A DNA stretch of 64,000 nucleotides from Nitrospiraceae bacterium (GTDB lineage: Bacteria; Nitrospirota; Nitrospiria; Nitrospirales; Nitrospiraceae). Shown one piece after another: positions 1 through 64,000 of the stretch. The translations under genes and the position numbers were made by a program. The DNA is taken from contig CAKKRE010000054.1 of NCBI GenBank assembly GCA_919902505.1, positions 1 through 64,000 of the forward strand, given 5' to 3'. The first letter of the stretch is position 1. Each line of letters begins with the position of its first letter. Under the pieces are notes generated by a model that saw only the letters and a program-made list of their open reading frames with translations, was not told where the DNA came from and ran no database searches.

Positions 1-3000
1 GTCAGCCGATCGAGCTGATCGTAGCCGAAGGCCTGCGGCCCACGCCGATCCGTCAGGCTAGTTCTGTTGCCCACAGGGTTGTAAACATAGTCAGCCTTGT
101 TGATCTGGCTGCTCGTGGCGGTGAGTTGATGCAGGATGCTGGTGACCTGTGAGGCCGGATCGTAGGTATAGGTCGTCTGGATCCCGTTCGGGAGCGTCAG
201 GCTCGTCCGGCGCGAGAGGGCGTCGTAGGTGTAGGTGGTCGCGTGCCCCAACGGCCCGCTGTCCTGACACATCGTCTGGGGGACTTCAGCCGGGGAGAGC
301 ACGCGATTGAACAACTGGATGTCATCAAGACTGCCGGCGAGCTTGCCGTCATACAGGCTCTGATTGGTGGCGCCGTAAATCAACGGACTGGTGCTGTGAT
401 CCAACGGGAATCCGACCGGACTCGTGCCCTCGAGGACCCCGTCGATATACAGCTTTAACTCCTGCGCATCGACCGTGGCCAGCACGTGGTACCAGAGTCC
501 AGCCACCACGCTCGTCGTCGAATTCACAAAGACCGGTTGGCCGCTGGCGGCATTGATCCCAACCACCACATGGTGGCGCCCCTCTCGAAAGACTTTGGCG
601 AACCCATAGTCATTGAAGAGGGTCGTGGTCGGACGACTATTCTTTTTGAAGAACACCCACTGCAGGCCTTGCTCCGAGACACTGGTCGAGGTCAGGGTAT
701 CCAGCTTGAGCCAGAAACTCAGCGAGAGCGCCGACGGCGTCAGCGAGGCGGCGTCCGGCACCTCCATAAAATCGTCGATGCCGTCGAAATGAAAGGCTTG
801 ATTGAACAGGCCGGGGCCAAACGTGGTGCCATTGCGGAGCGTCCCCGCATTGCTCCCCACCGCATCCGCGGCCGTCCCGTCGGCAAGCCACCGACTCACC
901 AGCCCGGTCGGGAGCGTGGGGCAACTGGCCGACCCCGGCACCCCGAGTTGCGTGAGCCGATTGAGCCCGTCGTACCGGTAGGCCACGCTCTGGACTGGAT
1001 CAGTCACATTCACTCGATTCCCGTTCTTATCAGACGTATAGCTCAACGTCACCGCAGGCTGATTGGGCGAGCCGTCGGTCTTGACCGTCGTGAGTCGATT
1101 GGCCTGGTCGTAGATCATGGCCAACACGCTATCCGGATCGGTCACATGGGTCAAGTTGCCGACCTGGTCGTACAGGTAGCTGGTGACCTGACTGCCCGGC
1201 AGGGTCTTACTGAGCAATTGATTCACAGCATCGTAGGCGAACAGGATGTCGTCGCCCTTCGGGGTCTGCCGCTTGATCAGGTTGTCGTTGCCGTCGTACT
1301 CATAGGTTTCTGTTTTACCCAGTGGGTCCGTGGTGGACAGCAATCGGTTCCGGCTGTCGTAGGCAAAGGTCGTCACCTGGTGCTTCGCGTCCTGTACCGT
1401 CAAGAGATTCCCGTTGCCGTCGTAGGCATAGGCGGTGATCCCTGCGTTGGGATCGGTGACCTGGGTGAGCCGGTTCTTCACGTCATACTGGAAACTGGTG
1501 ACGCGGTTGAGGGCATCGGTGCTGGTCGCGACGTGGCCCGCCGCATCGTAGGTGAACGTCGTCGTGCGATTCAAGGGATCGGTCGTGGTGAGGAGGCGGC
1601 CCAGCGCGTCGTAGGTAAACGTCGTCGCGGGATTCGCCGGATAGAGCACATCGCGCGTTTCGGTCAGCAGCCCTTGGGCATTGTAGAAGAACTGCGTGAC
1701 CTTGTTGTCCGCATCCGTGATCGTGAGCGGATTGCCTGTGGCATCGTAGGTGATGTTGGTCTGGTTGCCCTGGGGATCGGTGATGCGCGTCACCTGATTG
1801 AGCGTGGGTTCGTAGATGAACGTGGTCGTGGCGGCAATGGCCTGCTCGGTGCTGGTGAGCAGGTTGCCCTGGGCGTCGTAGGTCATGGCGGTGACGGCGC
1901 CGTTGGGCCTGGTGATCTGCGTGGGATTGCCTTGGGCATCCCGCTGGATCGTGGTCACGCGATTCAACGCATCGGTCTGTTTGATGACCCGGCCGAGGAC
2001 ATCGGTCTCAAACCGCGTGGTCTGATTCTTCGCGTCGGTAAAGCTGGCCTGATTGTTCGTACTCGTGCTCAAGGCCGACGGTGTGGCGGCCGTTCCCTGC
2101 CCTGCCGCCAGATTCGGCACGGCCAGCCGCTGACTGGAAGTCAGCGTGCGAGTGGCCCCATCCGGCAAAGTCGCCTGACTCAACCGACCAGTGTAATCAT
2201 AGACATATTGGGTCACCTGATTGCGCGCATCGGTCTTTTTCAGCAAACGATGCTGCGGATCATAGGCGAAGGTCATGGTGCTCGTGTCGGCGTACGTCAC
2301 GCCAGTGAGATTGCCGCCGCCGTCATGCGTGAATTGCGTGATGCGGCCCTGGGGGTCGGTGATCGTCGCGAGGCGACTGCCGCTGTAGGCGAACGTCGTG
2401 ACCAGCCCGACCGGATCGGTGGTGGTGGTGAGCCGGCCGCTGCCGTCGTACGCGTAGGTGGTCTGGTTTCCGTTGCGGTCGCGAGCACTGGCCTGCAAGC
2501 CCTGAGCATTGAATTGGTACCTGCTCCCATCCTTCATGGTACGGGTGTAGGTGCCATCCGTGTTCTGCACGATGGTTGAAAACTCGCTGGGAAGCCCTTG
2601 ATACGTCGACACGCTGTTGGGTGGAGGCGGCGGCATCCGAAAGCCGGGCGCACCCGCGAGAAACGCGATGGTGTTCAGGAAGAAGGGTCGATTATTGAGG
2701 TTATTGTACTGGTTCGATGCCGCATTGGAAAAGCCGCTCGCGAAGATTTCATCATCCCCCACGAGGACGGCCCGGCCCCGAGCGGACGGACCGGTGGGCT
2801 GAAACAGGAGCACATTGGGGCCCGCATCATTCCGGGCAACCTTCACCGCGCCGTTCGTCGTAGCATAGGCGCTATTGCCCGCCATGGTCAGCACCGGGCC
2901 TACGGTCCCAAATGGGCCCTGGCCCAGAGGAGACGTCATGCCCTCCGGGGTCATGTCGATCGTGATATCACCAAGGAACACGCCCGGGAGCGTGCCGAGG

Positions 3001-6000
3001 AGTAAGGGACGGGTACTGACGACATCGCGCATCTCGAACAGGCTGCCACCCTCGGCCACGAACTGTTCGAGCACCGCGACTTCAGACGGGGTGAGATCCG
3101 GCACTGGATGGTTCATGATAAACACATCGGTGCCCGCGAGCCCTTCCAGGGTGATGGTGTCTACCCCAGCCCGAAGGGTGACCGACCGTGGGACGGTCCC
3201 TGACGGGCCAAAGTTCGAGGAAGTGAGCAGATCTGCTCGTGCCTGGGCATGGGTGTCACCGGCGACAAAACTGGTGTTTCGCCCAAACACCGTGAGACTA
3301 CGCGCCGGACTGAAACTGTTGATCACGATAGGCCGTCCAACTTGGCCGTAGACCTGTGAGTTCCCGTCCCCCTTGGCCAGGAGCAATGCGCCGTTGCTCT
3401 GTGGATAGAGCCGATCCACCACACTCAGGGTCCAGCCCGCACCAATAGGATTCTGCTGTTCGTTTCGCACGATCGTGCGGGAGGTGTTCGCTCCGCCAAT
3501 GCTCGACTGCGGATAATTGGAGAACAGGGTCAATTCGAACGGATAGACGCCGGTGGAGAGATGCGCGGCATCCACCTGCACACCGAGCCGAGAGGTCGAA
3601 TTCGCATTCTCCGGCAAGACATGGCTGTCCCAGAACACATCTTTCCCCTGTTGGACCCCACCCAAATTCAATCGCGCTGAGAAGGTAGGCGGCACCGCCG
3701 CGCGCACATCCAAGAAGGCATTCACCGGCAGAATGGGCTGCACATCCGCCATGGTGGAGGTATAGCGCAGAGTGAGATCTCGAGACACTCCGAGGCTGCG
3801 GATGCTGGGAATCGTGAGAGTCTCCGTCAGAGCCCCTTCGGTCAGATCGCCTTGTGATGCCATCCCGCATTGGGTACAGGGACCGGCTTGCTGATTCGTA
3901 TTGCTGTTGGGTTGGGGATTCGGCGCCAAGGCGAAATGCCAGGCCGTCTTGCGGACACCGCCGTCGATGGTCTCCAGCCGCTGGCCATCGGCGCTGACCC
4001 GCATCCGGCCCACGACCAGGAACGTGCCAGTGTCGGGATACAGGGACCAGAGATCGAGTTCGTTCCCAGGGCTCAGATTATCGATATTCGGCAAGGTGAT
4101 CGGCACCGGCGTGGCCATCGTAATCCCCGCCGGTTGAATCGTGATGGAGAAGCCGGGCTTCAGTTCCACCGGGCGCGATTCGGGCCGGCCATATTCCGGG
4201 ACGGGACTGATCGTGAGCACGCCCGTGTAGTCCGTGCCGTCGGGATTCTTCGCGGTGTGCGGAGGAATCGTCACGGAGACGGCGGGGAATGCCGGATTGC
4301 CGAGCACCGTGGTCGCGTTCGGATTCACGGTCACGGCTGAGGCCATGTCGAGCGCTGGGACGCGCAGCTCGGAGGCAAGCGTGTTCATGACGCTGGGAAT
4401 GAGATCGACCGGCGCGGCGAGGATCGCATAGCCGAGAGGAAATCCATCGGCGAGCAGGACCTGGCGACCGCTGACGGTCAGATTCGTGAGCGTGAACTGG
4501 CCCTGCGCATTGGTGGTCGTCGTTGCGGAGGTGCCTTTGACGGACACGGGCATACTCGCGATCGGTTGGCCCGAGCCATCCACCACACGACCGGAGACAC
4601 CCGTGATTCCACCTGGCTGTGCGCCCGTGACCGTCACCGTGATCGTCTCTGAGACCGTGAGGATGCCATCGCTCGCGATGATGGTCAGCAGGAAATTGCC
4701 CACCTGGGTTGCGGCCGGCGTGAAGACGAATTCTCCCGTCTGGCTGTTGAAAGTGGCATGCTCCGGCAGCGGCAGCGGGGTGACGGCAACGGTCACGGGA
4801 TCGTTGTCGGGATCGGTCGCGGTCGGCGTGAAGGTGAGCGTGCTGCCGAGCGGGACGGTCTGATTGCCGATCGGGCTCAGTTGTGGCGGTCCATTGACGA
4901 TGGTGACGGACAGACTGTTCGAGACGCCGCCTCCCGGCGCGGGATTCGTGACCGTGACCGGGACCGTGCCTTGACTCGTGAGTGCCGCGGCGGGAATGAC
5001 GGCGGAAAGCTGGGTGGCGCTCACCAGAGTCGCGGCGAGCGTCGTCACGCCGAACTGAACGGTGGCGCCGGCCACGAACCGCTGGCCAGTCAGCGTGAGG
5101 GTGGTCGCCGGACTCCCGCTCGGCAGGCTCGTCGGCGACAACGTCGTGAGCGACGGGACTGGATGCACCACCGTGACGGCGCTGCCGGCGCTGGTGCCGT
5201 TCAAGAAAGCCGTGATGTCCGCCTGTCCCGGCGCGATCGCCGTGACCGTGATCGAGGCATTCAGTTGAGTGGCTGGGACGGTCACCGTGCTTGGCACCGT
5301 CGCCACGGCGGCGTTGCTGGTGGACAGCGACACCGTGGTTTCCGTGCTCTGCACGGCGTGCAACGTGACCGTCAGCGTGCCCGTCTCGCCCTGTACGATC
5401 GCGAGGGTAGCCGGTTGAAGAGTGGCCAGGGTCGGCGCGGGGATGACGGTGAAGGGCGTGGCGCTGATGGCCGTCCCGGCGAGGGTCTGTACCGCCAGGG
5501 GACCGGTGGTGCCTCCCGAAGGCACCACGGCGACCACGGTCGTTGCGTCGGTGACGGTGAACGTGGCCGTCACGCCGTTGAACGCAACGGTCTGCACATT
5601 GACGAAGTTCGTCCCCGTCACCGTCACGGGCGTGCCCGGCTGTCCGCTCGTCGGGGTGATGCCGCTGATCGTCGGCAGCGGCAGCGCCACATCCACCTGA
5701 CTGGCCGCCGTGCCGCCGTTCAGCGACACCGTCACGGTCGTGGAGCCGGACCCGACGGCGGTCACGGGAATCGACACGCTGGTCTGCCCGGCGGCAAACG
5801 ACACCGAGGCCGGCGCCGTGGCGACTGCCGCATTCGCGCTGCTCACGGCCAACGCACCGGCGGCGGTCGGAGCCGGGGCTAACGTGGCGGTCAACGTGCC
5901 GGTCGCGCCGGCGGGCAGATGCAGAGGACTCGGGGTCAGCGCCGTCGGCTGAGCGCCTGCGCCCGTATCCAGCATGCTGATCGTCAAGAAGCTCCCCGGC

Positions 6001-6365
6001 GCGCTGGTGAGGCGAACCTGCAGCGTATTCGTCGCCTGCAAGATGACGGTCCGATCGACCACCACCACGTTCTGACCGAAGTCGGTCGGCCCGGCGATTT
6101 CCGTGCCGTTCAGTGTCACACGGGCGGAAGAAATCCGGTTCGTGCCGTTGGCATTCCCATTGACGATGTGCAGGGTGTACGGTGCAGTCGTCCCGGTTGG
6201 GAGCGTAAACGTGTCGGTGGACTGATTCGGCGGCCCGGCGGTGCGAGTATATTGTTGCGGCCCGAAGAGGACGGTTTGCGCCTGGACGGGCAGGCTCGTC
6301 AGCAGCGTGACTCCCATGGCCAGGACGGCCCCCACAATCCGGACCATCCGCTCACGTCGTCCCAT
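1..6365 (-). CDS. Giant secreted Rhs/YD-repeat protein with Ig/TIG-like and LamG-like domains (3' end beyond window)
   Basis: This frame is open without a stop from ATG at 6365 to base 1, about 2,121 codons. GAGGAG at 6371-6376 is a good ribosome site. Residues 1-25 form a signal peptide ending LPVQAQ. Residues 26-140 are a beta-rich N-terminal domain. Residues 140-550 carry bacterial Ig-like and IPT/TIG repeats (for example PTISGITPTSGQPGTPVTV). A carboxypeptidase-regulatory-like fold follows near 580-620 (GRVVDGSGQPIASMPVSV). From about residue 1,290 there are tandem YD repeats (TTFTYDALGRLLTTTDPLNR type). A LamG/concanavalin-like domain interrupts them at about 1,810-2,025 (SFWLKLDT, LYIDGVLEG). 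YD repeats then resume to the window edge. Such proteins form secreted shells around variable C-terminal domains; whether a toxin lies at this C-terminus cannot be seen. The long plus-strand open frames here are shadows. Confidence 0.9.
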   Translation of the reverse strand, partial: MGRRERMVRIVGAVLAMGVTLLTSLPVQAQTVLFGPQQYTRTAGPPNQSTDTFTLPTGTTAPYTLHIVNGNANGTNRISSARVTLNGTEIAGPTDFGQNVVVVDRTVILQATNTLQVRLTSAPGSFLTISMLDTGAGAQPTALTPSPLHLPAGATGTLTATLAPAPTAAGALAVSSANAAVATAPASVSFAAGQTSVSIPVTAVGSGSTTVTVSLNGGTAASQVDVALPLPTISGITPTSGQPGTPVTVTGTNFVNVQTVAFNGVTATFTVTDATTVVAVVPSGGTTGPLAVQTLAGTAISATPFTVIPAPTLATLQPATLAIVQGETGTLTVTLHAVQSTETTVSLSTSNAAVATVPSTVTVPATQLNASITVTAIAPGQADITAFLNGTSAGSAVTVVHPVPSLTTLSPTSLPSGSPATTLTLTGQRFVAGATVQFGVTTLAATLVSATQLSAVIPAAALTSQGTVPVTVTNPAPGGGVSNSLSVTIVNGPPQLSPIGNQTVPLGSTLTFTPTATDPDNDPVTVAVTPLPLPEHATFNSQTGEFVFTPAATQVGNFLLTIIASDGILTVSETITVTVTGAQPGGITGVSGRVVDGSGQPIASMPVSVKGTSATTTTNAQGQFTLTNLTVSGRQVLLADGFPLGYAILAAPVDLIPSVMNTLASELRVPALDMASAVTVNPNATTVLGNPAFPAVSVTIPPHTAKNPDGTDYTGVLTISPVPEYGRPESRPVELKPGFSITIQPAGITMATPVPITLPNIDNLSPGNELDLWSLYPDTGTFLVVGRMRVSADGQRLETIDGGVRKTAWHFALAPNPQPNSNTNQQAGPCTQCGMASQGDLTEGALTETLTIPSIRSLGVSRDLTLRYTSTMADVQPILPVNAFLDVRAAVPPTFSARLNLGGVQQGKDVFWDSHVLPENANSTSRLGVQVDAAHLSTGVYPFELTLFSNYPQSSIGGANTSRTIVRNEQQNPIGAGWTLSVVDRLYPQSNGALLLAKGDGNSQVYGQVGRPIVINSFSPARSLTVFGRNTSFVAGDTHAQARADLLTSSNFGPSGTVPRSVTLRAGVDTITLEGLAGTDVFIMNHPVPDLTPSEVAVLEQFVAEGGSLFEMRDVVSTRPLLLGTLPGVFLGDITIDMTPEGMTSPLGQGPFGTVGPVLTMAGNSAYATTNGAVKVARNDAGPNVLLFQPTGPSARGRAVLVGDDEIFASGFSNAASNQYNNLNNRPFFLNTIAFLAGAPGFRMPPPPPNSVSTYQGLPSEFSTIVQNTDGTYTRTMKDGSRYQFNAQGLQASARDRNGNQTTYAYDGSGRLTTTTDPVGLVTTFAYSGSRLATITDPQGRITQFTHDGGGNLTGVTYADTSTMTFAYDPQHRLLKKTDARNQVTQYVYDYTGRLSQATLPDGATRTLTSSQRLAVPNLAAGQGTAATPSALSTSTNNQASFTDAKNQTTRFETDVLGRVIKQTDALNRVTTIQRDAQGNPTQITRPNGAVTAMTYDAQGNLLTSTEQAIAATTTFIYEPTLNQVTRITDPQGNQTNITYDATGNPLTITDADNKVTQFFYNAQGLLTETRDVLYPANPATTFTYDALGRLLTTTDPLNRTTTFTYDAAGHVATSTDALNRVTSFQYDVKNRLTQVTDPNAGITAYAYDGNGNLLTVQDAKHQVTTFAYDSRNRLLSTTDPLGKTETYEYDGNDNLIKRQTPKGDDILFAYDAVNQLLSKTLPGSQVTSYLYDQVGNLTHVTDPDSVLAMIYDQANRLTTVKTDGSPNQPAVTLSYTSDKNGNRVNVTDPVQSVAYRYDGLNRLTQLGVPGSASCPTLPTGLVSRWLADGTAADAVGSNAGTLRNGTTFGPGLFNQAFHFDGIDDFMEVPDAASLTPSALSLSFWLKLDTLTSTSVSEQGLQWVFFKKNSRPTTTLFNDYGFAKVFREGRHHVVVGINAASGQPVFVNSTTSVVAGLWYHVLATVDAQELKLYIDGVLEGTSPVGFPLDHSTSPLIYGATNQSLYDGKLAGSLDDIQLFNRVLSPAEVPQTMCQDSGPLGHATTYTYDALSRRTSLTLPNGIQTTYTYDPASQVTSILHQLTATSSQINKADYVYNPVGNRTSLTDRRGPQAFGYDQLDRL

Positions 6366-6602
6366 CACGCCTCCTCGGGTGAAGCCCCGCCGAACGACTG
6401 TGCGCTGTGATTGATCAGCAATACGTACTTTGGCGTAACACGGTCACAAACTATACCGGACGCTCGGATATTTGCCAATACGGCTGAATGGCTCTATGTC
6501 TCTCTCATTGACCTGCATCCGGAGACGGCGCACCCATCAACTCCGCCACTCCGCGTCGCCACCCTTTGCGTCACGTCTCCTGCCCTGTGTATAAAGAAGA
6601 CG
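6366..6602. promoter_or_regulatory. Divergent intergenic region between the YD-repeat gene and the sugar-transport operon
   Basis: This 237-base gap separates two divergent genes and should hold both promoters. Apart from the ribosome site of the minus-strand gene I see no clear consensus promoter or operator. The start of the plus-strand binding-protein gene is uncertain, so part of the gap could be coding. Confidence 0.4.
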
Positions 6603-8021
6603 ATGCAGGAGGATGTATCTGGAGAACCGCGTGGACCTCGAACCGATCTGTGTATCGCCGTGCGGCGCGGAGCGGTTCCGTCCGGTTACGCGCTTCGCGC
6701 ATCGACCACAGCCATCTGCCTGCTGCTGACCCTGCTGCTCTTCTGTCGGGTGGCGCAGGACGTGACGGCTCAACCACCGACCGATCACTCAACAGCTCCG
6801 GCTATCCATCCCGTCACGCTTCGTTTCGTCTCCTGGAAGCCCGATCACCCGCGGGTGTGGGACGAGGCCCTCGCCGAGTTCACCAAAACCCATCCTCATA
6901 TTTCGGTGGTGCGCGAACTCGCCCCGCACAGCTCCACCGCCTATCACGATCTCTTGACGCAAAAACTGAAGAATCGCGATGCCACGGTCGATGTCTTTTT
7001 CATGGATGTGATCTGGGTGCCGGAGTTTGCCGAAGCCGGTTGGGCTCGTCCGCTCGACGAGCGATTTACTCCGGCCATGCGTGAGGAGTTTCTGCCGGCC
7101 ACCATCGAGGTCACACGATATTCAGACCATCTTTACGGCATCCCGAGTCGTATCGATGCAGGCCTGCTCTACTATCGCTCGGATTTACTGACCAAATACG
7201 GCTTCTCACTACCGGCAACCTGGGACGAACTGGCCCGGCAGGCCGAGACGATTGTCGCCGGGGAACGATCGACTAACCCGACCCTGCGCGGCTACACGGC
7301 ACAATTCAAACAGTACGAAGGCCTCGTCTGTAACATGCTGGAGTTCATCGACGGCCACGGCGGGAGCCTGCTGACCGCGGATGGAACACATTCCACTCTG
7401 GCCCGACCCGAAACGCTGGCCGCCGTGCAGTTCGTGCGTGATCGGGTGATCGGCGGGCTCGCTTCACGCGCCGCGCTCACCTATCAAGAACCGGAATCCC
7501 TCTCCGTCTTTCTCCAAGGACACGCGGTCTTTCACCGGAACTGGCCCTATGCCTGGGAACTGGCCAACAACCGGACTCGCTCGACCGTCGCCGGGCAGGT
7601 CGCCGTGATGCCCCTTCCCGGATTCACTCCGGGGCGCACGGCCGCCGCACTCGGCGGCTGGCTCTACGGCATTAGCGCCTACTCGCAGCATCCAGACGAG
7701 GCCTGGGCGCTCATCGAGTTTCTCTCCAGCCAGGCCATGCAAAAGAAGTTCGCACAGGAGGCCGGGATCGCGCCCTCCCGTCAGGCGCTGTTTGCCGATC
7801 CCGAGCTGCTGACGGCAGCGCCGCAACTGCGCAACCACTTCGCCGTCCTTCAGTCTGCGACGGCTCGCCCGCGCTCACCCGTGTATCCCGCCATCTCGCA
7901 TCTACTGCAACGGTATTTCAGCCGCGCCCTCGCCATCGACGACCTCGACCTCGCGCGGGAAGCGGCCGTGACCGACGCCCACATCGATCGACTGCTCGCC
8001 CTCACAAGGATTGCGCCATGA
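6603..8021 (+). CDS. ABC transporter sugar-binding protein (family 1, MalE/ThuE-like)
   Basis: Periplasmic solute-binding subunit of a CUT1-type carbohydrate importer, about 472 residues from ATG 6603. A hydrophobic export segment (ICLLLTLLLFCRVAQDVTA) sits about 35-55 residues in, so the true start may be later, for instance GTG 6660. Neither start has a convincing ribosome site. The mature part begins with VTLRFVSWKPDHPRVWDEAL and shows family features: DVFFMDVIWVPEFAEAGWARPLD, GIPSRIDAGLLYYRSDLL and YGFSLPATWDEL. The stop overlaps the next start by 4 bases, so it is translationally coupled to the permeases. The substrate (trehalose, maltose or another oligosaccharide) cannot be told from sequence. 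Confidence 0.85.
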   Translation: MQEDVSGEPRGPRTDLCIAVRRGAVPSGYALRASTTAICLLLTLLLFCRVAQDVTAQPPTDHSTAPAIHPVTLRFVSWKPDHPRVWDEALAEFTKTHPHISVVRELAPHSSTAYHDLLTQKLKNRDATVDVFFMDVIWVPEFAEAGWARPLDERFTPAMREEFLPATIEVTRYSDHLYGIPSRIDAGLLYYRSDLLTKYGFSLPATWDELARQAETIVAGERSTNPTLRGYTAQFKQYEGLVCNMLEFIDGHGGSLLTADGTHSTLARPETLAAVQFVRDRVIGGLASRAALTYQEPESLSVFLQGHAVFHRNWPYAWELANNRTRSTVAGQVAVMPLPGFTPGRTAAALGGWLYGISAYSQHPDEAWALIEFLSSQAMQKKFAQEAGIAPSRQALFADPELLTAAPQLRNHFAVLQSATARPRSPVYPAISHLLQRYFSRALAIDDLDLAREAAVTDAHIDRLLALTRIAP

Positions 8022-8929
8022 TCGCCCCCTTACAAGCCACACGGCATCGCGACAGCCTCGCAGCCTGGACCATGGTGGCTCCGGCGCTGCTCGTGACCAT
8101 GGTCTTCGCACTGTACCCCGTGTTGGATTCGCTCTGGCTCAGCCTGCACAATATCTTCATCGGGCTGCCGCAACTCGGCAGTCCATTCGTCGGCCTGGAC
8201 AATTATGTGGCGCTGATCCGCGATCCGGTGGCGCAGCAGGCGCTGGTCGTCACCCTCGCCTTTGTCGTCCTCTCGACACTGCTGGAGTTGGCCTGCGGGC
8301 TGATCATTGCCCTGGTGATTCATGAGCGGTTTCGCGGACGCGGTCTCGTGCGGGCGGCCATCCTGATTCCCTGGGCCATTCCCACGGTCGTCGCGTCGCA
8401 ACTGTGGCGCTATATCTTCAACGACCAATACGGGTTCGCAAACTTATTGTTGTTCGGCGAACGCGTCACCGACTACGTCCCCTGGCTGGCCTATCCGGGC
8501 ATGGCTTTCTGCATCGTGGTGCTGGCCGACGTCTGGAAGACCTCGTCTTTTGCGGCGTTATTGATCCTGGCCGGCCTCCAGGTCATCCCCGACGATCTCT
8601 ACGACGCGGCGCGTGTGGATGGCGCCACCGTCTGGCAGCGGTTTTGGCACATCACCCTTCCGCTGCTGAAGCCCGCGCTGTTGCTCGCTTTATTATTTCG
8701 TACCATGGATGCGTTTCGCGTCTTCGATCTGGTGTTCGTGATGACCCAAGGCGGCCCTGGCGACGCCACGCAGGTGCTGCAGTTCTATGGCTACCAAACC
8801 CTGTTCACGGAGGGCCGCATCGGGTATGGCTCTGCCGTCTCCGTGGCCGTCTTCCTGATGATCCTGGCGCTGTCGTTGACGTATCTCCGCGCCATCGGGT
8901 CGAGCCTTTTGGAGCGCAGACGAACATGA
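8018..8929 (+). CDS. ABC sugar transporter inner-membrane permease, MalF/UgpA type
   Basis: First transmembrane subunit of the importer, 303 residues with about six membrane spans. The N-terminal span (APALLVTMVFALYPVLDSLW) is followed by the periplasmic segment usual for MalF-type permeases. The EAA loop that docks the ATPase is visible as DDLYDAARVDGATVWQRFWH, followed by ITLPLL. It overlaps the binding-protein gene and the next permease gene by 4 bases each. The length is typical for UgpA/ThuF proteins rather than the longer enteric MalF. Confidence 0.9.
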   Translation: MIAPLQATRHRDSLAAWTMVAPALLVTMVFALYPVLDSLWLSLHNIFIGLPQLGSPFVGLDNYVALIRDPVAQQALVVTLAFVVLSTLLELACGLIIALVIHERFRGRGLVRAAILIPWAIPTVVASQLWRYIFNDQYGFANLLLFGERVTDYVPWLAYPGMAFCIVVLADVWKTSSFAALLILAGLQVIPDDLYDAARVDGATVWQRFWHITLPLLKPALLLALLFRTMDAFRVFDLVFVMTQGGPGDATQVLQFYGYQTLFTEGRIGYGSAVSVAVFLMILALSLTYLRAIGSSLLERRRT

Positions 8930-9741
8930 ATCGTCGGATTCTCCTCGCACTCGGCATCCTCGCTACGGTGGGCTTGAGCCTGCTGCCGTTCCTCTGGTTC
9001 GTCCTTACGTCGTTCAAGTCGCAAGCAGAGATCGAAGCCGCGCCGCCGGGCTGGTGGCCCTCGGGCAGCCTGGGATTCTATCGTTCGGCGCTCTTCGACC
9101 ATCACCTCTTCGACTCTGTGCTGAACAGCGTCGTGGTCGCCGGCTCCACCACGCTGCTCGCACTGTTGTTCGCCATCCCGGCCGCTTATGCATTAGCCCG
9201 GCTGACCATTCCCGGCAAACAAGGGATTCTGGCCGTGCTGCTCTGCGTGTCGATGTTCCCGCAAATGGCCATCGCCGGGCCGGTCTGGCGACTGCTCGAC
9301 ACGCTCGGCGGGCTCAACCACCGCTGGGGTGTCGTGCTCCCCTATGTGGCCCTCACCCTGCCGTTGGCCATCTGGATTCTGGCCAGTTTCTTCAAGGAAC
9401 TGCCGCCCGAGTTGGAAGATGCCGCGCGCGTGGATGGCTGCGGTCCCTGGACGACCCTCTTCCGGATCACACTCCCATTGGCGACCCCGGGGATCTTTAC
9501 CGCTGCGATTCTGATCCTGATCTATGCCTGGAACGAATTTTTCTTCGCCCTCCTGATCCTGACCCAACCGGAGCAACAGACACTTCCTGTCGGCATCGCC
9601 CTCTTCCAGGGAGAATTCACCATGCCCTGGGGCGAACTGGCTGCCGCTTCGGTGGTGGCCACGCTTCCATTGATTATGGTGGTGCTCCTGTGCCAACGAT
9701 GGATTGTGAGCGGGTTGTCCGCCGGCGCGGTCAAAGGATAG
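8926..9741 (+). CDS. ABC sugar transporter inner-membrane permease, MalG/UgpE type
   Basis: Second transmembrane subunit, 271 residues. ATG 8926 is chosen because it overlaps the preceding stop by 4 bases; the open frame extends upstream but only as a shadow inside the first permease. It has the family start (FLWFVLTSFKSQAEI), the EAA loop (PELEDAARVDGCGPWTTLF, then RITLPLA) and a C-terminal span before AVKG. The TAG stop at 9739-9741 is the first triplet of a 13-base string, TAGCCCGGACTAT, that is also the left end of the inverted-repeat element at 21123. The gene may therefore end where a repeat inserted. Confidence 0.9.
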   Translation: MNRRILLALGILATVGLSLLPFLWFVLTSFKSQAEIEAAPPGWWPSGSLGFYRSALFDHHLFDSVLNSVVVAGSTTLLALLFAIPAAYALARLTIPGKQGILAVLLCVSMFPQMAIAGPVWRLLDTLGGLNHRWGVVLPYVALTLPLAIWILASFFKELPPELEDAARVDGCGPWTTLFRITLPLATPGIFTAAILILIYAWNEFFFALLILTQPEQQTLPVGIALFQGEFTMPWGELAAASVVATLPLIMVVLLCQRWIVSGLSAGAVKG

Positions 9742-9935
9742 CCCGGACTATCAAAATGTTGAAAAGTCCGACGGCCTACGGACACTGGGCGCTCACCGGC
9801 TGCGGTCGTCCGCAAACATGACGCTTAGTCTTTCCGTCGCGGACCTCACTGCAGCCGCGCCCGTGACAAGGCGGTCGTTTTGACGCGCCGGGGTTGGGCG
9901 GGTAAGAACGTCGCCTTTTTGAACATTCTGTGCGC
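9742..9935. repeat. Probable degenerate inverted-repeat element between permease and ATPase genes
   Basis: This gap has no gene. ATCAAAATGTTGAAAAGTC at 9750-9768 and, on the other strand, ACAGAATGTTCAAAAAGGC ending at 9932 form an imperfect terminal inverted repeat with about 14 of 18 positions alike. The interior is GC-rich and palindromic in places. The left edge overlaps TAGCCCGGACTAT, shared with the element at 21123. I read it as a decayed short mobile element or REP-like repeat interrupting the importer operon. The inverted repeat is seen; the classification is inference. Confidence 0.4.
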
Positions 9936-9967
9936 ACTGTTGCCTGTTATTTGGTAGGGAGATCGCT

Positions 9968-11071
9968 GTGGCTGAACTGGAACTCCGTCACATTTCGAAA
10001 TCCTTTCGGGACCAGCCAGTGCTGCGCGATATCTCGCTGCAGGTTCCCGATGGGAGTTTTACGATTCTGCTTGGCCCCTCCGGTTGCGGCAAATCGACGC
10101 TCCTGCGCATCATTGCCGGACTCGAGAGCCAGACCTCAGGCCAGGTGTGTATTGCCGGAACAGCGGTCGATCATCTCCCCCCGGCCGAACGCGACATCGC
10201 GATGGTCTTTCAGCAATACGCGCTTTATCCGCACCTCTCGGTCCGCGAGAATCTCGCCTTTGCCCTTACGATCCGACGAACTCCGCGCGGGGTGATCGAC
10301 GAGCGCATTGCCGAAGCTGCGCAACTCCTGGACATTGAGCCTCTCCTGGACCGCAAACCCAAAGATCTGTCTGGGGGGCAACGGCAACGGGTCGCGATGG
10401 GACGGGCGATCGTGCGTAAGCCGAAGCTGTTCCTGTTCGACGAACCGCTCTCCAATTTGGACGCCCAACTCCGCACCACGATGCGCATTGAGTTGAAGAA
10501 GTTACAACAGCGCCTGCAGGCCACCATGATCTACGTGACTCACGATCAAGTGGAAGCCATGACGCTGGGCGACCGCATCGTCGTCATCGAGGGCGGGCGC
10601 ATCCGACAGGCGGATGATCCCCATCGCACCTACGCCGCCCCGGCCGATCCCTTCGTCGCCTCCTTCATCGGGACACCACCGATGAATCTCTGGGAAGGCA
10701 CCCTCATGACAGAAGGCGGAAAGACCGTCTTCAAAGGCAACGGCCTGACCTTCCCGCTCCCGGCAAGGCTGGCCCCATCTCAACCAACGCAACAATCCGC
10801 CGTGACAGTCGGCATCCGCCCGGAAGACATTGCGCTCCGAGAGTCGCCGGAAGCACTACAGATAACAGGAATGGTGGAACTGGTCGAAGATCTCGGGGCG
10901 GACCTACTTCTGCATTGCCGGGTCGGTGAGCTTCGCCTCGTGGTCCGTACGGCCCGCCGCACCGACAGAATTCAAGAACAGACAGTGACACTCTTTTTCC
11001 CTCTCGATAAGCTGCACCTCTTCACCGACAATCGCCGGATCGATCCGCCCACTAGCGCGCCAAGAGCCTGA
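9968..11071 (+). CDS. ABC sugar importer ATPase, MalK/UgpC/MsmX family
   Basis: Nucleotide-binding subunit, 367 residues. It starts with GTG at 9968 behind GGGAG at 9958-9962. Residues 1-235 are the ATPase: Walker A GPSGCGKST, Q-loop AMVFQQYALYPHLSV, signature LSGGQRQRVAMGRAIVRKPK, Walker B LFLFDEPLSNLDA and switch histidine in YVTHDQVEAMTLGDR. Residues 240-360 form the C-terminal TOBE/OB region (VGIRPEDIAL), characteristic of CUT1 ATPases that can respond to regulators. It lies 226 bases behind the permease, separated by a repeat, so it may have its own promoter. Confidence 0.92.
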   Translation: MAELELRHISKSFRDQPVLRDISLQVPDGSFTILLGPSGCGKSTLLRIIAGLESQTSGQVCIAGTAVDHLPPAERDIAMVFQQYALYPHLSVRENLAFALTIRRTPRGVIDERIAEAAQLLDIEPLLDRKPKDLSGGQRQRVAMGRAIVRKPKLFLFDEPLSNLDAQLRTTMRIELKKLQQRLQATMIYVTHDQVEAMTLGDRIVVIEGGRIRQADDPHRTYAAPADPFVASFIGTPPMNLWEGTLMTEGGKTVFKGNGLTFPLPARLAPSQPTQQSAVTVGIRPEDIALRESPEALQITGMVELVEDLGADLLLHCRVGELRLVVRTARRTDRIQEQTVTLFFPLDKLHLFTDNRRIDPPTSAPRA

Positions 11072-11189
11072 GCCAGCTGCCCACGACCAGTTGCGCGAGA
11101 TAGTCATGCAACTCCACGGCCAGGCGTCGCAGTCATCCGCATAAACTGAGTGACGCGCCCGTGGGGCTCGATGTCGGAGCCCTCAATTT

Positions 11190-12377
<1,188 letters not shown>

Positions 12378-13406
12378 ATGGCCACATCTCAACGCGGTTA
12401 TTACGACATCCTCGGCGTGCCACGGAACGCGACGGCCGACGACATCAAGAAGGCCTTTCGGCGGCGGGCGCGCGAAATTCATCCCGATCTCCATACGGGC
12501 ACAAAAAAAACGGAGATGGAGAAGAAGTTCAAAGAATTGAACGAAGCGCACGAGGTGCTGTCGGACCCGGACAAGCGAAAAAAATACGACCAGTACGGCT
12601 CGAACTGGGAACAGGCGGAAGCCTATGAGCAGGCGCGCCAACAGGCCGGCGCCCAAGCGGGACGAGGCGGCCAAGCCGGCGGATTCAGCGGCGACTTCGG
12701 CGATATCTTCGAAACCTTCTTCGGAGGACGAGCCCGCGGCGGTGCCTCTCCCGGGTTTGCCGTCGATGGAGAAGATCTGGAGACCGACGTTCACCTGACC
12801 ATCCGCGACGTGTTGACCGGAGTCACCCGGCGCATCGATCTCACCGAACGCGTCGCCTGCAAGGCCTGCGGCGGCAGCGCCATCGTGCGCGGGCGTCCAT
12901 GTGTGGTCTGCGGCGGCGCCGGTACCCAGGCTGAAAAGCGTACGATCGAAGTACGCATTCCGGCCGGTGTGCAGAATGAGACCCGCGTCCGCCTGGCCGG
13001 CAAGGGACAACCAGGCATCAATGGAGGGAAACCGGGAGACCTCTATCTGCGCGTCCATATCCAGGCGAACGGCATCTTTCGGCAAAAGGGATTCGACATT
13101 CAGGTCACTCTGCCCGTTTGGCCCTGGGAAGCGGCATTGGGCGCTGACGTGATGGCGCCGACCCTGACGGAACCGGTGAAGGTCAAAATTCCCCCGGGCA
13201 GCAAGGCCGACAGTAAGCTGCGCTTGAAGGGCAAGGGTCTCCCGACCTCGACCGGCGAGCAGGGCGATCTCTTTCTGAAGCTCAAGATCGTCATGCCGAC
13301 GGCCATTTCCGACGAAGAACGGGCGCTCTACGAACAGTTGAGCCGCGCTCGCCACAGCGATCCCCGGGCCGAGATCATCGCCGCATCGAGACGTAGTTCA
13401 TCCTGA
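12378..13406 (+). CDS. DnaJ-class co-chaperone (CbpA-like) with a half zinc finger
   Basis: Hsp40 co-chaperone expected to stimulate DnaK, 342 residues. The J domain spans residues 6-72 with the HPD motif in [10 protein letters not shown] Gly/Phe-rich linker follows at about 85-125 ([21 protein letters not shown]). Two beta-barrel substrate-binding domains end near 325 (CTD-I entered at [18 protein letters not shown] at [13 protein letters not shown]). Between them DnaJ has four CxxCxGxG repeats, while CbpA has none. This protein has two (CKACGGSA and CVVCGGAG), enough for one zinc site. It could be called a shortened DnaJ or a CbpA that kept part of the finger. No dnaK or grpE lies nearby. 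Confidence 0.9.
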
Positions 13407-13435
13407 TCGGCGCGGCACTGAGGCCGACCCCCTCT

Positions 13436-14083
13436 ATGACTATTGCCGAATACGCGCTCCTCGCGTTTAGCTCTCTCTTCGTAATCGTCGATCCCATCGC
13501 CGTGGTCCCGGCCTTCCTCGCGATGACCCCACGGGATTCCGTGGCGCAGCGGCTCCGGACTGCGCGTGTCGCCTGCATGGTGACCGTCGCACTCCTCACG
13601 GGATTCGCCCTCTTCGGGCAAACCGTTTTGAAATTGTTAGGTATTAGCCTGCCGGCGGTTCAGATTGCCGGTGGACTGATCTTATTGCTCGTCGCGTTGG
13701 ACATGCTACGAGCACAACGATCCACGGTGCAGGAGACGGCGGCGGAAACAGCCGCCGGCACCAACAAGGACGACATTGCCGTCACCCCGCTTGCCGTGCC
13801 TATGCTGGCGGGACCGGCCGCAATCTCGACGGTCATCCTGCTGGAGACACAGGCCACCACCTGGGCGCTGCGGGCCGTATTATTAGGATGCCTTGTACTG
13901 ATCGGATTGGCGAGTTACAGTATATTAGCGATCGGCGCACGCAGCGCGAAGTGGCTCAATCCCATCGCCGAGAAGATCATCGCACGGCTGATGGGCCTGT
14001 TGCTCGCCGCGCTGGCCGTTCAATTTATGGTGAATGCCCTCACCGGAGAGCAAGGGCTGTTACGCGGGTTGACCGGACATTAA
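13436..14083 (+). CDS. MarC-family integral membrane protein
   Basis: A 215-residue polytopic membrane protein with about six spans and the MarC family start (FSSLFVIVDPIAVVPAFLAMTP). The internal loop (VTPLAVPMLAGPAAISTVI) is the conserved half-site of the family. Its biochemical role is not established; the old link to multiple antibiotic resistance has been questioned. It starts 29 bases after the DnaJ-like gene and ends 25 bases before the next gene, so co-transcription is plausible. Confidence 0.9.
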   Translation: MTIAEYALLAFSSLFVIVDPIAVVPAFLAMTPRDSVAQRLRTARVACMVTVALLTGFALFGQTVLKLLGISLPAVQIAGGLILLLVALDMLRAQRSTVQETAAETAAGTNKDDIAVTPLAVPMLAGPAAISTVILLETQATTWALRAVLLGCLVLIGLASYSILAIGARSAKWLNPIAEKIIARLMGLLLAALAVQFMVNALTGEQGLLRGLTGH

Positions 14084-14108
14084 TCGCATTAACCTGAAGG
14101 AGGAACGA

Positions 14109-14696
14109 ATGACGACGAAACTGTTCACATTTGCCACCGCTTCGGCCATCGCCTGCGCGCTGACGATTTCCCCTGCCTGGGCGAACCCCGAAGGAGGATA
14201 CGGCGGGCACAGCGGCGGCAGCTACGAGAAGGGCCGGCACGGCATGGGCGCCGCGATGATGGAAATGATGATGCACGGGGGCGCCGGCCACCTCATCCGC
14301 CACCTCCTAAAGCATGAAAAAGACATCGGACTGAGCGCCGAGCAGGTGACCAAGCTCAAGGGCCTGCAGCTCAATCTCGACAAGAACCGGATTAAGATGG
14401 AAGCCGACATCCAGATCGCCGAACGGGAAGTGAAAGCCCTGAACGACGACGAGAAAGCGGACATCGGCGCAATTGAAGCGAAGCTCAAGCAAAGCGCGGA
14501 CGTGCAGATCGGACTCCGTGTCCTGTCGATCAAGACCAGACGGGAAGCCCTCGCACTGCTGACCCCGGAGCAACGCGCGAAGGAACAGGCCGAACATGAG
14601 AAGATGATGCAGCAGCATAAGGGCGCGGGCCAGGCCGCTCCCCATGGAAAGAATCCGCATGGTGCCAATCCTCACGGCGAGGCGAAGCCCCAATAA
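14109..14696 (+). CDS. Spy/CpxP-like periplasmic protein with Met/His-rich segment
   Basis: Exported helical protein, 195 residues. Signal peptide 1-25 ends at SPAWA. A Gly/His/Met-rich stretch follows (GMGAAMMEMMMHGGAGH). Amphipathic helices carry the LTxxQ-like motifs of the Spy/CpxP/CnrX superfamily (LSAEQVTKLKGLQ and LLTPEQRAKEQ). The C-terminal tail is His/Gly/Asn-rich (HGKNPHGANPHGE). The family includes envelope-stress chaperones and periplasmic metal sensors; the Met/His content suggests metal binding, which is inference. AAGGAGG precedes the ATG. It is followed 30 bases later by a PepSY protein. Confidence 0.8.
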   Translation: MTTKLFTFATASAIACALTISPAWANPEGGYGGHSGGSYEKGRHGMGAAMMEMMMHGGAGHLIRHLLKHEKDIGLSAEQVTKLKGLQLNLDKNRIKMEADIQIAEREVKALNDDEKADIGAIEAKLKQSADVQIGLRVLSIKTRREALALLTPEQRAKEQAEHEKMMQQHKGAGQAAPHGKNPHGANPHGEAKPQ

Positions 14697-14726
14697 CCAT
14701 CCCACGCACAGAACCGGAGGCCACAC

Positions 14727-15086
14727 ATGATCAAGCACGTTGCAGTACCCGCCCTGATGGTCGCGGCACTTTGTTTCACGAGCACTCCCGCATGGAGCGA
14801 CAAGGGACACAAAGGCAAGGATGAGAAGTGTGACGCGGCCGAGTTGGTGAAGGATGCCAAGGTCACCATCGACCAGGCCATCAAGACCGCGTTGGATGCA
14901 GTCCCCGGCACGGCCGTCGAAGCCGAGCTTGAAAAGAAGCACGACAAAACGGTCTGGGAAGTCGAAATACTGGGAGCCGACGGCAAAATGACGGAAGTCC
15001 ATATCGACGCGGGCACAGGCACCGTCATCGATAAGGAAGCCAAACAAGAGAAGCACGAGAAGAAGGGTAAGAAAGAGAAGCACTAA
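14727..15086 (+). CDS. Small periplasmic PepSY-domain protein
   Basis: A 119-residue exported protein with a signal peptide ending TPAWS. One PepSY-type domain spans residues 40-102: a helix (VTIDQAIKTALDAVPGT), then strands (TVWEVEILGADGKMTEVHID) and AGTGTVIDKE. The tail is extremely Lys/His/Glu-rich. PepSY domains are common in periplasmic inhibitor or ligand-binding proteins; the ligand here is unknown. GGAGG at about 14715 sets the start. It is probably the last gene of the unit, as a strong hairpin follows. Confidence 0.8.
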   Translation: MIKHVAVPALMVAALCFTSTPAWSDKGHKGKDEKCDAAELVKDAKVTIDQAIKTALDAVPGTAVEAELEKKHDKTVWEVEILGADGKMTEVHIDAGTGTVIDKEAKQEKHEKKGKKEKH

Positions 15087-15092
15087 GCCCCC

Positions 15093-15130
15093 TGCGGCAG
15101 GGTCGCGCCTTCAGATGCGATCCTGCCGCA
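15093..15130 (+). terminator. Hairpin after the PepSY gene
   Basis: TGCGGCAGGGTCGC pairs with GCGATCCTGCCGCA: a 14-bp stem with one mismatch and a 10-base loop. It starts 6 bases after the stop codon. There is no run of T afterwards, so it is a terminator by position and stem strength only. Confidence 0.6.
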
Positions 15131-15319
15131 CCGTCTCGACCCGTCCCATTCATCTTTCTCCCCTTTCCCCCTGCTTGCCATTCCCAAGCCTAGCCACGGC
15201 CGATCTCAAGATCGGCGGATTGACCCTTTGCGCCCATCTATGCGAAAGTTTGCGACCCACCAGAAACAAGGCGATGCACTGAACGGCAGTCTTCCGATCC
15301 CGTAAATGAAGGAGTTTCC

Positions 15320-16993
15320 ATGACGATCGACCCACGACACAAAAGCCACAACCTGCTCGACGGTCCGGACCGCGCGCCGGCCCGCGCCATGCTCAAGGCC
15401 GTCGGCTTCACCGATGCCGACCTTGAACGCCCCCTGATCGGCGTTGCCAACACCTGGATCGAGGTCATGCCCTGCAATTACCACCTCCGTCGGTTATCCG
15501 AGCGAGTGAAGGCCGGGATTCGCGCAGCAGGCGGCACTCCGATTGAATACAACACCATCGCGGTGTCGGACGGCATTACCATGGGCACCGAGGGCATGAA
15601 GGCCTCGCTCATCAGCCGGGAAGTCATTGCCGACTCCATCGAGCTGGTCGCGCGTGGACACCTGTTCGACGGAGTCGTCGCCCTGTCCGGTTGCGACAAG
15701 ACGATTCCAGGCACCGTCATGGCCCTCTGCCGCTTGAACATCCCATCACTCATGATCTACGGCGGCTCCATCATGCCGGGGCAGTTCCAGGGACACGACG
15801 TCACGATTCAAGACGTGTTCGAAGCCGTCGGCAAACATGCGGCCGGCACGATGACGAATGCGGAACTCAAGGATCTCGAAGACCATGCCTGTCCGGGCCC
15901 CGGCGCCTGCGGCGGCCAGTTCACCGCCAACACCATGGCCATCGCCTTTGAATTTCTCGGCATCTCGCCGATGGGCCGAAACGGCGTCCCGGCCATGGAC
16001 CAACGCAAAGACGATGTGGCGTTCGAATGCGGCAAACTGGTCATGGACCTGCTCAAGAAAGACATTCGCCCCAAACAGATCATCACGCGTCGCTCCATCG
16101 AAAATGCGATCGCCGCCGTGGCGACGACCGGTGGATCGACGAATGCCGTCTTGCACCTGCTGGCCGTGGCGCGCGAAATGGGCGTGCGGCTGACCATCGA
16201 CGATTTCGACAAGATCAACCGGAAGGTGCCGTTACTGGCGGATCTCAAGCCGGGTGGCCGATTCACGGCGGCAGATCTCTATGCCGCCGGCGGCACGACC
16301 CTGGTCGCCAAACGCTTGATCGATGCCAAGATCCTGCATCCGGACCAGATCACCGTCAGCGGACGCACCATCGGTGAAGAGGCCAAGGCCGCCACGGAGA
16401 AGCCGGACCAGCAAGTGCTGCGTCCCCTCTCCAACCCGATCAAGCCGACGGGAGGCATGGTCATCCTGAAGGGCAACCTCGCGCCGGAAGGGTGCGTCGT
16501 GAAAGTCGCCGGCCACTCCATTCTGCATTTCAATGGACCCGCCAAGGTCTACGAGCGTGAAGAAGATGCCTTCAAAGCGGTGCAGGCCGGAAAGATCAAG
16601 GCCGGGGATGTGGTCGTCATCCGTTACGAAGGACCGTCCGGCGGTCCGGGCATGCGAGAAATGCTAGGCGTCACCGCCGCCATCGTCGGAGCCGGGCTCG
16701 GGGACTCAGTCGCTCTGCTCACTGACGGACGATTCTCCGGGGCCACACACGGCCTGATGGCCGGACATGTCGCGCCGGAAGCCATTAAGGGCGGCCCGAT
16801 CGCAGCGGTGAAGACCGGCGACATCATCACCTTCGACATCACGAAGCGACGCCTCGACGTGAACGTGACTCAGAAGGAACTGGCCGCGCGCCTGAAGAAG
16901 GTGAAGCATCCGGCCCCTCGATACCTGTCCGGCGTGATGGGCAAATACGCCCGCCACGTCTCCTCCGCATCGGAAGGCGCGGTGACGAGCTAG
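15320..16993 (+). CDS. ilvD: Dihydroxy-acid dehydratase
   Basis: Converts 2,3-dihydroxy-isovalerate (and the isoleucine analogue) to the 2-keto acid, the third common step of branched-chain amino acid synthesis, in the cytoplasm. The 557-residue length is normal for the family. Cluster and active-site motifs are present: [33 protein letters not shown] and, late in the chain, [12 protein letters not shown] and [11 protein letters not shown]. These include the conserved iron-sulfur cysteines. AAGGAG at about 15308-15313 sets the ATG. No other ilv gene is in the window. A secreted-protein gene follows after 2 bases. Confidence 0.97.
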
Positions 16994-16995
16994 TC

Positions 16996-17904
16996 ATGGG
17001 CATCCTGCTTCGATGGAGCGTTGCGGCGACGATGCTCGTCGCCGCGTGCTTCATCGCGGCGGATGGTTCTGCCGATGCGGCTGCACGTGCCGGGACCGTT
17101 TGCGCCGACTGGCACGACCGCCATCCGGAATGGCTCTGGTGCGACGATTTCGAAGTCGACCGCCTAAAGAGCTATTTCGAGTACGACATTCGGCATGGCC
17201 GGTTCGTCCGCGAAGCCGGAGCAGGGGTCGGCCACTCAACCGGCATGCGCGCGGAATACCTTCCCGGCGATCCCCACGGCGGTTCCCTTCACCTGGCGTT
17301 CGGCAAGACCCCAAGCGACTATATGAAACCGGTCGATGCCGGGACCGCCACATACCGCGACATCTACTGGCGGTTCGATCTGCGACTCCAGCCTGGCTGG
17401 ACCGGCGGTGGCGCCGACAAGTTGACCAGAGCCACAATTCTCTCCAGCGACCGGTTTGCGCAGGCCGCCATCGGCCATCTCTGGAGCGGAGGCCCGCCCG
17501 GCTCGGACCCTGAACGGCTCTATCTCGATCCTGCGTCCGGCACCGACGAATCGGGCTCGTTGCGCACCACCACCTACAATGATTTCCCGCGCCTACGCTG
17601 GCTCGGCGCGGCCGGCGGGAAGACTCCGCTGTTCAGCCCGCCCAACATCGGAACGTGGTTTTGCATCGAAGTGCACATGCAACTGAACAACGGAGCTGCC
17701 GACGACGGCGTCTTTGAATATTGGATCGACGATCGACTCGAAGCGCAACGAACCGGGATCAATTGGATCGGCAGCTACAGCGACTACGGCATTAACGCGG
17801 TGTACCTGGAGCAATATTGGACCTCCGTCCCGTTTGCTCAGATTCAACAGCGATACTTCGACAACTTCGTGGTCTCCACCGCTCGCATCGGATGCGCCCG
17901 GTGA
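16996..17904 (+). CDS. Secreted jelly-roll-like protein of unknown function
   Basis: Exported 302-residue protein with signal peptide 1-29 (MLVAACFIAADGSADAAA). The mature part looks beta-rich: WLWCDDFEVDRL, then YRDIYWRFDLRLQPGWTGG and, late, FEYWIDDRLEAQRTGINWIG and FDNFVVSTARIGC. This order resembles concanavalin-like/polysaccharide-lyase-like jelly rolls, but no catalytic residues are assigned, so I make no enzyme call. Four cysteines could form disulfides. It begins 2 bases after ilvD, an odd partner for a biosynthetic enzyme, and may simply share its transcript. Confidence 0.7.
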   Translation: MGILLRWSVAATMLVAACFIAADGSADAAARAGTVCADWHDRHPEWLWCDDFEVDRLKSYFEYDIRHGRFVREAGAGVGHSTGMRAEYLPGDPHGGSLHLAFGKTPSDYMKPVDAGTATYRDIYWRFDLRLQPGWTGGGADKLTRATILSSDRFAQAAIGHLWSGGPPGSDPERLYLDPASGTDESGSLRTTTYNDFPRLRWLGAAGGKTPLFSPPNIGTWFCIEVHMQLNNGAADDGVFEYWIDDRLEAQRTGINWIGSYSDYGINAVYLEQYWTSVPFAQIQQRYFDNFVVSTARIGCAR

Positions 17905-18012
17905 CACCAGCTGCCACCTGGATAGTCCGAGTCCGGGCAGCATGGTGAAAAATTTAACCGATTCTTGATTCGCCGTTTCGCGCGGCTGAGATACACTGCC
18001 GACCCACTAGTT

Positions 18013-20163
18013 ATGTCATCAGTTATGTCATCGCCGCAGACACCTTCAGAGACTCAGCCCCACGCATCGACGCCGAAGACGAGGGCTCACCGGCCGGCCA
18101 CGAGTGACCTCTCCCGGCCGGAATGGTACCTGAACCGCGAGCTCAGCCTCCTGGAATTCAACCGGCGCGTCCTCGATCTGGCGAAAGATCAGAAGGTTCC
18201 ACTGCTGGAACGGTTGAAGTTTCTCTGCATCGTGAGTTCCAATCTCGACGAGTTCTTCGAAGTCCGCGTGGCGGGACTCAAGGAACAGGTGACTCATGGA
18301 GTCGAACAACGGGGCGCCGACGGACTGACCCCGTCGGAACTCCTGGCCCGCATCGCCGCGCTGACTCACCAGCTGGTGCATGAGCAATACGTCGTCCTGA
18401 ATCAATCCCTCATCCCTCAGCTGGCCGACCAACGTATCCGTTTTCTCAAACGCGCCGATTGGATGCCGTCGCACATTCGGTGGATGCGCCGGTTTTTTTC
18501 CCGCGAATTGCTCCCGCTCCTGAGTCCGGTAGGCCTGGATCCCGCGCATCCCTTTCCCAAACTACTCAACAAGAGTCTCAACTTTCTGGTGACGCTGGAG
18601 GGAACCGATGCCTTCGGTCGCCCCAACGGAACTGCCATCGTGCAGGTCCCACGCTCGCTTCCGCGCGTGATTCATCTGCCGGTGCGCAATGCGGCCTGGC
18701 CCCACGATTTTGCATTTTTGTCGTCGGTGATCCATGCCTTTGTCCATCAACTCTTCCCCGGCATGCACGTCACCGGCTGCTACCAATTCCGTGTCACGCG
18801 GAACAGCAATCTTTTCGTGGACGAGGAAGACGTCGACGACCTCCGGCGGGCGCTCGAAGGTCAGCTTCCCGAACGGCGATTCGGCGACGAAGTGCGGCTT
18901 GAAGTGGCGGACAACTGCCCGCCCGACCTGGTCTATTTTCTGCGGGAACAGTTTCATCTGGATGCGCGCGACGTGTATCAGTGCCACGGACCGGTCAATC
19001 TGCATCGACTGATGGCCGTGCCCGACCTGGCGGATCGGCCCGATCTAAAATTTCAGCCCTTCACCCCCGGCATTCCCACGACGCCTGTGCCGAGCGAAGA
19101 CTGGTTCGACGCCATCAGGCAAGGCGACATCCTCCTGCATCATCCCTATCAGTCCTTCGCGCCCGTCACCGAGTTTCTACGGCAGGCGGCCACGGACCCG
19201 CACGTCCTCACCATCAAGCAAACCCTGTATCGCACAGGGGCGGATTCAGCCATCGTGCAATCCCTGGTGGATGCGGCGCGAGGCGGAAAAGAAGTGACCG
19301 TGGTGATCGAGCTACGGGCCCGTTTCGACGAAGAGGCCAACATCGAGCTGGCGCACGATTTAGAGGAGGCAGGCGCCCATGTGGTGTACGGCGTGGTCGG
19401 ACACAAAACCCACGCAAAAATGAGTCTGGTCCTCCGGCGGGAAGGCCGACTGCTGCGGAGCTATACGCACCTCGGAACCGGCAACTATCACGCCCGCAAT
19501 GCGCGGCTCTATACCGATTTTGGATTGCTCACCTGCGATGCGGCGATCGGGCGGGACGTCCGGACGGTCTTTCAGCAACTGACTTCCCTGGGACGACCGG
19601 GACGGCTCAAACATCTGCTCCAATCGCCCTTTACCTTGCATGCCACATTGCTGAAATGGATCGGCCGTGAAACCGACAGGGCCAAGCAGGGCCGACCAGC
19701 CCACATCATCGCGAAGATGAATGCGCTCCTGGAGCCTCACATCATCCGGGCCCTCTACAAGGCCTCTCAGGCCGGGGTGAAAATCGACTTGATCGTCCGG
19801 GGTCCCTGCGCCTTACGACCCGGCATCGCGGGCCTCTCGGAACATATCCGCGTACGTTCGATCATCGGACGGTTTCTCGAACATAGCCGGATCTTCTATT
19901 TTCTGAACGACGGCGACGACCGGGTCTTTCTCTCCAGCGCCGATTGGATGGATCGCAATTTCTTTCGGCGCATCGAAGTGGCCTTTCCTGTGCTGGATAA
20001 AACATTACGTCAGCGCGTGATCGACGAGGGTCTCCGCCCCTACCTCGAAGACAATACCCACGCCTGGATTCTCCATCGAGACGGCACCTACCGGCGTCAG
20101 ACGCCCGGACGCAGGGCCGCTCGTTCAGCCCAGCAGTGGCTGATGAATAGACTGGTTACCTAA
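18013..20163 (+). CDS. ppk: Polyphosphate kinase 1
   Basis: Reversibly transfers the ATP gamma-phosphate onto polyphosphate. About 716 residues from ATG 18013; ATG 18025 is equally possible, and an in-frame TTG at 17965 is unlikely. Domains in order: N-terminal helical domain (YLNRELSLLEFNRRVLDLA), head domain (FLVTLEGTDAFGRPNG), and two phospholipase-D-like catalytic domains. The autophosphorylated histidine lies in THLGTGNYHARNARLYTDFG, and a second conserved histidine in GRFLEHSRIFYFLNDGDD. The basic N-terminal extension is poorly conserved. A weak promoter-like pair (TTGATT, GATACA) lies at about 17965-17995. Confidence 0.96.
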   Translation: MSSVMSSPQTPSETQPHASTPKTRAHRPATSDLSRPEWYLNRELSLLEFNRRVLDLAKDQKVPLLERLKFLCIVSSNLDEFFEVRVAGLKEQVTHGVEQRGADGLTPSELLARIAALTHQLVHEQYVVLNQSLIPQLADQRIRFLKRADWMPSHIRWMRRFFSRELLPLLSPVGLDPAHPFPKLLNKSLNFLVTLEGTDAFGRPNGTAIVQVPRSLPRVIHLPVRNAAWPHDFAFLSSVIHAFVHQLFPGMHVTGCYQFRVTRNSNLFVDEEDVDDLRRALEGQLPERRFGDEVRLEVADNCPPDLVYFLREQFHLDARDVYQCHGPVNLHRLMAVPDLADRPDLKFQPFTPGIPTTPVPSEDWFDAIRQGDILLHHPYQSFAPVTEFLRQAATDPHVLTIKQTLYRTGADSAIVQSLVDAARGGKEVTVVIELRARFDEEANIELAHDLEEAGAHVVYGVVGHKTHAKMSLVLRREGRLLRSYTHLGTGNYHARNARLYTDFGLLTCDAAIGRDVRTVFQQLTSLGRPGRLKHLLQSPFTLHATLLKWIGRETDRAKQGRPAHIIAKMNALLEPHIIRALYKASQAGVKIDLIVRGPCALRPGIAGLSEHIRVRSIIGRFLEHSRIFYFLNDGDDRVFLSSADWMDRNFFRRIEVAFPVLDKTLRQRVIDEGLRPYLEDNTHAWILHRDGTYRRQTPGRRAARSAQQWLMNRLVT

Positions 20164-20277
20164 CTCCGCTGCAGGCGCACGCGCTCGTCACTATTAACCC
20201 CTCCTTAACCGGTCGCTTACCCGGTTGTCACGTCAGCCCTCTATGCTGTGGGCACGACAACGAGGAGGGGTAGCACC

Positions 20278-20709
20278 ATGAGTGTCGCGCAGGTCATCCG
20301 ACTCCATCCACGCCACCAGACTTTTGCGTCGTTACGCACACATCTGCTTCGAAGCCGCCGCATGCTCTTAGCACAGGTCGTGTCCCGGCCTCTGCCCCAA
20401 TCAGAACAGGGTCTCCCTGCAGATGTCCTCGATCTGGCCGCTTGCGAACAGAGACGGCTGATCGACGACCTCATGGCGCAACGAGCCTACGCGAAACTCC
20501 GGCAAATAGAGCGTGCACTCAATCGCATGCTCGACACCTCATACGGCATCTGCCATCGCTGCCGAACGGATATCCCCCTGCCGAGACTACGCGCACAACC
20601 CGATGCGACGCTTTGTCTCACCTGCCAGCACCTTTCTGAAGAACGGGCTTCGACGCGGCGTGCGGCATGGAGGCCCGACACCCCGGCAGAAGAAGTCTAC
20701 CGATCCTGA
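20278..20709 (+). CDS. DksA/TraR-type zinc-finger protein
   Basis: A 143-residue protein with a C-terminal C4 zinc finger, CHRCRTDIPLPRLRAQPDA followed by TLCLTCQ (CxxC-x17-CxxC), as in DksA/TraR proteins that bind RNA polymerase through its secondary channel. The helical part (LAACEQRRLIDDLMAQRAYAKL) precedes it. The coiled-coil tip acidic pair of true DksA is not obvious, so regulatory activity is uncertain. ATG 20278 follows a strong GAGGAGGGG site; an upstream in-frame start at 20248 overlaps that site and is rejected. It is expressed apart from ppk, with about 115 bases between. Confidence 0.8.
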   Translation: MSVAQVIRLHPRHQTFASLRTHLLRSRRMLLAQVVSRPLPQSEQGLPADVLDLAACEQRRLIDDLMAQRAYAKLRQIERALNRMLDTSYGICHRCRTDIPLPRLRAQPDATLCLTCQHLSEERASTRRAAWRPDTPAEEVYRS

Positions 20710-21122
20710 CCACCGGATACCGGTTGGGAGTTGAGCTGCGCCACCTCTCCGCACCTCTCTCCCGGGCTGTTCCCCTCTTCTGAGCCGGAGCGGGACAGCC
20801 CACCAATTTTGGCTCGAAACCGCGCTCGTATGGGGCCGATCTCACGGCCCCATACAGCCCAGCTCGATCACACCATCGTTGTAAGGGAGAAACAGTCAGA
20901 AAAAGAAAGATTGGAATGACTCGGGAGCGGTGATTGGCCACGCGAGATTCCGTGGCGATTACCGCATGAAATCCGCAATCTCCAGTTCCCGCGACACAAT
21001 CGGCACGAAGCAGCTCAGAAGCCTCGGCATGGACGCCTGACGCTTCCTACCCCCGGCACGATGCCTCTGCGCGACCCTGGCGGCCCGCAACGATTATTCA
21101 GACGAGCGGATGCCCTCGCGAC
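20710..21122. other. Gene-free stretch with a perfect hairpin
   Basis: No credible gene: the one small frame (20731-20919) has no ribosome site or recognisable sequence. An 11-bp perfect stem at 20828-20855 (GTATGGGGCCG, loop ATCTCA, CGGCCCCATAC) may be the terminator of the upstream zinc-finger gene, though no T-run follows. The right edge abuts an inverted-repeat element. Confidence 0.45.
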
Positions 21123-21301
21123 TAGCCCGGACTATTCATGAATGCCGTCGCGAGGCGTTCGAGACCGAAGCCCGGCGGGGCTTCTCACACGTGAGGCCGA
21201 CGCAGGCGTACTTGCAGTCCGTCGAGGAGGACGAACGAGAACAGCCCTGCCGGGCGAGAGGATCGGACGACGCAGTAGGTAATCATGAATAGTCTGGGCT
21301 A
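21123..21301. repeat. Short element with 19-bp terminal inverted repeats (copy A)
   Basis: The left end reads TAGCCCGGACTATTCATGA. The right end, read on the other strand, is TAGCCCAGACTATTCATGA: 19 bp with one mismatch. CTAG flanks both ends. The 179-base element is too short to code for a transposase. Its interior contains CGAGACCG and a core GTACTTGCAGTCCGTCGAGG that recurs, diverged and inverted, in the copy at 22624. This makes it a MITE-like non-autonomous element by structure. Its right end supplies the stop codon of the neighbouring minus-strand zinc-finger gene. Confidence 0.8.
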
Positions 21302-21514
21302 GAGCGCATCCGCAGACAGACAGTCGAGACGTTCTTGAACGCAGCTTGTGCACAGAGTCGCGTGCGGCCGGTGTCTCAGTTGTATGAAGGGGATCTCCTT
21401 CCGACACTCCAGGCACAGGCCAGTGATCCTCGGCCGTGTCTGACGGAGAGACAAAATATCCTGGCGGCGCGGGCGAGACCGATACATCTGAATACCTTGC
21501 TTTACGAGTCGCAT
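21299..21514 (-). CDS. Tiny DksA/TraR-type zinc-finger protein
   Basis: A 71-residue protein, essentially a lone C4 zinc finger: CLECRKEIPFIQLRHRPHA followed by TLCTSCVQE (CxxC-x17-CxxC, same spacing as the 143-residue relative at 20278). A basic N-terminus precedes it and there is no DksA coiled coil. GGAGG lies just ahead of ATG 21514. The stop TAG (21301-21299) is the first triplet of the inverted-repeat element, so the C-terminus may have been trimmed by insertion. Function unknown; it could bind RNA polymerase or nucleic acid. Confidence 0.7.
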   Translation of the reverse strand: MRLVKQGIQMYRSRPRRQDILSLRQTRPRITGLCLECRKEIPFIQLRHRPHATLCTSCVQERLDCLSADAL

Positions 21515-21651
21515 GCTACACCTCCTGTGCTGAGAGCAACCTGGTCACCATCAGCCTACGGATCAAGGGTCACAGGCACGTCCGAACAAGGTAAATTTCT
21601 CGTTAACAGGTGAGGGTCGCTGGAGCAGAGAGTTGTATTCCGCTGGAAGGC

Positions 21652-21676
21652 GCCCCTGCGTTCTGTGCGCAGGGGC
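21652..21676. terminator. Perfect GC hairpin downstream of a lipoprotein gene
   Basis: GCCCCTGCG, a 7-base loop, then CGCAGGGGC: a 9-bp perfect stem 74 bases beyond the stop of the minus-strand lipoprotein gene. There is no T-run on either side, so terminator function is a positional guess. Confidence 0.45.
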
Positions 21677-21749
21677 TTCGATTCAGACAATCATACGATC
21701 AGGGCACACAACGGAGAGGCGCTGCATCGGATGCATACGTAACCATGCC

Positions 21750-22502
21750 CTACTTCGCCGCAGTTCGACGCCGTTCGATCACCGAGGCCCAGGCCGGTTC
21801 AAGGTCGCGCTTGGCGGCAGCCAGGAACCGCTCTTCGGCAGCGGCGTCCCGACTCCCCTGTTTGACGCTGACCGTATGCACGGCGAAATAGGCCGGTGTA
21901 CCGATCATCTGGAGATCGGCGATGACCTGGGCCAGCGGCTTGCCCCAAAATGCTTCGAAATAATGCTCCTGCACCGGATCGGCTGCCTTCTCCTGCAGGA
22001 CCATCGTCGAGGTGCCCACTTCATATTCCCCCATGAAACTAATGCTGCCGGGAGGCACAGTCGTGTCGCTTTGTTTCACGACCGGCTTGGGTAACAGGAA
22101 GAGGGTCACCTCACGTACCTTGCCGAATCCCCTCTCCGAGGTGCTGAACGCCACGGCCGCATAGCGACCGGGCGGGACATTCTGCACATACACCGTCCCG
22201 CCTCCGCCGGCTCCGGGAGGCGGAGCCAGGATGCTGGTCGGAATCAGCTTGGAACCTTCGAAGAGATCGCGCTCGTTCTCGACCTTCACCAAATACAACC
22301 GATCTTCGGTGTTGGGCACCCAGGCCGGACTCTTGATCGTGATCCCGATGACCGCACTCTGCTGATCGGCCGGCTTCGTAATGTGAACCGGCGAGACGAA
22401 TTCACCCGCCAGGCGCTGAAACTGTTTCTTCGGAGACTTACTAGCACAGGCCCCGGTGGTCAGAACGACCAGGGTAAGCAGCGCAATCACCGTGCGATTC
22501 AT
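21750..22502 (-). CDS. Putative lipoprotein of unknown function
   Basis: A 250-residue exported protein. ATG 22502 is chosen over an upstream frame start because it follows GAGGGACG and opens directly into a lipoprotein signal (VIALLTLVVLTTGAC, lipidated Cys about 20). The mature part has beta-rich stretches (SAVIGITIKSPAWVPNTEDR, GTVYVQNVPPGRYAAVAFST, SISFMGEYEVGTSTMV), then a helical C-terminus (AEERFLAAAKRDLEPAWASV). The PPGRYAAVAF segment resembles the beta-sandwich modules of carbohydrate- or calcium-binding lipoproteins, but I do not recognise the family. It stands alone between repeats. Confidence 0.65.
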   Translation of the reverse strand: MNRTVIALLTLVVLTTGACASKSPKKQFQRLAGEFVSPVHITKPADQQSAVIGITIKSPAWVPNTEDRLYLVKVENERDLFEGSKLIPTSILAPPPGAGGGGTVYVQNVPPGRYAAVAFSTSERGFGKVREVTLFLLPKPVVKQSDTTVPPGSISFMGEYEVGTSTMVLQEKAADPVQEHYFEAFWGKPLAQVIADLQMIGTPAYFAVHTVSVKQGSRDAAAEERFLAAAKRDLEPAWASVIERRRTAAK

Positions 22503-22623
22503 GGACGTCCCTCTGGGTGGATTAACTGAGCGGTTCGCGGCCACAGTGTAGGGGATTAGGCGTACTGCCTCAAGCGATACTTCCAGCGGGTATCAGCCTT
22601 GGACGGATCCTCGATGCGATAGC

Positions 22624-22817
22624 TAGCCCGCATTATTCATGAGCGCTTCTACTGCAACCGCTGATCCGCTGCTGCGACGAGCCTTCGGCCGGCGGGCTCG
22701 CCCATCGGACCCTCCACGTACTGCACGAGTACGCGTCGGGGCCTCCGGACTCCGCGCGCCGGTCTCGCGACGCGCCTCAGCGATTTCGTGACGAACCGTC
22801 ATGAATAATGCGGGCTA
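22624..22817. repeat. Short element with perfect 19-bp terminal inverted repeats (copy B)
   Basis: TAGCCCGCATTATTCATGA at 22624-22642 is repeated exactly, inverted, at 22799-22817; the element is 194 bases long. Read on the minus strand the interior shares with copy A (21123) the blocks GAGGCG...CGAGACCG and GTACT...GCAGTACGTGGAGG in the same order. B is therefore the same family in opposite orientation. It lies between two lipoprotein genes without touching a coding frame. Confidence 0.85.
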
Positions 22818-22913
22818 AGCATAGATGCAGTGCAGGGCGTACTGGCAGGGTGAGAACGGAGCAGAAGTTTTCAGCACTGGGACGCGGCAGAAACGGGCAG
22901 CACAGTGGCTACC

Positions 22914-24176
22914 CTATGGCAACGGCGAAACCGGAGCAAGCGGGACATCTGCAGCGGTTTTTCCCTGGCTCTGGCTCTCCAGTGAGAGGCGCTTCAAGAC
23001 TGCCTTGGCTCGCTCCTCCAGACGCTCGGCTTCGCCGGACCGCTGCCGACGCCTCAACAGAGACGCATAACTCCTCAAGGCCTTCACGTAGGCCTCGCGG
23101 TCATAACCGACGGACTGTTCGTAGATGACCAGCGACTGCTTGTAGAGATCCTCTGACTGTTCCAGCTTATTCTGCGATTGATAGAGTCCCGCCAGATTCT
23201 TGAGTTCACCCGCGACGTGAGGGCTCTCTGCGCCCTGCTGCTTTTCCCGGATGGCAATCGCCTGCTGAAAGAGCGGCTCCGCCTGGGAGTAGAGTCCCTG
23301 CAACTCATAGAGTTGTCCTAAGCGACTCATCGCCTCGGCGGTATCGACATGGTCGTTGCCGAGAGACTTTTTAAAAATGCTCACCGCGCGTTGATACAAC
23401 ACTTCGGCTTGAGGGTATTGATTCTGAGCCCGGTAGGTATCCGCCAGATTTTCAAGATTCCTGGCCACGATCGGATGGTTGGGACCGAAGGCCTTTTCAT
23501 GAATCGTCAAGGCGCGCTGATAGAGCGGCATGGCGCGAGCATGCTGCCCCTGCGCCTGATACATCTTCGCCAGGTTGTCGCGCGTGATGGCCGTCGTGCT
23601 GTGTTCGGGCCCGAGTTGTTTTTCAAGAATGGCCAGTGCGCGCTGCAACACCGGCTCGGCGTCGGCGAAGCGCCGCTGATCCTGATATACCACGGCAATA
23701 TTGTTCAAACTCTCCGCTGTCTTGCTATGGTCGGCGCCGAACACTTGCTCGCGGATTTCCCTTGCCCGTTGATGAAGCGCTTCGGACTGCGGGTAGAGCC
23801 CCTGCAGGCGGTAGAGTTCGCCCAAGTCGGTCAGGCTGGCAGCCGTCTCGGCATGCGCCGGCCCATACACGCGCTCCCTGATCGCCAGGGCTTCCTGAAA
23901 GAGTGCTTCGGCGCGTGGAAACCGCCCCAACTCACGATTCACTTCGCCCAGCTGACTCAACGTCTCGGCCAACCGTTTCCCTTGTGGGTCGAGCACCTCG
24001 GCTTCCTTGCGAGCAGCCACAAAGGATTCCTCCGCATGCGTGTAGTCGCCGGAACGCAGGGCGTGATTACCTTCCTGCATGGCTGAACGCCAGCGCTGGT
24101 CCTCCGCACATCCTGAGACCACACCCAGAAAGGCCAGACCGATGGTAAGCGCACGCGCATTCAATCCAATGTTCAT
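22914..24176 (-). CDS. TPR-repeat lipoprotein (kinesin-light-chain-like repeats)
   Basis: A 420-residue exported protein. ATG 24176 is preferred to an upstream TTG because it opens into a lipoprotein signal (LTIGLAFLGVVSGC). The rest is about eight tandem 42-residue TPRs of the kinesin-light-chain type, with the recurring pattern YxxAExLxxRALxIxExxxGxxHxxTAxxLxNLAxxY (for instance FADAEPVLQRALAILEKQLG). Such arrays mediate protein-protein contacts. No catalytic domain is present. The C-terminus is low-complexity. It has no obvious operon partner. Confidence 0.8.
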   Translation of the reverse strand: MNIGLNARALTIGLAFLGVVSGCAEDQRWRSAMQEGNHALRSGDYTHAEESFVAARKEAEVLDPQGKRLAETLSQLGEVNRELGRFPRAEALFQEALAIRERVYGPAHAETAASLTDLGELYRLQGLYPQSEALHQRAREIREQVFGADHSKTAESLNNIAVVYQDQRRFADAEPVLQRALAILEKQLGPEHSTTAITRDNLAKMYQAQGQHARAMPLYQRALTIHEKAFGPNHPIVARNLENLADTYRAQNQYPQAEVLYQRAVSIFKKSLGNDHVDTAEAMSRLGQLYELQGLYSQAEPLFQQAIAIREKQQGAESPHVAGELKNLAGLYQSQNKLEQSEDLYKQSLVIYEQSVGYDREAYVKALRSYASLLRRRQRSGEAERLEERAKAVLKRLSLESQSQGKTAADVPLAPVSPLP

Positions 24177-24415
24177 GATGATCAACTCTTCGGTGGTGAG
24201 GCGGTTGCCGTTTGGGGACTGGTCCTGCTCGTAGAATACTCCTAAGACTTACCCCCTCCAACGCCTCAAATCAACCCCAGGAGGGCATCTTTTTCGACCT
24301 CTCAAACATCGCTATATTTTTCAAACACTTCCCCGAATACACTCATTTCGATCACAGAGAATGAATCGGCCCCATGCCGATCACTAACAATGAAACGGAC
24401 CATGCGGGGGGACGG

Positions 24416-26431
24416 TTACCGTTTCTCGGAGGCGTGATCGACGTGAGGGGCAAGCTTCGCAATCCCGGAAGTGTCGTAAGGCAGGACGCTGAACACCTTG
24501 GCGACATCGATAGCCGGCTTCCCGGGACGCAGGATTTTCTGCGCGAGCGTCGCCAGCCAGGAGAGGGGAACCAACACAAACCTCGGTAGCCAGACCACCG
24601 TGAGATCGGGGTTGGCTTGCCGGAGACGATCCAACAGTTCCTGCTTGGTCGGGGAAACAGGATCGAGGAGGTTCAAGGGGCTCGGCACGTTGTCCCACGC
24701 GTCCGTCATCCAGCCAAGGAAGCGGCCGGCAAATCCGACATCTACCACCCCCAGACGATCGCCCGGCGAACCGACAGCCACGAAGATATTCCCCAACCGC
24801 TTACCAAGACGGCCCGGCGGGTCGAAATCGCGATAGTCGACCAATGCGCCGGGACGAATCACTTTCACAGAGAGACCGAGTTCCTTGCCGAGTTGGACCG
24901 CCAACCGTTCGGATTCCAACTTTCCCCAGACATAGGGACCGGACCCCTTGCTGTCCGGCTCAAGCGGATGGTCGTCGCCGATGGACCGGCCGTTGCCCTG
25001 CGCCAATACGGCAAGACTGCTGACATGGACGAAATGCGTAATCCCCGCCGCATCGGCCCCGCGAACCATCTGCTCGGTGGCGTCCAGCGAGTTCCGCTGA
25101 TGCTCCGGCCAACCACCGGCGGTTTCTGCCGCAGCATGAATGACGGTATCCACCCCCTTGAAGAGCTGTGCAGCGGCTCCCGTGGCCACATCGGCCACCA
25201 CATATTCGGCGCCGGCAATCCGCTCCCAGGGGGACGGCTCACGTCGCGCCACCACACGAACAGGGCGGCCACGCGACAGCAGCGTTCGCACGATTTCTTT
25301 TCCCAAAAACCCGGTTCCACCGGTAACCAGCACGCCCCGGCTCTCGACCGGCTTCGGCGCGGCGGCAGCCAGGGCCTTAGCCTCTCCCACCTTGAGCGCC
25401 TTCGCCACGCGCTCACAGATGCGCACCGTCTCCAGCAAACTCTCCGGCGACAAGGGCGACGGACCGCCCGTCCGCGCAGACTCATAGAACGCGGTGAAGA
25501 GTTCGGCCAGCCCAGGATAACTGCGCTGACTTTTCAGAAAGCGGTTCGCCATCGCGGACGTCGTACCGATCAGCAATTGCCAGGCTTGCCGGTAGGGCGC
25601 GAATAACTTATCGATGCCGGACGACCCGGGACCGATGGCGCGCTGAGTGGTACTGCGAACATAGTCGGCGAACAACGACCCGTTCTTCCCGACGACCCGC
25701 AGATAACTCTCCACCGGGCGCCCTTCGAGCGTCACGATCAACGTGCCGGTCACACCGCCGCGTCGCACCAGCGCATGCACCGTCCCGGCCTGACTCACTT
25801 CCAAGGACAGCAGCTCGGTACGCCCCTCCCCGGCTTGCTCCAACACCTGGAGCAACAGATACACCGGGTGCGGCAGGATGTCGAGTAACTGGTGGTCGGC
25901 GCGGAGCACCTTGCGGCCACCCGGCGCATGACGCACGGTCCGGAAGGAAAAGTAGCTCTCGACATGCACGACGCGCCCAATCGACGGCAAGTACTGGGTC
26001 AATACCCGCGTGGGTGGTTCATATAACAATTGATGGCCGGCACAGACACGGAGACCCTTTGCGCTCGCCTCATCCAGGATCTGTTGGGCGTCCTCCACCG
26101 ACTCGGTGAAGGGCTTCTCGACATAGATGTGGCATCCGGCCTTGATCGCCATCCTGGCCAACGGAGCATGGGAGGCCGGCGGAGTAATGATGTGCACCAC
26201 ATTGAGACGTTCGGAGGCAAACAGCTCCTCCGGCGTCTTGAAACAGCCGATGCCCGGAACAATATCGCGCATCGCCTCTTGAGCCGCATCGGACGGGTCA
26301 GCCACCGCCACCAGTTGCACGCCGGGGCAGCGCAAAATGGCGCGGGCATGGTGCTGGGCATGGCGGCCTGCACCGATGAGCGCGATCCGTAACGGACGCG
26401 AGTCTGGAGTTGTCAGAGTAGAGTTGGCCAC
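24416..26431 (-). CDS. Fused Gfo/Idh/MocA oxidoreductase and NAD-dependent epimerase/dehydratase
   Basis: A 671-residue two-enzyme fusion with a GTG start at 26431 behind AGGAC. Residues 14-350 form a Gfo/Idh/MocA dehydrogenase: Rossmann motif ALIGAGRHAQHHARAIL, substrate-site EKP in CHIYVEKPFTESVEDA, then the alpha/beta C-terminal domain. Residues 368-660 form an extended SDR: GVLVTGGTGFLGKEIV, VDTVIHAAAETAG, FVHVSSLAVLAQG and the active-site Tyr/Lys in GPYVWGKLESERLA. The pair could act in sequence on a nucleotide sugar or a sterol-like substrate. The domain calls are firm; the substrate is unknown. It sits next to a sensor pair and not far from the polysaccharide locus. Confidence 0.82.
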   Translation of the reverse strand: MANSTLTTPDSRPLRIALIGAGRHAQHHARAILRCPGVQLVAVADPSDAAQEAMRDIVPGIGCFKTPEELFASERLNVVHIITPPASHAPLARMAIKAGCHIYVEKPFTESVEDAQQILDEASAKGLRVCAGHQLLYEPPTRVLTQYLPSIGRVVHVESYFSFRTVRHAPGGRKVLRADHQLLDILPHPVYLLLQVLEQAGEGRTELLSLEVSQAGTVHALVRRGGVTGTLIVTLEGRPVESYLRVVGKNGSLFADYVRSTTQRAIGPGSSGIDKLFAPYRQAWQLLIGTTSAMANRFLKSQRSYPGLAELFTAFYESARTGGPSPLSPESLLETVRICERVAKALKVGEAKALAAAAPKPVESRGVLVTGGTGFLGKEIVRTLLSRGRPVRVVARREPSPWERIAGAEYVVADVATGAAAQLFKGVDTVIHAAAETAGGWPEHQRNSLDATEQMVRGADAAGITHFVHVSSLAVLAQGNGRSIGDDHPLEPDSKGSGPYVWGKLESERLAVQLGKELGLSVKVIRPGALVDYRDFDPPGRLGKRLGNIFVAVGSPGDRLGVVDVGFAGRFLGWMTDAWDNVPSPLNLLDPVSPTKQELLDRLRQANPDLTVVWLPRFVLVPLSWLATLAQKILRPGKPAIDVAKVFSVLPYDTSGIAKLAPHVDHASEKR

Positions 26432-26577
26432 AAGTCCTGTGTGAGTGTGCAGCGCTACTATAGTCTATTCTCACGCATTCTTGAAGCCTTCTCGAAAATT
26501 AGCGCAGGGAGGAAGACTGCGGCGGTGGGCGAACCGTGCGAGGGACATCGTGTGAACAGGTCCACACACGTCTCGAA

Positions 26578-27564
26578 CTACTTATGCCTGCCGTCGCAGG
26601 GAAAACAGTGATCCATACATTCCGGACAGAGCCCGCCGTTGAACTGGATCGCCGATCGCTCCGCGATAAACGTGGCCAGGTCGTACCACTCGCCGGATTC
26701 GTCCGGCACGCGCTTGCACCAGGAACACAAATTGATAATGCCCTGCGGACGTCCGAGCCGCGCATCCATCGTCCAGAAGCCCTCACGCTGTTCGCCCTGG
26801 ACCTGAAGCCCCTGTCCGCTTGAGGCGATCTCATGGAATACAAGCACGGCGCCGAGCACGGTGCCGCCGTCGTCGACCACCGGCGCCACACTTCCTCGAA
26901 TCGTCCGGCCCGCACCCAGCCTGGAGATGAGGGTCGCGCCGTCGATCGTCACCATGCAGACCTGTGCCATCGCCTGCTGAGCCGGACTTTCCGATTGTGG
27001 CACCGCTTCGGAGCCCAGGAGAGCGCTCACAGTCATCCCCGTCGCTTCCTCCTGACTCCAACCCGTGAACTCCTCTGCGGCAGGATTCATATACGTGACC
27101 CGGCCGCCACGATCAGTCGTCACAATGCCGTCACCGATACAGCGCACCGTGGTGGCGATCCAGCGTAATCGCTCCCGCATGTGGCGGTCATGCTGCGCGC
27201 GATGCAGCGCCAGCTCAATCGTGGTCCGGAGTTCGTTCGCTTGATAGGGCTTGAGCATATAACCGGCCGGAGACGTCACCTTCGCGCGCTCCAGCGTGTG
27301 GTTGTCGGCATAGGCCGTGAGATAGATCACCGGCACGTCCTGCTGACGTTGAATCTGGAGAGCGGTTTCCACCCCATCCATGTTCCCCTTCAACACGATA
27401 TCCATCAGAATCAGATCGGGATGCATGTCGACGGCCTTGCGGATCGCCTCTTCGCCCGAGGTGGCTGTGGCCGGCACGCGATACCCCAGCCGTTGCAGAT
27501 TGAGTTGAATGTCTTTCGCGACGACAGGCTCATCTTCCACAATCAAGATGCTGGCTGGTTCCAT
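26578..27564 (-). CDS. Response regulator: receiver, PAS and C-terminal four-cysteine domain
   Basis: A 328-residue output protein of a two-component pair. REC domain 1-125: SILIVEDEPVVAKDIQLNLQ, phospho-acceptor Asp in PDLILMDIVLKG, Thr in VIYLTAYAD, Lys in GYMLKPYQ. PAS domain about 130-255 (IGDGIVTTDRGGRVTYMNPA). The C-terminal 60 residues hold CSWCKRVPDESGEWYDL...GLCPECMDHCF, a CxxC...CxxC arrangement that suggests metal binding. There is no DNA-binding domain. ATG 27564 lies 5 bases behind the kinase stop, and its AAAGGA site is inside the kinase's last codons, so the two are coupled. The longer upstream frame is a shadow of the kinase. Confidence 0.85.
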   Translation of the reverse strand: MEPASILIVEDEPVVAKDIQLNLQRLGYRVPATATSGEEAIRKAVDMHPDLILMDIVLKGNMDGVETALQIQRQQDVPVIYLTAYADNHTLERAKVTSPAGYMLKPYQANELRTTIELALHRAQHDRHMRERLRWIATTVRCIGDGIVTTDRGGRVTYMNPAAEEFTGWSQEEATGMTVSALLGSEAVPQSESPAQQAMAQVCMVTIDGATLISRLGAGRTIRGSVAPVVDDGGTVLGAVLVFHEIASSGQGLQVQGEQREGFWTMDARLGRPQGIINLCSWCKRVPDESGEWYDLATFIAERSAIQFNGGLCPECMDHCFPCDGRHK

Positions 27565-27569
27565 GGCAT

Positions 27570-29438
27570 TCACATCCTTTCTGAATATTGCAGTTGCTGA
27601 AAGCGAATCTGCCATTCCGTGCCCGCTCCACTCCGGAGTTCCGTGCTGCCGTCCAGCTTCTCTGCCAGCAGCGTCACAAGTTCCAGCCCCAGTGAATCGG
27701 GATTGTTCAGCACGCCGTCTTTGGGAATCCCGATGCCGTTGTCGCTCACGCACAGGGTAAACGTGCCGTCGACATGATCGAGCAGATCGATGTGCACCGT
27801 TCCACTGTTGTCGTCGATAAACGCGTGCTTCAAACAATTGGAGACCAGCTCATCGATGATCAATCCGCAGGTCAGCCCCGTGTCGATATCGAACTCGACA
27901 TCGTCCACGTTCAGCTCCAGCGAAATGAGGTTCGGATCGACCCCATACGAACGGAACAGGTGGCCGGTCAGGGTGCGGATATAGTCGCCCATTTTGATTC
28001 GCGAAAGATCGTGCGACCGGTGCAACGTCTCGTGAAGCAGCGCGATCGAGGTGATACGCACCTGACATTCTCGGAACAGCTGGTTGACGACCGGGTCCTT
28101 GATGGAAGCCGACTGCAAATTCAGCAGGCTGGAAATGACCTGCAGGTTGTTCTTGACCCGATGGTGCACTTCCCGCAGCAGACTTTCTTTTTCCTTCAAC
28201 ATCCGGCGGAGCTGGTCTTCCATGTCCTTGCGCTCGGTCAGGTCCATGCAGGTACCGATGTACCCGCCGAACTGCCCCTCCTCGTCGAACAAGGGCACTC
28301 CCGTATCCATGATCCACCGGTACTCGCCGTCGTGACGCCGCAGCCGGTATTCCAGAAAGAACGGCTGCTCCGACTTGAACGCCTCCAGATACGACTTCCG
28401 GCAGCGATCCAGATCGTCGGCGTGAATGCCTGTAAACCAGTTGTCGCCGATCTCTTCCTGCACGGTGCGCCCGGTAAATTCCAGCCAGCGTTTATTGATG
28501 AAGGTGATGTGTGTGTCCGGCCCGGCCATCCACACCATCACCGGAGCCGTGTCCGCCATCATACGAAACCGGGCTTCGCTTTCCCGCAGCGCCGCTTCGA
28601 TGCGCCGCTTCACCGTGACATCGCGCGCGATGGCCGACGCGCCCATGACACAGCCGTCCGCATCCTTCACCGGCGAGATCGTCAACGACACATCGATGCG
28701 CTCCCCCTGCTTCCGCCGCTGCACCATTTCCACATTGCGCACATGCTCTCCGCGCGCAATCCGATCGAGCATGGTCGGCACTTCATCCAATCGGTTCGGG
28801 GGACACAGCACAGAGATGGGCCGGCCGAGTACCTCCTCGGCGCGATACCCGTAGACCCGTTCCGCGCCCCGATTCCAGCTTTGAATCATGCCGTTCAACG
28901 TCATGCCCACAATGGCGTCGTCGGATGATTTGACGATCGCGACCAGTTCTGACACCGCTTCCGCTCGCAGCACTTCAAGTTCCTGATTGGCGGCGGCCAG
29001 ATCCGCCGTCCGCTCCTGGACCTGCTGCTCGATATCTTCATTGATGCGCAGCAATTCGGCCTCGTCGCGTTGCCGGCGCAGACACAACAGCGCCGTCACC
29101 CAGATCACCATCAGCGCAAAGGCCCGATTCATGGCGCTGACCCAGGTCAATGCAAAGAGCGGCCGATCGAACATATCGAGAATTGTCACCAGGGACGCGA
29201 GGGCAGCCACCCAGAACGTGAGACGGGGGTGAGGGATCCGGGAAGCGATGAGAACCGGCACTACGTAGAGCGTGGTGATGGTCAATCCCAAGGGCAACCA
29301 CCAATCGATCGCGCCGATCGCCGCGATCAACGCCAGGGCCACTCCCAACCGGGAGTAGCTGCTGCGCGACATGCCGAGAAAGAATGATGCAGGGATTGTC
29401 ATACGTACAACGACGCGGCGTCTCCCTTTATCATCCAT
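27570..29438 (-). CDS. Membrane PAS-domain histidine kinase (HisKA_2 type)
   Basis: Sensor kinase of about 622 residues. The start is uncertain (29438, 29402 or 29372). Several membrane spans lie in residues 15-120 (LGVALALIAAIGAIDWWLPL and after), then a coiled coil (EDIEQQVQERTADLAAANQE). Two PAS/PAC units follow at about 165-290 and 295-415 (DDAIVGMTLNGMIQSWNRGA; APVMVWMAGPDTHITFINKR). The phospho-acceptor motif EVHHRVKNNLQVISSLLNLQ is of the HisKA_2/HWE class, and a GHKL ATPase domain has DELVSNCLKHAF and VSDNGIGIP. It is encoded directly upstream of its regulator. The input signal is unknown. Confidence 0.88.
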   Translation of the reverse strand: MDDKGRRRVVVRMTIPASFFLGMSRSSYSRLGVALALIAAIGAIDWWLPLGLTITTLYVVPVLIASRIPHPRLTFWVAALASLVTILDMFDRPLFALTWVSAMNRAFALMVIWVTALLCLRRQRDEAELLRINEDIEQQVQERTADLAAANQELEVLRAEAVSELVAIVKSSDDAIVGMTLNGMIQSWNRGAERVYGYRAEEVLGRPISVLCPPNRLDEVPTMLDRIARGEHVRNVEMVQRRKQGERIDVSLTISPVKDADGCVMGASAIARDVTVKRRIEAALRESEARFRMMADTAPVMVWMAGPDTHITFINKRWLEFTGRTVQEEIGDNWFTGIHADDLDRCRKSYLEAFKSEQPFFLEYRLRRHDGEYRWIMDTGVPLFDEEGQFGGYIGTCMDLTERKDMEDQLRRMLKEKESLLREVHHRVKNNLQVISSLLNLQSASIKDPVVNQLFRECQVRITSIALLHETLHRSHDLSRIKMGDYIRTLTGHLFRSYGVDPNLISLELNVDDVEFDIDTGLTCGLIIDELVSNCLKHAFIDDNSGTVHIDLLDHVDGTFTLCVSDNGIGIPKDGVLNNPDSLGLELVTLLAEKLDGSTELRSGAGTEWQIRFQQLQYSERM

Positions 29439-29892
29439 ATGAGCAAACCCTATGCCTCCGGCGCCACATCTATCCGCCAATCGCACAGGAAAACAGACCT
29501 GAGTCGGCAATCACGATCTGGTGATAGGCGGCCAAGCCTTGACCGGTGCCGCCTGCCAGGATTGCCCAGACCGCAACCGGTTCTCATATTGAGCCCATCG
29601 TTGGCGTCGCAGGAATTCCATTCAGCGCAAACCCATGCCCCACAGCGGCCCCTGGTGTACGTCACCGCCTCACCGTTGTTCAGACTTGAACGCCAGGCTA
29701 CGGGACTGCTTGTCGTCGATTCGACGACCGGAAGGGAGGCACACATGCGGTCGGTCAAGCCGGAGGAGGCGCCGGCGGCGGCCGCGTCACAACGGGCAAC
29801 AGGCACCGGCAGTCACAGCGCGACACGCCAAGAGGCGCTGCTGCTCCGGCGGACGACGGTGAAACTGTCGGCTATCAGGATGTGGGGATGAA
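29439..29892. other. Gene-free stretch upstream of the histidine kinase
   Basis: No recognisable gene. A 48-codon plus-strand frame (29745-29891) follows a good GGGAGG site but has biased, low-complexity content and no recognisable features, so I do not call it. The kinase promoter should lie here; I see no clear consensus. Confidence 0.35.
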
Positions 29893-29927
29893 CCGTCCGG
29901 CCCCGGAAGGAAACCGGCGCCGGACGG
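29893..29927 (-). terminator. Hairpin downstream of the aminotransferase gene
   Basis: CCGTCCGGC and GCCGGACGG form a perfect 9-bp stem with a 17-base loop, starting 11 bases beyond the minus-strand aminotransferase stop. This is the 3' end of the polysaccharide locus. No T-run follows, so it is a terminator by position. Confidence 0.5.
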
Positions 29928-29938
29928 CAACGCGAATG

Positions 29939-31057
29939 TTAGCGTTTGCGGTAGAACGAGGCGATCGTCTGCACGACGTATTGAAGTTGTTCGTCGGACA
30001 GTTCCGCGTAGATGGGAAGCGAGAGCACTTCTTCGGCCGCACGTTCCGATTGCGGGAACGCGCCTTTCTGATACCCCAGATCACGATAACAATTTTGCAA
30101 ATGCAGGGGCAGGGGGTAATAGACCTCTGAGCCCACGCCCTGGTCTTTCAGATAACTCCGCAACTCGTCACGCTTGTGGACACGAATCGTGAATTGATTG
30201 AAGACGTGAAAGTTGTGAGCCCCCACCGCAGGCAAGGTGATCCGGTCTGTCAGTTTCGCCTCCGTGAATAACCGCACATACCGCGCGGCATTCCGGCGAC
30301 GGCCTTCCGCCCACTCATCCAGACGTTTCAGCTTCACCAACAAGACCGCCGCTTGCAACGCATCCAACCGGCTGTTGATGCCGATCGCTTCGTGCACATA
30401 GCGCACCCGGCTCCCATGAACCCGCAACATCGCGATGGACTCCGCCAGCGCCTTGTCGTTGGTGGTCACCATGCCGGCGTCCCCGAACCCTCCGAGGTTC
30501 TTTGACGGGAAAAAACTGAAGCAGGCCACATCGCCCAACACACCGGCATATCGTCCGTTCTGACGGGCACCGATGGCCTGGCAGGCATCCTCGATCACGC
30601 CGATGTTGTGTCGCCGGGCGATCTCGTTGATCGCATCCATCTCGGCGCATTGACCGAAGAGATGCACGGGAATGATCGCCTTGGTTCGTGTGGTGATGGC
30701 GCGTTCCAATAGTGCCGGATCCATATTGAAATCATCCGGGCGAATATCGATGAACACCGGCTTGGCCCCCAGCCTGGAGATCGCCCCCGCCGTCGCAAAG
30801 AAGGTAAACGGCACGGTGACCACTTCATCGCCGGCTTTCACCCCCAAGGCCATGAGCGCCAGCAGCAGCGCGTCGCTACCGGAGGCGACTCCGACGCCAT
30901 GGGCACTACCGGTATACGACGCCACCGCCTGCTCCAACGCTACCACTCGCGGGCCGAGAATAAAGCCCTGCTCATCACAGGTGGCCTCAATCGCGGCCAG
31001 GATTTCACTGCGCATCGATTGATATTGGGCTTTGAGATCAAGCAGCGGAATGTTCAT
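29939..31057 (-). CDS. DegT/DnrJ/EryC1-family sugar aminotransferase
   Basis: PLP-dependent enzyme that typically transfers an amino group to a nucleotide-linked keto-sugar, 372 residues. Key features: substrate-loop start [59 protein letters not shown] (PLP-binding Asp) and the Schiff-base lysine in [24 protein letters not shown] sits ahead of ATG 31057. It is the last gene of the glycan locus and suggests that the polymer contains an amino sugar. No matching nucleotide-sugar dehydratase lies in the locus, so the keto-sugar must come from elsewhere. Confidence 0.93.
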
Positions 31058-31078
31058 CGTATCCCCCGATTTCCCCTT

Positions 31079-32278
31079 CTATAGTCGATTGGGTTGCAAC
31101 TTCATGACATCTTCATTTTGACGCGCGGCATGCAGGAGATACGTATAGAGCGACTGATACTGTTTGAGCGTCTCTTGAATCGTGAACTCCTCCGGAAGTT
31201 CCTGCGTACCGGTCCGGAGGTCGACGCGAAAGCGCTCGTCTTCTAAAATCTGACAGACCCGCTCAGCCATGGCCCGCACGTCGCCGGCCGGACAGAGCGT
31301 GCCTTGAATGCCCTCAACAATTGCCTCGGCAGCGCCGCCCACTCGCGTGGCCACGATCGGAATCCGGCTGGCTCTGGCCTCCAGGATGGCGCAGGGCAAC
31401 CCTTCCCATTGCGAGGTCAGCACGAACACATCGAATGCTTTCAATAAGGCGGCCACATCGCGGCGCCAGCCGAGCAGAGTCACCCGATCCTGCAGCCCTT
31501 GCGCCAGCAACAACGCTTCGATGTGGGGCCGCAGCTCTCCGTCGCCGACGAGCACACAGCGGGCGGCTGGAACGCGTCGACACACGAGCGCTGCAACGCG
31601 GACAAAGTCTTCGGGAGATTTTTGCGGTTTCAAGCACGAGACCGTTCCTACCAGCAGCTGATCAGGGCCCACTCCCAGCAGAGCCCGAAGACGGTCACGT
31701 TCGGAAGACTCGATTCGAGCCGCAAACGCCGTCGGATCGATTCCCGGCCTCACCACCGACACCTTGGATACGGTAAAGAGGCCCCACTCGATGCCCTGCC
31801 TGCGGTCGGCGTGTGACACCGCAATCCAGTGGGTGGTGATCCGGCCCACCATCCATTCCAGTGCGATCAATGCTTGTTGTTGCCAGAACGGCTGCGCGGG
31901 CGTCACGCCGTACCCGTGTATCGTGTGCAGGATGCAGGGGACACCGGCGAGCCAGGCGGCTAACCGCCCTAGGATACCAGCTTTTGAACTGTGGGTGTGC
32001 ACAATCTTTGGCCGGAGTCGTCGAAAGGCGCCGACCAGCTCCCACAACGCGCACAGGTCTTGGAAGGGACGAATCTCTCGCGCGAGCGACGGGATGGTGT
32101 GAACCTCGACACCTTCCAACGCATGCGCGTCGTCGGTCCTCAGCCCTCCTGGCCCTGCGAGGAGCACGGGACGAAACCGGCTGCGATCCAGGCCCGACAC
32201 GACTTGCATCGCCACTTCCTGTGCGCCGCCCAACTCCAGTTTCGTAATGACGTGACAGACTACATGCATGACATTCAC
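31079..32278 (-). CDS. Glycosyltransferase family 4
   Basis: A 399-residue GT-B transferase for polysaccharide assembly on the cytoplasmic face. The N-terminal domain has the glycine-rich acceptor loop (CHVITKLELGGAQEVAMQVV) and IVHTHSSKAGILGRLAA. The C-terminal domain has VGTVSCLKPQKSPEDFVRVA, LVGDGELRPHIEAL and the EX7E-type donor site in SQWEGLPCAILEARASRIPI. The start is GTG 32278 or ATG 32269, just behind the flavoprotein gene stop. Donor and linkage cannot be predicted. Confidence 0.9.
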   Translation of the reverse strand: MNVMHVVCHVITKLELGGAQEVAMQVVSGLDRSRFRPVLLAGPGGLRTDDAHALEGVEVHTIPSLAREIRPFQDLCALWELVGAFRRLRPKIVHTHSSKAGILGRLAAWLAGVPCILHTIHGYGVTPAQPFWQQQALIALEWMVGRITTHWIAVSHADRRQGIEWGLFTVSKVSVVRPGIDPTAFAARIESSERDRLRALLGVGPDQLLVGTVSCLKPQKSPEDFVRVAALVCRRVPAARCVLVGDGELRPHIEALLLAQGLQDRVTLLGWRRDVAALLKAFDVFVLTSQWEGLPCAILEARASRIPIVATRVGGAAEAIVEGIQGTLCPAGDVRAMAERVCQILEDERFRVDLRTGTQELPEEFTIQETLKQYQSLYTYLLHAARQNEDVMKLQPNRL

Positions 32279-32282
32279 GCGC

Positions 32283-33593
32283 TCAGGCCGCGGCCTTCAT
32301 CCGTAACCGCGCAGCCGCCTGTTGCCCCTGGGCGATCGCATCCTCCATCGACGTGTGCTCCCACATTCCATACCGCCCGATCGACGAGATGCCGCGTCGC
32401 TCCAACTCGGCCAGCAGCTCCTGCACGGCTGGACTACGATACCGGTCGAACAGCACATAGGCGTAATAGAGATCCTTCACATCCGACATCACGAGTTCAT
32501 CGGTCCGCTGGAGCACGCCGGCCTGCTCCAACCCCCGACGGACTCGCTCGATGAGCGCCGCATCGGATTCTCGTTCGGCCGGCTGGTGCGAGATTTCCAC
32601 ATAGAGGGAACTGCAGCCGGGTTGCCCCATCGACGGAGAAAAATTCATGGGAAACCCCGCGCGATAAAACGGATAGCGGTGCTCGGGAAAATAGATCCAA
32701 TGTTTGTCGGAGATGCGCTCGCGCGCGACGGCCAGATTCACGTTATACACAGAGACCCACCGCAGCGACGCAGCCAATTCCCGCAGCGACGCCGGGAGAT
32801 CCACACAACGCCGCACCAGATCAGGCAGGGGGATCGTCGAGACGATCCGGTCATAGGCTTCCGTCCGTTCGCCCTGCGCGCTGCGAAAGACCGCTCGCCG
32901 CCTGCCTGTCTCGATTTCCACCAACTCCGAATCGTACGACAGGTTCTCAACCGACGGGAGAAAGGCTTCCGGCAACACCTTAATGCCGCCGCTGGCAGGA
33001 TACTGAAACGACGGGTTGTAGCCGAAGGCTTTGTCCTTGATTCCCAAGGCACCGTTGACGACATCCTTCACGTCCGGCTTCGGCACCAGCCACGACACCC
33101 AGTCGGACGTGAGTTCTTCCAGCGGCACCTGCCACAACTTTTCGTTGAAGGGCACCATGAAATGTTTCGCAATGCCCTCGCCCAGGCTCTCGACGATCCA
33201 TTGCTTGAACGACCGGCTCTCCACCAGAGGCTTGGACGACGGATTCGACAGCGTCGCGATAAACCCCAGCAGACATTCCCGCACCACTTCCGGCGGGAGA
33301 CCATGCGTGTTCACCTGAAACGGATATTCGGTGTAGGTGTCATGGGAATAGACGTAGGATTTTCGGGCATGCCGCTGAAGTCGGTCCGGCAGCAGGCTCT
33401 CGACGAGCGCCTTGATCGCCGTCTGCCGGAAGTGAAGCAGGTGTCCCGTATAGTCGAAGGTGAACCCGTCTTTTACGTACGAACGGCAGAGCCCTCCGAC
33501 CTCGCGTTCCCGCTCCAGAATCTTGTAGGGCATCCCACGCAGGTGATAGGCCGCGCTGAGCCCAGCCAATCCAGCCCCGACGATCAAAATCAT
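32283..33593 (-). CDS. FAD-dependent UDP-galactopyranose-mutase/amine-oxidase-like protein
   Basis: Flavoprotein of 436 residues with an N-terminal dinucleotide fold (MILIVGAGLAGLSAAYHLRG, then EREREVGGLCRSY) and a mutase-like segment (GFTFDYTGHLLHFRQ). FNEKLWQVPLEELTSDWVS resembles the FNxKxW region of UDP-galactopyranose mutases and protoporphyrinogen-oxidase-like relatives in glycan loci. True UGM active-site arginines were not verified, so a sugar ring-contraction role is only one option. ATG 33593 overlaps the preceding stop by 4 bases. The longer open frame upstream is a shadow of the WecA-like gene. Confidence 0.75.
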   Translation of the reverse strand: MILIVGAGLAGLSAAYHLRGMPYKILEREREVGGLCRSYVKDGFTFDYTGHLLHFRQTAIKALVESLLPDRLQRHARKSYVYSHDTYTEYPFQVNTHGLPPEVVRECLLGFIATLSNPSSKPLVESRSFKQWIVESLGEGIAKHFMVPFNEKLWQVPLEELTSDWVSWLVPKPDVKDVVNGALGIKDKAFGYNPSFQYPASGGIKVLPEAFLPSVENLSYDSELVEIETGRRRAVFRSAQGERTEAYDRIVSTIPLPDLVRRCVDLPASLRELAASLRWVSVYNVNLAVARERISDKHWIYFPEHRYPFYRAGFPMNFSPSMGQPGCSSLYVEISHQPAERESDAALIERVRRGLEQAGVLQRTDELVMSDVKDLYYAYVLFDRYRSPAVQELLAELERRGISSIGRYGMWEHTSMEDAIAQGQQAAARLRMKAAA

Positions 33594-34648
33594 ACTACGC
33601 CGGTCCTTTCTGTCGAACGTGCCGGGGCCGCTTCGGCGATCACGGCAACGGTTCCGGTCGAGACATTCACACGCGTCAAGGCCACGGCGGCCACGGCCAG
33701 GCCCAACACCGTAACACCGCTCAGCACCACGGCAAGATCCTGGGGCACGGCCATGACCAGCAGCCCGATTCCCCCCAATAACGCCGCACCGAGATAACTG
33801 AGCAGGACGACTTGCGTCACCGACAGGCCCCAATGCCGCAAACGAATCGCAAGATGATCGGGACTGCCGAGAAACACCGGCAACCCGCGCAGGAATCGGA
33901 TGTACATCACGAACAGGGTATCGAAAATGGGCATGCCTAAGATCAACACCGGGGTCAGCAGCGAGACGGAATGGCCGGTCGTGTATTTGCCGATCATCGA
34001 CAGGGCGCCCAGCATCAGACCGATGAACATCGCGCCGGAATCGCCCATATAAATCGAAGCCGGTCGCCAGTTGTATCGCAGGAAGCCGAGCAGGCTCCCC
34101 ATGAGCGCCGCCAGCATGAACGCGATGGTCTGATCCCCGTTCAAGATCGCCACCACACAGAGAAAGGCGGCGCTGATCACACCGACACCGGCCGACAACC
34201 CGTCCATGATGTCCAACAGATTGAAGGCATTGATGATGCCGACCATCCAGAACACCGTCAGCACGATATCGACCCAATCAGGCAGCGACGCGATTTCGAT
34301 GCGAATGCCGCTCTTGATCAACACGAACACGGCCAGAAACTGGCCCGCGAGTTTGGTTCCCGGCGACAAGACGCCGAAATCGTCGATCAGCCCCAGCATG
34401 ACGATCAGTGTCCCGGAGAGCACGATGCCGAGCACGTCCTGCCGGAACTCGAAGGTAAAGGCCAAGCTCACGAGAAACGCGAGATAGATGGCCAGCCCAC
34501 CCAGATAGGGCACCGGCTCACGCTGATGCTTCAGCCGGCCATCCGGATTATCGACGATGCCGAATTTTAAGGCGGCGCGACGCGCAATCGGCACGCCATA
34601 GAGCGAAAGGAGCATCGCGACCACGAATGTCAGGGTGAGCAGAATCAT
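33590..34648 (-). CDS. Undecaprenyl-phosphate sugar-1-phosphate transferase (MraY/WecA family)
   Basis: Polytopic membrane enzyme of 352 residues that starts glycan synthesis by moving a sugar-1-phosphate (commonly GlcNAc-1-P) onto undecaprenyl phosphate. Family signatures: REPVPYLGGLAIYLAF, LIDDFGVLSPGTKLAGQ (catalytic DD), NAFNLLDIMDGLSAGVG and YMGDSGAMFIGLMLGA, with about ten spans. ATG 34648 overlaps the upstream gene's stop by 4 bases, and AGGAAG lies upstream. The C-terminal 40 residues form an extra span and tail. It makes this locus self-sufficient for chain initiation. Confidence 0.92.
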   Translation of the reverse strand: MILLTLTFVVAMLLSLYGVPIARRAALKFGIVDNPDGRLKHQREPVPYLGGLAIYLAFLVSLAFTFEFRQDVLGIVLSGTLIVMLGLIDDFGVLSPGTKLAGQFLAVFVLIKSGIRIEIASLPDWVDIVLTVFWMVGIINAFNLLDIMDGLSAGVGVISAAFLCVVAILNGDQTIAFMLAALMGSLLGFLRYNWRPASIYMGDSGAMFIGLMLGALSMIGKYTTGHSVSLLTPVLILGMPIFDTLFVMYIRFLRGLPVFLGSPDHLAIRLRHWGLSVTQVVLLSYLGAALLGGIGLLVMAVPQDLAVVLSGVTVLGLAVAAVALTRVNVSTGTVAVIAEAAPARSTERTGVV

Positions 34649-35781
34649 CGACTTCCTGTGGAACGACTGTGGCCTGACACAGGGCGATGAACCGCCCGGC
34701 TCATCACATTCAAATGCTCGTTCTCCGCGAAGGTCCGATACACGTCCACCAGCCGGGGGCCCCACACAGCCAGAGAGTACCGTTCCTCCACGGTCCGACG
34801 TCCGGCCTGCCCCATTCGCGCGCGCAACTGCGGCTGCCGGCAAAGTGCGTCGAGGCGCTCAAGCCACTCTTGTTCGGTGGCGGCAAGAAACCCGTTCTCT
34901 CCATTCACAATGATGTCGCGATTCACACCGACGGGAGAGGCCACCGAGGGCATCCCCACCGCAAGGTACTGCAGGAGCTTCAAGCCGCACTTGCCCCTGG
35001 CCCACTCCGTGTCCTCAAGCGGCATCACCCCGATCGTGGCATCCTGCAGATCCGCCACTTCGCGTTGAAAATCCCAGGGCCTGAATTCAATCTCGACGCC
35101 CGGCATGTGCGGCGGCCGTGAACAGACCACGCGGAGTGTCAGGCGAAACTTGGATTGCAACGCGCGAAGTGCCGGCGCCAGCACATCCAGACACTTCAGG
35201 TTGTAGGCTAGGCCTATCCATACGATTGTGATGGTATCGGAGTTGCGTTCAGATGAATCGAGGCTCATCGGGTTCGGGACAAATCTCTCGGTATCGACGA
35301 CCGTAGGAACGATGCAGACCCGAGGCGAGAACTGCTTCGCATAGGCGGCAAGCCGGTCGTTCCCGACGATGGCGCCTGTGGCCATTGAGAGGAGCGCGGG
35401 GATCTTCTTCTCATGTCCGGGAGTCAGGTAAATCGCATCATCCATTTCGATCGCCACCCGGTATCGGCACCAGCGCAGCAGCCGTTCGGCCAACGGAGGC
35501 GCATAGGGAAAGAGCTGCCCCTCGATCACGATCAAGTCCTGCCTACCCAGGGTCAACAACGTCCAGAGTCGTCGAAGGAAACAGACGAACACATAGGGAA
35601 TCTTCAACAAGGTCCGTAGCGCCCGCGGGTGCACTTTCAGAATCGAGAAGTAGATCTCTCCAAACAGGGCATCCACACGACAGCCGATCCCAGCCGCTTG
35701 AAAATGAGGCAGGAATTGAAAGACGCGATAGCGACTGCTGGGGCCGATGCTCGAACTCTTCGAGAAATACGTGACCGTCAT
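34645..35781 (-). CDS. Glycosyltransferase family 4-like
   Basis: About 378 residues from ATG 35781, which opens directly into MTVTYFSKSSSIGPSSRYRV, the usual first strand and acceptor loop. A longer frame upstream looks non-coding. The C-terminal half has ITIVWIGLAYNLKCLDVLAP, VGVMPLEDTEWARGKCGLK (in the sequence IGVMPL...) and QYLAVGMPSVASPVGVNRDI, giving a donor-site pattern in which a Lys-rich GKCGLKLLQY replaces the classical EX7E. The divergent donor site is typical of some GT4 proteins in surface-glycan loci. Coupled by 4-base overlap to the WecA-like gene. Confidence 0.85.
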   Translation of the reverse strand: MTVTYFSKSSSIGPSSRYRVFQFLPHFQAAGIGCRVDALFGEIYFSILKVHPRALRTLLKIPYVFVCFLRRLWTLLTLGRQDLIVIEGQLFPYAPPLAERLLRWCRYRVAIEMDDAIYLTPGHEKKIPALLSMATGAIVGNDRLAAYAKQFSPRVCIVPTVVDTERFVPNPMSLDSSERNSDTITIVWIGLAYNLKCLDVLAPALRALQSKFRLTLRVVCSRPPHMPGVEIEFRPWDFQREVADLQDATIGVMPLEDTEWARGKCGLKLLQYLAVGMPSVASPVGVNRDIIVNGENGFLAATEQEWLERLDALCRQPQLRARMGQAGRRTVEERYSLAVWGPRLVDVYRTFAENEHLNVMSRAVHRPVSGHSRSTGSR

Positions 35782-35938
35782 TGCACGTGTTTCTGCCCGG
35801 TGGTGTTGGAATATCAGCCGCTTGCGAGCGCATAGCCGACTGCTCAAATAGTACCGGAGTTCTCTTGCAAGGATAGGTTTTTCGTTGTTTTTGACGGGGG
35901 GAATGGGCGAAGAGGACAAGAGGAACTAAAGGGTCGAA

Positions 35939-37741
35939 TTATACTTTCAAACTCCAATCTTCTCTGGACGTTGTGAGTTCGGGGTGATAGTAAGGATCCC
36001 CCTGCCGAAGACTTGCCCCCCAACGAGCAAGAAAGAATGATTCGTCCTCCTGACACCGTCCTCCCTTTCTGGAAGCATTCTCGTAGTGAATCAAGAGCGC
36101 ATCAGGAGTGTAGATAATTCGATACCCCGCTCGAATCAAACGTAGACAGAGGTCCACGTCATTGTATTCAACTTTCAAATGACCATCAAAGCCTTCGATT
36201 TCAGAAAAGATTTTTGCGGACATGAGCATACAGGCGGCCGTGACGGCACTACAGTTTCGCAGCGTATCAGGCAGTCCTCTATAGTGCTGTGTATCTCCCC
36301 GCAGGTGACGGAACGCATGTCCCGCCACGCCTCTGATACCTATCACAACCCCCGCATGCTGAATCATTCCACTTGGATAGAGAAGCTTAGCTCCCACAGC
36401 ACCGACCCCCGCACGTTGCGCCTGCGCCACCATGGCACTCATCCAGTCGGGCGCAATGACCTGGGTGTCGTCATTCAAGAACAAGAGAAACTCTCCGTTC
36501 GCTTTCGAGGCCCCGTAATTGTTGATCTCGGAAAAATTAAACGGTCCCGGAAACCGATGGATGATCCATTTCTTGGAGAGTGCGTTCAGATATTCTTTCG
36601 CCTCAGCCGTGCGGCTCCCATTATCGACCACAACGATTTCGTAAGAAGGATATCGCGTTACAGATTCAACGCTCTCAATACACTGCCGCAGCATATCCCA
36701 GCGATCTTTTGTAGGAATAATAATAGACACCAGAGGATTCCTTGAAACACGGTAGTGCGCCTTGAACCTCCCGGCCCCCTCACACACCACATCAGCCGAT
36801 TCCCCACGACGATTCAACGCGTCCTGAAGAGATTTCATCTGAGCTGTCACATCCAATTCAGGCTGATCGGCAGCGATACCGGAGGACTCATCAACCATGC
36901 GGCAATGACACAACACTTGAGGAATGCGTCCGATCCTATTCGTCTCTTCCGCCACTCGTAATACAAGATGATAGAAGCCATCGTTCGCAATGTCTCCCCA
37001 ATCTGCTCCGATCTCGAGGAGAAGCTGCTTTCTCATGACGTTAAAACGACCGACATAATTCATTCCAATGAGGAGATCGGGACTCCAACAAGGCTTAAAG
37101 AACGGATCTACAAATTCGCCGTTCTCTCGGACCATATCTTCATCAGCGTAGAGGAAATCCAGATCCTGACATTCTTGGAAGCGCGTGATCACAGAGGACA
37201 TGGCCTCCGGGGCAAGATAGCAGTCCAGAGAGAGAAAACTTACGAACTCTCCTAAGCGCCCTTTGAGTATGCAATCAGATATGCGCTCCGCCTCCGAGAT
37301 CTCTTCAGGTTGAATTCTGGAGTCCGTCTCGGAATAGGCGTTTATTATATGTTCCACCATGCGTAGTCGAGGAACCTTGCCTACGACCGACAACGTCCAA
37401 TGGGGATAAGTCTGGGCAAGCAGTGATTCGATGGTCTCCCGCAATCGCTTCTCATCAATTCGACTCACTACCAGCACGATCGTAATATGCGGTGGTGCCG
37501 GCATTTGCCCTGCCGCAATACGCATCCGCTGTAGGCACTCGGGAGATACCGTGTGGCGCTTCCGCCATACCTCATACTGGGCTGACTGGCTTTGGAGTGT
37601 AAAAGGAAGACTCGAAGGATCTCCGAGCGCAATGCTGCGGAGTTTAAGTAAACCTTTCCGTAGGCACGCTCCAATCCCTTCATTCGCGAGCACTTCCAAG
37701 AAACGGGATCGTAGCCAATACAGAACAGACAATATATTCAT
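35939..37741 (-). CDS. Glycosyltransferase with two GT2 domains
   Basis: A 600-residue protein. Residues about 85-320 are a GT2-like domain (HITIVLVVSRIDEKRLRETI, DLDFLYADEDMV). Residues about 335-580 are a complete GT2 domain (VSIIIPTKDRWDMLRQCIES, EIVVVDNGS, FLLFLNDDTQVIAPDW, FDGHLKVEYNDVDLCLRLI). Double GT2 proteins of this kind build O-antigen backbones, often with rhamnose; the sugar is not inferable here. The DNA is visibly less GC-rich than the genes to the left. A gap of 204 bases separates it from the WbsX-like gene. Confidence 0.88.
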   Translation of the reverse strand: MNILSVLYWLRSRFLEVLANEGIGACLRKGLLKLRSIALGDPSSLPFTLQSQSAQYEVWRKRHTVSPECLQRMRIAAGQMPAPPHITIVLVVSRIDEKRLRETIESLLAQTYPHWTLSVVGKVPRLRMVEHIINAYSETDSRIQPEEISEAERISDCILKGRLGEFVSFLSLDCYLAPEAMSSVITRFQECQDLDFLYADEDMVRENGEFVDPFFKPCWSPDLLIGMNYVGRFNVMRKQLLLEIGADWGDIANDGFYHLVLRVAEETNRIGRIPQVLCHCRMVDESSGIAADQPELDVTAQMKSLQDALNRRGESADVVCEGAGRFKAHYRVSRNPLVSIIIPTKDRWDMLRQCIESVESVTRYPSYEIVVVDNGSRTAEAKEYLNALSKKWIIHRFPGPFNFSEINNYGASKANGEFLLFLNDDTQVIAPDWMSAMVAQAQRAGVGAVGAKLLYPSGMIQHAGVVIGIRGVAGHAFRHLRGDTQHYRGLPDTLRNCSAVTAACMLMSAKIFSEIEGFDGHLKVEYNDVDLCLRLIRAGYRIIYTPDALLIHYENASRKGGRCQEDESFFLARWGASLRQGDPYYHPELTTSREDWSLKV

Positions 37742-37945
37742 CTGAAATAAATGATCAGGCGGGCGTAATCATCTCTTTCAACTACGAGTTTTCTCGCACG
37801 ATCTATGGGCCGGAGTCCGGACCAGGCAAACTCTGCCGTCGGAAGGATCGGATCGTCTTATCGGCAGCATCATGGCCGACAAGTTACTGGTGAATACACT
37901 CTCTCGGCGCGAAGAACGCGTACCGTTGCACACCACTCGTCATAC

Positions 37946-39310
37946 TTAACCGTTCGCGATGAGTCGTCTGATAGGGGAAATGAGCGTTTTGATGAAGTCC
38001 TTGAGTCGAGGATATTGATTGATCCAATACCGCCATGCCGTAATCGTACGCCAGCCGTGATAGCGAGCAATCGAGAGTAAATCGCCGCAAATGGATCGGC
38101 GAACGACGCCGTCCCCGACAGAGGTTCCCAATAACTGAAATCCTTGAATAGTTGAAAGATGATTCTTGGCCCGCAGTGTCGCCTCAAGAAATTCCAGTTT
38201 GAAGCGCCTGTCTGGTTCCAAGTGACACCCTTCGGCCCATTCGTTCCATGCATTAATAAAGACCCATTTGTCCTCGTTGGGACAGGCATTCACCGTCTGA
38301 TCCAATGTCTTGGCCAGCCAATGCTCATAATTATGCGGCGTTCCATTGAGCACGACTAACGCGCGTTCCCGCGAACGAGCCGTATTGTCCCAGGATGGGA
38401 ATACAGTCTTAAAGACGTTCGATTCACGGTATTGACGAGTCAAATAGGCTTGAGCAATGTCCTGGTATTCCATAGCATTGCCATAAAACTGATCGTGGAA
38501 TTCGATGCGGTCGTTGACGTTCCGACAATTAAGATTGTGTGGAGGAAACTCCACGCCACTATCAAACCCAAACTGACCGTACATTTCATTGCCATGAGTC
38601 AGCGCAGCGCAAACATGAATCTTTCCGATTCCCACCTGCTCACAATACTCTCGCCACACCTGCACCGTCCTGCAAGGATTCGGTAAATGTTGTGGGCGGT
38701 ATACGATTAGAAATGGCGCCCCATCAAGCTTGATATACCGTGGGTCCTTAAAGAATGGGGCCAGACTTTTGATAAAATTCAGGTCGTCATCCGGCAAATA
38801 CTGCTGGCTGATTAGAATTTGATGCTCAGCAGCATCCCATCGTCTTGTCCAATTTTCGTTGGCCCAACACAGACAAAACGGCATGTCACTTTCTCGATCA
38901 GCCAACATGTCGTCCAACGGCCGATTCAATAAACGTGTACCGGAGAACCAATAATAGTGATAGCAAAACCCATCAATGCCGTATTGCTTGGCGAGGCGAA
39001 TCTGATCATGCCGAGTCTCGCGCAAACGTAGATCATAAAACCCTAAATCAGTCGGCAAATGAGGTTGATAGTGCCCATCGAACAATGGCGATGCTTTCGT
39101 CACATTGGTCCATTCCGTGAACCCTTTCCCCCACCACTCATCATTCTCTGTCGTCGGGTGAAACTGGGTAAGAAAAAATGCTATTAGTCGAGGCACCCCT
39201 ACCACTCGTGCGGAGTGGGCAGGAGATTCAGACTCTGACCTAGAGTGGCCATGCACCATAACCGGAGCCGTTGTGTCGTTATCGAGAGGCATCCTCATGG
39301 CATTTTCCAT
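37946..39310 (-). CDS. WbsX-like protein (glycoside hydrolase 99-like fold)
   Basis: A 454-residue protein of the WbsX/GH99-like family found in O-antigen and capsule loci. Recognisable segments: RLIAFFLTQFHPTTENDEWW, GKGFTEWTNVTKASPLFDGH, YGIDGFCYHYYWFSGTRLLN, CWANENWTRRWD, and late FINAWNEWAEGCHLEPD. Family members are usually annotated as putative glycosyltransferases or glycosidases, with activity unproven. ATG 39310 directly abuts the methyltransferase stop, so the genes are coupled. The first 35 residues look like a non-conserved leader. Confidence 0.88.
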   Translation of the reverse strand: MENAMRMPLDNDTTAPVMVHGHSRSESESPAHSARVVGVPRLIAFFLTQFHPTTENDEWWGKGFTEWTNVTKASPLFDGHYQPHLPTDLGFYDLRLRETRHDQIRLAKQYGIDGFCYHYYWFSGTRLLNRPLDDMLADRESDMPFCLCWANENWTRRWDAAEHQILISQQYLPDDDLNFIKSLAPFFKDPRYIKLDGAPFLIVYRPQHLPNPCRTVQVWREYCEQVGIGKIHVCAALTHGNEMYGQFGFDSGVEFPPHNLNCRNVNDRIEFHDQFYGNAMEYQDIAQAYLTRQYRESNVFKTVFPSWDNTARSRERALVVLNGTPHNYEHWLAKTLDQTVNACPNEDKWVFINAWNEWAEGCHLEPDRRFKLEFLEATLRAKNHLSTIQGFQLLGTSVGDGVVRRSICGDLLSIARYHGWRTITAWRYWINQYPRLKDFIKTLISPIRRLIANG

Positions 39311-40189
39311 CTACGCCGTCACGTGTAGACTTCGCATCAATCGTCTCACCACCATGCGACTTTCCGGACTCACATGGTGGCGCACCCACCCTTTAAAACG
39401 CCTCACGCACTTCCTAAATAGTGAGGGAGGTTGAGTTGCGCCGCCGAGCGCACGAGAGCCTACAGCCAGGGAGCAAAGAGAAATTGGGACGCCATCATGC
39501 TCGTTCGGCACGGCCTTAAATACTACTTGATAGACCTCACCGAAAGGATTAGTCGCCAAGGCAGCTCTGACATTTTCAGCCATCTCGCCCCATAGATCGG
39601 CAAATTCTGTTGCTTCGGGAGCACGCAACACATACTCAGCATGAACAATCTTCAGGCCCGCCTGATCAAACAGTGCCTGCATGTTCTTGATGCCGAAAAA
39701 ACGAATGTGCGTACGATCTAATAGGCCCCAATCTCTGTACTCAAAATTTTCCGCCAGCAAACAGGCCACTATTGCAGAATGCCCCACATGCGGGAGTGAG
39801 GCAACTATACATCCATGATCGTTTAGCAACTCTTTCATTGCGCGAAGAACCGCCAATGGGTTGTACAGATGCTCCAACACATCAGCCGCTAGAACCACAT
39901 CAAACTTCCCTTCTTGCCTGATGTGTTGGGCCCAGGAAGCATCGTTTAGATCGACCTGATAAACCTTATCGCAACACATAGCGAGTTTCTTGATGGCCCT
40001 AGGGTCTACTTCAATCCCCGTTACCTTACAGCCACCGTGACCTCGAAGGATGCGGGTAATAGACCCTGGACCAGCTCCAATTTCCAGCACCTTTCTCTCT
40101 CGCCCAATCAAGCGCACAATTCTAGCGGGCGCAGTGTCGCCATCCAGATCGACGGTATATTCGTATTTGTGAGGCATATCTAACATCAA
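39311..40189 (-). CDS. Class I SAM-dependent methyltransferase
   Basis: A 292-residue protein with a clear SAM fold: motif I RKVLEIGAGPGSITRILR, acidic loop VTGIEVDPRAI, VDLNDASW and motif IV FDVVLAADVLEHLYNPLAVL, then GCIVASLPHVGHSAIV. Similar enzymes act late in O-antigen clusters. In ABC-exported chains, terminal methylation can set length and mark the chain for Wzt; that role is inference. The C-terminal 60 residues are basic and may bind membrane or partner enzymes. It overlaps the TylF-like gene by 4 bases. Confidence 0.85.
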   Translation of the reverse strand: MMLDMPHKYEYTVDLDGDTAPARIVRLIGRERKVLEIGAGPGSITRILRGHGGCKVTGIEVDPRAIKKLAMCCDKVYQVDLNDASWAQHIRQEGKFDVVLAADVLEHLYNPLAVLRAMKELLNDHGCIVASLPHVGHSAIVACLLAENFEYRDWGLLDRTHIRFFGIKNMQALFDQAGLKIVHAEYVLRAPEATEFADLWGEMAENVRAALATNPFGEVYQVVFKAVPNEHDGVPISLCSLAVGSRALGGATQPPSLFRKCVRRFKGWVRHHVSPESRMVVRRLMRSLHVTA

Positions 40190-41133
40190 GCCCCCCTATT
40201 CACCGGCCATTCTTTTCGCCCCGTTTCAGGTTCTGACTTCTGCCAATACACTCCAACTCCATCTATTTCGCCGAGGTGAGGGACAATCTTGTTCTTGGCC
40301 AAGAATTCATCTACTGCCAGCTTGCAGCCCTTCACCACATGATAATCATCGATAATGATGTATCCTCCGGTTGACACCTTCGCATAGAGGCTCTCCAGGG
40401 CAAGCATCGTTGATTCATACATGTCGCCATCCAACCTCAGTATTGCCAAGGAATTGATGTCGGCCGTCGGCAGGGTATCCTTGAACCAGCCCTTCAAAAA
40501 TATCAGCTGTCCATCAAACAGACCGTACTTCTCGAAGTTTCGCTTCACTTCCTCCATAGACACCGAAAGGTCCTTATACGTATAAAACGTATCGTGCTCG
40601 TCAGCCGGGTACCTTGCCGCATCCGGCCGCGGCAAACCCTCAAATGAGTCAGCAATCCAAACACGACGTGTCTCAATACTATATGCAAATAGGATCGCCC
40701 GCATTAGAATGCATGCGCCACCACGCCACACTCCCGTCTCAATGAAATCGCCCGGCACCTCATTCTTGATTACGTCTTCAATCAATACACGCAGATTAGT
40801 CAGACGCTTTGTTCCGATCATCGTATGTGCCTGGCTAGGCCAATCCCATCCGTGTTCCCGCAGCGTCGCATCAAATCTCTCTTGCCCCAGCACCTTCAGG
40901 GGAGGGTCTTCGTAAATCGTGCCGGTCAAGCAACTCACCATCACCGATAAATATTTATCTCGGATGCGCTGGGTCTCTAGCTTTGCCAACCTAGCCTTTC
41001 CGATCGTTGTAATGAGCGGGCATGCATCAACGATGCGCCGGGCAATGCGGCGCATTACCCGTCTCGTCTCAGCAAAACTAAATGAATCAGGCTCATTTCC
41101 GGAGCATGTTTCTTTCACAAAATTTCCCATCAT
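40186..41133 (-). CDS. TylF/MycF-type sugar O-methyltransferase
   Basis: A 315-residue SAM-dependent methyltransferase of the macrocin O-methyltransferase family. Signatures: GDFIETGVWRGGACILMRAI, RRVWIADSFEGLPRP, AILRLDGDMYESTMLALESL (metal-binding Asp residues of the MycF type) and GGYIIIDDYHVVKGCKLAVDE. The family methylates sugar hydroxyls with Mg2+. With the adjacent methyltransferase it implies at least two methylated positions. It overlaps wzt and the neighbouring methyltransferase by 4 bases each. Confidence 0.9.
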   Translation of the reverse strand: MMGNFVKETCSGNEPDSFSFAETRRVMRRIARRIVDACPLITTIGKARLAKLETQRIRDKYLSVMVSCLTGTIYEDPPLKVLGQERFDATLREHGWDWPSQAHTMIGTKRLTNLRVLIEDVIKNEVPGDFIETGVWRGGACILMRAILFAYSIETRRVWIADSFEGLPRPDAARYPADEHDTFYTYKDLSVSMEEVKRNFEKYGLFDGQLIFLKGWFKDTLPTADINSLAILRLDGDMYESTMLALESLYAKVSTGGYIIIDDYHVVKGCKLAVDEFLAKNKIVPHLGEIDGVGVYWQKSEPETGRKEWPVNRGA

Positions 41134-42521
41134 GAAGCAAGCGCCTCCTTCGTCCGAGACAGCTTACGGATCTCTATCTTCCCGAACGGAACCCCGATCA
41201 GCCCAGTCGACGTGCTAGAGGTCCGAGACTCTAATCTAAATGCATCATGGATCCACTGCAGTTGCATATGCTCCGAGGGAGTACCATCTGCGACCGCAAC
41301 GTCCGCAAAATAGACACCCTGCGGCAAGATCGGTATACGGAAGGGGAAGCAAGCAACGGCCTCCTCGCCAACATCTAAGGAGATTGGGTGGGCATTTGTC
41401 GTCAAATGCGTATTGTCTCCGAACAGAATTTGACCGAGCCTGTCTTTGATGAAAAATCCGACCACAACTCGACGAATGGCCACCGAGGCTACGAACTGAA
41501 CAATCACACACACAGCTTCACCGCCAATTACCCAGGACAATTCATGTTTGGCCTCATGGTCGAAAATGCCGGCAGTAACAATCCGAGCGCCTCCGGACCC
41601 AAATCCACGCCCCTTGCCTTGAAATGAAAATATTTCTATGTCATTGCGCAAATGGGATTGATTGATAAAATTGAGCCGCATATCGTGAAGCGGTGCCGTC
41701 AATGGTCTGGGTACAATATCAGACTGTGCGGAATGATCTGGAGAGCAGAAGGTCTCAGATCGGTGCTCGCTAGCCAAGTATTGTTCAGTCACCGTTTTCG
41801 AGGAGCCCTGTATCTGAATTTGACCATTCTCAAGCCAAATCGCCCGATGACAAAGGTTAAGTATTGCCGAGGAATCGTGACTGACGAACAATACCGTGCC
41901 ACGTTCCATGAACGTCCTCAGAAAGCGCATGCACTTCTGAACGAAAAATGCATCTCCCACCGCTAAGGCCTCATCGATGACGAGAATGTCGGCCTTCACA
42001 TGTGCCATCACGGCAAAAGCCAAGCGAACCACCATGCCACTAGAGTAGGTTTTCACCGGCTGATCGATCGAGGCCCCGATCTCGGCGAACGCCAGCATGT
42101 CATCCAGCTGCGCGTCGATGTCCGCTTGCGACAGACCGAGCAAGGACGCGTTGAGGAACACATTCTCCCGGCCACTGAATTCCGGATGGAACCCCGCGCC
42201 CAGTTCCAGCAGCGCCGCAACGCGACCGTCGATGTCGATCGTTCCGCCTGTCGGAGTCAAGGTCCCCACGATCAACTGCAACAGTGTGGACTTCCCGGAC
42301 CCGTTTCGACCGATGATGCCGAGCGTCTCCCCCTTCTTCACCTCGAAGGACACATTCTCGACAGCATGCACCTCGCGGTAGTACTGCACGGGTTCGCGTC
42401 CGAGACACTTCTGGACAGCAGGCAGGATCCACTGCTTTCCCCTGTCGCCCGGGCGAGCGTACAGCCGGTAGGTCTTGGACAAATTGTGCACGCGGATGGC
42501 CCACTCAGAGGACATCGGCAA
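41130..42521 (-). CDS. wzt: O-antigen exporter ATPase with C-terminal carbohydrate-binding domain
   Basis: A 463-residue Wzt-type ATPase. N-terminal half: Walker A GIIGRNGSGKSTLLQLIVG, signature YSSGMVVRLAFAVMAHVK, Walker B ILVIDEALAVGDAFF, His in VSHDSSAILNLCH. Residues about 300-455 are a beta-rich Wzt_C domain (GFFIKDRLGQILFGDNTH, LPQGVYFADVAVADG) that in other species binds the capped end of the O-chain. Base composition drops in the 3' two thirds: 35 of 60 G+C in the line at 42121 against 28 of 60 at 41641. This suggests that the substrate-specific part was exchanged. It overlaps wzm by 17 bases. Confidence 0.93.
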   Translation of the reverse strand: MPMSSEWAIRVHNLSKTYRLYARPGDRGKQWILPAVQKCLGREPVQYYREVHAVENVSFEVKKGETLGIIGRNGSGKSTLLQLIVGTLTPTGGTIDIDGRVAALLELGAGFHPEFSGRENVFLNASLLGLSQADIDAQLDDMLAFAEIGASIDQPVKTYSSGMVVRLAFAVMAHVKADILVIDEALAVGDAFFVQKCMRFLRTFMERGTVLFVSHDSSAILNLCHRAIWLENGQIQIQGSSKTVTEQYLASEHRSETFCSPDHSAQSDIVPRPLTAPLHDMRLNFINQSHLRNDIEIFSFQGKGRGFGSGGARIVTAGIFDHEAKHELSWVIGGEAVCVIVQFVASVAIRRVVVGFFIKDRLGQILFGDNTHLTTNAHPISLDVGEEAVACFPFRIPILPQGVYFADVAVADGTPSEHMQLQWIHDAFRLESRTSSTSTGLIGVPFGKIEIRKLSRTKEALAS

Positions 42522-43329
42522 ACGCCTTCCGTGTCTTCTGAAACCACAGCAGCCCGGCCCATGCGATCAGGTAGCTGCACACACAATAGAGGCCGATACC
42601 GACCCAGGATGGAGCCTTTCCCCAGATGAGCACATCCTGAGCTTGGGTGATGAGAAAGGTGAGCGGATTCGCATACAGCAAGACCCGATAGGAATCAGGA
42701 AATGCCGAGGCCGGATAGAACACCGGCGACAAAAACAACATCACGGTGGTGACCGGTCCACTCGCGTGACCGAGATCCCGCAGAAACACACCGGCGGAGG
42801 CGAGAAACCAGGAGATTCCAATCGTCACCAGGGCCAGCGGCAGGAGCAGGACGGGGATCAACAACATCGTCCAATGCAGCGAATGGTGGAGGACACCGTA
42901 AAAGACGATCAGCACGAGCGCACTGATGGCCGCGTGAAAGAGCGCCGCCCCGAGAGAAGTCCAGGCGAGAATTTCCAGCGGAAAGACAATCTTTTTGACG
43001 TAGTTGCTATGATTCACGATCAGGTATGGCGCGCGATGAATACTCTCAGCAAACAAGGCATGAATGATCAGCCCCGAAAACAGCAGGAGGCCGAAATCCA
43101 TAGCACTCTCGCCGTCCCGCCCCCACCGCATACCGAACGCGCCCCTGAACACAATCGTATACACGGCCAGCATGACCGTCGGATGCAGAAACGCCCATAC
43201 CACGCCCAGCAGCGACCCTCGATAGCGGCTGACGATTTCGCGCTTGGTCAATAGGCAGAGCAGGTTCCAATGCGAGGACATACTGGTAAAGACCATGAGG
43301 GGAGAGAGGCCATATTGCCGCGACGCCAT
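42505..43329 (-). CDS. wzm: O-antigen exporter permease (ABC-2 type)
   Basis: Membrane half of the polysaccharide exporter, about 274 residues from ATG 43329. It has the family N-terminal interface helix (LLTKREIVSRYRGSLLGVVW), six spans and conserved VNHSNYVKKIVFPLEIL and FLSPVFYPASAFP segments. The frame extends upstream to 43407, but that part looks non-coding. It precedes wzt in the transcript and is the first gene of the glycan locus in transcription order. Confidence 0.92.
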   Translation of the reverse strand: MASRQYGLSPLMVFTSMSSHWNLLCLLTKREIVSRYRGSLLGVVWAFLHPTVMLAVYTIVFRGAFGMRWGRDGESAMDFGLLLFSGLIIHALFAESIHRAPYLIVNHSNYVKKIVFPLEILAWTSLGAALFHAAISALVLIVFYGVLHHSLHWTMLLIPVLLLPLALVTIGISWFLASAGVFLRDLGHASGPVTTVMLFLSPVFYPASAFPDSYRVLLYANPLTFLITQAQDVLIWGKAPSWVGIGLYCVCSYLIAWAGLLWFQKTRKAFADVL

Positions 43330-43458
43330 TTCGTAGCCTTTGGTTGAGAACCCCCGCCGTCCAGCCGCCTGGCCTGAGCAGGAACGATGTGCGTGACGCC
43401 CGATCAATGATGAGACTCGCCGCTCTGCTTCGGCAGACCGATGCAGCAGGACCGTGGA

Positions 43459-44223
43459 TCAGAAATCTCGCCGTTGAAACACCAGGCAGGCACCCGTCAG
43501 CAGCACCCCCGCGTACAGCACCCCGTAGAGGGACGCGAGTATCATGTACTCCGGTGCCGCCGCAACGCCCACAGCCGCCTGGCCCTTGATATTGAGCATT
43601 TCCAGATTCGGACAGAGGTAGTACAACAGGTCGACCACTGCCTTCCCGATCCCGCCCTCACTGTTCGCCACCATCGCCCTCAGGTCCGCGGTCAAATGCC
43701 CGATGACATACAGCCCCAAGGTAAAAATGGCGCTGAGCGTCGAGGAGGTGAACGTCGAGAAAAAGAGCGCGATCGCCGTCACCACCAGAATCTCGACGAA
43801 CATCAATTGCACAGCCTGGAACAGTGAAGGCTCGATCGGGACATGGTAGAGCCAGAGAGTGAGCAGGAAGACGGCTAGCATGACGGACATGTTCACCAAA
43901 AGCGTCAACGCCAGGCCGAAATATTTTCCCAAAATGAAAAAGCTGCGGCTGATCGGCCTGGCCATGATCGTATAGATCGTGCGCCGCTCGATTTCTTTAT
44001 TGACCAAACTGATGCCGACGAACATGGCGATAATCACGCCGATCAGATTGATCGCCGCCAGGCCCATATCCGCGATCACCTTGTGATGCTCGGTAATGGA
44101 GAGGTCCGCGAGCAACACCGACAGTCCGATGAGCAATCCGGCGAACAACACTAAATTGTAGAGGATCTTATCTCTCAGGCTTTCACGGAATGCATTCACT
44201 GCGATGACCCCGATCGCACCCAT
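43459..44223 (-). CDS. ABC-2 type transporter permease (NosY-like)
   Basis: A 254-residue polytopic membrane protein. ATG 44223 is chosen because it lies 1 base after the ATPase stop and about 10 bases behind GGGAGG. It opens with AIGVIAVNAFRESLRDKILY, the amphipathic entry helix of NosY/ABC-2 permeases, and carries VNKEIERRTIYTIMARPISR, a conserved cytoplasmic loop. About six spans. With the ATPase upstream it forms an exporter whose substrate is unknown; the two genes upstream hint at envelope glycan work. Confidence 0.87.
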   Translation of the reverse strand: MGAIGVIAVNAFRESLRDKILYNLVLFAGLLIGLSVLLADLSITEHHKVIADMGLAAINLIGVIIAMFVGISLVNKEIERRTIYTIMARPISRSFFILGKYFGLALTLLVNMSVMLAVFLLTLWLYHVPIEPSLFQAVQLMFVEILVVTAIALFFSTFTSSTLSAIFTLGLYVIGHLTADLRAMVANSEGGIGKAVVDLLYYLCPNLEMLNIKGQAAVGVAAAPEYMILASLYGVLYAGVLLTGACLVFQRRDF

Positions 44224-44224
44224 A

Positions 44225-45196
44225 TCAGGACGCCCTCCCACTGATCACATGCGCCGGCACACGTGAGGCCGCCTGCGCGGCCTCATGGAAAAATAAATCT
44301 TCGAGGGAGGCCTTATGAGGCGTCACCGAAAGCAGGCGCCCCCCCTGACGACGGATCTCACCCACCAGGGTATCCACCGCATCCGGACTGGGTAGCACGA
44401 TCAAGCACTGCTGGCCCTGCTGCAGCACCCGCGTGGCGAGCGAGTGGATGAGGGTATTGCCCTCCGTCTTGATATGCTGGCACACGATCTCGACCGATTG
44501 GATATGATCTTGCCGGACCAGTTCGTCGACCCGGCCGTTGGCCACCAGCCGCCCCTTCATAACGATACCGACGCGGTCGCAGATCATTTCGACGTCGTGC
44601 AAAATATGTGTACTGAAAAAGACCGTCTTCCCCCGATCCCGCAAACTCAGAATCAGGTCACGTACCTGCTTTCTGCCGACCGGATCCAAACCGGTCATGG
44701 GTTCATCGAGAATCACCAGTTCGGGATCGTGGATGAGCGCCTGTGCGAGGCCGATGCGTTGCAGCATCCCTTTGGAGAATTTCCTCAACTGCCTCGTGCG
44801 CGCCTCGCCCAGCCCGACGAGCTGCAACAGTTCGTCCACCCGCTGAGTGGTGACGGCGCGACTCAAGCCGGCCAATTGCCCGTAAAAGCCGAGAAACTCT
44901 TCCGCGGTCAAATAGTCATAAAAATAGGGCGACTCCGGCAAAAACCCGATCCGACGGCGGGTCGCCACATCGCCAGCCGGTTCGCCCAACAGCAGCGCGC
45001 GTCCGCTGGTCGCGCGAACGAGTCCGAGAAGAATTTTTAAGGTCGTGGTTTTTCCGGCACCGTTCGGACCGAGGAAACCGAAAATTTCTCCCCGCCGGAC
45101 CGTCAGTGACAGTCCATCCAAGGCAACAAACGGCGGCCGGCCGGGCCAGCCAGACGGGTAGGATTTACTCAAATCTTCGGTGACAATATCGTCCAC
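44225..45196 (-). CDS. ABC transporter ATPase (NosF/CcmA-like)
   Basis: A 323-residue ATPase: Walker A GFLGPNGAGKTTTLKILLGL, Q-loop GFLPESPYFYDYLTAEEFL, signature LRKFSKGMLQRIGLAQALI, Walker B LVILDEPMTGLDPVGRKQ, His in FFSTHILHDVEM. The C-terminal 90 residues are an alpha/beta accessory domain. It begins 15 bases after the TPR-like gene and is followed by its permease, so four genes from 48147 to 43459 form one probable operon. Confidence 0.93.
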   Translation of the reverse strand: MDDIVTEDLSKSYPSGWPGRPPFVALDGLSLTVRRGEIFGFLGPNGAGKTTTLKILLGLVRATSGRALLLGEPAGDVATRRRIGFLPESPYFYDYLTAEEFLGFYGQLAGLSRAVTTQRVDELLQLVGLGEARTRQLRKFSKGMLQRIGLAQALIHDPELVILDEPMTGLDPVGRKQVRDLILSLRDRGKTVFFSTHILHDVEMICDRVGIVMKGRLVANGRVDELVRQDHIQSVEIVCQHIKTEGNTLIHSLATRVLQQGQQCLIVLPSPDAVDTLVGEIRRQGGRLLSVTPHKASLEDLFFHEAAQAASRVPAHVISGRAS

Positions 45197-45211
45197 GAAA
45201 CGCCTCCATCT

Positions 45212-46153
45212 TCATTCCAGCGCGGGGAGCGGATTGGCCCATGCCTGGGGCCTCACGTCGCCGGCTTTGGCCTGACAGGCCACCTTTTCATGAATGCGAA
45301 GCCGGTCACGCTTCGACGTCGCACGAATCACACCGTTGAAGGCATCGAGTTCATACGCCCCACCCAAGGGATCCACCGGCAGTTGCGGAATGATTCCGTG
45401 CAGCATCAGATCCTCAAGCTTCGCCGGAGGCTGGCCATACTTGGCTCGATAGCGGCTGATGCTCTCTTCCAGGAAACGCAGATCTTTTTCCTGAACGATT
45501 TCTTTCATACGCTGCAGAAGGGCCTCGCGCATCCGTTCGTCGGTCACGCTCCGAGCAAAGCGCTCCAAGAATTCGAGCGCCGCTGTGGGGTCCCCACTCT
45601 CCACCGTCATGCGTGCGGCCAACTGAGGCAGATAAGCCGGAGCGCCGGGGATGCTCGCCGCAATCCGAAAATATTCCCCACTCGCCACCGGATTGCAGAG
45701 CTCGTAATACGACACGTAACCGGCGAGAAACGGGAGTTGCCAGATTGACGGGTTGTGGCGAATCCCCTTGTCCAGGATCGCCAGACCTTCCTCCTGTCGC
45801 CCGACCAATACGCCAAGAAAAAGACCGGTCGCCTGATAGGGCGGAACAAACGTGGGGTCCAGGTCCGTGAGGACATCCACGGCATGGTAGGTCCAGGTAT
45901 ACCCAAGCTGGGTGTCCCGTTTTGCGCCGATGTGCTGAACCGCCTGCAGCCAGATCAGATCCGCGACGACCTGCCGATAGCCGAGCACCGCCAATTTCAG
46001 ATATTCCCCTTTCGGGAGATAGGCCAACTGCTCGGCTCGCGCAACCGCAGTCCGTTGACCATCCAGGAGATGGAGCAGCACCGAGGAGCCTGCGAGTAGA
46101 ATCAATCCCAAGGCCGCCTGAATCAGTCCCTGCTTCATGGTCGTACGCTTCAT
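45212..46153 (-). CDS. Membrane-anchored TPR-like protein of unknown function
   Basis: A 313-residue protein with one N-terminal membrane anchor (LIQAALGLILLAGSSVLLHL) and a largely helical extracytoplasmic part: KLAVLGYRQVVADLIWLQAV, PPYQATGLFLGVLVGRQEEG and LAILDKGIRHNPSIWQLPFL look like degenerate TPRs. The last 75 residues change character (YGQPPAKLEDLMLHGIIPQL, then PVDPLGGAYELDAFNGV), a PxDPxGxxY turn common in pilin-like and lipoprotein ends. It overlaps the ligase-like gene by 4 bases and precedes an ABC exporter, so it probably works with both. Family not recognised by name. Confidence 0.75.
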   Translation of the reverse strand: MKRTTMKQGLIQAALGLILLAGSSVLLHLLDGQRTAVARAEQLAYLPKGEYLKLAVLGYRQVVADLIWLQAVQHIGAKRDTQLGYTWTYHAVDVLTDLDPTFVPPYQATGLFLGVLVGRQEEGLAILDKGIRHNPSIWQLPFLAGYVSYYELCNPVASGEYFRIAASIPGAPAYLPQLAARMTVESGDPTAALEFLERFARSVTDERMREALLQRMKEIVQEKDLRFLEESISRYRAKYGQPPAKLEDLMLHGIIPQLPVDPLGGAYELDAFNGVIRATSKRDRLRIHEKVACQAKAGDVRPQAWANPLPALE

Positions 46154-48147
46154 CCAGCGACCGCCTTTTCTCCGACTGCCGCACGAATGGGAGTGACATC
46201 GACATTCAAAAATGCCTGGTCGAGACTATTCTTGCTCTGCGGCTTATATCGTGCCTGCCGCGCCAGAATTTCACGCAGTTGGTCCCTTGCCTGATCAATC
46301 TGTCCATTTTCAATCCACAAGCGGGCCAGCAATGCACGAGCCGGCAGAAAATTCGGCTCCAAATTCTCAGCCTCTATTGCCCGGCGTTCAGCGTCGCTCC
46401 GCTCACCCAGCATCCAGTGGAGCCGCGCCTGTTCGTACCGATAAAGGGCGGAAAACGGCGCGAGTTGGATGGCCCGTTCGTAGACTTGAACCGCCGCGCG
46501 TAACCAGACTTTTTGCTGATCGTCGAATGCCGCCGGAGCAGCAGGAACGTGCGCCGCGGAAACATAGAGCTGCCCCAAGAGCCCGAGCAGGCGACTATCG
46601 AGCGGATTCAGTTCGATCGCGCGCTTAAACTCCGCATAGGCCAGTTGGAACGCCTGCTTTTCGCGGGACGCTTCAAAGGCCCTCGCATAGACCGATCCCA
46701 GACCGTGATGGTACAGCGCCTTGCCTGGATCCAATGCCACCGCGGTCTTCAATCCTTCGATCGCCGCATCTGTTTCACCTGCCATGGCCTGACGCGAAGC
46801 CCTTTCAAACTTCATCCAGGCCACACCCATTCGCGTCACCTCTGCGCCGGCAACCATGACCAGACATGCGGCACCGATTCCCCATGCCAGGCGTGAGCGA
46901 ATCGGTATAACATAGACAGCTCCGGTTCCCCGGCGGGCCAACCGTGCGGCCGACAGGATCACTGCGCTACAGAGCACCAGCAGGATCGCGAGGGCCGACT
47001 CGCGCAAACTCGAGTCAAGCGCGGCGTGTACCAGGAGCGCGCTCACACCACCTCCTATGCCCACGATGAGACTCCGTTGCCAACGCCGCAGTCGCGATTG
47101 AAGCGCCTGTCTCAGTTCGCGAAAGAGCAGGACAACCCCGCTCCCAAACACAAGGATTGCTCCCGGACCCATCTCGACGCCCATCTGGAGGTAATCGTTG
47201 TGGGGTGTCTGAGCGACTTTTCCAAATCGGGTAATTTCACCATCGACCGGAAACGCATAGAGGGGATACGTATACTGATAGAGGCCCAGCCCGATTCCCA
47301 TCGGATGGTCGACCATCTGTGTGACCGCTCCCTGCCACATCTGCCAGCGAGCATAGGTGACAAGATTCTGTTGATGCTCAACCAACACTCGATCACGGAT
47401 CGGCGTGGGAACAAACAGCCCGAGCAACACAACCGCCGCCGCACAGCCGCCGGCTAATTTCCATCCATAGCGTGCGGTCAACACGAAAACCGTCCCGACA
47501 AGACAGACGATCATGCCTCCGCGAGACTGGGTCAACAACAACGCAAGGAACAGACCGCCCAACGCCGTGCTCAGTCCAAACCACCACAGGGCGGATGACA
47601 TCCACGGCCGTGAAACGGCCGAACCGTGTCGATAACCGTAGATTGCGACGCTCAGCAGAATCGTCCAGGTCACCGTGAGATACCCGGCGAGAAAATTGGG
47701 ATTGAAGAACGTGCCGCTTGGTCTGAGGACATTCCACGCCAATCCTTGCATAATGGCCCAGCCTGCTTCGCCCACGCCCATCAGCACGATCACGACGGTC
47801 AGCCCGCGAATATGCTCCCACCGGTCGACGAACGAGACAAGCAAATAGAACAACGTCGCGTACCCCGCGATCACGATCAACCACTGCCGGCTCGGATGAG
47901 CGTAGGGTGAAAGGATGGTCGCCACCAGAGCCAGTCCGACAAACGCCAACACGACATACCTCATCGTCAGCACAGGGACGGCGAGCCGCCCTGCTCGAAT
48001 GCCGGCCGCCAGCACGATTCCCAGCCACGTTACAATCAACAGCCTGATGATCATTTGCGCGGGATGAGTCGTGCCGCCTTCCTGCAGGGGCGAGAAGATC
48101 ACGAGTGCGCTGACCAGCAGCAGCGAAATGGAAGCGGTCATGTTCAT
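46150..48147 (-). CDS. O-antigen ligase/polymerase-like membrane protein with C-terminal TPRs
   Basis: About 665 residues from ATG 48147 (48141 also possible). Residues 1-420 contain some ten spans with the Wzy_C/WaaL pattern: PSGTFFNPNFLAGYLTVTWT, LLLTQSRGGMIVCLVGTVF, DHPMGIGLGLYQYTYPLYAF and AQTPHNDYLQMGVEMGPGAI, including the conserved loop Arg and His. Residues about 450-640 are TPRs (AAIEGLKTAVALDPGKALYH, VYERAIQLAPFSALYRYEQA). Ligases of this fold join glycans to lipid A or to proteins. Whether it serves the nearby O-antigen, pilin or another glycan is unknown. Confidence 0.85.
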   Translation of the reverse strand: MNMTASISLLLVSALVIFSPLQEGGTTHPAQMIIRLLIVTWLGIVLAAGIRAGRLAVPVLTMRYVVLAFVGLALVATILSPYAHPSRQWLIVIAGYATLFYLLVSFVDRWEHIRGLTVVIVLMGVGEAGWAIMQGLAWNVLRPSGTFFNPNFLAGYLTVTWTILLSVAIYGYRHGSAVSRPWMSSALWWFGLSTALGGLFLALLLTQSRGGMIVCLVGTVFVLTARYGWKLAGGCAAAVVLLGLFVPTPIRDRVLVEHQQNLVTYARWQMWQGAVTQMVDHPMGIGLGLYQYTYPLYAFPVDGEITRFGKVAQTPHNDYLQMGVEMGPGAILVFGSGVVLLFRELRQALQSRLRRWQRSLIVGIGGGVSALLVHAALDSSLRESALAILLVLCSAVILSAARLARRGTGAVYVIPIRSRLAWGIGAACLVMVAGAEVTRMGVAWMKFERASRQAMAGETDAAIEGLKTAVALDPGKALYHHGLGSVYARAFEASREKQAFQLAYAEFKRAIELNPLDSRLLGLLGQLYVSAAHVPAAPAAFDDQQKVWLRAAVQVYERAIQLAPFSALYRYEQARLHWMLGERSDAERRAIEAENLEPNFLPARALLARLWIENGQIDQARDQLREILARQARYKPQSKNSLDQAFLNVDVTPIRAAVGEKAVAG

Positions 48148-48307
48148 AGCGACGTCTTGGTCACTTGCCGAAGCGGATATCTCCTGCTTTATCAGACAAG
48201 CCCAATTTGGCAAAGTGAATTTGAATACTGTGGCGCGGCAGGTGGTAACGGATAGAGCGACTGTCGGCGAATGGATCGCGGAATTCGTCGATGGGTCAGC
48301 CGCAATG

Positions 48308-48338
48308 AAAACGGGGGAGGAACATGGTCCCTCCCCCG
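48308..48338 (-). terminator. Rho-independent terminator after the pilin gene
   Basis: Read on the minus strand, CGGGGGAGG, a 9-base loop and CCTCCCCCG are followed by TTTT. The 9-bp perfect stem plus U-run lies 29-60 bases beyond the pilin stop. This is the best-formed intrinsic terminator in the window and fits a highly expressed pilin. Confidence 0.85.
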
Positions 48339-48366
48339 CGCACCTAGCAGGTCCTGCGACTGATCG

Positions 48367-48912
48367 TTAGTTGATCACGTCGTCAGGAACCGCTTGCGTC
48401 AAGCCGCCCTTGATGTCGTTGACTGTCCAACCGTCCACGGTGGCATCATTATCGATGCTGGCAACAGCTGAGGCCGTAAACGCAATCGTTCCGGGCGTAG
48501 CGTTGCCATCAGACGGTACGGCAGGGGTACCATCGGTAGGCGGAGATGCCACGCAAGCGGCTGGGGCACCGCAATTAATCGTATCAAATTGGACGGCAGT
48601 CGGAGTAAAGACCTGACCAGCTGCCGCACCAGCGCCACCTACCGCAGGGCTGCGATACGTATACCGGTTCGTCGTCCCGGCCAGGGCATATCCGATCTCG
48701 GAGAAGCTTCCGTAACGTGAGTTCTCGCTGAGATAGGCCGTCTCTGCCACGAAGATCGCGCCCAAGTTCGTCTTGGCTTCCGACTGCCGCGACTTCGCCT
48801 GGTACCGCAAGAAGTTCGGAATGGCGATCGCCGCCAAGATACCGATAATCGCCACCACGATCATCAACTCAATCAACGTAAAACCTTTTTGACCTTTGAC
48901 TTGCTTCAACAT
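48367..48912 (-). CDS. pilA: Type IV pilin, major-pilin-like
   Basis: A 181-residue prepilin with leader [10 protein letters not shown] cleaved before [20 protein letters not shown]; Glu5 of the mature chain is present. The first helix continues [20 protein letters not shown]. The globular part has the motif NRYTYRS and a possible disulfide pair ([10 protein letters not shown]). It ends [26 protein letters not shown] sits ahead of the ATG, a sigma-54-like site about 100 bases upstream and a strong terminator downstream. A paralogue lies at 49169. The leader peptidase and assembly ATPase are not in the window. Confidence 0.93.
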
Positions 48913-49016
48913 AGACTTCCTCCCTTTCCTATTGTTGCCACTTCATCCGACACGTTCTTCTCTCTTGCCTCTTCGTACGACACAGCTTTTTTTCAAGCCT
49001 AGCAGATCTTGGGAAT

Positions 49017-49032
49017 AGCAGCTTCTATGCCC
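49017..49032 (-). promoter_or_regulatory. Possible sigma-54 promoter of the major pilin gene
   Basis: Minus strand GGGCATAGAAGCTGCT against the consensus TGGCACGNNNNTTGCW keeps GG at -24, GC at -12 with the exact 10-base gap, plus CA and the final T. Transcription would start near 49005, leaving a leader of about 93 bases. Weaker than the site of the neighbouring pilin. Confidence 0.45.
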
Positions 49033-49168
49033 AACACCTCCTTCCTGTAGTTCCTTGTCATTCCTTCTATTTTCCAGTCACTTAGATTCATTGCCGACTG
49101 AGTCCCTGCTATCGCCGCCTGGCCCAGATTCCATTTTCCGTCATCTTCTGACAAGTTTTGCGCTCTCA

Positions 49169-49696
49169 CTAGCTCGACACATCGTTGGGCTCCGCCCCGT
49201 TCAATCCCTGCTTCGCATCGTTCACATACCAGCCGTCATGCGTGGCATCTCCATCGAGATTCGCCGCGGCTGTGGCCGTAAATCCCGAGGCGGATGTCGT
49301 CGCACTACCAACCGCTCCCGTATAAGTCATTGCCCCGGCCATCGGAGACGCCGTCTGAATCGTGTCACAGCTACCGGATGGCCCGCAGAGATTGCCCCCG
49401 TTCGGCCCCATCCCGGATCCAATTCCCAGGCCGGATCGATAGGTGTAGCGGTTCGTCCCGCCTTCGGCGATGGCAAAGCCTACATCGGTAAAATTCCCAT
49501 ATTCTTTCCGCTCACTGAAGAACGAGGTTTCGGCCACGAAGATACCCGCCAAATTCGACCGGGCCTCAGCCTGCATCGCCTGCGCCCGGTATCGAAGAAA
49601 GTTGGGTATGGCAAAGGCAGCGAGAATACCCACGATCACCACCACGACCATCAATTCGATCAGCGTGAACCCTGTTTGCTTCGATGTAGTCACCAT
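49169..49696 (-). CDS. Second type IV pilin, paralogue of the neighbouring pilin
   Basis: A 175-residue prepilin from ATG 49696. An upstream start at 49747 would give an oversized leader and is rejected. Leader MVTTSKQTG precedes FTLIELMVVVVIVGILAAFA, with Glu5 present. The globular part mirrors the neighbour: [29 protein letters not shown] and ATHDGWYVNDAKQGLNGAEP, again with a Cys pair (LCGPSGSCD). The duplication is old, as the middle is diverged. A strong sigma-54-like site lies about 80 bases upstream of the ATG. It may be a second major pilin or a minor one. Confidence 0.9.
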   Translation of the reverse strand: MVTTSKQTGFTLIELMVVVVIVGILAAFAIPNFLRYRAQAMQAEARSNLAGIFVAETSFFSERKEYGNFTDVGFAIAEGGTNRYTYRSGLGIGSGMGPNGGNLCGPSGSCDTIQTASPMAGAMTYTGAVGSATTSASGFTATAAANLDGDATHDGWYVNDAKQGLNGAEPNDVSS

Positions 49697-49774
49697 GGGA
49701 TTTGGGCACTGACATCTTGGAAACCCATTTATACACTCCCTCGCCACAGACGCCCTGCAGACATGGACTCTATA

Positions 49775-49790
49775 AGCAGACCTTGTGCCA
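49775..49790 (-). promoter_or_regulatory. Sigma-54 promoter of the second pilin gene
   Basis: Minus strand TGGCACAAGGTCTGCT matches TGGCACGNNNNTTGCW at all but two defined positions, including the full -24 block TGGCAC and the -12 block TGC. Predicted start near 49762, about 66 bases before the ATG. Type IV pilin genes are classically controlled by sigma-54 with the PilR activator, which is not in this window. Confidence 0.7.
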
Positions 49791-50090
49791 CGAAACCGCC
49801 GAGTGCCGGGAAGATTGATAAGATCACGTCAACATTGATCTTTTCTCTCCGATTTCACAGCGATTGCCTCCCGACAGTCCCCCGCGGACCTGAATTCATA
49901 GGAGAAAGTGCCAAAAATTGACGGAATCGAACAGTCACGGCTCCCACTCTCAAGGAACTGGGACAGCCCAGTCCAGGCGATTCTTGACTGGTAGAGTGAA
50001 ACCCGACGGAGAAATCTGTTGGGGTGTGGAAAGACCGCAGGCGATGCAGCCCGGTTCGCGGATGCCCGATGAATCGAAAACAGAGAGGGA
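49791..50090. other. Gene-free upstream region of the second pilin
   Basis: No coding frame of merit. The region would hold activator (PilR-type) sites for the sigma-54 promoter. AAGATTGATAAGATC and AACATTGATCTTT at about 49811-49844 form loosely repeated AT-rich blocks that could be such sites, but this is a guess. Confidence 0.3.
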
Positions 50091-51905
50091 TTACTGCTGA
50101 GCAGGAGCCGGAGTGGCACCCTTACGATCTGAGACGCGCCGAAGCGCCTGGCGAATGCGTTCTTCTTTGGCGGGATCGCCCAAACCCAGTTCACGGAATC
50201 GCTGCATCAGCTTGTCATTGGAAGGATCCAGTTCCAGCGAATGCAGGAGCGCTTCCCGACCATCCGAGAGGTGTTGCTGCTTTAAGTAGATTTCGCCGAG
50301 ATGTTCATAAATCACGGGATCGTCGCCGACCAGCGCAACCGCCCGCTTCATCTCTGCCAGCGCTTCAGCCAGCAGGCCCTTCTTGAAAAAGGCCCAGGCC
50401 AGACTATCGACGTAATACCCGTTGGTCGGTCGAAGTGCGACGGCCTGCTTCGTCAGCGTGATCGCATCTTCAATCTTCACGCCACGTTCCGCATAGCTGT
50501 ACCCCAAATAGTTCAGAGCGTCGGCATGGTGAGGATCCAAGGCGAGCGTCGTCTGCATGGACTTCACGACGTCGTCGAATCGATTCAGCTTGTCATACGC
50601 GGTTCCCGCGTTGAAATGCAGATCCGCATTGTCGGGATTGTAACGAATCCCTTCCTGAAACGCCTGCAGGGAAGGCTCATATTGCTCGACTTGAAAATGC
50701 GCGAGCCCGAGGACGATATGCGCTTCCGGTTGCTTCGGATTCAAGCGGCTGGCTTCCTGAAGGTGCCGGATCGCCTCGGCATACTGCTTGGTCCGGTACT
50801 GCAGCACCCCCAAATGCAGATGCCCCTCGAAATACGAAGGTTCCAGCGTCAGATTGTAACGATAGGCCTCCATCGCATTAGCGTAATCCTTGGTCTCTTC
50901 ATACAAATACCCCAGATAGTCACGAACCTTCAGTTCCGTCGGGCGCACCGTGAGGATTTGTTTCAACTGCTGAATGGCTTTGGGGTAGTTTTTCTGCTCC
51001 CCATAGACAAGCCCCATCCGAAGCTGAGCATCGAGGTCCGACGGATCTTCCGACAACATTTCCTGCAATTCATGCAGGGCTTCGTCGTACTGCTTCGCCG
51101 ACACCTGCAGGCGAATGAGGTGATGCCGGATGTCTCGATTTTTCGGGTTCACACCCTGCAAGTAGCGACGATAGATCCCGATGGCTTTGTCTCGGTCCTG
51201 CTTGGCTTCATAGACAGACCCCAGGGCCACGTATGCCGGTTCAAATGCTGGATTCAGTGCCACCGCCTGCTCGAAGTGCGTCGTCGCCTTGTCAAAATCT
51301 CTGGCTTCGACCCCGATCCGACCTAAATAGTAGTACCCGACTGCCGAGTCCGGGCTGATCTTGATTCCAGCGCGAATCGTGTCTTCGGCTTCAACATATT
51401 GTTTCTGATTGGCTTGCAACAGCCCTTTGGCAAAGAAATGTTCGCTCCGCTGCGGCTCCTGATCAATGGCCCGATTGAACAGTCTCAACGCCTTGTCGGG
51501 TTTGCCTGCTGCCGCATACATGCCGCCGATTTGGCCGAGCATCTGCGCATCTAAACCCGGCGCATCGGAGACTTCATCGGCAAACCGCACGGCCGTCGGC
51601 ACATCACCCGTAGTGAAGTGGAGCACGGCCAGCCTGGCTTTGAGATAATTCGAGGCGGGATCCGTTTGCAGGGCGAGTTGATATTCCTTGATCGCCAGTT
51701 CCGTCTCCTGATCCAACTCGGCCTGGTACCCGAGGAGAAAGTGATAGGACGCGCGAGAATCTGAGGATGAGGACGTGGCACGAGGAGCCACCGGCGCGGC
51801 GGATGGGACCGCAGCAGGAGCGGGGCGAGCAGGTGGCGTGCTCTGACAGGCGGCGGTGACAGAGGACAGAGCCGCCAGTAGAAGCGCTACCGTTTTGACG
51901 TTCAC
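50091..51905 (-). CDS. Large TPR lipoprotein
   Basis: A 604-residue exported protein starting with GTG 51905 behind AGAGG. The start opens into the lipoprotein signal VALLLAALSSVTAAC; an upstream ATG at 51962 is less likely. After a Pro/Ala-rich linker (TPPARPAPAAVPSAAP) there are about fifteen 34-residue TPRs, for example AVGYYYLGRIGVEARDFDKA and ADALNYLGYSYAERGVKIED. Such lipoproteins serve as scaffolds in outer-membrane or pilus assembly and in polysaccharide export. The pilin genes downstream are suggestive, but nothing more specific can be said. Confidence 0.85.
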   Translation of the reverse strand: MNVKTVALLLAALSSVTAACQSTPPARPAPAAVPSAAPVAPRATSSSSDSRASYHFLLGYQAELDQETELAIKEYQLALQTDPASNYLKARLAVLHFTTGDVPTAVRFADEVSDAPGLDAQMLGQIGGMYAAAGKPDKALRLFNRAIDQEPQRSEHFFAKGLLQANQKQYVEAEDTIRAGIKISPDSAVGYYYLGRIGVEARDFDKATTHFEQAVALNPAFEPAYVALGSVYEAKQDRDKAIGIYRRYLQGVNPKNRDIRHHLIRLQVSAKQYDEALHELQEMLSEDPSDLDAQLRMGLVYGEQKNYPKAIQQLKQILTVRPTELKVRDYLGYLYEETKDYANAMEAYRYNLTLEPSYFEGHLHLGVLQYRTKQYAEAIRHLQEASRLNPKQPEAHIVLGLAHFQVEQYEPSLQAFQEGIRYNPDNADLHFNAGTAYDKLNRFDDVVKSMQTTLALDPHHADALNYLGYSYAERGVKIEDAITLTKQAVALRPTNGYYVDSLAWAFFKKGLLAEALAEMKRAVALVGDDPVIYEHLGEIYLKQQHLSDGREALLHSLELDPSNDKLMQRFRELGLGDPAKEERIRQALRRVSDRKGATPAPAQQ

Positions 51906-52035
51906 TGAACCTCTTCGGGCAGGTGGCTGTCGACACGCTTCACACAATCGTTGCACAATCATCCGCTCAATCTGCAGGGGGACGGTTCGAGGGCCCGTGG
52001 ATGAGGGGAATTATACCGGCCCGAGAAAGAACGCG

Positions 52036-53391
52036 TCAAACGACCTCACGCGTCTCAAGATTCTCGAACTTGGCGAACCGATCGTGAAAGAATAATTCCC
52101 GTTTCCCAATCGGCCCGTTACGATGCTTGCTGACCAAAATATCGGCGATGCCTTTTCGCTCGGTCCCCGGTTCGTAGACTTCTTCACGATAGATAAACAT
52201 CACCACATCGGCGTCCTGCTCGATGGCTCCGCTTTCCCGCAAGTCGGCCAGCATGGGAACCGGCGGCTTCCTGGCTTCCACCGCGCGGCTCAACTGAGAC
52301 AGGGCAATGACCGGGACGTTCAGCTCCTTGGCCAGACTTTTTAAAGAACGCGAGATATCCGAAATTTCCTGCTGTCGTGACTCGGAGTCGCTCTTCCCCT
52401 GCATGAGCTGCAGGTAGTCGACAATCAACAGGTCGAGACCGCGCTCAGCCTTGAGCCGCCTCGCTTTCCCACGCATCTGCTGCACCGTCACGGCACCGGA
52501 ATCGTCGATATAAATCGGCGCCTGCTCCAGCTTGCCGGCCGCTTCCGCGAGCCGCCACCAATCTTCCTTTTGCAACCGGCCGGTCCGGAGCGCATGCGAA
52601 TCGACCCGAGCCTCGGAACTCAACATGCGGAGCACGAGCTGCGGCTTCGACATTTCGAGGCTGAAAATGCCGACGACGGTGCCGGCATGCAACGCGGCAT
52701 GCTGCGCCATCCCCAGCGCCAGACTGGTCTTACCCATGCTCGGACGTCCGGCAATGACGATCAAGTCCGACGGTTGCAACCCGGCGGTCAGATCATCCAG
52801 GTCGATATAGCCGGTCGGCACACCCGTGACACGCTCCTTGCGCTTAGACAATTTATCGACGACATCGAGACTCTCTTTAATGATCTGATTCACCGGGGTG
52901 AAGGAACGATCCAGCTTCCCCTGGGCAAGGCTGAAGACCGAACGCTCGGCAAAATCCAACAGCTCATCGACTGCCACCGTCCCGTCATACCCGCGCGTCA
53001 CGACCTCTGTGGAGGTCTGAATGAGCCCTCGCAACAGCGCTTTGTCCCGCACGATCTTGCTGTGATAACGAACATTGGCCGCCGTCGGCACTACTTGGAC
53101 GAGTTCGGCCAGATAGGCGGATCCTCCAACCGCTTCGAGTTCGGAGCGCGCTTTCAAACATTCCGTGAGCGTGATCTGATCGATCACTTCTCCGCGATCG
53201 GACAGCTCCAGCATGGCCTGATAAATCTTGCGGTGCGCGGTTCGGTAAAACTCCTCGTCCGTCAGCACCTCCATGACCTTAGCCATTGCCGTGTTATCCA
53301 ACAGGATCGCGCCGAGCACCGATTGTTCGGCCTCGACGTTCTGCGGCGGCAATTTAGGGGAGGTGAGATCAACCGCGGAGAGCGACTTCAT
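52036..53391 (-). CDS. dnaB: Replicative DNA helicase
   Basis: Hexameric 5'-3' fork helicase, 451 residues. N-terminal helical domain: PPQNVEAEQSVLGAILLDN, DRGEVIDQITLTECL. RecA-like domain from about 185: GVPTGYIDLDDLTAGLQPSD, Walker A IAGRPSMGKTSLALGMAQ, Walker B LDLLIVDYLQLMQG, PVIALSQLSRAVEARKPPVP and DLRESGAIEQDADVVMFIYR. Length is normal and no intein is present. Its start overlaps the hisZ stop by 4 bases, an unusual coupling of replication to amino-acid genes. Confidence 0.97.
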   Translation of the reverse strand: MKSLSAVDLTSPKLPPQNVEAEQSVLGAILLDNTAMAKVMEVLTDEEFYRTAHRKIYQAMLELSDRGEVIDQITLTECLKARSELEAVGGSAYLAELVQVVPTAANVRYHSKIVRDKALLRGLIQTSTEVVTRGYDGTVAVDELLDFAERSVFSLAQGKLDRSFTPVNQIIKESLDVVDKLSKRKERVTGVPTGYIDLDDLTAGLQPSDLIVIAGRPSMGKTSLALGMAQHAALHAGTVVGIFSLEMSKPQLVLRMLSSEARVDSHALRTGRLQKEDWWRLAEAAGKLEQAPIYIDDSGAVTVQQMRGKARRLKAERGLDLLIVDYLQLMQGKSDSESRQQEISDISRSLKSLAKELNVPVIALSQLSRAVEARKPPVPMLADLRESGAIEQDADVVMFIYREEVYEPGTERKGIADILVSKHRNGPIGKRELFFHDRFAKFENLETREVV

Positions 53392-54512
53392 GACCGGCTC
53401 CTGCGCCGACGCAATTCAGCGGCCACCGGCTTAGGGCCAGCAGTCGGAGAGAGACCGGAGTGAGGCGGCGTCACCACACCGGAAGCATCGAGGGCTCGAA
53501 ACAGACGATCGACATCGAGACCAAACCCAGTAGATGCCGCGGTCCGACCGAACCGGCCCATCAAATGGTCGTATCGGCCCCCGCCTCCCAGCTCCGCCCC
53601 GATACCCGGCGCAAAGACGTCGAACACAATCCCGTCATAATATTCAAACCCACGGAACTCGCCCAGATCGATCAACACCGCCTGCTGCCCGGGCGACACC
53701 AATCGCTCATAGACCTGCGCGAGGCGATCGAGTGGTCTCAGGAGGGTCCTGTCACGCCCCACCAATTTTCTCCCGCGCGCCAAGACCTCAGGCCCACCGC
53801 ACAATTCCAGCGCTTCAAGAATGACGCGCCCCGTCGATTTTGACACGCCTTCACGCGAGAGCAATTCCTCAAGCAGCGGCATGTCTTTCCGCGCGGCAGC
53901 CTGCTCCACACGCTTCTGGCCATCCTGCGATAAGCCGGACTTGACCAGCAGGGCCGTAAAAAATCCGACGTGGCCGACTGCAACCTTGAATGAAGACAAC
54001 CCGACCTGTGCCAAACACTCCAGCAGGAGCGTCAACACTTCGGCATCTCCGGCAACTCCGTCTACGCCGATGAGTTCCGCCCCGACTTGAAAAATCTCAC
54101 GGTCGCGGCCTGCATGCTCACGCTCATACCGGAACACAGAGGTGCGATAACACAACCGCAGCGGAAGCCGCTCGCCCATCATGCCCATGGCGACCGTTCT
54201 GGCAATCTGTGCCGTGGCATCCGGACGCAGCAGCATCAACCGACCCGTCGTCCGATCGACCAGCTGATAACATTTTTCGATGAGCTCGGACTCCAAGCCG
54301 GGCGCAAGGACGTCCTGGTACTCGAACATCGGCAGGATGATTTCTTCGTAGCCCCCGCGCGCAAGCACGGCCAGCAGCGTTTGCTCAAGATGTCGGATAC
54401 GTCGAGCGGCGTCAGGAAGAATGGTGCTCATTCCAACAGGAATGAGCGACCGTTCGCGACCTGCCACCAGAGGCGAGGAGGAAGAGGAAGCCTTCAACGA
54501 AAGAGCGCCCAT
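53388..54512 (-). CDS. hisZ: ATP phosphoribosyltransferase regulatory subunit
   Basis: HisZ is a histidyl-tRNA-synthetase paralogue that activates short-form HisG in the first step of histidine synthesis. The 374-residue protein has the class II core: RRIRHLEQTLLAVLARGGYE, motif 2-like LMLLRPDATAQIARTVAMGM, LCYRTSVFRYEREHAGRDRE and late GAELGGGGRYDHLMGRFGR. The C-terminal anticodon-binding domain of HisS is absent, supporting HisZ over HisS. The basic tail RRRRSRS overlaps dnaB. The N-terminal 25 residues are poorly conserved. hisG is not in the window. It starts 18 bases after serA. Confidence 0.88.
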   Translation of the reverse strand: MGALSLKASSSSSPLVAGRERSLIPVGMSTILPDAARRIRHLEQTLLAVLARGGYEEIILPMFEYQDVLAPGLESELIEKCYQLVDRTTGRLMLLRPDATAQIARTVAMGMMGERLPLRLCYRTSVFRYEREHAGRDREIFQVGAELIGVDGVAGDAEVLTLLLECLAQVGLSSFKVAVGHVGFFTALLVKSGLSQDGQKRVEQAAARKDMPLLEELLSREGVSKSTGRVILEALELCGGPEVLARGRKLVGRDRTLLRPLDRLAQVYERLVSPGQQAVLIDLGEFRGFEYYDGIVFDVFAPGIGAELGGGGRYDHLMGRFGRTAASTGFGLDVDRLFRALDASGVVTPPHSGLSPTAGPKPVAAELRRRRSRS

Positions 54513-54530
54513 GGTCGACTGCCGGGCAAT

Positions 54531-56129
54531 CTACAACCCTTTCGATAGGTCGGCGACCTTCACGGAAAGGATGTGCTTGCTGTTCGTAATCTGATCGAGG
54601 ACCGACTTTGGAAGCGGCGCATCGAGCCCGAAAATCTGCAGGGCTTGTCCGCCACGCTCTTCCCGTGAACATTGCATCCGCGCGATATTGATGTTGTGAT
54701 CGCCAAGGATATGCCCCACCGTGCCGATCACCCCCGGACGATCCTCATTCTGGATCAGCAGGAGATGGTTGTCCGGCACCACTTCCACCTTGAACTGGTC
54801 GATCTCAATGATTCGCGGGTCCTTGCGGTGGTAGAGGGTCCCGGCGACTTGATGAGATTTCTTCCCGGCCTCAACCCGCACACGGATCACACTGGCAAAG
54901 TCTCCGGCATCGCTGATCTTCACCTCTTTGACTTCGATGCCACGTTCCTTGGCGACGACCGGCGCGTTCACATAGTTGACCGGATCTTCGAGAATGGGGG
55001 TCAGGAGTCCCTTCAAAACCGCAATCGTCAATGGCGCCACATTCAAACCCGCGACTTCGCCACTGTACTCAACGGTCAAGCGCTCCAGGCCGCCCTCCAA
55101 CAGCTGCGCCTGTAGGAGGCCGACACGCTCCCCAAGCGAGAGATACGGCTGGAGTTTCGGCAAGAGCTCCGGCGAAACCGAAGGAATATTGACCGCACCC
55201 CGGGCAATCCCTTTGGTGAAGTATTCCACGATCTGCTCTGCAATACCGATCGCCACATTTTCCTGCGCTTCCGTAGTGGAGGCGCCGATGTGCGGCGAGC
55301 AGATAAAATTATCCAACGCCAGGAGCGGATTGTCCGGCTTGACCGGCTCGTCCTCGAACACGTCGAATGCCGCGGCGGCAACCTTCTTGGATTTGAGCGC
55401 CTCGCACAAATCTCCCTCGTGCACGATTCCGCCACGCGCACAGTTGGCAATCATGACGCCGGTTTTCATCTTGGCAATGGCTTGCGCATTGATCAGAGCC
55501 TTGGTTTCCGGGGTCAGTGGAGTATGCACGGAAATGACGTCGGCTCGGCGGAACAGCTCGTCCAGCTCGACGATGGTCACACCCATTTTCTCCGCACGCT
55601 CCGGGGCCAGATAGGGATCGTAGGCCATCACCTGCATCCCCACTCCCTGGGCAAGCTTGGTGAGATACCCGCCGATTTGGCCCACGCCGACAATGCCGAG
55701 CACCTTGTTGTACAGCTCCACGCCCATGAATTTTTCTTTTTCCCACTTCCCACCCTTCGTCGAGGCGGTAGCTTGCGGGATGCGGCGCGACATCGAGAAA
55801 ATCATGGCCATCGTATGCTCGGCAGTCGTCACGGTGTTGCCACCGGGAGTATTCATGACGACGATGCCGCGGCGGGTGGCGGCAGGGGTATCGACATTGT
55901 CCAAGCCGGAACCGGCTCGCCCGACGACCTTCAGCTGACTCGCTGCTGCGATGACCTCCGCGGTGACTTTCGTCCCGGAGCGGACGATCAGCCCGTCCGC
56001 ATCCTTGATTTCCTTCAGCAGCTCCTCTTTCGGCAGTTTGGTTTTCACCACCACCGTAAAGCCGGCCTTCTCCAATACCTCGACACCCTGCTTCGAGAGA
56101 CTATCGCTGACCAAAATTTTCATTGTCAT
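54531..56129 (-). CDS. serA: D-3-phosphoglycerate dehydrogenase
   Basis: Oxidises 3-phosphoglycerate to 3-phosphohydroxypyruvate, the first step of serine synthesis. The 532-residue length marks the long form with an intervening ASB domain and a C-terminal ACT domain. Motifs: VGRAGSGLDNVDTPAATRRG, VGVGQIGGYLTKLAQGVGMQ (NAD fold), NCARGGIVHEGDL (catalytic Arg), DEPVKPDNPLLALDNFICSP with HIGAS (catalytic His). ACT: VPDNHLLLIQNEDRPGVIGT. The ACT domain suggests serine feedback. ATG 56129 follows AAGG; MKILVSDS two codons on is an alternative. Co-transcribed with the class V aminotransferase 22 bases upstream. Confidence 0.97.
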   Translation of the reverse strand: MTMKILVSDSLSKQGVEVLEKAGFTVVVKTKLPKEELLKEIKDADGLIVRSGTKVTAEVIAAASQLKVVGRAGSGLDNVDTPAATRRGIVVMNTPGGNTVTTAEHTMAMIFSMSRRIPQATASTKGGKWEKEKFMGVELYNKVLGIVGVGQIGGYLTKLAQGVGMQVMAYDPYLAPERAEKMGVTIVELDELFRRADVISVHTPLTPETKALINAQAIAKMKTGVMIANCARGGIVHEGDLCEALKSKKVAAAAFDVFEDEPVKPDNPLLALDNFICSPHIGASTTEAQENVAIGIAEQIVEYFTKGIARGAVNIPSVSPELLPKLQPYLSLGERVGLLQAQLLEGGLERLTVEYSGEVAGLNVAPLTIAVLKGLLTPILEDPVNYVNAPVVAKERGIEVKEVKISDAGDFASVIRVRVEAGKKSHQVAGTLYHRKDPRIIEIDQFKVEVVPDNHLLLIQNEDRPGVIGTVGHILGDHNINIARMQCSREERGGQALQIFGLDAPLPKSVLDQITNSKHILSVKVADLSKGL

Positions 56130-56151
56130 GACGCCTTACCTGACGGTGAGT

Positions 56152-57297
56152 CTAGGACTTGCCCATAATAATTTCTTGAGCCTTCGCCACCCCGCTACCA
56201 AGCTTCACGGGATACCCCAGCCCCTTGATGACCATCTCCACCGCCGCCAGGGCCGTGATGACATCAAAACTATCGATATAGCCCATGTGCGAAATACGGA
56301 AGATCTTACCCTTCAGGTGGTCCTGACCACCTGCCGCCGTCATTCCGTACTGGGTCCGCAAATTCTTATAGACCGCTTGGCCATCTACACCTTCCGGCGC
56401 CGAAATGGCGGTTAACGCATCGCTCGGACGCTCCTGAGGGAAGATGGACAGCCCGGCGGCCTTGACACCTTCACGCATCGCCGTCGCCAACATCGCGTGA
56501 CGGGCGAAGACGGCTTCCAGTCCCTCGGCTTTCAGAATGTTCATCACTTCCTTCAGGCCGAGAATGAGGGACACGGCCGGCGTATAGGCCGTCGTACTCT
56601 TCTGTTGATTCTCCCGCTCGCGCTTGAAATTGAAATAGAACGCCGCATTCTTGGCCTTGTCGGCCAATCGCCAGGCTTTCTCACTCACGCTGGCGAAGGC
56701 CAGCCCCGGCGGCAACATCAACGCCTTCTGCGAACCGGTAATAACCACGTCGAGGCCCCAGGCATCGGTCTTGAGATCGAGCACTCCCAACGCGGTGATG
56801 GCATCCACGACCAGAATCGTCTCCTCATACCCTTTGACGATATCGGCCAGCGTTTTGACATCATGCGCCACAGCCGTGGAGGTTTCGCTCGCTTGCACAT
56901 AGACGGCCTTGATCGACGGATCCTTCTTCAAGGCATCAGCGACGGCCTGCGGATCCACCGCGCGACCCCACTCAACTTTCAACTCGGTCACCTGTGCGCC
57001 GAACGCCTTACACAGCTTCGTCCATCGCTCACCGAATTTGCCGCCGTTGATCGTGAGGGCCTTGTCCCCCGGTGACAAGAAATTCGAGACCGACCCCTCC
57101 ATGCCTCCGGTGCCGGATGCCGCAAGAATCAAGACATCGTTCCTGGTTTGAAACAGCCACTTCAGGTCCTCACGGACCTCGGCAAAGAGTTTATCGAATT
57201 CAGGCGCCCGGTGATGAATCATCGGTCTGGCCATCGCCAGTAACACCTCCGGAGGAACGGGGGTGGGTCCGGGAGCGAGCAAATACCGTTTCAACAT
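56152..57297 (-). CDS. Class V aminotransferase (alanine/serine-glyoxylate type)
   Basis: PLP enzyme of 381 residues from ATG 57297, behind a strong GAGGAGG. Signature segments: MLKRYLLAPGPTPVPPEVLL, LAASGTGGMEGSVSNFLSPG, ILVVDAITALGVLDLKTDAW and the Schiff-base lysine in VVITGSQKALMLPPGLAFAS. Late RISHMGYIDSFDVITALAAV is typical. The family is often annotated as serine-pyruvate or alanine-glyoxylate aminotransferase. Placed directly before serA, it may act on 3-phosphohydroxypyruvate in place of SerC; that is inference. A near-consensus promoter precedes it. Confidence 0.92.
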   Translation of the reverse strand: MLKRYLLAPGPTPVPPEVLLAMARPMIHHRAPEFDKLFAEVREDLKWLFQTRNDVLILAASGTGGMEGSVSNFLSPGDKALTINGGKFGERWTKLCKAFGAQVTELKVEWGRAVDPQAVADALKKDPSIKAVYVQASETSTAVAHDVKTLADIVKGYEETILVVDAITALGVLDLKTDAWGLDVVITGSQKALMLPPGLAFASVSEKAWRLADKAKNAAFYFNFKRERENQQKSTTAYTPAVSLILGLKEVMNILKAEGLEAVFARHAMLATAMREGVKAAGLSIFPQERPSDALTAISAPEGVDGQAVYKNLRTQYGMTAAGGQDHLKGKIFRISHMGYIDSFDVITALAAVEMVIKGLGYPVKLGSGVAKAQEIIMGKS

Positions 57298-57353
57298 GGG
57301 ACGATCCTCCTCACTGTGCAAAACGAACGATGTCAGGGATTTAGAAGGGGCGT

Positions 57354-57382
57354 ACGCTACCATAGGCCCCCTAAGGTGTCAA
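57354..57382 (-). promoter_or_regulatory. Sigma-70-type promoter of the aminotransferase-serA operon
   Basis: On the minus strand a perfect -35 TTGACA (57382-57377), a 17-base spacer and TAGCGT (57359-57354). Start of transcription near 57347, about 50 bases ahead of the ATG. Confidence 0.75.
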
Positions 57383-57519
57383 GGTAACGAACCATGAAGA
57401 TGCTTATCTTTTCAGCGACTTCACTGCATCGTGCAAGATTTATTTCGGAGACGCGGCGCAGCTCCTCGCTCGATGATTTTTCACCACAAACTGTGTGGCG
57501 ACTCAACTCCCTCAATTTC

Positions 57520-57548
57520 TTGACAAGTTGCGACCTCATCGATAGGCT
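57520..57548 (+). promoter_or_regulatory. Sigma-70-type promoter of the lytic transglycosylase gene
   Basis: Perfect -35 TTGACA at 57520-57525, a 17-base spacer, then TAGGCT at 57543-57548. It points away from the serA-operon promoter 140 bases to the left. Start near 57555, before ATG 57603. An in-frame GTG at 57564 would leave almost no leader, which favours the ATG. Confidence 0.7.
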
Positions 57549-57602
57549 ACCCTTCGAGAGTCAGTGATCTCACATTCCCTGAACAGTCTAGTGGGTATTC
57601 CT

Positions 57603-58994
57603 ATGCATGCACGTTTCCTGGTCGCAGGTGTTCGCGCGCTGCCGCTTCTCTCTTTCTGCCTGGTCTCTCTCTCGTGGCCGGCTCTCACGGGAGCGGAGTC
57701 GCCGCCCCCACCTCAAACCGATGCACCCGCGACTGCGGAGATGACTTCGACCGACGTTCCGTCTCCTATCCAGGAACCGGACTACTCACTCGACGAGGAC
57801 GATCACGCCACCGCCGCAGAACTCGAAGCAGCCGAGCCCCCGGCCCCCGTGGCCAGCGAACCCTCGACGGAAGTTCCGCCGGCCGAGGCGCTTCTTCAAC
57901 TCAAGCCGCTCACCGGCACCACCGCTCGATTCACGGATCTGCTGACACCACCCGCAGAAGTGGTTCAGGAAGAGGCTTCCGCGCAGGACCAGGAATCGGA
58001 TGAAGCCACGGCTTACAACGTGCCGATTGTGCTCGATCCATCCGTTCAAGGCCATATTCGTTTTTTCAACGTCTCTATCCGCAACCGATTTGAACAGTGG
58101 CTCATCCGCCTGAGTCACTATCGCCCGCTGGTTGACAGCATCTTCTCCGAGTTCCAGCTCCCCAGCGATCTCATCTATCTCTCTCTGGTTGAAAGCGGAT
58201 TTAACCCCCACGCCTATTCCCGCGCCCGTGCGGCCGGTCCATGGCAATTTATGAAGGGGACCGCCAAAGTCTATGGGCTGCGTGTGGATAGTTATGTGGA
58301 TGAACGGCGAGACCCTGTGAAATCGACCGTCGCGGCTGCGCGCTACCTGCGGGACCTGTACGACTTGTTCGGCACCTGGCCTTTGGCCATGGCCGCCTAC
58401 AACGCCGGGGAGGGCAAGGTGATGCGAGCCCTCCATACGGCGCAAGCGGAGAGCTTTTCAGACATTGCAAAAACACGGCTGATTCGGCGGGAAACGAAAG
58501 AATACGTCCCCCGATTCATGGCCGCAACCATCATCGCCAAGAATCCGGACCGCTATGGCTTTCCGCAGAACGACGTGCAGCCTCACCAATTCGAGGAAGT
58601 GGTCGTGAAGCGCCCTATCCACTTCAAAGCCATTGCGAATGTGACGGGCATTTCGTACCAGGAACTGAAGGTGCTCAACCCAGAGTTACGGCGCGATGCC
58701 ACGCCCCCGGACGATGCCGAATATCACCTGAAGGTTCCGGTCGGCACCAGGGAGAAGGTCGAACAATTGCTGGATCGGGCCCCGACTCACAAATTCGCGC
58801 CGCTCCAGGTCCCCGTCAGGGTCCGGCACGTCAAGCCTGAACCGGAATCCAGCCACTGGTATCGGGTGCGCGTAGGCGACTCTCTGGAGAGAATCGCCAA
58901 GCGATTCAACATCTCCGTCAAAACCCTCAAGTCCAACAATAACCTGACAGGTCCCACCATCAAGGCAGGAAGCCGCCTGGTCATCGCGAACTAA
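57603..58994 (+). CDS. mltD: MltD-like membrane-bound lytic murein transglycosylase
   Basis: Cleaves peptidoglycan glycan strands with 1,6-anhydro product formation, in the periplasm. 463 residues with signal peptide 1-32 (LLSFCLVSLSWPALTGA). An acidic Pro-rich linker runs to about 135. SLT domain about 160-300: catalytic Glu in IYLSLVESGFNPHAYSR, then AAGPWQFMKGTAKVYGLRVD and PLAMAAYNAGEGKVMRAL. One clear LysM closes the protein (HWYRVRVGDSLERIAKRFNI), and a degenerate LysM lies near 340-390. Enteric MltD is a lipoprotein; no lipobox cysteine is evident here, so it may be soluble or tethered otherwise. Confidence 0.92.
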   Translation: MHARFLVAGVRALPLLSFCLVSLSWPALTGAESPPPPQTDAPATAEMTSTDVPSPIQEPDYSLDEDDHATAAELEAAEPPAPVASEPSTEVPPAEALLQLKPLTGTTARFTDLLTPPAEVVQEEASAQDQESDEATAYNVPIVLDPSVQGHIRFFNVSIRNRFEQWLIRLSHYRPLVDSIFSEFQLPSDLIYLSLVESGFNPHAYSRARAAGPWQFMKGTAKVYGLRVDSYVDERRDPVKSTVAAARYLRDLYDLFGTWPLAMAAYNAGEGKVMRALHTAQAESFSDIAKTRLIRRETKEYVPRFMAATIIAKNPDRYGFPQNDVQPHQFEEVVVKRPIHFKAIANVTGISYQELKVLNPELRRDATPPDDAEYHLKVPVGTREKVEQLLDRAPTHKFAPLQVPVRVRHVKPEPESSHWYRVRVGDSLERIAKRFNISVKTLKSNNNLTGPTIKAGSRLVIAN

Positions 58995-59031
58995 CGCGAC
59001 CACCCCTCACCGCGTCATTCTAAGGGAGCCG

Positions 59032-59865
59032 TTACGGTTTTTTCTTGGAGGACGCCGCGGCAGACTTGCCTGAAGACTTAGCGGGCGCCTCAGGTTGGGG
59101 AGCGGGCGCAGTCACGGCCGGAGCAGGTGTAGCAGCCGCCGCCGGACTCTCCGGAGACTTCTTCACTTCCAGCACCTTCACTCGCACAGCCGCTTCACTG
59201 GTAAAGGGCGAGTTAGGATAATTCTTCATCAAATCCTGGTAGTGCGCGAGGGCCCCCTCAGGACGGGACTGCGATTCTTCCAGTTTTGCCAGCTCGAAGA
59301 GCACATGATCTTTATTCAGCGCACCGGGGATCTCGAGGATGCCGGTAAACGCCTTCACCGCCTGATCACGATCCCCCTTCACCAAATAGGCGTAGGCCAG
59401 CCGCTGCTGGACAAGCCCCAGCAGCGAGGTATTGGAGCTATGGAGTAACATGAACCGTTTGTAGGTTTCGATTCCCGCGTCAACCTCATTGGCCAGGACC
59501 TGAGCATTTCCTAAATGGAATAGGGCCAACGGAGCAACGGGGCTCCGTGGATATTGATCCACAACCTGCTTGTAGAGATTGATGGCCTGCGCAAGCTGTT
59601 CGTGCCCTTTTTTCGGATCGTCAGCCGGCCGGTTGAGATAGTGCAGCGTCGCTTCCTGATCGAGATCACGCGCCTTCAGCGTAGCCTGGTAGTCGTACCA
59701 GATAACCCCGGCCACCACCGCCGCGGCAACGAGCAAGACTCCCAGCCCAACGAGAACTGCCCGCCGCTGTTCCTGCAAGACAAGCAGAAACCGCTCCACT
59801 CCGGTCAACAGATGAGCTTCATCGAGCGGATCGACCTTTGCGGGAATTTTGATTCGATAACTCAT
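59032..59865 (-). CDS. Membrane-anchored TPR protein, YfgM-like
   Basis: A 277-residue protein with a short cytoplasmic N-terminus, one span (VLVGLGVLLVAAAVVAGVIW) and a periplasmic TPR domain (INLYKQVVDQYPRSPVAPLA, LFELAKLEESQSRPEGALAH). The tail is Ala/Pro/Lys-rich and low-complexity. The order matches YfgM/TPR_21 proteins, which interact with the Sec translocon and chaperones; the role here is inferred from architecture. It is convergent with the lytic transglycosylase, 37 bases apart, and has its own promoter. Confidence 0.8.
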   Translation of the reverse strand: MSYRIKIPAKVDPLDEAHLLTGVERFLLVLQEQRRAVLVGLGVLLVAAAVVAGVIWYDYQATLKARDLDQEATLHYLNRPADDPKKGHEQLAQAINLYKQVVDQYPRSPVAPLALFHLGNAQVLANEVDAGIETYKRFMLLHSSNTSLLGLVQQRLAYAYLVKGDRDQAVKAFTGILEIPGALNKDHVLFELAKLEESQSRPEGALAHYQDLMKNYPNSPFTSEAAVRVKVLEVKKSPESPAAAATPAPAVTAPAPQPEAPAKSSGKSAAASSKKKP

Positions 59866-59925
59866 GCGCTCTCGATCATTTTATAGACACAGTAAAAGAA
59901 GCGGTCGTTTCCGAACGCCTCGCGC

Positions 59926-59955
59926 CTTATACTAGGGAGCAGTCAGCCTTGTCAA
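59926..59955 (-). promoter_or_regulatory. Sigma-70-type promoter of the YfgM-like gene
   Basis: Minus strand: perfect -35 TTGACA (59955-59950), an 18-base spacer, -10 TATAAG (59931-59926). It lies 61 bases upstream of the YfgM-like start and just left of the divergent BioF-family start. Confidence 0.7.
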
Positions 59956-59986
59956 ATATTCAGGCCCTTCGCGGGCACGGGACGCC

Positions 59987-61147
59987 ATGTTCAAGGACTA
60001 TCTTCAGAAATTGCAGGACCAGCACCTGCTGCGCCGGCTGCGCACCATCGCCTCGTCCACGGGGCCGACGGTCAGGCTCGACGGACACACCGTGATCCTG
60101 CTTTCCTCCAATAATTACCTGGGCCTCGCCACGCACCCGGCTGTCGTGGAAGCGGCCGTCGAAGCAACGCGTCAATACGGGGCGGGATCCGGGGCATCAC
60201 GTCTCGTCTGCGGCACCCTGACACCCCATGAGGAACTGGAAACCGCGCTCGCCCGGTTCAAAGGCACGGAAGCCGCGCTCACCTTCGCAGCCGGCTATCT
60301 GGCCAACATCAGCGCCGTTCCGGCGCTGATCGGCCAAGACGGACTCATCCTCGCCGACCGCCTCTGCCATGCAAGCCTGATCGACGGCTGCCGCCTGAGC
60401 GGCGCCACATTTCGCGTCTACCACCACCGGGACATGGATCACCTGGAGCAACTGCTTACCCGCCGGACCTCCAACAAACCCACCCTGATCGTGACCGACG
60501 GCCTCTTCAGCATGGATGGGGACATCGCACCGATGAGGGACATCGCCCTCTTAGCGGAACGGTATGGCGCCGCTGTCTATGTCGACGATGCTCATGGCAC
60601 GGGAATCCTGGGAGAAACAGGACGGGGCACCCTCGAACATTGCCACGTCGAATCGCGCGTGCCCTATCACATGGGCACCTTGAGCAAAGCGATCGGGAGC
60701 TCCGGAGGGTACCTGGCTGGATCAGCCGAGTTCATTGCCTATCTCGTAAATACCTGCCGCGCCTTCACCTATACAACCGCCCCCACGCCGGCCTCCGCTG
60801 CAGCCGCCACGGCGGCACTCCGCGTGATCCGGCAGGAGCCGGAGCGGCGCGCCAGATTGTGGCGGAATCGCGATCGCCTCGCGCAAGGACTCAGCGGCCT
60901 CGGCTTCCGACTCGCCGCATCGGAGAGCCCCATTCTTCCGGTCATCGTCGGCGATCCCGATCGCGCGATGCACCTCGCCCACACACTCCTCACGCTGGGA
61001 GTCTATGCCCCCGCGATTCGCCCACCAACGGTGCCGGCTTCCACGAGCCGGATTCGCCTCACGATCACGGCCGATCACACCGATGAGCACATCGACCAGG
61101 CGCTGGCAGCGCTGGCACAGGCGGGTCGTTCGCTCAACATGATCTAA
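59987..61147 (+). CDS. bioF: 8-amino-7-oxononanoate synthase family (BioF-like)
   Basis: PLP-dependent alpha-oxoamine synthase, 386 residues. BioF condenses pimeloyl-ACP/CoA with alanine in biotin synthesis; relatives use glycine or other acyl-CoAs. Motifs: VILLSSNNYLGLATHPAVVE, QYGAGSGASRLVCGTLTPHE, DDAHGTGILGETGRG and the Schiff-base lysine in HMGTLSKAIGSSGGYLAGS. The SNNYLG and GSGSR-like segments fit BioF best, but no other bio gene is present, so 2-amino-3-ketobutyrate ligase or a lipid-type synthase remains possible. The leader is short (about 30 bases to the divergent promoter region). Confidence 0.85.
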   Translation: MFKDYLQKLQDQHLLRRLRTIASSTGPTVRLDGHTVILLSSNNYLGLATHPAVVEAAVEATRQYGAGSGASRLVCGTLTPHEELETALARFKGTEAALTFAAGYLANISAVPALIGQDGLILADRLCHASLIDGCRLSGATFRVYHHRDMDHLEQLLTRRTSNKPTLIVTDGLFSMDGDIAPMRDIALLAERYGAAVYVDDAHGTGILGETGRGTLEHCHVESRVPYHMGTLSKAIGSSGGYLAGSAEFIAYLVNTCRAFTYTTAPTPASAAAATAALRVIRQEPERRARLWRNRDRLAQGLSGLGFRLAASESPILPVIVGDPDRAMHLAHTLLTLGVYAPAIRPPTVPASTSRIRLTITADHTDEHIDQALAALAQAGRSLNMI

Positions 61148-61325
61148 GCAACAATCGCCCTTCACAGAGCGGCCGGCGGCGACCGTTTCGGCCTCGTCTC
61201 TTCTGGATATTTTCTTGCTTTCTCACCTTCCTATGGCATGATCGAATCAACCTGACGAGCCATGATCCTCTACTCATAGCGACGCTCGTTTATCCATACA
61301 TTCTCTCACTGCATGGAGTGATCCG

Positions 61326-62387
61326 ATGATTGATATCTCCAAACTGTTGACCTTTGGCGTCCAACAGGGCGCTTCGGACTGCCACATCAGCGCCGGTGAG
61401 CCACCGATGATCCGCCTGCATGGCGATCTCAAGAAACTCGACCATCCTCCCCTGACCCAGGATGAAACTCACGCGCTCATCTACGACATGATGAGTGACG
61501 TGCAACGGAAGAATTTCGAAGAACACCGGGAGTGTGACTTCTCCTTCGACCTGGGCGACATCGCCCGATTCCGCGTCAACGTCTTTGTGCAAGGGCGTGG
61601 ATTGGGGGCCGTGTTCCGGACCATTCCGACGGAGATTCTTCCCCTGGAAAAACTCGGCATGCCGCCGATCCTTCGACAGCTCTGCGACCGCGAAAAAGGC
61701 CTGATCCTGGTGACCGGCCCAACCGGGTCCGGGAAATCCACCACACTCGCGGGCATGATCGACTATCTCAACAACACCTTCGAAGGACACATTCTCACGA
61801 TCGAAGATCCGGTCGAGTTTGTTCACAAATCCAAAAAATGCCTGGTCAACCAGCGGGAACTGGGCGTCCACACGCTGTCGTTTGCCAACGCCCTCCGCGC
61901 CGCACTCCGCGAAGACCCCGACATCATTCTCGTCGGCGAAATGCGAGACCTGGATACGATCCAGCTGGCGTTGACCGCTGCCGAAACCGGACACTTGGTC
62001 TTTGCGACCCTGCACACGTCCAGCGCCCCGAAAACCATCGACCGCATCATCGACGCCTTCCCTCCGAACCAACAGGCCCAAGTCCGCGCACAGCTCTCGG
62101 AGACGCTGGAGGCAGTCCTGACCCAAACGCTCCTCAAGAAAAAGAGCGGCGGTCGCATTGCCGCGGTGGAGATCATGGTCGGTACCACCGCGGTGCGGAA
62201 CCTTATCCGAGAAGGCAAACTCCACCAAATTCCCGGCATCATGCAGGCCAGCCAAAAAGACGGCATGCAGACCATGGACATGGCCCTGGTCGACCTGGCC
62301 ACACGGGGACAAGTGACAAAAGCTGAGGCTCAATCGCGCAGCATGAATCCCAATCTCTTTAGCGCCGCTGCAGGAGGCGCCGCGTAA
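61326..62387 (+). CDS. pilT: Type IV pilus retraction ATPase
   Basis: A 353-residue hexameric ATPase that depolymerises pili for twitching. N-terminal PAS-like domain: QGASDCHISAGEPPMIRLHG. Core: Walker A LVTGPTGSGKSTTLAGMIDY, Asp box ILTIEDPVEFVHKSKKCLVN, Walker B REDPDIILVGEMRDLDTIQL, His box ETGHLVFATLHTSSAPKTID. PilT-type C-terminal motif: TAVRNLIREGKLHQIPGIMQ. ATG 61326 follows GGAGTG. It precedes a PilU-like gene by 56 bases, as in many pilus loci; the pilins lie 12 kb away. Confidence 0.95.
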   Translation: MIDISKLLTFGVQQGASDCHISAGEPPMIRLHGDLKKLDHPPLTQDETHALIYDMMSDVQRKNFEEHRECDFSFDLGDIARFRVNVFVQGRGLGAVFRTIPTEILPLEKLGMPPILRQLCDREKGLILVTGPTGSGKSTTLAGMIDYLNNTFEGHILTIEDPVEFVHKSKKCLVNQRELGVHTLSFANALRAALREDPDIILVGEMRDLDTIQLALTAAETGHLVFATLHTSSAPKTIDRIIDAFPPNQQAQVRAQLSETLEAVLTQTLLKKKSGGRIAAVEIMVGTTAVRNLIREGKLHQIPGIMQASQKDGMQTMDMALVDLATRGQVTKAEAQSRSMNPNLFSAAAGGAA

Positions 62388-62443
62388 ACGGGCACTCAGC
62401 GCAACCGACACGGGTTTCCCACGGCATTGGAAAGAGGCATTTC

Positions 62444-63607
62444 ATGGATGTTCGCACGCTTCTCGAAGTGATGGTCAAGCAGGAATCGTCGGACCTGTAT
62501 CTCACCGTCGATGCGCCCCCCATTTATCGCATCCATGGCTCGACACATCGGACCGATGCGCCGCCGTTCACGAACGAGCAACTCGAATCGCTGGCGCTGG
62601 CCCTCATGCGAGGCCAGCAGCGAGGTGAGTTCGAAGAGAAGATGGAGATGAACCTTGCCCTTTATTACAAAGACCTCGGCCGCTTCCGCGTGAACATCTT
62701 CCGACAGAAGGGCAACGTCGGGCTGGTGTTTCGACATATCAAAGCGGAGATCATGACCGTCGAACAGCTAGACCTGCCGCCCATCGTCAAAGACATCGCC
62801 ATGACCAAGCGAGGTCTGGTGTTGGTGGTCGGCGCGACCGGCTCCGGAAAATCCACATCACTGGCCGCTATGATCGACCACCGCAACACGGTGCATGCCG
62901 GCCACATCATCAGCGTGGAAGACCCGATCGAATTTGTCCATCACCACAAGAAATCGATCGTCACCCAGCGCGAAGTCGGCTTCGACACCCATTCCTTCGG
63001 ACACGCGTTGAAAAATACCCTGCGTCAGGCACCGGACGTCATTCTCATCGGTGAAATCCGGGATACGGAAACCATGGAAGCCGCGATCACGTTCGCTGAA
63101 ACCGGACACCTCTGCCTCGGAACGTTGCACTCGAATAATGCGAATCAATCGATCGAGCGCATCATGAACTTCTTCCCGGTCGAACGGCACGCGCAGATCT
63201 ATCTGCAGCTCTCCTTGAACCTGCGGGCCATCATCTCTCAACGATTGATCCCCTCCCTCGACGGCCGCCGCGTGCCTGCACTCGAAATCATGCTGGATAC
63301 GCCGCGCATCAAGGACCTCATCAAACGTTCTGAGATCGATACCCTGAAAGAGGCGATGGAACAGGGCATCGACGAAGGCTGCCAGACATTCGACCACGTG
63401 CTGTTGCAACTCTATAAGGCCGGGAAGATCAGCATTGAACAAGCCTTGATCAACGCCGACAGCGCCAACAACCTCCGTCTGAAAATTAAACTGGCGGGGT
63501 TGAAAGGCGACGACGCAGTGGCCGCCCTCCTGGACAAGAGCGACCGGGATGAGAAGGGGTTCCAGATTCAAGGGCAAATGGGTCAGGCCGGGGGGAAAAA
63601 ACGCTGA
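62444..63607 (+). CDS. pilU: PilU-type pilus retraction ATPase
   Basis: A 387-residue PilT paralogue. N-terminal domain MVKQESSDLYLTVDAPPIYR. Core: Walker A VVGATGSGKSTSLAAMIDHR, ISVEDPIEFVHHHKKSIVTQ, Walker B APDVILIGEIRDTETMEAAI, ETGHLCLGTLHSNNANQSIE. It departs from PilT at the C-terminal loop (PRIKDLIKRSEIDTLKEAME) and has a longer, Gln/Gly/Lys-rich tail, both usual in PilU. Order after pilT and length support the call. PilU assists PilT in force-demanding retraction. Confidence 0.88.
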   Translation: MDVRTLLEVMVKQESSDLYLTVDAPPIYRIHGSTHRTDAPPFTNEQLESLALALMRGQQRGEFEEKMEMNLALYYKDLGRFRVNIFRQKGNVGLVFRHIKAEIMTVEQLDLPPIVKDIAMTKRGLVLVVGATGSGKSTSLAAMIDHRNTVHAGHIISVEDPIEFVHHHKKSIVTQREVGFDTHSFGHALKNTLRQAPDVILIGEIRDTETMEAAITFAETGHLCLGTLHSNNANQSIERIMNFFPVERHAQIYLQLSLNLRAIISQRLIPSLDGRRVPALEIMLDTPRIKDLIKRSEIDTLKEAMEQGIDEGCQTFDHVLLQLYKAGKISIEQALINADSANNLRLKIKLAGLKGDDAVAALLDKSDRDEKGFQIQGQMGQAGGKKR

Positions 63608-63628
63608 GGGGCAGGGCGTTGCTGCCCC
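63608..63628. terminator. Hairpin between pilU and cytochrome c gene
   Basis: GGGGCAG, a 7-base loop, CTGCCCC: a 7-bp stem directly after the pilU stop. No T-run follows; it may serve both convergent genes. Confidence 0.5.
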
Positions 63629-63688
63629 CTAATCCTCAAGGGCTACTCTTCCGCGAGCGCACACCACGCAATTGATCGGCAGATCCGC

Positions 63689-64000
63689 CTAGGGGCGTCC
63701 CGAGGGCGGCTCCTCCACCGCCTGTTCGAGATACGACGCGATTTTATTCAACGCAGCCCCACTCAGCTTCCGTCCGTACCACGTCGGCATCGTATCCGGC
63801 GGAAACCCAGGCACCACATAGGTCCCTGGGGATACCACTGATTCCACAATGTACTCACGAACCGTCTGCGCCTGCCCCTTATACTGTGGATCAGCCAGGC
63901 GACTTGCTCCGGTCTTCCTTAGCCACAGTGGGGGACCGACCTGCCCCTTCGCTCCTGCAATGCCGGGAATCTGATGGCAAACCGGACAGCCGGCGCGGAC
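63689..64000 (-). CDS. Small c-type cytochrome (5' end beyond window)
   Basis: The frame is open from base 64000 to TAG at 63689, giving 103 residues of the C-terminal part. It carries the haem-binding motif CPVCH, then GAKGQVGPPLW, and a likely axial methionine in PPDTMPTWYGRKLSG, followed by a closing helix (ALNKIASYLEQAVEEPPSG). This is a class I monohaem cytochrome c; the start and any signal peptide are missing. It may be a soluble electron carrier or a subunit fragment of a larger oxidoreductase. Confidence 0.85.
   Translation of the reverse strand, partial: VRAGCPVCHQIPGIAGAKGQVGPPLWLRKTGASRLADPQYKGQAQTVREYIVESVVSPGTYVVPGFPPDTMPTWYGRKLSGAALNKIASYLEQAVEEPPSGRP

Follow-up and report, generated by a model that had tools for sequence, protein, structure and literature searches.

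The response regulator encoded at positions 26578..27564 on the minus strand of the window (the whole stretch of 64,000 nucleotides analysed here) ends in a four-cysteine module of about 50 residues, and relatives of this module are found in many bacterial phyla, joined to a variety of sensory domains. The best explanation of the whole is that the module is a zinc-bound, separately evolving output module that docks on a partner protein, and we put the probability of this reading at roughly 0.6. The module family, its wide occurrence, and the range of inputs to which it is joined appear to be undescribed in the sources searched; small output domains with cysteine pairs are, as a kind, already known.

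The regulator consists of 328 residues, and its ATG start is conserved across all of the 19 orthologues aligned. Three parts precede the module, all read from the minus strand: the REC domain (residues 6–116; 27217..27549; Pfam PF00072, E 6e-23), the PAS domain (residues 143–247; 26824..27138; PF00989, E 5e-14, and PF08448, E 7e-12), and a fast-drifting linker (residues about 248–274; 26743..26823) with low identity among the 19 orthologues. The REC match is above the cut-off, and the LMD, LTA, and LKP motifs (phospho-acceptor Asp, conserved Thr and Lys) are present. Beyond REC and PAS, Pfam finds no DNA-binding or enzyme domain in the 328-residue protein, in agreement with what had been claimed by the sequence-only reading. 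The module itself, a predicted zinc site, occupies residues 275–323 (about 26596..26742) in the tail ...GIINLCSWCKRVPDESGEWYDLATFIAERSAIQFNGGLCPECMDHCFPCDGRHK. The tail had been assigned to 26578–26790, a span that corresponds to residues 259–328 and includes the stop codon; the region was correctly located, but the conserved core is narrower (residues about 275–323). Similarly, four to five cysteines had been counted where the tail has six (280, 283, 313, 316, 320, and 323). Only the first four of them (C280, C283, C313, and C316) are family-wide features, and the last one (C323) varies between C, G, H, and R across the 19 orthologues. The four form two CxxC pairs with 29 residues between them, accompanied by a near-invariant Trp.

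Within the genus, the tail is conserved as strongly as the REC domain, while the PAS domain and the linker drift. The mean pairwise identity among the 19 orthologues is 0.947 for REC and 0.937 for the tail, as compared with 0.738 for PAS and 0.464 for the linker (residues 251–273). Moreover, 41 of the 55 tail positions are invariant in these orthologues; the original observation of the tail is therefore real and above chance.

The same features are found far beyond the genus. Conservation was evaluated in 145 copies, which were left from 168 unique rows after copies more than 90% alike and fragments had been dropped. All four cysteines are retained in 142 of these copies, the Trp in 143, and the His before the second pair in 139. 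A basic stretch also follows the first pair (K12 in 142, K or R at position 13 in 135, and R15 in 137 of the 145). The conservation of the first pair is partly built in, because the search pattern used for 80 of the loci fixes the first CxxCK; the second pair (its cysteines are each found in 144 of the 145 copies), the Trp, and the His lie outside this pattern. The three exceptions are L127, a plasmid piece in which the first position, at the end of the piece, is the only one missing, and L096 and L020, which have lost one or two cysteines, L020 being a decaying gene. The spacing between the pairs is 29 in 161 of 167 copies, and otherwise 28 (once), 35 (twice), or 39 (three times).

In a scan of species genomes by pattern and tblastn, at least 580 of at least 585 stretches were confirmed, and the best 80 were kept. 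The record titles of these 80 name Nitrospinae, Deltaproteobacteria, Chloroflexi, Nitrospirae, Poribacteria, Ignavibacteriae, Spirochaetes, Verrucomicrobia, Acidobacteria, Neomarinimicrobiota, Zixiibacteriota, Hydrogenedentota, Bacteroidota, Fermentibacteria, and others. Module matches were found in 36 of 41 genomes, the window's own included, at E up to 1 (weak matches counted), and a profile search of the phylum found the module in 57 of 118 genomes at E 0.001. Each of 18 whole genomes, chosen as carriers, has between 1 and 40 matches. The 40 matches belong to a Ca. Anammoxibacter genome (G163, locus L085), six of them on one contig (C102); this is an unusually large number for a single type of output. 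In the window's own genome, six matches were counted at the loose limit of E up to 1 and four by profile search. Contigs C13 and C29 carry REC-module paralogues, and C70 has a short, divergent one. As for mobile elements, the module has no phage match, and its one plasmid match is a piece flanked by two transposase genes. Two IMG/VR contigs filed as viral (L125 and L126) carry module proteins and may be host DNA. A tree of the 51-column core of the 145 rows (42 with REC) implies that the architecture switched 37 times between having and lacking REC, on an alignment that is too short for a reliable tree. The changes suggest partner swapping of the module between architectures, but the tree was set aside as evidence because of this shortness.

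Similar tails had been recognised on PAS and REC proteins of other bacteria, and both the scans and a survey of domain partners bear this out. When Pfam was run on 98 proteins, the partners among the 25 listed of 56 families were PAS families (up to 35 members), REC (32), HAMP (7), a propeller (Reg_prop; 4), Cache (dCache; 4), 7TM (2), and TPR (2); further inputs joined to the module are GAF and a Tll0287-like domain. The latter occurs in L165 (1526–2590, plus strand), where a Tll0287-like domain with CxxCH and a hydrophobic stretch are followed by the module. A clear contrast was seen for the catalytic outputs. A kinase-like region, GGDEF, or GxGLGL motif was found in none of the ORFs of 173 unique module copies, whereas the other ORFs of the same loci include 45 with a kinase-like region, 28 with GGDEF, and 19 with GxGLGL. 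These three signatures define the outputs covered; about 20 of the 173 copies are near-identical orthologues of the window gene, contig ends truncate some of the ORFs, and five ORFs shorter than 120 aa lay outside the profile scan. Of the complete PAS ORFs, 65 have the module and 17 lack it; signs of a kinase or cyclase were found in none of the former and in 13 of the latter (Fisher p 5e-12, with no correction for relatedness). Since module ORFs carry no such signature, the module takes the place that a kinase or cyclase usually has, and from this arrangement we interpret it as an output (docking) module.

The position of the module in the proteins fits the word tail for most copies: it ends 20 residues or fewer from the ORF end in 152 of 173. 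The word does not hold for all of them, as the module is first or central in seven PAS/GAF-type proteins (L158–L164). These seven, from other genomes of the window's phylum, have PAS-module-GAF-GAF and module-GAF-GAF-like orders, and no catalytic output was seen in them; in L158 and L162, the two to which Pfam was applied, it confirmed PAS and two GAF domains. Two short forms (L033 and L169) possibly stand alone. A membrane segment is predicted before the module in 66 of the 173 copies and REC is found in 66, with both in five. The genes next to the relatives were also surveyed: among 60 immediate same-strand neighbours, REC occurs in 8 and HATPase_c in 7, and each of the non-signalling families among the 25 listed of 90 occurs in at most one, so that no common partner gene emerged from these neighbours.

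The tail was compared with known domains and folds at several levels. A single tail gave only weak matches, with a best E of 0.04 in Pfam, 0.027 in NCBIfam, and 0.7 against PDB sequences; with single tails and alignments taken together, the tail itself never came under E 0.001 in these three sources. Foldseek with the tail model found no match at E ≤ 1e-3, VIA gave no Z ≥ 2 among 72 chains aligned, and for the model of a REC-tail relative the fold-search list was filled by REC matches. In the literature, motif words retrieved nothing, and broader searches showed no recognisable description of the tail by title or abstract opening. The sequence-only reading had held that it would fall if the tail matched a characterised domain or if the cysteines varied; since searches of Pfam, NCBIfam, and the sequences of solved structures gave nothing significant for the tail, and since the cysteines are conserved, it stands on both points.

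Three finger families were considered as possible homologues, and homology was shown for none of them: HHalign gave 0.8–15% for the tail, while ClpX, DksA, and HNH families, as unrelated control pairs among themselves, gave 2–22%. The other controls were 30 column-shuffled profiles with the cysteines kept, and the finger families were taken from the same phylum. The C4 zinc-binding domain of ClpX (PF06689), which serves as a zinc dock for adaptor proteins, resembles the module in having two cysteine pairs, the second of which follows a hydrophobic residue; it differs in its shorter spacing and in sitting on the ClpX AAA+ ATPase, whereas the window protein is REC-PAS. Weak Pfam matches to it occurred in 1 of 35 members (E 0.042) and 1 of 12 (E 0.017), and its HHalign probability was 8%, a value equalled by 3 of 30 controls. 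The four-cysteine finger of DksA/TraR (PF01258), which is linked to a coiled coil, is alike in its cysteine number; when 35 members were searched at E 0.1, 24 families were matched and this one was not among them, and HHalign aligned 11 columns out of register at a probability of 15%, with 3 of 30 controls equally high. HNH (PF01844) was likewise absent from the 35-member Pfam matches at E 0.1 and reached an HHalign probability of 0.8%, with 21 of 30 controls equally high. Separately, the window encodes a DksA/TraR-type zinc-finger protein (20248–20709, plus strand) beside a polyphosphate kinase gene (17965–20163), and its genome has five DksA/TraR family matches.

Two described output domains are closer in kind. 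The archaeal HalOD2 is a REC output domain with two CxxC motifs 20–25 apart and a HalX-like N-terminal part, a predicted zinc finger of unproven function that is confined to a few halobacteria (PMC5847659). The module shares with it a REC-linked output region with two CxxC motifs; it differs in that its pairs lie 29 apart in 161 of 167 copies, outside the HalOD2 spacing, and in its presence in many bacterial phyla. TackOD1 is a cysteine-rich, double-zinc-ribbon-like output domain of several phyla with eleven conserved cysteines (PMC5847659). The module is likewise a cysteine-rich output domain in several phyla, but it conserves four cysteines, not the eleven given there.

Structure prediction is consistent with a small zinc fold. 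AlphaFold2 with the window tail and 85 relatives gave a best model of only moderate confidence, with mean pLDDT 72 (58–72 over five models), with blocks of 81–89 over model residues 31–80. In this model the first pair is followed by a short hairpin, a helix, and then a helix beginning at the second pair; a first pair, a hairpin, and a helix at the second pair form what we take to be the order of a treble-clef zinc finger, and the modelled order is thus treble-clef-like. For a REC-tail relative (15 sequences), the model reached a pLDDT of 89, with 62–90 in the module's own blocks and a single helix (115–159) running into the module. The window copy, as compared with most relatives, is without the long helix and without SHG ahead of the second pair.

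The gene neighbourhood was compared in 25 genomes (24 relatives and the window). Upstream of the regulator, a histidine kinase gene (PAS-PAS-HisKA_2-HATPase by Pfam; 27570..29510, minus strand; start codon uncertain) ends 5 bases ahead of the regulator ATG on the same strand. The next gene downstream, a conserved neighbour, encodes a Gfo/Idh/MocA oxidoreductase fused to an NAD-epimerase (24416..26431, minus strand). Farther upstream, in a conserved neighbourhood (29939..34843, minus strand), lie sugar-polymer genes named from Pfam: a DegT aminotransferase, a glycosyltransferase, a flavin amine-oxidoreductase-type protein, and a glycosyl transferase family 4 protein. An intact regulator is present in 19 of the 25 genomes, and the kinase adjoins it in 18 of the 19; it is cut by the contig end in two of these 18 (L277 and L281), and in the remaining genome (L284) it is hidden by the contig end. 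Neither gene is detectable at the locus in G004, G006, G015, and G024, where the gap between DegT and the oxidoreductase-epimerase gene is about 174–495 bases. No kinase is detectable in G021 or G016, where regulator remnants of 98 and 50 aligned residues, respectively, are left, the former without two of the four conserved cysteines. These two loci (L292 in G021, 7868–8591; L293 in G016, 7692–8125) show joint loss of the pair in progress, with intact neighbours. The flanking sugar-polymer genes are present as far as each contig reaches. The kinase and the regulator are retained or lost jointly, which supports the view that they are a dedicated pair; a role of the pair in the sugar-polymer cluster is suggested by position.

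From these results we infer the following course of events. The four conserved cysteines would bind a single zinc ion within a treble-clef-like fold. A change of state in the receiver, PAS, GAF, or membrane sensor upstream would be relayed along the linker, which in the modelled relative is a long helix, and would reposition or expose the module, which would then dock onto a partner protein. For the window protein, REC would receive its phosphate from the HisKA_2 kinase encoded next to it, PAS would supply a second input, and the target of the module would perhaps be tied to the surrounding sugar-polymer cluster. Among the functions originally proposed, a metal site with a protein dock is still the best reading, and redox output found no specific support.

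An unlikely alternative, though one with some points in its favour, is that the module is a zinc finger binding nucleic acid or RNA polymerase: in a dimerising sensor, a coiled coil would carry two fingers that alter transcription directly. The basic stretch after the first pair would suit this role. In addition, four proteins (L074, L179, L102, and L168) have an extra stretch after the module that looks winged-helix-like by eye, and in L074 and L179 Pfam gave matches below its cut-off (HTH_IclR at E 0.019 and 0.048; AlkZ-like at 1.7e-4); some module copies may therefore serve DNA-binding proteins. However, 66 of 173 copies lie behind at least one predicted membrane segment, which would be an uncommon arrangement for a DNA-binding protein; the family's conserved Arg is replaced by Pro in the window copy; and the profile comparison with DksA/TraR is weak. 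We consider it still less probable that the module is a redox or iron-sulfur switch that senses or relays redox state. The two CxxC pairs, the one relative in which the module is joined to a Tll0287-like domain with a haem-type CxxCH motif, and the many record titles naming groups that are presumably anaerobes point in this direction, but the joint retention of the four cysteines and their order fit a zinc fold, and a redox input would be expected alongside kinase or cyclase outputs, none of which was detected. Finally, the small size of the module and its terminal place in most copies would agree with a structural cap or dimer clamp, the true output being phosphate flow at the REC level (a phosphate sink or relay), but this is very improbable for a tail as conserved as REC in the genus, found with REC in only 66 of 173 copies, and first or central in some proteins.

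The docking output module, if it is one, may have a wider meaning. Many sensors of environmental bacteria carry the module, and so seem to have no output. If the module is a shared output, such orphan regulators would become testable as one class, and one partner, once found, would explain all of them. We tentatively raise the further possibility, which we regard as speculative, that bacteria use the module as a general output channel with a single conserved receiver, on which up to dozens of different sensors and regulators of one cell, all ending in this finger, would converge as GGDEF proteins converge on c-di-GMP; were this true, an unrecognised signalling network would exist in many phyla. 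For the organism studied here, the genus provides a natural experiment: related genomes with and without the kinase-regulator pair in an otherwise unchanged cluster.
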